DNA of 38,600 bases from Candidatus Nanopelagicales bacterium. Lineage in GTDB: Bacteria > Actinomycetota > Actinomycetes > S36-B12. The translations under genes were made by a program, and so were the position numbers. Location: positions 1-38,600 of the forward strand of contig SHUQ01000007.1 in assembly GCA_009694585.1 (NCBI GenBank), written 5' to 3'. Under the pieces are notes generated by a model. The model searched no databases, had not been told where the DNA came from, and saw nothing but the letters and a program-made list of their open reading frames with translations. The number at the start of each line of letters is the position of its first letter. The stretch's first letter is position 1. This document shows positions 1 to 38,600 of the stretch, in pieces.

Positions 1-288
1 TTAAGAAGGCCGCACCGGTTAAGAAGGCCGCACCGGTTAAGAAGGCCGCAGCGGTTAAGAAGGCCGCACCGGTTAAGAAGGCCGCACCGGTTAAGAAGGC
101 CGCAGCGGTTAAGAAGGCCGCACCGGTTAAGAAGGCCGCACCGGTTAAGAAGGCCGCAGCGGTTAAGAAGGCCGCAGCGGTTAAGAAGGCCGCAGCGGTT
201 AAGAAGGCCGCAGCGGTTAAGAAGGCCGTACCGGTTAAGAAGGCCGTACCGGGTAAGAAGGCCGCACCGGTTAAGAAGGCCGCACCCG
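1..288 (+). repeat. 16 tandem copies of an 18-bp unit (ttaagaaggccgca[c/g]cgg) encoding ([12 protein letters not shown])n in the sigma factor N-terminus; continues off the left edge
   Basis: Direct reading: units tile 1-18, 19-36 ... 271-288 with very few differences and an A-A-B super-pattern in the first nine units. Confidence 0.97.
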
Positions 289-1457
289 TCAAAGGCCTAA
301 AGGTCGAGATCGACGATGAACTAATCGAGGTACTTGCGACCGAGGACGGCCTGGTAGCAATTAATGCTGAAGATATTGATCCAGCTGAGCTCGCTGTCGT
401 GGCGATCCTTGAGGCTGATCTTGAGGCCGATATCGCAGTCGACATCGCTGAAGCCGTCGCTGATACCGGTGAGGGCGATGAAGCTAGTTTCGTCATTTCA
501 GATATTGACGATACGGATGAACCCGTGCAGACCGTTACCGTTGCGGGTGCAACAGCAGATCCGGTCAAGGATTATCTGAAGCAGATCGGCAAGGTCTCAC
601 TCCTTAATGCAGAGATGGAAGTGAATCTCGCCAAGCGTATTGAGGCGGGGCTCTTCGCTGAAGAGATACTCAATGAAGGCAAAAAGATCGAGAAGAAGTT
701 GTTTCGTGATCTGGAGTGGATCGCGCGCGATGGTCGCAGTGCCAAGAACCATCTACTTGAAGCAAACCTGCGACTTGTAGTTTCATTGGCTAAGCGCTAC
801 ACCGGCCGCGGCATGTTGTTCCTTGACCTGATCCAAGAGGGCAACCTCGGGCTGATTCGCGCGGTTGAAAAATTCGATTACACCAAGGGCTACAAGTTTT
901 CGACCTATGCCACGTGGTGGATCAGGCAAGCCATCACCAGAGCGATGGCTGATCAAGCGCGCACCATCCGCATCCCGGTGCACATGGTTGAAGTCATCAA
1001 CAAATTGGCTCGAGTGCAGCGGCAAATGCTCCAGGATCTAGGTCGTGAGCCAACACCGGAGGAGTTGGCTAAAGAGCTCGACATGACGCCGGAGAAAGTG
1101 GTTGAAGTTCAAAAATACGGCCGCGAGCCAATTTCACTGCATACTCCACTAGGTGAAGAGGGCGATAGCGAGTTCGGCGACCTGATCGAGGACTCCGAAG
1201 CGATCGTACCCGCCGATGCGGTGTCTTTCACCTTGCTGCAGGAACAACTCGAATCTGTTCTTGACACCTTGTCAGATCGCGAAGGCGGGGTTGTCAGGAT
1301 GCGCTTTGGACTAACCGATGGCCAGCCCAAGACACTTGACGAAATTGGCAAGGTCTATGGGGTTACCCGTGAGCGAATCCGACAGATTGAAAGCAAGACT
1401 ATGTCTAAGTTGCGCCACCCATCTAGGTCACAGGTTTTGCGCGACTACCTAGATTAA
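3..1457 (+). CDS. sigA: Principal RNA polymerase sigma factor (RpoD/SigA/HrdB), 5' end outside window
   Basis: Region 2-4 motifs: [57 protein letters not shown] and [31 protein letters not shown]. Frame stays open from position 3 through the repeat; the tracked start at 399 is an internal GTG. Confidence 0.97.
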
Positions 1458-1497
1458 ATCGTGGAGTCTTAGGACCCGGACATCTCAGGCGGTCAAT

Positions 1498-1716
1498 TTA
1501 CCGGTTGTCAGTTGCCGAAGTGTGGACGAGCCGATGGGTCTCATCGACAATGGCTGCTGCCTGCGGCCGAAGAACAAGTTCATGGCGCGACCAGTGATGC
1601 CCGCAGAAAAGTAGGTCGGCGCCACCATGAAGTACCACGCGCACATAAGCCTGCGCATTGCAGCGGTCGCACCTATCGGTTGCACTTAGTGCAGGGGCAG
1701 TCATCGTCGTGGGCAT
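1498..1716 (-). CDS. DUF7455-type small zinc-binding protein
   Basis: ATDRCDRCNAQAYVRVVLHGGADLLFCGHHWSRHE matches the CxxC...CxxH family commonly next to sigA; start could be the internal Met at 1704. Confidence 0.8.
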   Translation of the reverse strand: MPTTMTAPALSATDRCDRCNAQAYVRVVLHGGADLLFCGHHWSRHELVLRPQAAAIVDETHRLVHTSATDNR

Positions 1717-1900
1717 TTACCAGGCACCTCCTCGGCTAGTTTTCGTGCTCATCGCCATTGGTAACAGTCTCTCATCACAATTGCATTCCCGACACGCCGC
1801 AGACCCTTGGTTCACGCAGAGCGAACTTTTAGGCCGGATCTGTGGACGACACGAACGGTCGAGGGATGATTTCGGCGGAATTCTCCGTAATCTTGGGCAA

Positions 1901-4024
1901 ATGGCCCCGAAAGCACCAAAGAAGCCAACCCGAACGGGAGCAACTGGCACCGCAGATGGCGTTGCTGGGTCGGCGTATACAGCCAAGCATCTGGCTGTTC
2001 TAGAGGGCCTAGAAGCGGTGCGCAAGCGCCCCGGAATGTACATCGGGTCTAATGATGGCCGCGGGCTGATGCATTGTCTGAGGGAGATCGTCGATAACTC
2101 TATTGACGAGGCTTTGGCGGGCTCCTGCAAGAAGATTGTCGTAACACTGCATTCTGATGGCTCGGCCGAGGTCAGTGATGATGGCCGGGGCATCCCGGTA
2201 GATGTTGAGCCGAAGACCAAACTAACCGGTATTGAAGTCGTAATGACCAAGCTGCACGCCGGTGGCAAGTTCGGCGGGGGTTCTTATACGGCTTCCGGCG
2301 GGCTGCATGGGGTCGGGGCATCGGTGGTTAATGCACTGTCGACGCGACTTGATGTGGAGGTGGATCGGGGGGCCAAGATTCACGCGATGTCATTTCGGCG
2401 CGGAGTGCCCGGTTCCTTCGAAGGAGATGGCCCCGATAGTGAGTTCGTTCGCAAGAGCGGCTTACGCATCACGGGCACCTGCCCGCGGAGTCGAACCGGC
2501 ACCCGAGTGCGTTGGTGGGCAGACACACAGGTATTCACTAAGGACGCGACATATGACCGCCAGGGGCTCCGCGAACGCGCAGTGCAAAGTACTTTCTTAG
2601 TCCCCGGCCTGGTTATCAGCGTGGTTGATGACCGCGACGCTGATGACCTGTATGAGGAGACGTTCCAGCATAAAGGCGGCATCACGGAGTATGTAGAGGC
2701 GCTGTCGGTTGGTGAACCAGTGTGTTCGGTGATTCGCCTACACGGTAAAGGGCATTTCCATGAAACCGTGCCGGTTCTTGATGACAAAGGGCATATGACA
2801 CCGCAAGATGTCGAGCGCGAAATGAGCGTCGATATCGCACTTCGCTGGGATGCGGGATACGAGTCAGATATCCGCTCATTCGTTAACGTAATCGCCACAC
2901 CCAAAGGTGGAACTCACTTAACCGGCTTTGAGCGAGCCATCGTGAAGACCATAAATGACCAGGTGCGTGCCGCCAAGATCCTCAAGGGGATTGAAGACAC
3001 CATCACTAAGGACGACGTCAACGAGGGTCTAACAGCCGTGGTAACGGTGCGATTGGCGGAGCCGCAATTCGAAGGCCAGACCAAGGAGATTTTAGGGACG
3101 CCCGCCGCAACTCGCATAGTTGGCAATGTGGTTTCGAAAGAACTAACCGCCTGGTTTGCCAATCCGCCCCGAGGAGAGAAAGTGGCGGCAAAGGCGGTTT
3201 TAGATAAAGCCGCGAACGCTATGCGTACAAGAGTTGCGGCGCGAACCCACCGTGACACGCAGCGGCGTAAAACCGCACTTGAATCTTCTGCGCTCCCGGC
3301 GAAGCTTGTTGACTGCCGTACCGATGAGGTGGAGCGCAGTGAACTTTTCATCGTCGAGGGCGATAGCGCATTGGGTACCGCAAAAGTGGCTCGAAATGCT
3401 GACCACCAGGCGCTGCTTCCAATTCGCGGCAAGATCCTAAATGTACAGAAGTCGTCACTCGCCGACATGCTGAAAAACACCGAGTGTGCGTCCATCATCC
3501 AAGTAATTGGTGCTGGTTCTGGTCGATCATTTGATCTGGACCAGGCGCGATACGGCAAAGTGATTTTGATGTCCGATGCCGACGTTGACGGAGCCCACAT
3601 TCGATGCTTGCTATTGACATTGATTAATCGCTATTTGCATCCGCTTTTAGAAGCTGGGCGTGTTTATGCCGCCGTACCACCCTTGCACCGCATCGAAATA
3701 GTTAATGCTGGAGCTAAAGCCAATGAGGTCATCTATACCTATTCGGACGTTGAGATGAAGTCGGTCCTGGCTGATGCCAATAAGCGCGGCCGGAAAGTAA
3801 AGGACCCAATTCAGCGTTATAAGGGCCTCGGCGAAATGGATGCAGGCCAACTTCGAGAGACCACTATGGACCCAGCTCACCGAACCCTTAGACGCATCAC
3901 TATGAATGACGTCGACGGTGCTCGTGAGGTATTTGACCTACTCATGGGTGGTGAAGTAGCCCCGCGTAAGGAGTTCATTGTTGATGGTGCGGCCGGATTG
4001 GACCGCCAGCGAATCGACGCCTAA
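1901..4024 (+). CDS. parE: Type IIA topoisomerase subunit B (ParE-like)
   Basis: GHKL and Toprim motifs: GMYIGSNDGRGLMHCLREIVDNSIDEA, EGDSALGTAK, LPIRGKILNVQK, MSDADVDGAHIR. Start moved from 1658 to ATG 1901 (MAPKAPKKP), 7 nt after TAATCT. Confidence 0.93.
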   Translation: MAPKAPKKPTRTGATGTADGVAGSAYTAKHLAVLEGLEAVRKRPGMYIGSNDGRGLMHCLREIVDNSIDEALAGSCKKIVVTLHSDGSAEVSDDGRGIPVDVEPKTKLTGIEVVMTKLHAGGKFGGGSYTASGGLHGVGASVVNALSTRLDVEVDRGAKIHAMSFRRGVPGSFEGDGPDSEFVRKSGLRITGTCPRSRTGTRVRWWADTQVFTKDATYDRQGLRERAVQSTFLVPGLVISVVDDRDADDLYEETFQHKGGITEYVEALSVGEPVCSVIRLHGKGHFHETVPVLDDKGHMTPQDVEREMSVDIALRWDAGYESDIRSFVNVIATPKGGTHLTGFERAIVKTINDQVRAAKILKGIEDTITKDDVNEGLTAVVTVRLAEPQFEGQTKEILGTPAATRIVGNVVSKELTAWFANPPRGEKVAAKAVLDKAANAMRTRVAARTHRDTQRRKTALESSALPAKLVDCRTDEVERSELFIVEGDSALGTAKVARNADHQALLPIRGKILNVQKSSLADMLKNTECASIIQVIGAGSGRSFDLDQARYGKVILMSDADVDGAHIRCLLLTLINRYLHPLLEAGRVYAAVPPLHRIEIVNAGAKANEVIYTYSDVEMKSVLADANKRGRKVKDPIQRYKGLGEMDAGQLRETTMDPAHRTLRRITMNDVDGAREVFDLLMGGEVAPRKEFIVDGAAGLDRQRIDA

Positions 4025-4106
4025 GGTCGGCCCTCCTTGCCGGTAACGACGGGTTAGTCTGGGACACAAGTGGAAGACAGTCAAAAGTGTTTTTGGGGGT
4101 AATGGG

Positions 4107-5471
4107 ATGGCTCGACCGTTACGCGTTGCTGTGGTGGGATCAGGGCCTTCGGGCATGTATGCAGCGGACGCGCTAATTAGCCAGCAAGATCTTCCGGTGA
4201 CAGTCGACGTCATTGACAAACTTCCGGTGCCCTTTGGCTTGGTGAGGTATGGCGTGGCGCCAGACCATGTCAGCATTCGCTCAGTGCGCGATACCTTAGA
4301 CAAAGTGTTTGAGAAGCCCGGGGTGCGTTTTATTGGGGGGCTAGAAGTCGGCGTTGATATTTCAGTCCAAACTCTTCACGAATTCTTTGATGCAATTATG
4401 TTTACCTATGGGGCCTCCCGTGATCGCCGACTTGGGGTTCCTGGGGAGGATTTAGACGGAAGCGTGGCAGCGACCGATTTTGTTGCTTGGTACTGCGGAC
4501 ACCCCGATGCTGATCGGGCAACATTTGAGCGTTTGATTCCAACGGCGACTTCTGCGGTTGTTGTCGGAGTTGGTAACGTGGCGGTTGACGTCACCCGCGT
4601 CTTAGCGAAGACGGTGGATGAACTCACACACACGGATATGCCTGAATATGTATTAGACACCTTACGCAAGTCCTTGCTAACAGATATCCACGTTCTTGGG
4701 AGGCGTGGCCCAGCTCAGGCTACGTATACCACCAAAGAGCTGCGAGAGCTAGGCGAGCTCTTAGACGCCGATATCGTTGTTGAGCGGGCCGATCTGGTCT
4801 TTGATGCGGGTAGCGAACAAGCGATAGCAAATGATAAGTCGATAGCTCGCAATGTCGAGGTGGTCAAAGAGTGGGCGACAAGAAGAACGACCGGTAAGTC
4901 CCGCCGAATTCATCTCCACTTCATGTCCCGCCCGGTCGAACTACGTGGTGATGACCGAGTGCGCGAAGTGGTCGTCGAGCGAACCGAACTTGATGGGGCT
5001 GGTGGCGCCAAAGGCACCGGTGAAACATTTGTTATCAAAGCCGATCTAGTGGTACGTAGTGTGGGATATCGGGGAATGGCGCTGCCGGGTGTGCCATTTG
5101 ACGAGGGTCAAAGCGTAATTCCACATCTAGATGGGCGGGTACAACTAGGTGGAGCCCCGGTGAGTGGGCAATATGTGGCCGGCTGGATTAAACGAGGCCC
5201 CACCGGGATCATCGGCACTAATAAGAAAGACGCTACGGCGACCGTGGCTGCACTGCTGGCTGATGCCAATAACTTGCCGGCCGCGCCGTTGCCTAGTCCT
5301 GCCGACTTCGACACGTGGTTGTTGCAATCTGGTATTACGGTAGTAGATAGTGCAGGTTGGCAATTGATTGACGCGGCCGAACGCGCACTTGGCGAGAGTA
5401 AGGGTCGGGAGCGCACGACCATCCAAACCACCGAAGACTTGCTCAATGCAGCAAACGCAATCGTAAGCTAA
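4107..5471 (+). CDS. fprA: Ferredoxin/adrenodoxin-type NADP reductase (FprA-like)
   Basis: N-terminal VAVVGSGPSGMYAADAL, PVPFGLVRYGVAPDH, VVGVGNVAVDVTRVL, GWIKRGPTGIIGTNKKDA. Confidence 0.92.
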   Translation: MARPLRVAVVGSGPSGMYAADALISQQDLPVTVDVIDKLPVPFGLVRYGVAPDHVSIRSVRDTLDKVFEKPGVRFIGGLEVGVDISVQTLHEFFDAIMFTYGASRDRRLGVPGEDLDGSVAATDFVAWYCGHPDADRATFERLIPTATSAVVVGVGNVAVDVTRVLAKTVDELTHTDMPEYVLDTLRKSLLTDIHVLGRRGPAQATYTTKELRELGELLDADIVVERADLVFDAGSEQAIANDKSIARNVEVVKEWATRRTTGKSRRIHLHFMSRPVELRGDDRVREVVVERTELDGAGGAKGTGETFVIKADLVVRSVGYRGMALPGVPFDEGQSVIPHLDGRVQLGGAPVSGQYVAGWIKRGPTGIIGTNKKDATATVAALLADANNLPAAPLPSPADFDTWLLQSGITVVDSAGWQLIDAAERALGESKGRERTTIQTTEDLLNAANAIVS

Positions 5472-5475
5472 TTGC

Positions 5476-6456
5476 TCAGATGAGTTGCCAAGGTGTCACC
5501 GCGGCGACACCTACACTGCGCCAGGTAAAAACCTTGGTCGGTTCAACACCGCAAGACTCGGCGCGAGGTTCGGCAAGTTCTTCGCGCCTTAGATTGACCT
5601 GCCAAGCCCGCCCATCTACGTGGCGAACCTCAGCGACTAGTGAGGATCCAACGCCGGGAAGTGCGGCCATGACTGGCATCGGCACCGGGCGGCCATCGAT
5701 GACCCGGAGTGCATCGAGGACATCACGTTCGTAGATACCTAAGCTTTGGCGGACGACAATTTCAGCTACCTGTAAGGGATGAGTAAAACAACTGCGCCCA
5801 CGGTAATTATCGAGTGGAAGGTGACTTAGCTGTGAGTCGGAATAGACGGCTAGGGCATCGTCGACCGTGAGCCGGCCGAAAACCGCACCGCACGGCAAAC
5901 TAAGCACAGTTGGGGCAAATCGATGACCACCGATGTGGCTCGATTCCCAGATGAATTCACGGTCGGCCGCACTCACGCTTCGGAGTAGATCAGTTATTAG
6001 AGCGCGGCCGTGTAAGGCACAGCAGGCATCGCGGCCACTGTGCGTGCACACCAAAAGCAGTGGTGCGACAATTGATACGCCAAACGGGGGCAGGGCTCCG
6101 GCGGCCATATCGGTAAAATCCCAGCCCGCGATAACTGTTAAGTCGGACATCGTGCCGTGTCGCATGCGGGTGGCGCCAGGTGAGGTGTGAACAATCCAAA
6201 CATTCCTTGAGTCCGAACCGGTGGCCCGTTCGAGGCGATCGGGATGGCGAACCAGCAGGACCGACACTCCGGTGCCTTCGGTTCGGTCTTTTAGGATTTG
6301 GCCAAGTACCGGATCTAGATGCGAATCGACAAGAGCCTGTTTGCCCCAAGGTCCGGGTTGTTCAATCAAAACCCAGCAGGTGGCCACCGGTGCAGTACCA
6401 GCCAAAGGCTCACCGACTTCGAGTGCGGCACTAGCACAGTTGGCCGTCACAGACAC
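5476..6456 (-). CDS. Sucrase/ferredoxin-like (Apd1-type thioredoxin-fold [2Fe-2S]) protein
   Basis: [20 protein letters not shown] plus [19 protein letters not shown] (HxxxH). Likely start GTG 6456, overlapping the parC stop. Confidence 0.82.
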
Positions 6457-8894
6457 CCACCGATCCCTGCGATCGGGGTAACCCCGGGGGAGCCGGTGCC
6501 ATCTCGCTTCCCCCAGGTGGTCGGTAGATCGGCAGGGACGCCAGAGGCTGTTGCAGCCCGCGCCGGGCCAATACCAACCCAAGCGACCAGCAAACTATCC
6601 TCGCCGGAGCGGAACTTGTGGCAGCGCACGCCACCGGTACCTCGACCCTTTGCCGGGTACTCCACAAGCGGGGTGACCTTAATGCTGCCTGCATCGGTGC
6701 CCGGCAGTGCGTCGGCCGAACCGGCGATAGTTACCACTACTGCCGTATCGGCTGGTTGAAGCGCGGTAAAGGAAACCACCTGTGCACCGGGGTTAAGGCG
6801 AACACCAACCATCCCGCCCGCCGCCCGACCTTGAGGCCGGACCGCGCTTGCGGCAAATCTAAGTAGTTGACCATCGGAAGTGACGAAAACCAACTCCGCA
6901 GTTTCTGCAGCAGCCTCGCTCAGGCCGATTGCACCAACAACTAAGTCATCAGCGTCGAGTCGAATGATGTCCCATGAGTCTTTGTTTGAAAGTGCGTCTG
7001 GGATAACCCTCTTGATGATTCCACTCGCCGTGGCAAGAGCAATGCCACTCGTATCGTCAAGGGTAGTTAGGCACAAGGCACTTTCGCCCAGCGGCAGGTC
7101 CACAAAAGCGCCTATCGGAGCTCCTGCTGATAGCGCGGGTATCCCGACTACGGAAGGCAGGGCGGGTAGATCGACTACCGACAGTCGCACTATGCGCCCA
7201 GCGCTGGTCACTAAGCCGATGAATCCGCGGTTGGTCGCGGGTACTGCACTGACTATCACATCGTGGTTTGCCCTGCTGCTTTCGACAGCGTCATCAAATA
7301 CTGGGTCGGCAATTCGTGCCAGTAGTCCGGTACTAGACATCAGAACCACGCAGGGTTCGTCATAGACTTCAAGTGGTACCGCGGCTGATATCGAAGCCGC
7401 ACCTGCTTCCATCAGCAAGGTGCGACGCCCAGTCGTGTGGGCCTGGGAGATTGCGGCCAGTTCATCGGAAACTACGGTCCGCAGTTGGCTGTCGTCGTCG
7501 ATGATCGCAGATAGCGTCGCAATGTCGCCATTTAAAACAGCAGATTCTTTTTCTAGTTCAATTCGTGAAAATTTTGTCAATCTCCGCAGTGGCATTTCAA
7601 GTATGTAAGAGGTCTGAACCTCACTGAGATCGAACACCTCAATCAGGCGGACCTTGGCCGCGGCCGCATCGTCGGATTCGCGAATAAGTTGTATAATTTC
7701 ATCAATGTCGATAATGGCGATAAGGAGGCCAGCCACCAGATGCAGACGATCTTGGGCTTTGGTCCGACGAAAAAGGCTACGGCGCCGCACAACTTCGAGT
7801 CGATGATCGATGAAAACATGCAATAGCGTGAGTAAGCCCAATGTCTGCGGTTGCCCTTCCACGAGTGCCACCGCATTGATATTTACCGATTCTTCCATTG
7901 GCGTGAGCTTGAATAGGTTCTCAAGTACGGCTTCAGGGTGGAACCCATTCTTAACATCTATCACCAAGTTGAGTCCAGAGTCACCGTCGGTTAGATCAGT
8001 TACGTTTGCAATCCCCACCAGCTTCTTGTTTTGCACAAGATCCTTAATGCGCTCGATGATCCTTTCGGGACCAACGTTCATTGGTAATTCCGTGACGATT
8101 ATGCCCCGACGCCTAGGGGAGACTTGGTCAATACGGGTGCGAGCTCTAACCCGAAAAGTGCCTCGTCCGCTTTCATAAGCTTCACGTACCCCGCTCAGGC
8201 CAATTATTACCCCACCGCCGGGCAGGTCAGGTCCGGGGATGAACTTCATGACCTCGCCAAGGGCCGCCTTTGGATGCTTAATTAGGTGGCGGGCTGCGCC
8301 TATTACCTCGCCAAGGTTGTGGGGGACCAAGGTGGTTGCCATGCCAACGGCGATCCCTGAAGCTCCATTTACGAGGAGGTTTGGAATCGCGGCGGGCAGC
8401 ACCATCGGCTCGGTTTCGCGACCATCGTAGTTTGGAACAAAATCGACCACATCTTCGTCAAGACTCAAGGTCATATCAAGCGCTGAGGCAGCTAGCCGAG
8501 CTTCGGTGTAGCGCATAGCGGCTGGGCCGTCGTCAAGTGAACCAAAGTTGCCGTGGCCATCGACCATGGGCAGGCGCAAGGTAAATGGCTGAGCCATTCT
8601 AACGAGTGCGTCGTAGATTGCTGAATCCCCATGTGGATGCAGGCGGCCCATTACTTCACCAACGACGCGGGCACTTTTCACATGCCCGCGTTCTGGTCTA
8701 AGTCCCATTTGCGCCATCTGAAACAGAATTCGTCGTTGTACCGGTTTAAGCCCATCGCGCGCATCAGGTAGTGCCCGAGCGTAAATAACCGAATAGGCGT
8801 ACTCCAAGAATGAGGCTCGCATTTCATCGGAAACGTCAATATCGACGATGCGGCCATCACCGGGGGCAACCGGCTTGGTAGAGCGCCTAGCCAT
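6447..8894 (-). CDS. parC: Type IIA topoisomerase subunit A (ParC-like)
   Basis: [48 protein letters not shown] (catalytic Tyr downstream, RYTEARL). Start moved to ATG 8894 (MARRSTKP). Confidence 0.93.
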
Positions 8895-8985
8895 TATTAG
8901 CCCTTCTCGTCGAGAATTGAGCACCGGCACGAGGCAGTAGTCCACGCCCAGCGATAAATCGATAATTGAGCATGATTCTCGCGGG

Positions 8986-9247
8986 TCAGGGGGTGTTCGG
9001 ACCGGCTCCGACACGGCAGATTGCCTGTGTGGCTACTCGCACCCCCGCCGTGACTGCCGTAATCAGAGGCAATCAAGCGCGTCAGCTTGGTAAAAACCCA
9101 GCGGCGAAAGCATCACCCCGCTACCCGAAGATTCTCAGGGCGAGGCAGCCCGTGGCTTATGATCGTCGATTCAAGCGCCACAACGGCGTGGTTATCGGCG
9201 AGGGCTGTGGCAACTTCAGGGGATACAACTAGCGGCGGATTAGTCAC
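8986..9247 (-). pseudogene. Fused remnant: psuG 5' end (pseudouridine-5'-phosphate glycosidase) joined to the 3' end of a PfkB-family kinase (probable psuK)
   Basis: Minus strand from GTG 9247: [44 protein letters not shown]. Shifted frame then gives [41 protein letters not shown], i.e. the PfkB G-D-A-F-x-A-G-F signature and a typical PfkB C-terminus with in-frame stops. Confidence 0.8.
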
Positions 9248-9353
9248 CCGATAACCGTATCTTGCTCGTCTCGGGATTGGCCGCCACCGCTCGATAAGGC
9301 TAATTTTGCCGTTGGTTTCCGTCAGATACTAGATGTGGCAAGATATTGAAGTG

Positions 9354-9929
9354 ATGAACCTCGATCAGCAGTTGCGAACTGATATTCAGCGCAGTGGTTA
9401 CTACCCTGACCTAGTTGCCGATGCTCTGGACACCGCACTGGCTGGGGAGCCACTGAAGTCTTATCTTGTCCACCACGAGGCCACCTTTGACCAAGATGAG
9501 TTAAGGCGACACGTGACGGTATTGGCATTGACTCCTACTCGACTAATTGTGGGCCACACTGACGAACATGGCATAGATGAAATCAATCCGACGCCATTTG
9601 CGACCGCTTCAACCGAGGCCGTTCGCCTTGAGCGGGTGGATTCGGTAGTCGTCACGCGTGTTGTTAGCGAGCCGGCAAAGTATCAACCAGGTGGGCCGAC
9701 AGCGGAAGTTGTTTTGACGATCGGGTGGGGCGCGGTGAGTCGCATCGATTTGGAGCCGGCAAATTGTGGTGATCCGCAGTGCGAAGCTGAACACGGATTC
9801 ACCGGAACATCGAGCAACGATGATCTATCAGTGCGCGTCTCAGAAGTTGCTGACGGAGCCGATGTTGTAGCCCAGGCACTTACTTTCGCGGCTGCATTAT
9901 CACAGGCGACCGCGGCTAGGCTGCGCTAG
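9354..9929 (+). CDS. DUF5998 family protein
   Basis: MNLDQQLRTDIQRSGYYPDLVADALDTALAGEPLKSYLVHHEATFDQDELRRHVTVLALTPTRLIVGHTDE; conserved position near tdk in actinobacteria. Confidence 0.8.
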   Translation: MNLDQQLRTDIQRSGYYPDLVADALDTALAGEPLKSYLVHHEATFDQDELRRHVTVLALTPTRLIVGHTDEHGIDEINPTPFATASTEAVRLERVDSVVVTRVVSEPAKYQPGGPTAEVVLTIGWGAVSRIDLEPANCGDPQCEAEHGFTGTSSNDDLSVRVSEVADGADVVAQALTFAAALSQATAARLR

Positions 9930-9932
9930 TTC

Positions 9933-11042
9933 TTGCCGGCCATTAATTCACAAATGACCCCGCCCAGTCTGGCCGAGGTTGGTACCTCGGCCGCGGCCAG
10001 CGTTGGTGTGCCCGGTTACACCGATTCACTTGGGCTAGGGGAGGTCCAGCATGTGGTGATCTGCCTAATTGATGGACTTGGCTGGCGTTCACTTATCGAA
10101 TTTGGGGCGCATGCACCCGCGCTGATAGCAATTGGAGGCCGCCCATTGCATTCGGTTTTCCCGACAACAACTCCGACGGCACTTGGTTCACTGGGCACCG
10201 GGCTATTGCCCGGAACCCACGGACTGGTGGGAGCCACCTTCTTCCTGCCGGAAACACAATCGGTGTTGGCGCCACTTCGTTGGAAAACCGATCCACTTCC
10301 ATTAATGGTGCAACCGGAGACGACGGTCTTTGAACGGGTTGCCCGCCACGGAGTTCAGATGATTACCGTAGCCCCCGCGAAGTATGAGTTTTCCGGGCTC
10401 ACTACTGCGGCCCTGCGGGGCGGGACCTATCGATGCGCGGAAGATATTGCCCAAAGAGTTAGTGGCCTGCAAGCTGCAATCTGTGGAGCCAAGAAGTCAT
10501 ACACGTATGTCTATTGGTTTGAACTTGACCGGATCGGTCACAAGTTTGGCGTCGGAAGTACACCTTGGGTGGCTGGGCTAGTGCGCGCCAATGTGCTCGT
10601 GGATCAGTTGTCACAGCAATTGCCACCTAATGCCGCAATGATTGTCACGGCCGACCACGGGATGATCAACTGCGAAGTCGGCGACCACATTTCAATTGAG
10701 CAGCACCAAGAGTTGAACTCGGATTTGAAATTGATCGCCGGCGAGCCTCGGGCGCGGCACCTATATACCCACCCAGGTGCCGCTGAAACGGTAGCTCACC
10801 GTTGGTCGCAGTATTTGGGTTCGAGGGCGAAAGTTTTCACTCGAGACCAGATTATGGAGTCTGGTTGGCTCGGACCCACCGACCTTGAGCTAGTCGATCG
10901 AATCGGAGATGTGGTGTGCATCGCTGAAGGTGCCACGATGTTGACGAGTTTGGTTGATGCCAAAACTTCGTCCCTTATTGGCCAGCATGGTGCACTAACC
11001 CCCGCTGAACTTGAGATCCCCGGTCTCATAATTCGGACTTGA
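9933..11042 (+). CDS. Alkaline phosphatase / nucleotide pyrophosphatase-superfamily protein
   Basis: VVICLIDGLGWRSL, SVFPTTTPTALGSLGTGLLPGTHGLVG, YVYWFELDRIGHKFG, MIVTADHGMI. Confidence 0.88.
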   Translation: MPAINSQMTPPSLAEVGTSAAASVGVPGYTDSLGLGEVQHVVICLIDGLGWRSLIEFGAHAPALIAIGGRPLHSVFPTTTPTALGSLGTGLLPGTHGLVGATFFLPETQSVLAPLRWKTDPLPLMVQPETTVFERVARHGVQMITVAPAKYEFSGLTTAALRGGTYRCAEDIAQRVSGLQAAICGAKKSYTYVYWFELDRIGHKFGVGSTPWVAGLVRANVLVDQLSQQLPPNAAMIVTADHGMINCEVGDHISIEQHQELNSDLKLIAGEPRARHLYTHPGAAETVAHRWSQYLGSRAKVFTRDQIMESGWLGPTDLELVDRIGDVVCIAEGATMLTSLVDAKTSSLIGQHGALTPAELEIPGLIIRT

Positions 11043-11079
11043 TCGCGGTTCTGTTACCCCGATATGGCAGCATGACGCC

Positions 11080-11574
11080 GTGGCCGAGCTAATATTCTTC
11101 GCGGGCACCATGGACTGCGGTAAATCCACCTTGGCACTTCAGACCGACCACAATCACTCGTCAAGGGGTAGATTCGGCTTGGTGTTCACCAGGTTAGATC
11201 GAGCTGGTGAGTCGGTGTTATCGAGTCGGCTTGGGCTAAGTGTTACTGCCATAGAGGTTACTGAGTCCCTTGATATCCGTGCGCATCTTGTTGACGCACT
11301 TTCGCGGGGCGATCGAGTTCAAGTGCTGCAGGTTGAGGCACTGTGCTGGTGTGGGATGCGGGCGATTCACAATGCGCGAACCGTCGATGGCGTTGTGGTG
11401 GTCGAAGGTAGCCAGGTAATGGTGGGCGATGTAGGCGAAGGGGTCGGCGCCCGGATTGATATCCCCGTGGTCTCATACGAGGTGCTATGCCGCCGTCACT
11501 ACCGCGCCCGGAAAACGGCGCTAAGTGCGGGAGTCGAGCATATGTCACGCGAGCCACTGCCCTTTGAGGCTTAG
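11080..11574 (+). CDS. tdk: Thymidine kinase with internal in-frame deletion (catalytic segment missing)
   Basis: P-loop FFAGTMDCGKSTLALQ and C-terminal VLQVEALCWCG...EGSQVMVGDVGE...YEVLCRRHY match actinobacterial Tdk. The segment expected between RGDRV and RVQVLQVEALCWCG (containing DEAQF) is absent; 164 aa in total. Confidence 0.9.
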   Translation: MAELIFFAGTMDCGKSTLALQTDHNHSSRGRFGLVFTRLDRAGESVLSSRLGLSVTAIEVTESLDIRAHLVDALSRGDRVQVLQVEALCWCGMRAIHNARTVDGVVVVEGSQVMVGDVGEGVGARIDIPVVSYEVLCRRHYRARKTALSAGVEHMSREPLPFEA

Positions 11575-11597
11575 TTTTGGCTCTTACTGCTTGCTAA

Positions 11598-12344
11598 CTA
11601 AACGTCATCCCCACGAGTTGAACCAAAAAGGATTTCATCCCAACTAGGCACGCTTGCACGCTTACCTTTAGTTTTAGGCTTTGGTGCGGGTTTAGTTGGC
11701 CGATCATAACGTGGCCTGCTAACTGGTTCATCGATCGGGATCAAGACATCAAGGACTTGATCGTCAATCTTGACGTCGGTTTTCCTTGGGGCATCTGGTA
11801 CTGCAACCAGTCGCGGGCGCTCGACACTAGATTCATCGCTAGGTAGGGCATCGATAGTCTCGCCCTTGTTCGCATGGACGTTTACAATCGCGATTGGCTC
11901 ATCAATGATGTAGTCAAAAATCTGATCGTCGCTAACTCCCATGAGTCGACGTGCACTTTCGTCAAGGGGGTGAACGCTGCGGCCAACATTGTCATACGTC
12001 CACGAAGCATGTTGGGTTGCGCCATGGCCGGTGAAGGTAACCAGCACCACCCACTTAGAATCCGCGCGCCGGGCCGCATCCCATTCGATATCAGCGGCGC
12101 CATCGATTCGCAATGCCGCGGCCACGGCCTCACCTAGTGTTACCGAACTGCCGGTGCGTCGAATCTCGACCAGTTGCGCACGACTGGCCACGTATTCACG
12201 TTCGGCAAGCGGTGGGCCGGCGTAGCGCTGCACTTTCTCCAATGCCCAACCCGTCTGGGCAGCCACGATCTCCACAGAGGCTCCGGCGCGTACGCGGGCC
12301 TGAATCTCTTTGGGGCTGAGCGGTTCCAGAGCGAACTCCGTAGG
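11598..12344 (-). CDS. sepH: Septation protein SepH (DUF3071), N-terminally truncated; tracked start is GTG 12275
   Basis: SepH-like PTEFALEPLSPKEIQARVRAGASVEIVAAQTGWALEKVQRYAGPPLAEREYVASRAQ; C-terminal basic tail with PSWDEILFG. Homology runs 23 codons upstream of GTG 12275 to a TAA at 12345-12347 with no ATG/GTG/TTG in between. Confidence 0.75.
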   Translation of the reverse strand, partial: PTEFALEPLSPKEIQARVRAGASVEIVAAQTGWALEKVQRYAGPPLAEREYVASRAQLVEIRRTGSSVTLGEAVAAALRIDGAADIEWDAARRADSKWVVLVTFTGHGATQHASWTYDNVGRSVHPLDESARRLMGVSDDQIFDYIIDEPIAIVNVHANKGETIDALPSDESSVERPRLVAVPDAPRKTDVKIDDQVLDVLIPIDEPVSRPRYDRPTKPAPKPKTKGKRASVPSWDEILFGSTRGDDV

Positions 12345-12419
12345 TTAGATGAAGATGTTAATGCTCAGAACTTAGCGCGCCCGGGTGCCCGCCGGGCGCA
12401 TAGGCCGCAACTTGCCTAG

Positions 12420-13715
12420 TTACATGTCGTCAGAGGCGAAGCTGCCGGGGGCCGGACCCGGTATAGGTTCGGTATTTAGCGCTGTGGTGGGGGGGCTCGG
12501 GCCATAATCTTTGACCGCCCCCCGGAGCCGCTTTTGGCCAAGGCATGCCACCAGGAAAGCCGCTGCGGCAGCGCTCACCCCAACGGCGAAACCGTGCCCA
12601 GCGCCCCCGCCGTCGATTACATAGCCGCCCAGGGCCACCCCGAGGGAAAACCCAACGGTGAGACCGGAGTTGATTAAGGTTAGGCCCTCGGTTAATTGCG
12701 CGTTGGGGACCAGCCGCTCTGCCAGACTAAAAATGGTTATTAAGACGGGGGCCACCAGCGCCCCGGAAATCATTGTGGTGAGTGAAATGGCAAACAGCGA
12801 AGACAAGAATGGGGTAGCTAGTAGCCCGATAGTCAAGGCGGCAGTTATGACAACCAATTGATTCGCTAAAGGTGCGCGAAAGTGTCTGGATCCAAACCAA
12901 AGGCCGCCAAACATTGAGGTGCTAGCCCACGCCGCTAGCAAGGGACCAGATAATCCTGGCGCACCGAGTTCGGCGGTAAAGGCGACAAGGGCAACCTCAA
13001 ATGAGCCAAAAATAGCGCCGGTGGTTATCGCAGCGAAGATCATCAACACGATACCGGGGTGACGAAAGGCTGAGGTGTGCGGTTCATGTGATTTGTGAAC
13101 CGGTGAGGGGGTTGGTTCGGTACCTCGTAAGCGGATCAGGAGAAATGTTCCGGTCAGGCCGATTACGATCGCCAAGATTATTGGCGCCGGGAGCGCGACT
13201 GAGATCGCGAGCCAGGCGGTAATAAGCGGACCGACAGTGAAAATCACTTCTTCTACGATGCTCTCGAGAGCGAACGCAGTGCGCAACTTCGGGGATGAAG
13301 TGGATTCGGCCCTGGAGATTACATAGGTCCAACGGGCTCGAACTGCTGGCCCGATAGCCGGCGAACATGCGCCCGCTCCTGCCACAAGAGCCGCCGATAA
13401 CGCGTAGGGCCAGTTCAGTTCCATACTGGTGATGAAAAGAGCTAGGCCGAGGCTTTCGCCGGTGATCAGCCACCCTAAGACTTTATGTTGCCCCAAGCGG
13501 TCCACTAATCGGCTGGACATGATCATGCCGACCGCCGCCGAGAGCGAAAATGCTGCTGACATCACCCCGGCGAGCCCGTATGAGCCAGTGCTGCCACTGG
13601 TGAACAGCAAGATCCCCAAGCCCACCATGGCCATCGGCAGCCGTGCGACTAGGCCTGTCGCCGAAAAAGCCAGAGCACCCGGTTCCCGCAAGACCTCGCG
13701 ATAAGAACTCATCAC
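12420..13715 (-). CDS. MFS transporter
   Basis: 12-TM-like hydrophobic pattern, LVDRLGQHKVLGW loop; conserved position beside sepH/suhB. Confidence 0.85.
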   Translation of the reverse strand: MMSSYREVLREPGALAFSATGLVARLPMAMVGLGILLFTSGSTGSYGLAGVMSAAFSLSAAVGMIMSSRLVDRLGQHKVLGWLITGESLGLALFITSMELNWPYALSAALVAGAGACSPAIGPAVRARWTYVISRAESTSSPKLRTAFALESIVEEVIFTVGPLITAWLAISVALPAPIILAIVIGLTGTFLLIRLRGTEPTPSPVHKSHEPHTSAFRHPGIVLMIFAAITTGAIFGSFEVALVAFTAELGAPGLSGPLLAAWASTSMFGGLWFGSRHFRAPLANQLVVITAALTIGLLATPFLSSLFAISLTTMISGALVAPVLITIFSLAERLVPNAQLTEGLTLINSGLTVGFSLGVALGGYVIDGGGAGHGFAVGVSAAAAAFLVACLGQKRLRGAVKDYGPSPPTTALNTEPIPGPAPGSFASDDM

Positions 13716-13774
13716 AAGGCGACGTTACCGCGGGGCGGTGTTTGCGTAAGTAGCCAACCCGGCAAGATAGGAAG

Positions 13775-14611
13775 ATGTGCACGGGCCAGGGTCAATCACT
13801 AGCTGAGGTACTAAGTACGCATGCCCTGCTGCCGTTAGCTTGGGAGTCCTCTTGGGAGGCCGCTCGTTTTCTGCGAGATGACCGCCCCGCGGATCTATTG
13901 ATCTATACGAAGTCAACATCCTCAGATTTGGTATCTGAGATGGATAAAGGTGCAGAGGATTTGCTGATTGCGGCTCTATTGGGTGATCGACCAACCGATG
14001 GTATTTTGGGGGAAGAAGGTGGTGAGCGATTTGGGACTTCTGGGGTGCGCTGGGTGCTAGACCCGCTCGATGGCACCGTCAATTACCTGCACCACATGCC
14101 GACCTGGGGAGTATCGGTTGCGGCCGAACAAGAGGGCGGCACGGTGATCGGCGTTGTTGTCACACCCGCCTTCGATGAAGCGTATATCGGCGTCAAGGGT
14201 GTGGGTGCGTGGGTTGTCAAGGGATCGACCGCAACCGCGATTCAGGTAAGTGGGTGCAGCCGGCTCATCGACGCAGTGGTGGCCACCGGTTTTGGTTATG
14301 CCGCGGAGCGCAGGAGGGCGCAGGGCCGGGTAGTACACCATTTGCTTTCTCAGGTTAGCGATATCAGGCGGATCGGGGCCGCGGTAATTGACTATTGCTG
14401 GTTGGCGCGCGGGCGCCTTGATGCCTATTACGAACGAGGGCTAAATACTTGGGATATTGCCGCCGGTGCCTTGATCGCTGCTGAGGCGGGCGCAGTAGTC
14501 ACCGGATTGCGAGACGAAGATATTTACGGATCCTTAATGATTGCCGCGGCACCGGCAATAGCCGATGAGCTTCGCGACTTCCTAATCGCGGCGGATGCTG
14601 ATCGGGAGTGA
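13775..14611 (+). CDS. Inositol monophosphatase family protein (SuhB-like)
   Basis: ILGEEGG, WVLDPLDGTVNYLHHMPTWGVSVA, GLNTWDIAAGALIAAEAG. Confidence 0.93.
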   Translation: MCTGQGQSLAEVLSTHALLPLAWESSWEAARFLRDDRPADLLIYTKSTSSDLVSEMDKGAEDLLIAALLGDRPTDGILGEEGGERFGTSGVRWVLDPLDGTVNYLHHMPTWGVSVAAEQEGGTVIGVVVTPAFDEAYIGVKGVGAWVVKGSTATAIQVSGCSRLIDAVVATGFGYAAERRRAQGRVVHHLLSQVSDIRRIGAAVIDYCWLARGRLDAYYERGLNTWDIAAGALIAAEAGAVVTGLRDEDIYGSLMIAAAPAIADELRDFLIAADADRE

Positions 14612-14613
14612 CT

Positions 14614-15132
14614 TCAACTTAGGAGGCGCAGTTCGGATGCATATTGGTGGACGTTGCGAACATAAATCGCCGCGGACGCCCGAAATGCTCCGTCCTCGAT
14701 TACCTCAAGAGTGATGGTCGCCGGTACGCCGAGTGCGCGCGCATTCGGTGGCACCACCAGGCCGTTAGGCACCATTGCGCAGGCTCCGACCAAGGCGTTG
14801 GGTCCGATAACGGCCCGGTGCAAAACGACAGAACCTGACCCGATTAGCGAATCATCATGTACCGTGCAGCCCTCAAGATGGGCGCCATGACCAATTACAC
14901 AGCGATCACCGACAATGGTGTTGAGATCGGAAGTGCAGTGCAAGATTGCGCCATCTTGGATAGAGGTTTGTGCGCCAATGACGATCATTCCGTGATCTCC
15001 GCGAAGCACGGCGCCGGGCCAGATGCTCGATTCCGGGCCCACCGTGACGGCGCCGATTATCACTGCCTGCGGGTGAATATAAGCCGACTTGTCAATATTT
15101 GGCGTCTGGTCGCCTAAGGCATAAATGGGCAT
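14614..15132 (-). CDS. Gamma-carbonic-anhydrase-like hexapeptide-repeat protein
   Basis: Left-handed beta helix repeats: SSIWPGAVLRGDHGMIVIGAQTSIQDGAILH...VIGHGAHLEGCTVHDDSLIGSGSVVLHRAVIG. Confidence 0.88.
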   Translation of the reverse strand: MPIYALGDQTPNIDKSAYIHPQAVIIGAVTVGPESSIWPGAVLRGDHGMIVIGAQTSIQDGAILHCTSDLNTIVGDRCVIGHGAHLEGCTVHDDSLIGSGSVVLHRAVIGPNALVGACAMVPNGLVVPPNARALGVPATITLEVIEDGAFRASAAIYVRNVHQYASELRLLS

Positions 15133-15289
15133 AGGGAGCAGGTTACCGTGCGGCCTACGAACCCAGCGTCACACTTGCGGACCTGATGGGGCACAATCTG
15201 CGCACGAGGCGCCCTGTTTTGGGAATCAGGAATATCGTCGGGTGTGCTTTTGGTCGGGCAGGTGAGGGCATGTAGGGGAAGAAGGAACC

Positions 15290-15586
15290 GTGGCAACCGA
15301 TTACGACGCACCGCGCAAGACAGACGAAGAACTCGCTGAGGACAGCTTAGAAGAGCTAAAGGCCCGGCGGGTTGACAAGTCATCTTCGGTTATCGATGTT
15401 GATGAGACCGAACTGGCGGAGAATCTAGAACTGCCAGGTGCTGACCTATCGGATGAGAGCTTGACGGTGCGCGTAGTGCCAAGGCAGTCCGATGAGTTCA
15501 CCTGTGTGCGTTGCTACCTAGTGCAGCACAGCAGCCAGATGGATCATGAGGGCAAGGCCGGGCCAATTTGTAAAGAGTGCGCTTAG
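15290..15586 (+). CDS. DUF4193 family protein
   Basis: MATDYDAPRKTDEE...DEFTCVRCYLVQHSSQMDHEGKAGPICKECA; typical zinc-ribbon end. Confidence 0.92.
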   Translation: MATDYDAPRKTDEELAEDSLEELKARRVDKSSSVIDVDETELAENLELPGADLSDESLTVRVVPRQSDEFTCVRCYLVQHSSQMDHEGKAGPICKECA

Positions 15587-15894
15587 TCCATTGGATTAGT
15601 TGCACCAAGGTGATTGGTGACTCGATAAGCCACCACTTCCGCGCCGGCAGCTATAGCTGCTGTCACGGTGGCCCATAAAAGCGCCTTGCCGAATGGCACA
15701 CCAGGATCATTGGAACGTGGGGCATCTTTGCCAGTGAGACTGCGATAGCTAGCGGTGATGACCTTACGAACGATCATGGTGGCACCAATCGCCACCAAAG
15801 GGGCTATCAGATGAACCATTGGGTTCACGTGGACTCCCGGCTCGAGTGCCCCTTGTTCTGACATCTTTGCTCCATTCGAGTTGCTGCTCATCAT
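15583..15894 (-). CDS. DUF4235 family membrane protein
   Basis: Two hydrophobic helices; RSNDPGVPFGKALLWATVTAAIAAGAEVVAYR. Confidence 0.75.
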   Translation of the reverse strand: MMSSNSNGAKMSEQGALEPGVHVNPMVHLIAPLVAIGATMIVRKVITASYRSLTGKDAPRSNDPGVPFGKALLWATVTAAIAAGAEVVAYRVTNHLGATNPMD

Positions 15895-15900
15895 CTGATG

Positions 15901-16356
15901 CTAACCAACCAAGTTATCCGGCTGAAGTGCGGCTGCAAGTCGCGCTGGATCCTTGGTGCTCAACAGCCAGGCCGGATGCGGATCAAGTTCATCAATTAAG
16001 TGCACCAGCACACCCCCACTCGTCCGCCACGGCCGTACCAGCAGGTAACGCGTCGCGATATTTTGTGCTGCTCGCGTTTGCATGCCGTCTAAAGCTTCAA
16101 TATTCCCCAGGAAACTTCTGGAGATAGTGGCGCGCCCAGCTCGAAGTTCTCTTGTACTGACCGCGATCACGGGTGCTCCGAGGAACAGCCCGGCACCGCT
16201 TAGGGATCCAACTATAAGAAAAACAAGCCAGCCCTGAACTGGTGAGTACGCGGCACCGACCGCGATCGCAAACATCGAGATCAGTGCCAAAGCGAGGAGA
16301 AAAACCCACAATGAAGGGAGCAACCGTTCGCGGAACAGGTACTCCTGAGTCTTCAT
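15901..16356 (-). CDS. DUF3093 family membrane protein
   Basis: ERLLPSLWVF...LRPWRTSGGVLVHLIDELDPHPAWLLSTKDPARLAAAL-type pattern. Confidence 0.85.
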   Translation of the reverse strand: MKTQEYLFRERLLPSLWVFLLALALISMFAIAVGAAYSPVQGWLVFLIVGSLSGAGLFLGAPVIAVSTRELRAGRATISRSFLGNIEALDGMQTRAAQNIATRYLLVRPWRTSGGVLVHLIDELDPHPAWLLSTKDPARLAAALQPDNLVG

Positions 16357-16397
16357 GCTCTGAGTCTGCCACGTGTACTCGCCGGTAGAGTCTGCCT

Positions 16398-16985
16398 ATG
16401 CGCTCAACTCACGCACCTGTTGGTTCCCTGCTGCCAGAACGGCTACCGAGCGCCCCGGAGCCCGGTTCCCCTATTCCCTCGCACTACCGTTGGTGCTTTG
16501 GTTGCGGAAGTGACCATCCAACCGGGCTGCATATGCGCATAACAGCCGGTGCAGGACTGCGGGTAATAGGCAATTTCAGGGTGACCGAACACCACCAAGG
16601 GGCGCCTGGACTTGCCCATGGCGGCCTACTGTCGGCTGCGATCGATGAAGTTCTCGGTTCACTCAATTGGTTACTTGGCGAGCCGGTTGTCACTGCCTCG
16701 CTGTCGATGGATTTCTTACGTCCGGTGCCGGTTGGTTCGGTACTGCACATCGAGGCAGAAGTCACCGGGGTAGCACGACGTAAGGTCTACACAAGTGCTG
16801 TTGGCAGACTCGATGATGCCGGTGGCGATATCGCGGTGTCGGCATCGGCCCTTTTCATGCAAGTTCCAATTGCACATTTTATGAAGTTCGGCAATAAGGA
16901 GCAGGTGGAACTAGCGATAGCGGACCGAGCCTCGGGTGGCCCGTCCTGGCGTACCGGTGGGCACGATGTTGAGGTGAACCCGTGA
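16398..16985 (+). CDS. PaaI-family hotdog thioesterase
   Basis: HYRWCFGCGSDHPTGLHMRI, HQGAPGLAHGGLLSAAIDEVLG, TASLSMDFLRPVPVG. Confidence 0.88.
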   Translation: MRSTHAPVGSLLPERLPSAPEPGSPIPSHYRWCFGCGSDHPTGLHMRITAGAGLRVIGNFRVTEHHQGAPGLAHGGLLSAAIDEVLGSLNWLLGEPVVTASLSMDFLRPVPVGSVLHIEAEVTGVARRKVYTSAVGRLDDAGGDIAVSASALFMQVPIAHFMKFGNKEQVELAIADRASGGPSWRTGGHDVEVNP

Positions 16986-17446
16986 GTGTCGACGTGCGGC
17001 TACTAATCACCCGGTTGGACCCCGACTTACCGTTGCCAGCATATGAACACCCTGGTGACGCTGGCTTGGACCTACGTGCGCGTGCGGGGGTTAGCCTTGC
17101 GCCAGGTCAGCGGGCCATGGTGCCCACGGGGATAGCCATTGCCTTACCCCCTGGTTTTGCGGCATTTGTCCATGCACGAAGCGGTCTAGCACTTCGAGCC
17201 GGGTTGGGCGTGGTGAATGCGCCAGGTGTCATTGACGCCGGATATCGGGGCGAGATTGGCGTGATTTTGATCAACCACGACCCCACCGAGATCATTGAGT
17301 TATCGCGTGGCGACCGTATTGCGCAACTGGTAGTCCAGCAGGTAGCGCGAGCAATTGTCGATGAGGTAGTTCAGTTGCCCGGTAGTCACCGAGGCGGGGG
17401 CGGATTTGGTTCTACCGGGGGTTCCGCGGGTACGGTGTTGCCATGA
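16982..17446 (+). CDS. dut: dUTP diphosphatase
   Basis: DAGLDLRA, HARSGLALRAGLGVVNAPGVIDAGYRGEI, GDRIAQLVVQ, GGGGFGSTG. Confidence 0.96.
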   Translation: MSVDVRLLITRLDPDLPLPAYEHPGDAGLDLRARAGVSLAPGQRAMVPTGIAIALPPGFAAFVHARSGLALRAGLGVVNAPGVIDAGYRGEIGVILINHDPTEIIELSRGDRIAQLVVQQVARAIVDEVVQLPGSHRGGGGFGSTGGSAGTVLP

Positions 17447-18057
17447 GTTCGCGACCGTTGGGCCCTTGGGACGAAACCGAGATCGATTTCTCCGACGGCA
17501 TTGAAAGGCTAGATCTTGGCGGGTTGCTGGTTAAAGCGACCCCGGGTGTCGATGTTCAAGTGCAAGCAGATGAGGCAACTGGCGTGGTGACGCAATTGAC
17601 CTTTGCACAATCAGGAGCCGCGGTTCAAGTGCAGCCTTATGCGGCCCCCAAATCTGGCGGAATGTGGAACGACGTCCGCGGTCAGATCAAAAGTTCGATC
17701 ACCAAGGCCGGTGGTCTGGTCGAGGAAGTCACCGGACCATTTGGCATTGAATTGCAGACGCAGGTAACCGGCGCTGACGGCAAAATGCAGCCAGCGCGAT
17801 TCGCCGGTATTGAAGGTCCGCGGTGGTTCGTGCGTGCGGTTTTCCTTGGTGCCGCTGCGAAGACGGGGGAGCAGTCTGCCATCTTCGAAGGTGTGGTTCG
17901 TGATCTAGTAGTGGTCCGTGGGGGCGAAGCAATGGCCGTTGGCTCGCCCATCCCGATGAAACTCCCGAATGCACCTGCACCCCCTCAAATTCTGCCTGAT
18001 GGTCGTCCCGTCTTGGCCCCATTTGTGCGTGGCCCGGAGTTGACCGAAACTCGATAA
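17443..18057 (+). CDS. DUF3710 family protein
   Basis: RPLGPWDETEI start and conserved position after dut; GPRWFVRAVFLG. Confidence 0.9.
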   Translation: MSSRPLGPWDETEIDFSDGIERLDLGGLLVKATPGVDVQVQADEATGVVTQLTFAQSGAAVQVQPYAAPKSGGMWNDVRGQIKSSITKAGGLVEEVTGPFGIELQTQVTGADGKMQPARFAGIEGPRWFVRAVFLGAAAKTGEQSAIFEGVVRDLVVVRGGEAMAVGSPIPMKLPNAPAPPQILPDGRPVLAPFVRGPELTETR

Positions 18058-18105
18058 AGCGCGGTCAATGTGCGTCTAGGCCCGCCCTACGGCTAATCTG
18101 TTCAA

Positions 18106-18471
18106 GTGAGCAAGATTGCAGAGCGTTGGCGCACCTGGACTCGCAGCCAATCCGATGTCGAAGCTGCCGAACTCCAAGAGGAGATGCACGATGTTGGTGT
18201 CGTGCCAATCCGAACATGTGAGCACGGGGCCTTGGTTTCGGTTACAGGCACCGTTCGGGTGATTACGTTTCGCCCTAAGTCGACAACACCGGCATTGGAA
18301 ATTGAGTTATATGATGGCTCGGGGTGTGTCAACGTCATCTGGCTTGGACGTCGCCGTATACCTGGGATCGAGACCGGGCGCCGCATGGTGGTCACGGGCC
18401 GATTGACTTGTTCGCCAAGGGTCAAGGTCATCTATAACCCCCGCTATCAACTACTTCCGACGGCGGGTTAA
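18106..18471 (+). CDS. OB-fold nucleic acid binding domain protein
   Basis: VSVTGTVRVITFRPKSTTPALEIELYDGSGCVNVIWLGRRRIPGIETGRRMVVTGRL; conserved position. Confidence 0.85.
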   Translation: MSKIAERWRTWTRSQSDVEAAELQEEMHDVGVVPIRTCEHGALVSVTGTVRVITFRPKSTTPALEIELYDGSGCVNVIWLGRRRIPGIETGRRMVVTGRLTCSPRVKVIYNPRYQLLPTAG

Positions 18472-19145
18472 TGGTGAGCGAGCAAAACGAATCAACGCCG
18501 ATTGAGTACGAGACCAAGGCCGATGTGCGCGCGGAGACTGTGCTGCTTGAGCGGGCTATTGGCGGCTGGCGCGGCATTATCGACTCAGGCGTACCAACCG
18601 CGGTTTTCGTTGTCGGATATCTCGTCACTGGTCAAAATCTGGGTTGGTCGGTCGGCGTAGCCGTGGTGGCGGGTCTGCTAATTGCGCTTTGGCGCATAGT
18701 GCGCCGGGAACCACTACAACAGGTACTGGCGGGCTTTGCCGGGGTATTGATCTCGGCGCTGGTGGCAAAGTGGACCGGCCGGCCAGAGGCATATTTTCTC
18801 CCGGGCTTCCTACAAAATTTGGCATACGGATCAGCATTTCTTATTTCGATTGTCATCGGCTGGCCGCTACTTGGTGTGGTTTTGGGCTACTTCACGGGCG
18901 ATGGCACCGCGTGGCGACATGATCGCCCGCTCCGGAGGATTTATGCAGCAGCTTCGTGGATCTGGGTGGCTTTGTTCTTCGGGCGCCTTGCCGTGCAGGT
19001 ACCTCTCTATTTGCTGGGTGCGGTGGGCGCCTTAGGGGTGGTGAAGATCTTGATGGGGATCCCGCTGTATATCGCTGCCGCCTACTTTACCTATCGGCTA
19101 CTTGGGCCAATTTGGGCCAAGAAGCGCGCTTCCAAAAGCAACTAG
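18471..19145 (+). CDS. DUF3159 family membrane protein
   Basis: ERAIGGWRGIIDSGVPTAVFVVGYLVTG...PEAYFLPGFLQNLAYGSAFLISIVIGWPLLGVVLGY. Confidence 0.9.
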   Translation: MVSEQNESTPIEYETKADVRAETVLLERAIGGWRGIIDSGVPTAVFVVGYLVTGQNLGWSVGVAVVAGLLIALWRIVRREPLQQVLAGFAGVLISALVAKWTGRPEAYFLPGFLQNLAYGSAFLISIVIGWPLLGVVLGYFTGDGTAWRHDRPLRRIYAAASWIWVALFFGRLAVQVPLYLLGAVGALGVVKILMGIPLYIAAAYFTYRLLGPIWAKKRASKSN

Positions 19146-19151
19146 TGCCCG

Positions 19152-19820
19152 TTAGGCCATGCGGGCGTGCCCAAGCATGCTTTGTAATGCGGCTTCCTGA
19201 TCAGGTGCGGTCACAAAAAGTAGTTCGTCGCCGGCATCAAGTGGGTCGTCGGCAGTTGGTGCAAATACCCGTGAACCGCGCACGATCGCAACTAGCGCCG
19301 TGTCGGTGGGCCAAGCTTGATCCCCGACCCGCTTGCCGACTACTGGTGAATCCGATGACAAAGTTAGCTCAACAAGATCGGCATTACCTTGGCGGAAACT
19401 GAATAATCGCACTAAGTCTCCAACACTGACGGCTTCGTCCACTAACGCGACCAGCATGCGTGGAGTTGAAACTGCTACGTCAACCCCCCAAGACTCATCG
19501 AACATCCATTCATTCTTTGGATGGTTGACCCTTGCGATCACGCGAGGCACGCCGTACTCGGTCTTGGCCAAGAGTGACACCACCAGATTTACTTTATCGT
19601 CACCTGTTGCTGCCACAACTACCTGACACTCGGACAAATTTGCATTATCAAGTGCAGAGACTTCGCAGGCATCGGCGAGAAGAAACTCCGCCCCGTCGAC
19701 TGACCCTGGCCTTGCAGCCGCCGGATCCCGATCGATTAGCAACACCGAATGTCCGCGACCAAGGAGTTCTTTGGCAATGGACCGCCCAACTTTGCCGGAG
19801 CCGGCGATTGCAATCTTCAT
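19152..19820 (-). CDS. TrkA-type K+ uptake regulatory protein (RCK, CeoC-like)
   Basis: MKIAIAGSGKVGRSIAKELLGRGHSVLLIDRDP plus TrkA-C-like tail. Confidence 0.9.
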   Translation of the reverse strand: MKIAIAGSGKVGRSIAKELLGRGHSVLLIDRDPAAARPGSVDGAEFLLADACEVSALDNANLSECQVVVAATGDDKVNLVVSLLAKTEYGVPRVIARVNHPKNEWMFDESWGVDVAVSTPRMLVALVDEAVSVGDLVRLFSFRQGNADLVELTLSSDSPVVGKRVGDQAWPTDTALVAIVRGSRVFAPTADDPLDAGDELLFVTAPDQEAALQSMLGHARMA

Positions 19821-20482
19821 GACGAGTCTCCAGGGTGGGTTTCAAAAACGGATTCGACTTGTTCGCGGTTGGCTTCCAGATATAGGACATGGACTACATC
19901 ACCATCTTGAATGACCGTCTCCAAGTTTGGCAATAGGGGCGTACCGAACCTAGTGATGAAAGCGATGCGGGCGCCAGCTGCCTCTTCAAGTTCAGTTGTT
20001 CGGTGACCAGCCCAGCTGGTTCCAATATGAACTTCTGCTAGGGCCATCGCGCCACTTGCATCGCGATACTCCTCTTGCGCACCTAGCGGCAAAATCCCAC
20101 GCAGAATCTGGCCGGTCGTCCATGCCACCGTTGCCACCGTGGGGATACCCAGGCGCTGATAAACCTCGGCCCGCCGCGGGTCGTAAATGCGAGCGACAAC
20201 AAGTTCTATCCCGTAAGTTTCCCGGGCGACCCTGGCAGCCAAAATATTGCTGTTGTCTCCACTGCTTACGGCCGCAAAGGCACCGGCGCGATCGATACCT
20301 GCCAACTCCAAGGTTTCCCGGTCGAAGCCGATGCCGGTAACGGTCAGCCCGGCGAAATCAGCCGGTAGCCGATCAAAGGCTGACGTGTTTTGATCGACCA
20401 CCGCAACGCTGTGACCGAGTTGGCCCAGGCGCGCAGCAAGTAGAGAGCCGACGCGGCCACATCCCATGATTACTGCGTGCAC
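19817..20482 (-). CDS. TrkA-type K+ uptake regulatory protein (RCK, CeoB-like)
   Basis: MHAVIMGCGRVGSLLAARLGQLGHSVAVVDQN; 4-bp overlap with the downstream trkA gene. Confidence 0.9.
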   Translation of the reverse strand: MHAVIMGCGRVGSLLAARLGQLGHSVAVVDQNTSAFDRLPADFAGLTVTGIGFDRETLELAGIDRAGAFAAVSSGDNSNILAARVARETYGIELVVARIYDPRRAEVYQRLGIPTVATVAWTTGQILRGILPLGAQEEYRDASGAMALAEVHIGTSWAGHRTTELEEAAGARIAFITRFGTPLLPNLETVIQDGDVVHVLYLEANREQVESVFETHPGDSS

Positions 20483-20570
20483 GGCTCAAACCGTACACGC
20501 CCGACGGCGCCGACTCTCACCGCTGGCGAACTTGTTGCCCCGGGTGGGCGTAGCATCATCTGTCGTGCCT

Positions 20571-22502
20571 ATGTCTGATGGTGTCAAGCGGCTGATTTTT
20601 GGCCGTGCGCTGCGCAGTGACCGCCTCAGCGACTCCTTGTTACCCAAGCGCATCGCGCTGCCGGTTTTTGCCAGTGATGCCCTCTCCTCGAACGCCTATG
20701 CCACCCAGGAGATCTTGCTGGCGCTGTCATTAGGCGGTGCTTCTCTGTACGCCTTCGGTGGGTGGGTGGCGGCCGCTGTTGTCATCGTCTACTTCACGGT
20801 CGTGGCGTCGTATCGGCAAAATGTGCACGCCTACCCAAGTGGGGGTGGCGATTATGAAGTGGTATCAACCAACCTAGGGCAGAACTGGGGCATTTTTGTT
20901 AGCAGTGCACTGCTGATTGACTACGTACTGACCGTCGCTGTTTCAATTTCATCGGCCATAGCGAACCTAGGATCAACTATCCCGGCGATTGCCGAAAACA
21001 GTGTTTGGTATGCCGTCGGCGCCATCGTGGTGATCACCTTGCTGAACTTGCGGGGTATTCGCGAGTCAGGTTCACTATTTGCGATACCTACATACTTTTT
21101 CATGGGATCTATTTTCGTCATGATTGGTGTGGCAGTCTTCCGAATCGCAACCGGCTCGAGTCTTGAGGCGGAAAGTGCCAATTGGGAGGTAGTCCCAGAA
21201 GCGAGCTTTGCTGGCGCCGCATTGATCTTCTTAGTGGCTCGTTCATTTTCTTCGGGTACCACGGCTCTGACCGGAATAGAAGCTGTGTCCAACGGTGTGC
21301 CGTCCTTTCGTAAACCGAAGTCCAAAAATGCCGCAACGACGCTCTTGATGCTCGGCCTGATCTCTACAACGATGTTCGCCGGCATCACCTGGTTAGCGCT
21401 CAAGACCGGTGTTCAAGTTACTGAGTTTGATGTCGACTTAATCGGTTTGCCAACGGGACAATCCCAAAAGACTGTGATCGTCCAAGTCGCCAACGCGGTA
21501 TTCGGAAATTTCGAAATTGCGGTACTTGTGATTTCACTTGCGACGGCACTCATCTTGGCATTGGCTGCCAACACTGCTTTCAACGGATTTCCGGTTCTAG
21601 GTTCTATTCTTGCGCGTGACGGCTACCTGCCGCGACAATTGCACACCCGCGGTGACAGATTGGCGTTCAGTAACGGCATCTTGATGCTCGCCGGCTTAGC
21701 TATTGTGCTCGTGTTGATTTATCAGGCCAATGTCACGAACCTGATTCAGCTTTACATCATTGGCGTCTTTGTGTCTTTCACGCTTAGTCAACTCGGCATG
21801 ATTAAGCACTGGAATCGCCTTCTGGGCGTTGAAGTAGTGCCAGCTGAACGTCGCAGGATGTTGAGGTCCCGGGCGATTAATACATTGGGCTTCGCCATGA
21901 CGGGCACCGTCTTAGTTATCGTGCTGGTGACCAAGTTCACCAAGGGTGCCTGGATTGTCGTGGTGGCGATGCCAGTCATTTATCTGTTGATGCGAGCTAT
22001 CCGCCGGCACTACGACCGCGTAGCTGCCGAACTAGCGACTACCGACGAAGACAAAATTACGCTGCCGACGCGCGTCCATGCACTGGTTCTGGTCTCGAAG
22101 ATTCATAAACCCACATTGCGCGCCTTGGCATACGCGCGCGCCACCCGTCCTTCAGTGCTCGAAGCGATCACGGTAAATGTTGACGATGATTCCACAGGTG
22201 AGTTGGTCGCAGAATGGGAGCGCCGTGCAATACCGGTGACACTTAAAGTTCTCGATTCGCCGTATCGCGAAATCACGCGACCGATCATTGAGTATGTAAA
22301 ACGTCTGCGAACCGATAATCCAAATGACGTCGTCACTGTTTATGTTCCTGAATATGTGGTCGGCCACTGGTATGAACAGATTTTACATAATCAATCGGCT
22401 CTGCGTCTTAAGAGTCGGCTCCTCTTCATGCCAGGGGTAATGATGACAAGTGTTCCCTGGCAGTTAGATTCAAGTGAGCGTGTACTCGATCGTGATGCGT
22501 GA
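20571..22502 (+). CDS. APC-superfamily permease resembling KimA-type K+ importers
   Basis: LPVFASDALSSNAYATQEIL, SYRQNVHAYPSGGGDYEVVSTNLGQ, LLIDYVLTVAVSISSAIA. Start near GTG 20565 / ATG 20571 rather than 20466. Confidence 0.85.
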   Translation: MSDGVKRLIFGRALRSDRLSDSLLPKRIALPVFASDALSSNAYATQEILLALSLGGASLYAFGGWVAAAVVIVYFTVVASYRQNVHAYPSGGGDYEVVSTNLGQNWGIFVSSALLIDYVLTVAVSISSAIANLGSTIPAIAENSVWYAVGAIVVITLLNLRGIRESGSLFAIPTYFFMGSIFVMIGVAVFRIATGSSLEAESANWEVVPEASFAGAALIFLVARSFSSGTTALTGIEAVSNGVPSFRKPKSKNAATTLLMLGLISTTMFAGITWLALKTGVQVTEFDVDLIGLPTGQSQKTVIVQVANAVFGNFEIAVLVISLATALILALAANTAFNGFPVLGSILARDGYLPRQLHTRGDRLAFSNGILMLAGLAIVLVLIYQANVTNLIQLYIIGVFVSFTLSQLGMIKHWNRLLGVEVVPAERRRMLRSRAINTLGFAMTGTVLVIVLVTKFTKGAWIVVVAMPVIYLLMRAIRRHYDRVAAELATTDEDKITLPTRVHALVLVSKIHKPTLRALAYARATRPSVLEAITVNVDDDSTGELVAEWERRAIPVTLKVLDSPYREITRPIIEYVKRLRTDNPNDVVTVYVPEYVVGHWYEQILHNQSALRLKSRLLFMPGVMMTSVPWQLDSSERVLDRDA

Positions 22503-23739
22503 ACCTGGTACCGACCGGCTGTTACCCCTCGCGGTTGGCGATGTACTTGAGGTAACCATCGGACAAGTGGCCCATGGGGGTCACTTCATTGCGCATGCGC
22601 ATGGGCGCACCCTTTTCGTACGTCATGCGATCACCGGCGAAACTGCAAGGGTTAAGATCACTGAAGTACGAGCCAAGATGGTGCGAGCGGATGCCATTGA
22701 AATTTTGGTGCCGAGTCCAGACCGGGTGAATGCCCCATGTGTTTTCGCCGGACCCGGATTGTGCGGTGGCTGCGATTTCCAGCATATTGCCCTGACTAGA
22801 CAGCGTGAGTTGAAGCAACAGGTGGTCCAAGATGCATTTCGGCGACATGCCGGCCTAGCCGATATCGAAATTCCGGTCGTGCCGGTGGCAGGGGATAACG
22901 ATGGGCTTGAATGGCGCACTCGGGTGCGCTGGGGTGTTGATAGATCAGGTAAAGCAGGGTTCCACATCTTTCGCAGCAGCGAGATTTTGCCGGTGACTAA
23001 GTGTGTGATTGCTACCCAAGGTCAAAATGCTGTCCTTGAGGATACCTATGGCGGGGCACAAGAGGTGCGCTCGGCTGAGGGATCTGATGGGACGGTAAGC
23101 ATCTGGGTTTCCGGTAGTGGAGCAACTGGCAGCAGATCCACTGGTGAGCGACGGGTAATTCAAGAAGTGCTAGGTCGCCGTTGGCAAGTAGATCCGGCGA
23201 GTTTCTGGCAAGGTCACGTTGGGGCACCGGGTGCCTTGGTGCAGGCAGTTCTTGATCTTGGGCGTCCGATAAGCGGGGAGACCTGGTGGGATCTTTATTC
23301 GGGGGTTGGGTTATTTAGCGGCTATCTCAGTGCGGCTGTTGGCCCCACCGGCAAGGTAGTAGCAGTTGAAGGGTCGGCGCGATCGGTGCGCGATGCCCGC
23401 CGCAACCTACATCGGGAGCGAAATATCGAATTAGTTGAAAGGGAAATGGGGAATTGGCTCGGTGCGCCTTCCGAGCCCGGTGCAGTGTCGGGGATAGTTC
23501 TCGACCCGCCGCGTACCGGGGCCGGGCCATTGGTGGCCGCGCAGATCGCCGCCCAAAAACCGCGGGTGGTGGTTTATGTGGCTTGTGATCCGGTCGCCCT
23601 CGCTCGCGATGTGGCTATCTTCGCCAACTTCGGCTACCGGTTGGGTCCGGCCTTGGCTTTTGATAATTTTCCGATGACCCACCACGTAGAAGTGGTTGCG
23701 ACCCTGGTGCCCATCAAGGGCCTCGATCCGATATCTTGA
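22495..23739 (+). CDS. TrmA/RlmCD-family class I SAM-dependent RNA methyltransferase
   Basis: TRAM domain ([36 protein letters not shown]), [54 protein letters not shown]. Confidence 0.92.
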
Positions 23740-23749
23740 CGTCAAGATA
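23732..23749. promoter_or_regulatory. Perfect 18-bp palindrome TATCTTGACGTCAAGATA upstream of acnA, over the upstream gene's stop codon
   Basis: Sequence equals its own reverse complement; lies 17 bp before the acnA GTG 23766. Confidence 0.7.
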
Positions 23750-23765
23750 CCTTTCGGAGGCACAA

Positions 23766-26423
23766 GTGAGCAGCATAAATAGTTTCGGCGCCCAACGATT
23801 CTTGACCGTAGCGGGGCAGCAATACGAAATCTTCGGAATTGAGGCCGTACCCGGGTCTCAAAAACTGCCATTTACCCACAAGGTGCTTCTTGAGAATCTG
23901 CTCAGGACCGAAGATGGTGCCAATGTCACCGCGGAAGCAATAAGGACACTTGGCGCGTGGGATCATTCCGCTGAACCCAGCCAGGAGATTTCATTTACGC
24001 CGGCGCGAGTAATTATGCAAGATTTCACCGGAGTTCCCGTGGTCGTAGATCTAGCGACAATGCGTGAGGCGGTTGCTGAACTGGGCGGGGACCCATCGCG
24101 TATCGAGCCACTTGCTCCGGCCGAGATGGTAATTGACCACTCGGTGATTGCTGATTATTTCGCGGTGCCGGATGCGCAGTCGCTTAACGTCGAGCTGGAG
24201 TATGAGCGCAATCGTGAGCGCTACCAGTTCCTGCGTTGGGGTCAAGGTGCGTTCGAGGAGTTAAAGGTGGTGCCGCCTGGCACCGGGATCGTCCATCAAG
24301 TCAATATTGAATATCTCGCGCACGTGGTGATGGCGCGGGGTGGCCAGGCCTACCCGGATACCGTCGTTGGCACCGATTCGCACACCACGATGGTCAATGG
24401 GCTCGGTGTTCTCGGCTGGGGAGTCGGGGGGATTGAGGCTGAGGCGGCCATGCTCGGCCAGCCGGTGTCCATGTTGATCCCGCGAGTTGTTGGGTTCAAG
24501 TTGCGCGGTGAACTCCCGCAGGGCACCACCGCTACCGATCTAGTGCTAACGATCACACAGATGCTACGGGTGCACGGGGTGGTCGGAAAGTTCGTTGAAT
24601 TTTATGGTGACGGTGTTAGTTCAGTACCACTTGCCAATCGCGCGACGATTGGCAATATGAGCCCGGAGTATGGCAGTACGGCTGCTATCTTCCCGATCGA
24701 TGAGATGACCATGGATTACCTTCGCCTAACTGGTCGCTCTGACGAGCAGTGCGCACTAGTCGAGGCCTATTCAAAAGCCCAAGGTCTTTGGCACGACCCG
24801 AATAATGAGCCCAATTACTCCGAATTCATCGAACTCGACCTCGCTAACGTGGTTCCGAGTTTGGCCGGGCCCAAGCGCCCGCAGGACCGCGTGCCGCTAA
24901 GTGACTCGAAAGCGATGTTCGGCGTGGCCCTAGGTGACTACACGCGCACCCCTGACACCACCGTGAATCTATGTATTGCGGGTGAGCCGGTAGAGATCGG
25001 GCACGGCGCAGTCGTGATAGCCGCAATCACTTCTTGTACCAATACTTCAAATCCATCAGTAATGATCGCCGCGGGCCTATTAGCAAAGAACGCCGTCGAG
25101 CGCGGTTTGCAACGCAAGCCCTGGGTGAAAACCACACTCGCGCCGGGCTCGAAAGTCGTGACCGACTACTACGATAAGGCCGGGCTTACCCCCTACCTAA
25201 ATAAGTTGGGTTTTGACACGGTTGGTTACGGATGCACCACCTGTATCGGTAACTCCGGCCCGTTGATACCTGAAGTTAGCGTGGCGATTAACGAACACGA
25301 TCTTGCGGTAACGTCGGTGCTGAGCGGGAACCGTAATTTTGAAGGTCGGATCAACCCGGATGTGAAGATGAACTACCTCGCATCTCCGCCGCTGGTGGTG
25401 GCGTACGCGATCGCCGGGACCATGGATATCGACTTGCAAAACGATGCACTCGGTTTCGATTTGGGGGGGAAACCCGTTTATCTTACGGATATCTGGCCGA
25501 GTTCGACCGAAGTGCAGCAGGTGGTCGATGATTCAATCGACGCACAGATGTTTGCGAACCGATACTCAAATGTCTTCGAAGGCGACGAGAATTGGCGCGC
25601 ACTTACTACTCCAAGTGGCGACGTATTTCAGTGGGATCCACAAAGTACCTACGTGCGCAAGCCTCCATATTTTGACGGAGTGCAGCGCGAGCCAAGCCCG
25701 GTGATGGATATCACCGGTGCGCGGGTACTCCTCAAGCTGGGGGATTCGGTTACAACAGATCACATATCGCCGGCGGGATCCATCAAAGCCGACAGCCCGG
25801 CAGGGATTTATCTGAACGAGCACGGGGTCGAGCGAGCGGATTTCAACTCTTATGGTTCCCGGCGCGGTAACCATGAGGTAATGATTCGCGGCACGTTTGC
25901 GAATATCAGATTACGAAACTTGATGCTCCACGACATCGAAGGTGGGTACACCATCGATTTCACAACTCCAGATGATGCAATTGTGTCGGTATACGACGCG
26001 GCGATGGCGTATGCGCAGCATCACACCCCCCTGGTCATTTTGGCTGGCAAAGAGTACGGATCTGGATCTAGTCGTGACTGGGCGGCCAAGGGCACCGCTT
26101 TATTGGGTGTACGTGCGGTGGTAGCTGAGTCCTACGAGCGCATCCATCGCTCGAATCTAATTGGTATGGGGGTGTTGCCATTGCAGTTCGTAGTTGGCAT
26201 GAGTGCAACTAGTCTTGGGCTGCAAGGTGACGAGGTCTTCACGATCCACGGCATCACAGAACTCAATGATGGCGTAACCCCTGCCCAAGTAGATGTCGAG
26301 GCGGTGGCCGCGGATGGGCGTACGGTGGAATTCGCTGCGTTGGTGCGAATCGATACCCCAGGTGAGGCCGACTACTACCGGCATGGTGGTATTTTGCAAT
26401 ACGTTCTTCGTTCGCTCTTATGA
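23766..26423 (+). CDS. acnA: Aconitate hydratase AcnA
   Basis: [77 protein letters not shown]. Start GTG 23766 after SD ggagg (23756-23760). Confidence 0.97.
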
Positions 26424-26803
26424 TCAAAGATGACCGGACGCCGCCGGGTTGGCCCAGAGGGTTACCACCACCGGGCACGAGTGAGTTTGCAGATCGGGTG
26501 GTGCCTTGGCTATTGGATCAGGGCCCACAGGAGCTACGCTCCTCAGCCTTGCGCACCCTTCCGCTGGCTTTAGTACGTTATCTAGTGCATTACACCGAAG
26601 GGGGCCTTAACGGTGCGAGAAGGGCATATGGGCAAGCTCGCGTGGAGTTGAGCCAGAGCTTGACCCCGGCTGAGGTCGTGCTCGCCCAGCAAGTGTTTGA
26701 AGCCCAAGGGGCCCGATTCTTACAAATGCAACGCGAATTGGGTCTGGTAGAGATGGCGTTGACAAGGTGGCCGCTGGTTACTCCCTGGTCGGACGACGAG
26801 TGA
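26420..26803 (+). CDS. Conserved actinobacterial hypothetical protein, translationally coupled to acnA
   Basis: ATGA overlap with the acnA stop; [23 protein letters not shown]...[28 protein letters not shown]; no function recognised. Confidence 0.75.
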
Positions 26804-26873
26804 GAATTGGTCTTTGGCCGTACAATGACGGGGTTGATCAATGGGTGCAGTTTTGAAGGATTGAGAGCACGCG

Positions 26874-28796
26874 GTGAACCTGCTGCAAGGCATTCGCGAC
26901 CCCCGAGACCTTCGGGCGCTTAGCCCTGCGCAGTTACCACAGTTAGCCGTCGAGATTCGGGATTTCTTGGTGCAGAAAGTTTCCGCCACCGGTGGGCACT
27001 TGGGGCCAAATCTTGGTGTGGTCGAGCTCTCAATGGCGCTGCACCGGGTATTTAGCTCGCCCGATGATGTCATCATGTGGGATACCGGCCATCAGGCATA
27101 TGTACACAAGATTCTTACTGGACGAGCTCCTGGCTTTGATACCTTACGGCAGCGCGGGGGGGTCTCCGGATATCCAAGCCGTGCTGAAAGCGCGCACGAT
27201 GTTATTGAAAATTCGCATGCATCCACGGTCTTGTCATATGCAGATGGCCTGGCCAAGGCTTGGCAGCAACGCGGCCTTTTGGGTCACCATCATGTGGTGG
27301 CGGTTATCGGTGATGGCGCCCTTACCGGGGGTATGGCTTGGGAGGCGCTGAATAATATCGCCGCAGGTGACCGCCAGGTGGTCATCGTTGTCAATGACAA
27401 CGCACTTTCATACTCACCGACGATTGGTGGCCTCGCCCATCATCTTTCGACATTGCGCACAACTCGCGGATATGAACGATTCTTGTCATGGGGAAAACGC
27501 ACCTTGCATCGCACCCCTATCGTCGGTGGGTCAATCTTTGGGGCTTTGCACGGCATGAAGAAGGGGGTCAAGGACGTATTCGCGCCACAGGGGATGTTCG
27601 AAGATCTTGGTCTTAAGTACATCGGCCCTATTGACGGGCATGATCACGCTGAAATGGAGTACGCGCTGCAGCGGGCGAAAGTATTCGCCGGCCCGGTGAT
27701 TGTGCATGCAATCACTCAAAAGGGCCGAGGGTACGGTCCGGCCGAACGTGATGAAGCCGATCGCTTCCATGGCGTAGGAGTGATTGATCCCGATACCGGT
27801 GAACCGCTAGTGGCCGGGGGGCCGACCTGGACCGGAGCATTCGGTGATGAACTGGTGCGGATCGGCCATGAGCGCCCCGATGTGGTGGCGATCACCGCGG
27901 CCATGCTTGGGCCCACTGGGCTGGATAGGTTCGCGGCCGCTTACCCAACTCGAATCTATGATGTCGGTATAGCCGAGCAGCACGCAGCAACTAGCGCGGC
28001 TGGCTTGGCGTACGGTGGTGTTCATCCGGTCGTGGCACTATATGCAACTTTCCTCAATCGAGCGTTCGATCAGGTTTTGATGGACTGTGCGCTACATAAG
28101 GCGGGCGTAACCTTTGTACTGGATCGCGCTGGAGTAACTGGCGATGATGGCCCCAGCCACAATGGCATGTGGGATATGGCCATGTTGCAGGTGGTGCCAG
28201 GGCTGCGCATTGCCGCACCACGTGATGAATCCACGTTACGCCGCGCCCTGCGTGAGGCAGTTCTCGTTGACGACGCGCCAACGGTGATTCGGTTTCCTAA
28301 GGGCGCCATTTCTGCGCCAATACCTGCGCTGCGAACCATCATCGATCTTGACGTCATAGCGGAGTCTGGCGATCCAGAGGTACTGATTGTCAGCGTAGGC
28401 GCTCTTGCTTCGTTGACCCTCGAAGTTGCCGAGCGGCTGCGGGCTCAAGGTATCGGGGTGTTGGTCGTGGATCCGCGTTGGGTTAAGCCTTGCTCGCCGG
28501 CCCTTGTTGATTTGGCCCGCACAGCGAGGTTAGTAATTACTGTCGAGGACGGTATTCGCGATGGCGGGGTAGGTGCAGCAATTAGCCAGCTTTTACGTGA
28601 TCACGACCTTGATGTGAGCGTGCGAAACTTCGGCATACCTACGGCATTCCTTGAGCAGGGTAAGCGTGCGGCTATCTTGACCGAGATTGGCCTAACAGCC
28701 CAAGACATTTCGCGTCGGATAGTCGAGACGATGGCGCACCGCATTGAGGCCGACAACGATGTTGACGAAACCGCATCGGGGTCAATTACCAACTAG
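26874..28796 (+). CDS. dxs: 1-deoxy-D-xylulose-5-phosphate synthase
   Basis: [66 protein letters not shown]. Confidence 0.97.
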
Positions 28797-28810
28797 GAAA
28801 TGACCATCGC

Positions 28811-30925
28811 TTAAATCGGTACGGAAGCAACTCCTGGGTCCAAAAAGCGCTTACCGTTGACCTGCTCAGAGATGCCTGATCGGTCTAGATAGGGGGTGAG
28901 CCCCCCGAGCCAAAATGGCCAACCGGCACCAACCAACATGCATAAATCCACGTCCTGGGCCGCTGCGACCACGCCTTCTTCGAGCATCAACTGGACTTCT
29001 TGGGCCAAAGCTTTAAGTGCCCTTGTGCGCACCTGCTCGGCGGTCAGTTGTATTGACCCCCGCTGATAAAAGGCTGCTACCTCCGGGTCAACGAAAGGCT
29101 TACCATTGGTATCCCAAACGTAGATGCCAGCCTTGCCCGCATCAACAAGGCGGCGCAAATTCTCTGAAACATAAAAACGCTCGGGGAAAGCCTCCTGCAT
29201 TGTTTCCGATACATGAAATGCAACAGCTGGTCCAACCAATTGCAGAAGCACAAAGGGGGAGAGCGGCAGCCCGAGTGGATTCAGGGCACTGTCAGCAATG
29301 GCGAAATCAGTACCCTCATCTACCGCGCGAGTAACTTCGCCAAGAAAGCGAGTGAGCAAACGATTGACCACGAATGCGGGTGAGTTCTTTACCAAGACAC
29401 ACGACTTCTTCAAGTTCTTACCAACCGCGAAGGCCGTCGCTAGAGTGGCATCGTCGGTCTGCGAACCCCGAGCAATTTCGAGTAGAGGCATCACCGCTAC
29501 GGGATTAAAGAAGTGGAATCCGACCACCCGTTCGGGGTGCTGCAGGTGCTGCGCCATGGCGGTTACCGAAAGTGATGAAGTGTTCGTGGCCAAGACGCAG
29601 GTATCGGAAACGACGGCCTCCACTTCAGCAAATACTTGCTGCTTAATCTCAAGCTTCTCAAAAACGGCCTCAATTACGAAATCTGCGTCGGAAAAGCCAG
29701 CTTTTGATGTGCTGCCGGTAACTAGTGCCTTCAGGCGGTTTCCTTTATCCGAAGTCATCCGACCTTTGGACACCATGGTGTCAAATTCGCCGTGAACGTG
29801 CGCCAATCCCTTAGTTACCCGAGCCTCATCCAAATCGGTGATTACCACTGGCACTTCAAGGCGGCGAGCGAAAAGTAGAGCCAACTGGCTGGCCATGAGC
29901 CCCGCACCCACAACGCCGACCTTTGTTACCGGCCGCGCAAGTGACTTGTCGGGCACGCCCACGGGTTTACGCGCCCTCTTATTTACTAGGTTGAATGAAT
30001 AAAGGCTGGCGCGCAGATCATCGCCCATCATTAATGCTGACAGCGAGTCATCCTCGGCGGCGAATCCTTCGTCGCGGGTCCGGGTTTTGGCTCCCGCAAC
30101 TAGATCCAAGGCCACGTAAGGTGCTGATGTTGCGCCATGCAGTCTGGTATCTACGCCGGCGCGAGTTGCCCCAACTACCTCATCCCAAGTTTGGCGATCT
30201 GGTTCGGGGCGGGGCACTTTCACGTCACCGAGCAGCACTTTCGCTGTCCATAGCATTGACTGTTCCAGGAAGTCAGCGGGCTCGAAAGCGGCATCGGCAA
30301 TGCCAAACTTCATTAGGTCCTTCGGACGCATTTGCTTGTTCTGGGCCATCGAATTGTTGATGATCACCTCGAGGGCGTTTGCTGGACCAATTAGGTTGGG
30401 CAGCAACCAAGTACCCCCCCAACCTGGAATGAGGCCCAAGAACACCTCCGGTAGCGCTAAACCAGCGGCTCCGGTTGAAATAGTGCGATAGGTGCAATGC
30501 AGCGCGACCTCAAGTCCACCACCCATAGCGGCACCGTTGATGTAGGCAAATGACGGTACGGGCAACTCACCCAGACGCCGGAAAACCCGATGGCCAAGCT
30601 CGGTGATAGCGCGGGCGGACGCCAGAGTGTCGATTAGATCAACCCCGCTGAGATCAGCACCCACTGCAAAGATAAAAGGCTTGCCGGTCATGGCCACCGC
30701 GGCAATATCGGCAGTCTTTGCAATCAGATCCAAAGCTGCATCCAGTGACGCCAAGCCGGCAGGGCCAAATGTTGAAGGCCGCGTGTGGTCTTGCCCATTG
30801 TCCAAGGTGATGAGAGCCAGTTGCCCAGCGCCCAGTGGCAATTCAAGTAGTCGTACTTTCGCGTAGGTTACTACTTCATTAGCAAAAGCCGATGGCATCT
30901 TAGATTCCACACCATCGGTACTCAC
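28811..30925 (-). CDS. FadB/FadJ-type bifunctional enoyl-CoA hydratase / 3-hydroxyacyl-CoA dehydrogenase
   Basis: Crotonase FAVGADLSGVD...GGGLEVALHC; HCDH VGVVGAGLMASQLALLFARR, HFFNPVAVMPLLEI. Likely start GTG 30925, overlapping the upstream stop. Confidence 0.93.
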   Translation of the reverse strand: MSTDGVESKMPSAFANEVVTYAKVRLLELPLGAGQLALITLDNGQDHTRPSTFGPAGLASLDAALDLIAKTADIAAVAMTGKPFIFAVGADLSGVDLIDTLASARAITELGHRVFRRLGELPVPSFAYINGAAMGGGLEVALHCTYRTISTGAAGLALPEVFLGLIPGWGGTWLLPNLIGPANALEVIINNSMAQNKQMRPKDLMKFGIADAAFEPADFLEQSMLWTAKVLLGDVKVPRPEPDRQTWDEVVGATRAGVDTRLHGATSAPYVALDLVAGAKTRTRDEGFAAEDDSLSALMMGDDLRASLYSFNLVNKRARKPVGVPDKSLARPVTKVGVVGAGLMASQLALLFARRLEVPVVITDLDEARVTKGLAHVHGEFDTMVSKGRMTSDKGNRLKALVTGSTSKAGFSDADFVIEAVFEKLEIKQQVFAEVEAVVSDTCVLATNTSSLSVTAMAQHLQHPERVVGFHFFNPVAVMPLLEIARGSQTDDATLATAFAVGKNLKKSCVLVKNSPAFVVNRLLTRFLGEVTRAVDEGTDFAIADSALNPLGLPLSPFVLLQLVGPAVAFHVSETMQEAFPERFYVSENLRRLVDAGKAGIYVWDTNGKPFVDPEVAAFYQRGSIQLTAEQVRTRALKALAQEVQLMLEEGVVAAAQDVDLCMLVGAGWPFWLGGLTPYLDRSGISEQVNGKRFLDPGVASVPI

Positions 30926-32118
30926 TTGGAACTCCCTTGCTGGTTGATATTTTCCCAAATAATTGTGCCGCCCATTCCAAGGCCAATACACATTGTGGTG
31001 ATGCCATAACGAGCAGATGGATTCATCTCGAAGTCTGCAGCCAGATAGTTCATCAACCGGATGCCGCTAGCTGCCAATGGATGACCAACTGCTATGGCGC
31101 CACCCAATGGATTTACTCGAGGATCGTCATCGGGGATCTCGAAGTGGTCGAGGAAGGCGAGCACTTGAACCGCGAAGGCCTCGTTAATCTCGAATAAGTC
31201 GATATCTGCGATGGATAATCCGGCGCGATCAAGTGCCTTTTGGGTACTCGGGACTGGACCGACCCCCATTACCTCTGGTTCCACTCCAGCAAAGGCAAAT
31301 CCAACCATCCGCATCTTTTTGGTCAGGCCAATTTCATCGGCGGTCGCTTCACTTGCTAGTAGGCAAGCTGTTGCACCATCGGTCAACCCAGAACTATTGC
31401 CCGCGGTCACTCGTCCGTGGGACCGAAATGGTGTCTTTAACGTGGCTAGGCCTTCGATCGAAGTTCCTGGCCGCGGACATTCGTCCACACTTACTAAGTC
31501 CCATCCAAGATCGGCATTTGGCACGGCAACCGGGACGATCTGAGATTGCAATAAGCCGTTTGCGTAAGCCTTTGCGGTCTTCTCTTGCGAGGCTACTGCG
31601 AATGCATCCGAACGGGATTTAGTTAACTGTGGGAATCGGTCATGCAGGTTCTCGGCAGTCTTGCCCATTTGTAGGGCATCAGGGTCCACCAATCGCTCCG
31701 CCAGGAATCGAGGATTTGGGTCGACCCCTTCACCCATCGGGTGGCGTCCCATGTGCTCGACACCGCCAGCCAAGGCGATATCGTAAACTCCGGCCATTAT
31801 CGCGGCCGACAAAGTAGTGACCGCGGTCAAAGCGCCCGCGCACATCCGGTCAATTGAGTAACCGGGAACCGAGACCGGTAAGCCAGCCAAGATTGCGGCG
31901 GTACGCCCGAGGGTGAGGCCTTGGTCGCCGATTTGGGTAGTGGCCGCTATGGCGACATCATCGATGCGAGCAGGTGGCAAAGTGGGATTACGGCGCAGTA
32001 ACTCCCTAAAGGCCTTCACCACGAGGTCATCGGCCCGGGCACCGCCTAAAGCACTGCCGGCTTTGCCAAATGGGGTGCGAACTCCATCAACGAAGACAAC
32101 CTGCTGGGCTTTGTTCAC
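30922..32118 (-). CDS. Acetyl-CoA C-acyltransferase (thiolase, FadA-type)
   Basis: VFVDGVRTPFGKAGSALGGARADDLV, SIDRMCAGALTAV, NEAFAVQVL, NPLGGAIAVGHPLAASG, TTMCIGLGMGG. Confidence 0.95.
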   Translation of the reverse strand: MNKAQQVVFVDGVRTPFGKAGSALGGARADDLVVKAFRELLRRNPTLPPARIDDVAIAATTQIGDQGLTLGRTAAILAGLPVSVPGYSIDRMCAGALTAVTTLSAAIMAGVYDIALAGGVEHMGRHPMGEGVDPNPRFLAERLVDPDALQMGKTAENLHDRFPQLTKSRSDAFAVASQEKTAKAYANGLLQSQIVPVAVPNADLGWDLVSVDECPRPGTSIEGLATLKTPFRSHGRVTAGNSSGLTDGATACLLASEATADEIGLTKKMRMVGFAFAGVEPEVMGVGPVPSTQKALDRAGLSIADIDLFEINEAFAVQVLAFLDHFEIPDDDPRVNPLGGAIAVGHPLAASGIRLMNYLAADFEMNPSARYGITTMCIGLGMGGTIIWENINQQGSSK

Positions 32119-32148
32119 GGGTGCTCCTCGGGTAGGTATCCCCGATAT

Positions 32149-32184
32149 TACCCGCCGGTAACAAAAATCGCTACCCGCTGGTAA
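32149..32184. promoter_or_regulatory. Two operator-like direct repeats tacccg[c/t][c]ggtaa-type upstream of fadA, 23 bp apart
   Basis: tacccgccggtaa (32149-32161) and tacccgctggtaa (32172-32184), each with TTACC-N4-GGTA(A/G) dyad; first abuts a TAATAT -10-like element (32145-32150, minus). Confidence 0.6.
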
Positions 32185-33421
32185 CTTGCACTGTCACTTG
32201 GGCTGACATGGCATCTTCTAGGGCCGGGCTGGTCAACTCAATTTGCCAAGCGCGCGCGCCGCCTACGCGCAAGAATTCGCCAAATGGTTGTGGCGCCACC
32301 GGGGGCGTCCAGCAAGCCCGACGCACGAGATCTGGGCTAATTAGGTTCTCTACTGGAATCAAAACTCGATCGGAGATCTCCTTAAGTGCGGCGCGGGCCG
32401 CCTCAAGGCGAGCAAAGGCCAGCGGATCCCTTTCTGCCCAAGCTCGTGGCGCTGGGGGGCCGCTGGCTGGTAATGCACCGGCGGGTAACTGTGATTCAGG
32501 TAGTGCCAGTGCTGAGCTGATCGCAGACCACCAGGTGGCCCGCCGACGGGTTTGGCCGCGGCGACTGAACTCTCGAATTTCACCAAGGGCATCAGGGGTC
32601 GCAGGCAAGATTGTGGCCGCAGCGGCGATCGCCGCATCGGGCAAGATGCGACCGGGAGCGATGTCCTCGCGTTGCGCCACGGTGTCGCGTGCCTCCCACA
32701 ACGCGCGGACCACCGCCAGTGCCCGCGGTTTGCGGATTTTGTGAATGCCAGAAGTGCGGCGCCACGGGTCATCGCCTCGATCGCGCGGGGTAAATTTCAA
32801 AAGTGCTTCGAACTCCTCGAGGGCCCAAGAGAGTTTGCCGGCGCGTTCGAGTTCTGCATACATCACATCACGAAGTTCCACCAGCAACTCCACGTCTAGT
32901 GCGGCATAAAGTAGTTGCGCCGAGGTGAGGGGTCGCAGTGACCAATCTGCAGCACCGTGCCCCTTTTCAAGGTGTGCACCTAGTTCGCTGGCAACCAAAG
33001 GCCCAAGGCTGACGCGTTCGCGACCAAGTAGCCGGCCGGCAAGTTCGGTGTCGAAAAGTCGTGCGGGTCGAAGGCCAATCTCGGCCAGGCAAGCCAGATC
33101 TTGTGTCGCGGCGTGTAAAATCCACTCCACGCCTTCAGTTGCCTCTTGGATTACCGAGAGATCTGGAACCGGGATCGGATCGATTAGCGCGGTCCCGGCA
33201 CCGCTGCGGCGCAGTTGCACGAGATAAGCCCGCTGACTGTATTTGAAGCCGGATGCTCGCTCGGCGTCTAGGGCGAGTGGGCCACTTGCTTCCCGTAACT
33301 TGTCTGCATAATTCCGAAGGGCAGTAGCACTTGTTATTACCGCAGGTACGGGCTCGCGTGGCGCAAATGGAACCGGGGCCAGCGCTTCAGGTTCTGGAGT
33401 TTGAATTTCGTTTTCCGACAT
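32171..33421 (-). CDS. rnd: Ribonuclease D (HRDC domain)
   Basis: LALDAERASGFKYSQRAYLVQLRR, WILHAATQDLACLAEIGL, LFDTELAGRLLG, YAALDVELL. Confidence 0.93.
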   Translation of the reverse strand: MSENEIQTPEPEALAPVPFAPREPVPAVITSATALRNYADKLREASGPLALDAERASGFKYSQRAYLVQLRRSGAGTALIDPIPVPDLSVIQEATEGVEWILHAATQDLACLAEIGLRPARLFDTELAGRLLGRERVSLGPLVASELGAHLEKGHGAADWSLRPLTSAQLLYAALDVELLVELRDVMYAELERAGKLSWALEEFEALLKFTPRDRGDDPWRRTSGIHKIRKPRALAVVRALWEARDTVAQREDIAPGRILPDAAIAAAATILPATPDALGEIREFSRRGQTRRRATWWSAISSALALPESQLPAGALPASGPPAPRAWAERDPLAFARLEAARAALKEISDRVLIPVENLISPDLVRRACWTPPVAPQPFGEFLRVGGARAWQIELTSPALEDAMSAQVTVQVTSG

Positions 33422-33429
33422 CGACGTAA

Positions 33430-34029
33430 TCAGCCACGCTCACGTCGGCGTGGGGCACTAACTTGCGAAATACCATGTGGCATTGGCATCAGACCCGTAG
33501 CGTGCGCAAGTAAATCAATCCAGGCTTCGACATGACGGTCCATGCCCAGTTCGACGGGTGTACCGTCAGTCGTTATCGGCGTCCAAGACGCACGAATCTC
33601 TACGAAGCTGTCGGCTGGGCGATCGGCCATCGAACCAAATGATTGTCCGTCACTACAGGTCACCGTGCCACCGGCTTGCGTGCACTCTGCACCGGCACCG
33701 GCGAGGGATTCGACGAGCCAACTCCAACCGACCTCGTTTAGGAGTGGATCACCTATTAGATCGTGTTCCAGCGCGGCACGAACAAAAACGACCGCCCGAA
33801 AGGTACCGGCCCATTCGTCAACACCATCTGGGTCGTGAAGCAGTACGAACCGTCCGGAGGCTCGGTCACTGCCAGGGTCGGCGGATTCCGCGGTGAGTGC
33901 CAGCGCGCTCGGGGCTAGCCGTGAGGGTGCCGGCGCCTCATCGAGTCGGAATTCTGGGCGGATGACCACCGCACGTACCCGGACCAAGGCTTCGGCAAAA
34001 GCATCACCGGTTTTGGGTACTGACCTCAT
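33430..34029 (-). CDS. DUF3000 family protein
   Basis: FAEALVRVRAVVIRPEFRLDEAPAPSRLAPSALALTAE...SGRFVLLHDPDGVDEWAGTFRAVVFVRA; conserved next to rnd. Confidence 0.9.
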   Translation of the reverse strand: MRSVPKTGDAFAEALVRVRAVVIRPEFRLDEAPAPSRLAPSALALTAESADPGSDRASGRFVLLHDPDGVDEWAGTFRAVVFVRAALEHDLIGDPLLNEVGWSWLVESLAGAGAECTQAGGTVTCSDGQSFGSMADRPADSFVEIRASWTPITTDGTPVELGMDRHVEAWIDLLAHATGLMPMPHGISQVSAPRRRERG

Positions 34030-34092
34030 CTAGGCAGGTTAAGGCCAGCCACCGGAACTCACTGGGCTTGGCGCGCCGAACCGGACTTGAAT

Positions 34093-34569
34093 TCAGGCCG
34101 ATGGGGTGGCCAGGTCAGGGCTGGTGGGGTGCATGCGAATCGAAATGGAGTTAATGCAGTAGCGCAAATCAGTGGGGGTGTCGTACCCCTCGCCTTCAAA
34201 GACGTGGCCTAGGTGGCCCCCGCAGGTAGCGCAACGCACCTCGGTTCTCGTGCGGCCCATTGAAGAATCCTCGAGGTAGACCACCGAGTCCTTCGCGAGG
34301 GGCTCGAAGAAGCTGGGCCAGCCACAGTGGGAGTCGAACTTGCCCGAGCTTCGGAATAACTCAGCGCCACAAGCCCGGCAGGAGTAGATTCCGTCGGTTT
34401 TCGTGTCGGTGTATTCACCAACGAATGGTGCTTCGGTGCCAGCTTCGCGCAATATATGGTACTCCTGCAGAGTCAGTTGCGCGGCCCAGATTTCCTCGGG
34501 CTTTTGGATCTCGTATTCGGCACCATCTGGGCGCCTAGTGCCGTCCTGACGCGGGGTGGATTGGCTCAT
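34093..34569 (-). CDS. msrB: Peptide-methionine (R)-S-oxide reductase
   Basis: GIYSCRACGAELFRSSGKFDSHCGWPSFF, VRCATCGGHLGHVFEGEG, LRYCINSISIRMHP. Start moved to ATG 34569 (MSQSTPRQ), 6 nt after TATGAT. Confidence 0.94.
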   Translation of the reverse strand: MSQSTPRQDGTRRPDGAEYEIQKPEEIWAAQLTLQEYHILREAGTEAPFVGEYTDTKTDGIYSCRACGAELFRSSGKFDSHCGWPSFFEPLAKDSVVYLEDSSMGRTRTEVRCATCGGHLGHVFEGEGYDTPTDLRYCINSISIRMHPTSPDLATPSA

Positions 34570-34657
34570 GGCAGCATCATAGTTTTCCGCAAGAGGACCG
34601 CTCGCCTCCGAGTGCAATTCATTCGCTATCGGGTACATGACAGGTTAGGGTGCACCT

Positions 34658-35197
34658 GTGAGCGACATCCTTGACACACAAACTCGGTGGCTCAGCGACG
34701 AGGAGTTGGCGACGGTCCGCGGGCAATTGCCGGTGGTTTATGTCGACGCCGTCCCGGTGCGCACCGATGCCAATGGTGAAGTCAACCAACTCGGGCTCCT
34801 ACTTCGAGCCATGCCTGATGGGAGCATTAGCCGCGCGGTGGTATCGGGCCGGGTGATGTATGGCGAACGCATTCGGGATGCCTTGATTCGACACCTAGAG
34901 AAAGACCTCGGGCCGATGGCGATGCCGCAAATACCTGCATCGGCGCAACCATTTACGGTCGTGGAGTACTTCCCGGACCCAACGGTGACCGGTTTTCATG
35001 ATCCACGTCAGCACGCTGTCGCAATGGCTTTCGTCGTTCCGATTTCAGGTGACTGCGTACCCTCGCAGGATGCACTTGATCTAATTTGGGTTACTCCGGC
35101 CGAAGCCTCAACACATCACTTTCAATCGGAGATGAGCGGCGGGCAAGGTCGACTGGTGAAAATGGCACTCGCCTACTGCGGCGTGCTTTTTCAGTAA
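34658..35197 (+). CDS. NUDIX hydrolase family protein (DUF4916-like)
   Basis: TRWLSDEELATVRGQLPVVYVDAVPVRTDANGEVNQLGLLLR...HDPRQHAVAMAFVVPISGDC. Confidence 0.8.
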   Translation: MSDILDTQTRWLSDEELATVRGQLPVVYVDAVPVRTDANGEVNQLGLLLRAMPDGSISRAVVSGRVMYGERIRDALIRHLEKDLGPMAMPQIPASAQPFTVVEYFPDPTVTGFHDPRQHAVAMAFVVPISGDCVPSQDALDLIWVTPAEASTHHFQSEMSGGQGRLVKMALAYCGVLFQ

Positions 35198-35469
35198 TTC
35201 GACCTACTGTGCGTCGCTGGGTCGTATGTGTCGAGCCCGAGCAGGGTTTTATTACCTGCATGGCGGCCTGCAGACCGATCGCCTCGCGGAGGAGTTGCGC
35301 TTGATCCGCCGCGTCGCAAATTCGATCCCGATTTCGATTCTGCGCCATGACGCTCACCCTAATTGCACGTTAGACCGATTAACCAAATTGGGGCGGGGAC
35401 CTGGGTCGACACGCCCAAGGTCCAAGGGCCCGGGGTTGCGATTGGCCCCCCATCTGAAAGGCTGCACCC

Positions 35470-36432
35470 ATGACCGCATTGATCGACAACGTGTCCGAGC
35501 AACGACTCTTGATGGATTTGGAACCGGTTGTTGAGGTCGAACTCAACCGGCACCTGGCCCATGCCAAGGAATGGTTCCCGCACGAATACATCCCGTGGAG
35601 CGAGGGCGAGGATTTCGCCGGGCCGCTTGCGGGCAAGGAGTGGACCCCGGAGCAGCAATGCTTCAGTGAGGTTGCCCGCACGAGTTTGATAGTGAACCTA
35701 CTGACCGAGGACAACCTGCCCAGCTACCACCATGAAATCGCCACCTTCTTGGGTCTTGATGGTCCGTGGGGGCATTGGGTTGGCCGGTGGACCGCCGAAG
35801 AAGGTCGCCACGGGATGGCTATTCGCGATTATCTACTTGTTACCAGAGCAGTTGACCCGGTCGCCCTTGAACGTGCGCGTATGGTCCATATGACCGAAGG
35901 CTTCAGGGCCATCCACTCCGGTGTACTAGCCGGACTCTCCTATGTTTCTTTCCAAGAACTTGCCACGCGGGTATCGCATCGCAATACCGGTATCGCGACC
36001 GGAGATCCGGTGGCCGAGCAACTCTTGGCTCGAATCGCGCTAGACGAGAACCTCCACATGATTTTCTATCGAAATCTGATGTCTGCGGCATTTGACATCA
36101 CCCCCGATGCAACCATGCGAGCGGTTACCGAAAGTGTCCGCGACTTCGCGATGCCAGGTAATGGCATAGAAGGGTTTACCCGCAAGGCTGTTGAGATTGC
36201 CGTCGCTGGAATCTATGACCTGCGCCAACACAAGGATGAAGTGCTGATGCCGATACTGCGCAAGTGGCGGGTCTTTGAGCGGACAGACCTTGGACCAGAA
36301 GGTGAACAAGCGCGAACAGAACTAGCAGCCCTGCTGGCGGATATTGAAGCGTCAGCGACACGCTTTGAGGATAGGCGCGAGGCCTTACGCGCCCGGCTCG
36401 CTGACGCCTTCGTGGTGGCCAAGAAAACCTGA
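35470..36432 (+). CDS. Acyl-ACP desaturase (diiron)
   Basis: TAEEGRHGMAIRDYL and ALDENLHMIFYRNL (two ExxH elements), GPWGHWVGRWTAEE, MPGNGIEGF. Confidence 0.9.
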   Translation: MTALIDNVSEQRLLMDLEPVVEVELNRHLAHAKEWFPHEYIPWSEGEDFAGPLAGKEWTPEQQCFSEVARTSLIVNLLTEDNLPSYHHEIATFLGLDGPWGHWVGRWTAEEGRHGMAIRDYLLVTRAVDPVALERARMVHMTEGFRAIHSGVLAGLSYVSFQELATRVSHRNTGIATGDPVAEQLLARIALDENLHMIFYRNLMSAAFDITPDATMRAVTESVRDFAMPGNGIEGFTRKAVEIAVAGIYDLRQHKDEVLMPILRKWRVFERTDLGPEGEQARTELAALLADIEASATRFEDRREALRARLADAFVVAKKT

Positions 36433-36535
36433 TTCGGTTAGCGGGCCAACCACACCGGGTGTGTGCTTTGAGGGTTATGAAGAGTAGCTAATCACCTGCG
36501 TTGAGTGGTGAGTTGTTGCATAACAAAAGCGGCCA

Positions 36536-37330
36536 CTAACCGATTAGCAGCGGGAAAAGCTGATGGTCAAATGGTGCGCCATCGGGTAATTGTTGGGCCA
36601 ATCCCGCAAACTCTGGTGATGTTCGCCACGGACGGGCGGCGTGCCTTGCATCATCACCGATGAAGCGAACTGAGAATGCTCTGCGGCGCGTAGCTGATCC
36701 GGCAGCGGCATGCAATGTCAGCATGTGAAAGAAGACCGCATCACCTGGATCCAGTTCCCAGCCGATGATTCGGTACGAGCTTCGATCACTTTCGATATCG
36801 GGTAAGTCGCTCAAAGAGCCATCAGGGAACCACTTCGCCTGATTGTCCTGAAACGTTCGTGGCATCAGCCACGGTCCAAGGTGGCTGCCGGCCAAAAAGT
36901 CCGGTGAAGATTCTCGCGGTACCGGGTCAACGGGCATCCACATGGACACATTCTGGTTCCCGGCGATGTTGTAGTAAGGCTGATCTTGGTGCCACGGGGT
37001 GCGCTGCCTAGTACCAGCTTCTTTGACGAGCATGTGGTCGTGGTGCAACCGGACTTGTTGACTTTGCATAAGTTGTTGAGCGACTGAGGCGGCGGGCGAG
37101 TTTCGAATGAAGTGCTCATATTGGGATATCCGCTGCCAGTTGCAGAAGTCTTCGATGAATTGACCTGGATCATCAGCGCCTGAGGCAACTAGGGCTAGGG
37201 GGCTAGGGCTCGCAAGATTGACCTCAATCCCGGCGGCTACCTGCGCAACTTGCTTCTGGGTGAACAGCCCTCTAACCACCATGGCGCCGTCCGTTGCGTA
37301 GTTATGAATCTGGTCGATGCTAAGGATCAT
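36536..37330 (-). CDS. Phytanoyl-CoA dioxygenase (PhyH) family protein
   Basis: TPWHQDQPYYNIAGNQNVSMWMPVDPV (HxD) and LHAAAGSATRRRAFSVRFIGDD (distal His/Arg). Confidence 0.88.
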   Translation of the reverse strand: MILSIDQIHNYATDGAMVVRGLFTQKQVAQVAAGIEVNLASPSPLALVASGADDPGQFIEDFCNWQRISQYEHFIRNSPAASVAQQLMQSQQVRLHHDHMLVKEAGTRQRTPWHQDQPYYNIAGNQNVSMWMPVDPVPRESSPDFLAGSHLGPWLMPRTFQDNQAKWFPDGSLSDLPDIESDRSSYRIIGWELDPGDAVFFHMLTLHAAAGSATRRRAFSVRFIGDDARHAARPWRTSPEFAGLAQQLPDGAPFDHQLFPLLIG

Positions 37331-37364
37331 GCCAGTACCTTAAAGCAATGGGTATTATAACGGA

Positions 37365-37691
37365 GTGGATGCGAAAGACTCCTGCGTCGCGGTCATTTTT
37401 ACCTCGACTCGAGCAAGTGACCATGACGAAGATTATGCTCTTTTGGCGACCCAGATGGATGAACTAGTTCGTCTGCAACCTGGCTATCTAAACCACGTAA
37501 GTGTCCGCGATCCGGTAACTCGTGAAGGCATAACTGTCGCGTACTTCACGGATGAGGAGTCGGTAGCGCTGTGGGGCAATGTCGCGGAGCACGCTGAGGC
37601 TCAGCAATTGGGTAGATCCACTTTTTACTCCGAATACGCGGTGCAAGTGTCTCATGTCTTACGGTCTTATAGATTCCCGCGGGTGGAGTAG
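37365..37691 (+). CDS. Antibiotic biosynthesis monooxygenase (ABM) domain protein
   Basis: LVRLQPGYLNHVSVRDPVTREGITVAYFTDEESVALWGNVAEHAEAQQLGRSTFYSEYAVQVSHV. Confidence 0.75.
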   Translation: MDAKDSCVAVIFTSTRASDHDEDYALLATQMDELVRLQPGYLNHVSVRDPVTREGITVAYFTDEESVALWGNVAEHAEAQQLGRSTFYSEYAVQVSHVLRSYRFPRVE

Positions 37692-37736
37692 ATCCGGGAG
37701 TTTGCGGGCCGAGTTGTTACCTGCCACTATCACGGT

Positions 37737-37961
37737 ATGGGTGAAACTCAAGAGGTCTTGGTCGAGGTCCCGTGGTCGGCTAGATCGCCGCAGAAATGGT
37801 TCTTTTCAGCCCTCGCGGTGGTACTCACGGTCGCGATAATGGGGGCGGCGCTAACTGCAATTGGCAAGGGCGAAGGTACCGTGGTGCCGTATCTAATGCT
37901 AGTTGTCGGGCCGGTCTTGGGGGTTTTCTACTTTTGGTACTTCGCAATTAAGAGGTGGTGA
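37737..37961 (+). CDS. Small two-TM membrane protein, function unknown
   Basis: 74 aa with WFFSALAVVLTVAIMGAALTAIG and VVPYLMLVVGPVLGVFYFWYFAIKRW; CACTAT 6 nt before ATG. Confidence 0.6.
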   Translation: MGETQEVLVEVPWSARSPQKWFFSALAVVLTVAIMGAALTAIGKGEGTVVPYLMLVVGPVLGVFYFWYFAIKRW

Positions 37962-37982
37962 ATCCGCCTAACGCGTCGGGCC

Positions 37983-38337
37983 GTGACAGGCTTACCCGCG
38001 GCGACCGTGCAGACACTTGGTGCACAAGGAACCCAAGAGGCCGTGTCCTCATTCGAGGAGGCCGAGGTGGTCGCTGCCACCAGGCCGGCCCCCGATGCCG
38101 CAGCACTGATCTCGGCGGCCCAGCAGGCTTTTACCGAGGGGAAGGCCGCTACGCCCGCCGAGCGACGAGTCCTGGTCGAGGAAGATGCTGAACGAAATCG
38201 CGCTGTTCCCGGACCACCTGGAGGTCGAGGTCGCCGGAGCGCCGCGGCTCAACGTGCTCTTGGAGGAGGTCGGGCTCGGCAAGCGGCCTGGACGGCAGAA
38301 AAAGGTGCAGACTGTGGGTGTCCGAGGGGGGACTTGA
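37983..38337 (+). pseudogene. Frameshifted C-terminal remnant, probably a serine recombinase/integrase
   Basis: Frame 1: ...LISAAQQAFTEGKAATPAERRVLVEE. Frame shift near 38184, then MLNEIALFPDHLEVEVAGAPRLNVLLEEVGLGKRPGRQKKVQTVGVRGGT* (38185-38337), reading into the tRNA-Leu 3' end. Looks GC-richer than its flanks. Confidence 0.5.
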
Positions 38338-38404
38338 ACCCCCATTCCCCGCAAAGGGAACTAGCACCTCAAGCTAGCGCGTCTGCCTATTCCGCCACCC
38401 GGAC
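38319..38404 (-). tRNA. tRNA-Leu (anticodon GAG)
   Basis: Minus strand gtccgggtggcggaataggcagacgcgctagcttgaggtgctagttccctttgcggggaatgggggttcaagtcccccctcggaca: acceptor pairing, anticodon stem CTAGC/GCTAG with loop TTGAGGT, long variable arm, GGTTCAAGTCC T-arm; CCA not encoded. Confidence 0.95.
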
Positions 38405-38476
38405 GTGGCGCAGGAAATCCTGCGACGTGAAGCATACCTGTTGGCTAGATGCTGCTGGAAGGGGCAGGATGGGGCT

Positions 38477-38600
38477 ATGACACCCGCTTGGCAACCTCTG
38501 CCCGCAGCCGAAGCCGAGGTAGTGGAGCTACTGGCCGATCTGATCAAGATCGATACCAGTAATTGGGGCGATAGCGCTGAGACCGTAGGGGAGATAGCCG
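38477..38600 (+). CDS. M20-family metallopeptidase, N-terminal part (runs off right edge)
   Basis: MTPAWQPLPAAEAEVVELLADLIKIDTSNWGDSAETVGEIA; DLIxIDTSN is typical of M20 peptidases. Confidence 0.75.
   Translation, partial: MTPAWQPLPAAEAEVVELLADLIKIDTSNWGDSAETVGEIA

Follow-up and report, generated by a model that had tools for sequence, protein, structure and literature searches.

The closest described counterpart of the gene studied here is the actinobacterial type II thymidine kinase (Tdk; NF003297/PF00265). In the thymidine kinase of Leishmania major, E85 is essential and is placed to act as a base (PMC4433323), and family alignment assigns this residue to the glutamate of the DE(A/V)QF motif. 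Absence of the enzyme from a small freshwater genome has a precedent in acI strain C1, which is reported to lack thymidine kinase, thymidine phosphorylase and other enzymes of salvage (PMC5301498). In E. coli K12, recent pseudogenes have arisen by RecA-independent deletion between short direct repeats, in which a segment of a dispensable gene was lost and one repeat copy kept (PMC5426353). Bacterial production in lakes can be measured by the uptake of labelled thymidine, most of which Actinobacteria reportedly carry out (PMC2810431).

We compared these systems with a gene in the window, that is, the whole 38,600-nucleotide stretch of DNA analysed, which belongs to a MAG (G000) of 1.69 Mb in 104 contigs, 84% complete. 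Its named congeners are freshwater 'Actinomycetota' MAGs, and its family-level relatives are named Candidatus Nanopelagicales. The product is 92% identical to the Tdk of a congener over the retained residues and has the P-loop, the CxC and CRRH zinc ligands and the lasso in common with the actinobacterial enzyme, but it lacks 57 core residues and falls under both curated cut-offs. We consider it probable that a recent deletion has inactivated an ordinary actinobacterial type II thymidine kinase gene, a dispensable salvage gene, and left a young loss-of-function allele; this would most likely be ordinary gene decay or loss, a new instance of a known event and not a new kind of protein. It resembles the E. 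coli K12 pseudogenes in having lost a segment of a dispensable gene with one repeat left; it differs in that the repeat pair is reconstructed from two congeners and the reading frame is kept (PMC5426353). Like acI strain C1, the organism belongs to the free-living, small-genome freshwater actinobacteria and would be losing the same enzyme (PMC5301498); it keeps ThyX. It differs in that a partial thymidine phosphorylase gene is present and tdk is caught with an internal deletion. A literature search for in-frame-deleted bacterial Tdk returned nothing on point.

The tdk locus and its missing block

The open reading frame at 11080-11574 (+ strand) begins with GTG at 11080, ends with a stop at 11574 and encodes 164 amino acids in an unbroken frame. 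Judged from its sequence, it is a type II thymidine kinase minus a core block. The retained parts fit the NCBIfam thymidine kinase profile NF003297 at E 1.4e-60, so the match is not due to chance, although the score of 204.6 bits lies below the 252-bit cut-off; the PF00265 score of 17.5 bits is likewise below its cut-off of 20.6. An intact congener Tdk exceeds both cut-offs, scoring 345.3 and 71.1, respectively. The gene also sits where it does in the congeners, between a type I phosphodiesterase-like gene upstream (9933-11042, + strand) and sepH downstream (11598 to about 12337-12347, - strand), with a DUF5998 gene farther upstream than the phosphodiesterase gene.

The initial annotation described a clean in-frame excision of the DEAQF/Walker B block, and alignment with close relatives bears this out: all eight tdk-bearing congeners encode a full-length protein of 221 residues, against which the window Tdk shows a single gap. 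The proposed size of about 50 residues or 150 bp was somewhat low, as exactly 57 residues (171 bp) are missing. Two other genera of the family give the same result, with the block present in 10 of 10 relatives and the window Tdk otherwise collinear, and at the DNA level the spacing is exactly 171 bp in every relative compared. The missing block begins with the D-Y-L-I-C-D-E-A-Q-F strand, ends at the S of S-D-R-V-Q and includes Walker B, the catalytic glutamate (DEAQF) and the TDFRT...LFPGSARL segment. It covers 22 columns that are invariant among 29 intact homologues, including D86, E87, F90, D118, F119, P125, G126 and S127, and the glutamate to which the essential Leishmania E85 is aligned.

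Outside the gap, the congener alignment supports the earlier reading that the recognized motifs survive. These are the invariant P-loop (Walker A) segment AGTMDCGKS at 11101-11127, in which the motif GxMxxGKS/T is present as GTMDCGKS (11104-11127); the zinc-ligand motifs CWCG (11344-11355) and CRRH (11488-11499); and the segment EGSQVMVGD (11407-11433), whose role as the thymidine lasso is taken from PMC4433323; all lie on the + strand. The Walker B/catalytic glutamate motif (DExQF), by contrast with these kept motifs, is absent from the ORF and from the rest of the genome. With the 57-residue block as query, no G000 contig gave a match, while three control genomes were positive at E 4e-31 to 6e-26, and no full-length PF00265 match was found in G000. 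A second tdk copy or a relocated DEAQF block is thereby ruled out for this assembly. With a block of the catalytic core deleted, the protein would not be expected to function as a kinase, in line with the earlier proposal, and we expect the 164-residue product to be inactive or unstable.

Structural predictions point the same way. Mapped on the model of an intact congener, the block accounts for strand 82-86, helix 93-106, strand 109-115 and helix 125-133. AlphaFold2 returned a mean pLDDT of 51.6 and a pTM of 0.39 for the short form and 71.7 and 0.64 for the intact congener with nearly the same alignment, a comparison that is weak evidence given alignments of 30 rows. The drop in confidence was greatest in the P-loop half, where block means fell from 68-97 in the intact protein to 41-69 in the short one. 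In structure searches, the intact model found solved thymidine kinases at E 2e-10, and the short model had no match at E <= 0.001. The models thus agree with a predicted break of the core sheet, in which strands of the central sheet would be gone together with the catalytic base.

The deletion junction and a short direct repeat

Codon alignments place the junction at codons 77-81 (11308-11322, + strand), which read GGC-GATCGAGTT-CAA at the point where the congeners carry the additional 171 bp (57 codons). Congener comparison suggests that GATCGAGTT, coding for DRV, is the sole remaining copy of a short repeat (11311-11319, + strand); because of the repeat, the exact breakpoint can be placed anywhere within about 11311-11319. 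In two congeners, G003 and G008, the block is bounded on either side by GACCGGGTT, an exact 9-nt direct repeat with a spacing of 171 nt, and both copies encode DRV (Asp-Arg-Val) in the same frame. In the G008 gene this pair is the only repeat of that length at a spacing of 30 or more. When all possible deletions of 60-300 nt were considered in the G003 and G008 genes, junction homology of at least 9 nt occurred at about 1 in 10,000 start points. In the remaining six of the eight congeners a few mismatches break up the repeat, leaving in-register runs of 2-5 nt.

The suggestion that slippage between short direct repeats produced the gap is strengthened by the exact repeat in these two congeners, and on this sequence comparison a slippage deletion is plausible, with the repeat pair itself read from G003 and G008. 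Slipped misalignment or annealing between the two short DRV-coding repeats probably caused the single 171-bp deletion, which took two strands and two helices out of the nucleotide-binding core along with Walker B and the catalytic glutamate. As both copies read DRV and share their frame, the reading frame would survive without selection. The clean frame is therefore not evidence of retained function, and the case illustrates that preservation of the frame by a deletion is no guarantee of a working product.

Age of the deletion and competing explanations

We searched 85 family genomes, including G000, with a match threshold of E <= 1e-6. Among the 62 with a tdk match, G000 alone gave an unbroken match over residues 1-164; the others matched in two stretches flanking an extra block or were cut by a contig end. 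Among named genomes, the best 80 loci each cover roughly the full length of Tdk. As the species is sampled by one genome, uniqueness of the short form is uniqueness across family genomes. A genus-wide short form is ruled out by the intact gene in all eight congeners that carry tdk.

We also asked how the retained codons have evolved. Across the 164 codons, dN to congeners is 0.059-0.077 and mean omega is 0.048, compared with 0.042 among intact congeners, values that are read against saturated synonymous distances (dS 1.0-2.0). Distances to two outgroups tell the same story, with dN of 0.247 and 0.199 for the retained codons and 0.225-0.267 and 0.193-0.219 for the intact congeners. In relative-rate counts, private amino-acid changes in the window Tdk never exceed those of the congener compared. 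At columns invariant in all ten other sequences it has one private change, V70L; the intact genes of G001 and G004 have three and four. No relaxed constraint was thus detected in the retained codons by omega, outgroup dN or relative-rate counts. These values indicate that normal constraint acted on the gene along almost the entire branch. Two readings follow: the deletion happened very recently, or the gene is intact in the living population and the contig represents a minority or artefactual variant.

The second of these possibilities is the stronger rival, and we rate it as unlikely but deserving of weight. It holds that the population tdk is intact and that an assembly, binning or consensus effect produced a chimeric or minority path skipping 171 bp. 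The fragmentation of the MAG, the occurrence of the short form in no other genome and the lack of decay in the retained codons, which is what a living intact gene would give, are all consistent with it. Against it, the stretch shared between the two edges is only about 9-11 nt, far below the word lengths at which assemblers join sequences. Metagenome assemblers normally use k-mers longer than 9-11 nt. Moreover, the 57-residue piece lies on no other contig of the bin, and seven other window genes (DUF5998, PDE, SepH, MFS, IMP, GyrB and GyrA) have no gap of at least 10 residues shared against most congeners, which also rules out a deletion-ridden contig. The shortness of the repeat and the soundness of these seven genes together favour a deletion that is real in the cells.

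Among the outcomes initially proposed, an early pseudogene fits best, as the 171-bp lesion is unique to G000 and removes essential residues. That the short protein is maintained in a new role, for example as a nucleoside- or nucleotide-binding or regulatory protein, is very improbable. In its favour, the reading frame is uninterrupted, start and stop are in place, every known retained motif (P-loop, zinc site and lasso) is intact, and the codons remain constrained at an omega of about 0.05. However, a recent event accounts fully for this constraint and is in our view the best explanation of it, and the preserved frame follows from repeat geometry and carries no signal of selection. The short form is known from one genome only, two central strands are gone, and the low AlphaFold2 confidence (mean pLDDT 51.6) comes with no significant fold match, so the earlier suggestion of a repurposed nucleotide-binding protein finds no support. 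The narrower version, in which a catalytically dead 164-residue Tdk fold is kept to bind thymidine or dTTP and no longer acts as a kinase, is more improbable still.

Thymidine salvage in the family and the neighbouring sepH

A young loss-of-function allele accords with what the family and the genome indicate about the need for Tdk. No tdk match was detectable in 23 of the 85 family genomes, G000 encodes the de novo dTTP enzymes ThyX and thymidylate kinase, and the acI report describes the same absence (PMC5301498); by these three observations Tdk is dispensable in this group, and its loss is common and tolerable. Tdk was found in 0 of 9, 0 of 3 and 0 of 2 genomes of the genera g26, g8 and g6, many of which are more than 90% complete. 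The distribution is patchy by genus, with presence and absence mixed in g7, g5 and g2, a pattern of repeated loss of thymidine salvage. In another genus, the two halves of tdk at G065:C25:26927-27743 lie about 190 nt farther apart than usual and in different frames, which suggests an independent lesion or an assembly fault.

Were the deletion carried by the cell, dTMP would be made de novo via ThyX and direct thymidine salvage would end. Replacement of Tdk by another deoxynucleoside kinase is ruled out for PF01712, of which no member was found in G000 or its congeners. Nor is there evidence for a general loss of thymidine salvage in G000. A partial thymidine phosphorylase gene lies at G000:C64:6696-7540; the contig is 7540 bases long and the match stops at 7538, so the gene is merely cut by the contig end, which is why a search with the N-terminal domain misses it. 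Should the population indeed carry the deletion, thymidine salvage would have been caught during its loss in a free-living freshwater actinobacterium, and loss of Tdk within a genus would bear on the labelled-thymidine method of measuring production.

The sepH gene downstream of tdk is itself short. Here and in all congeners checked it is without its N-terminal part, and the match to the SepH/DUF3071 model begins at position 72; because the congeners have the same short form, a second deletion, in sepH, is ruled out. A TAA lies just upstream in the sepH frame, and the ATG of some congeners is ACG in others. A conserved CTG (the Leu before EPL/QPL) lies 6-7 nt downstream of a GGAG, and at one locus (L039) a stop falls between the two. 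The GGAG and the conserved CTG suggest a CTG start codon, and a short SepH with a non-ATG start appears to be family-wide.
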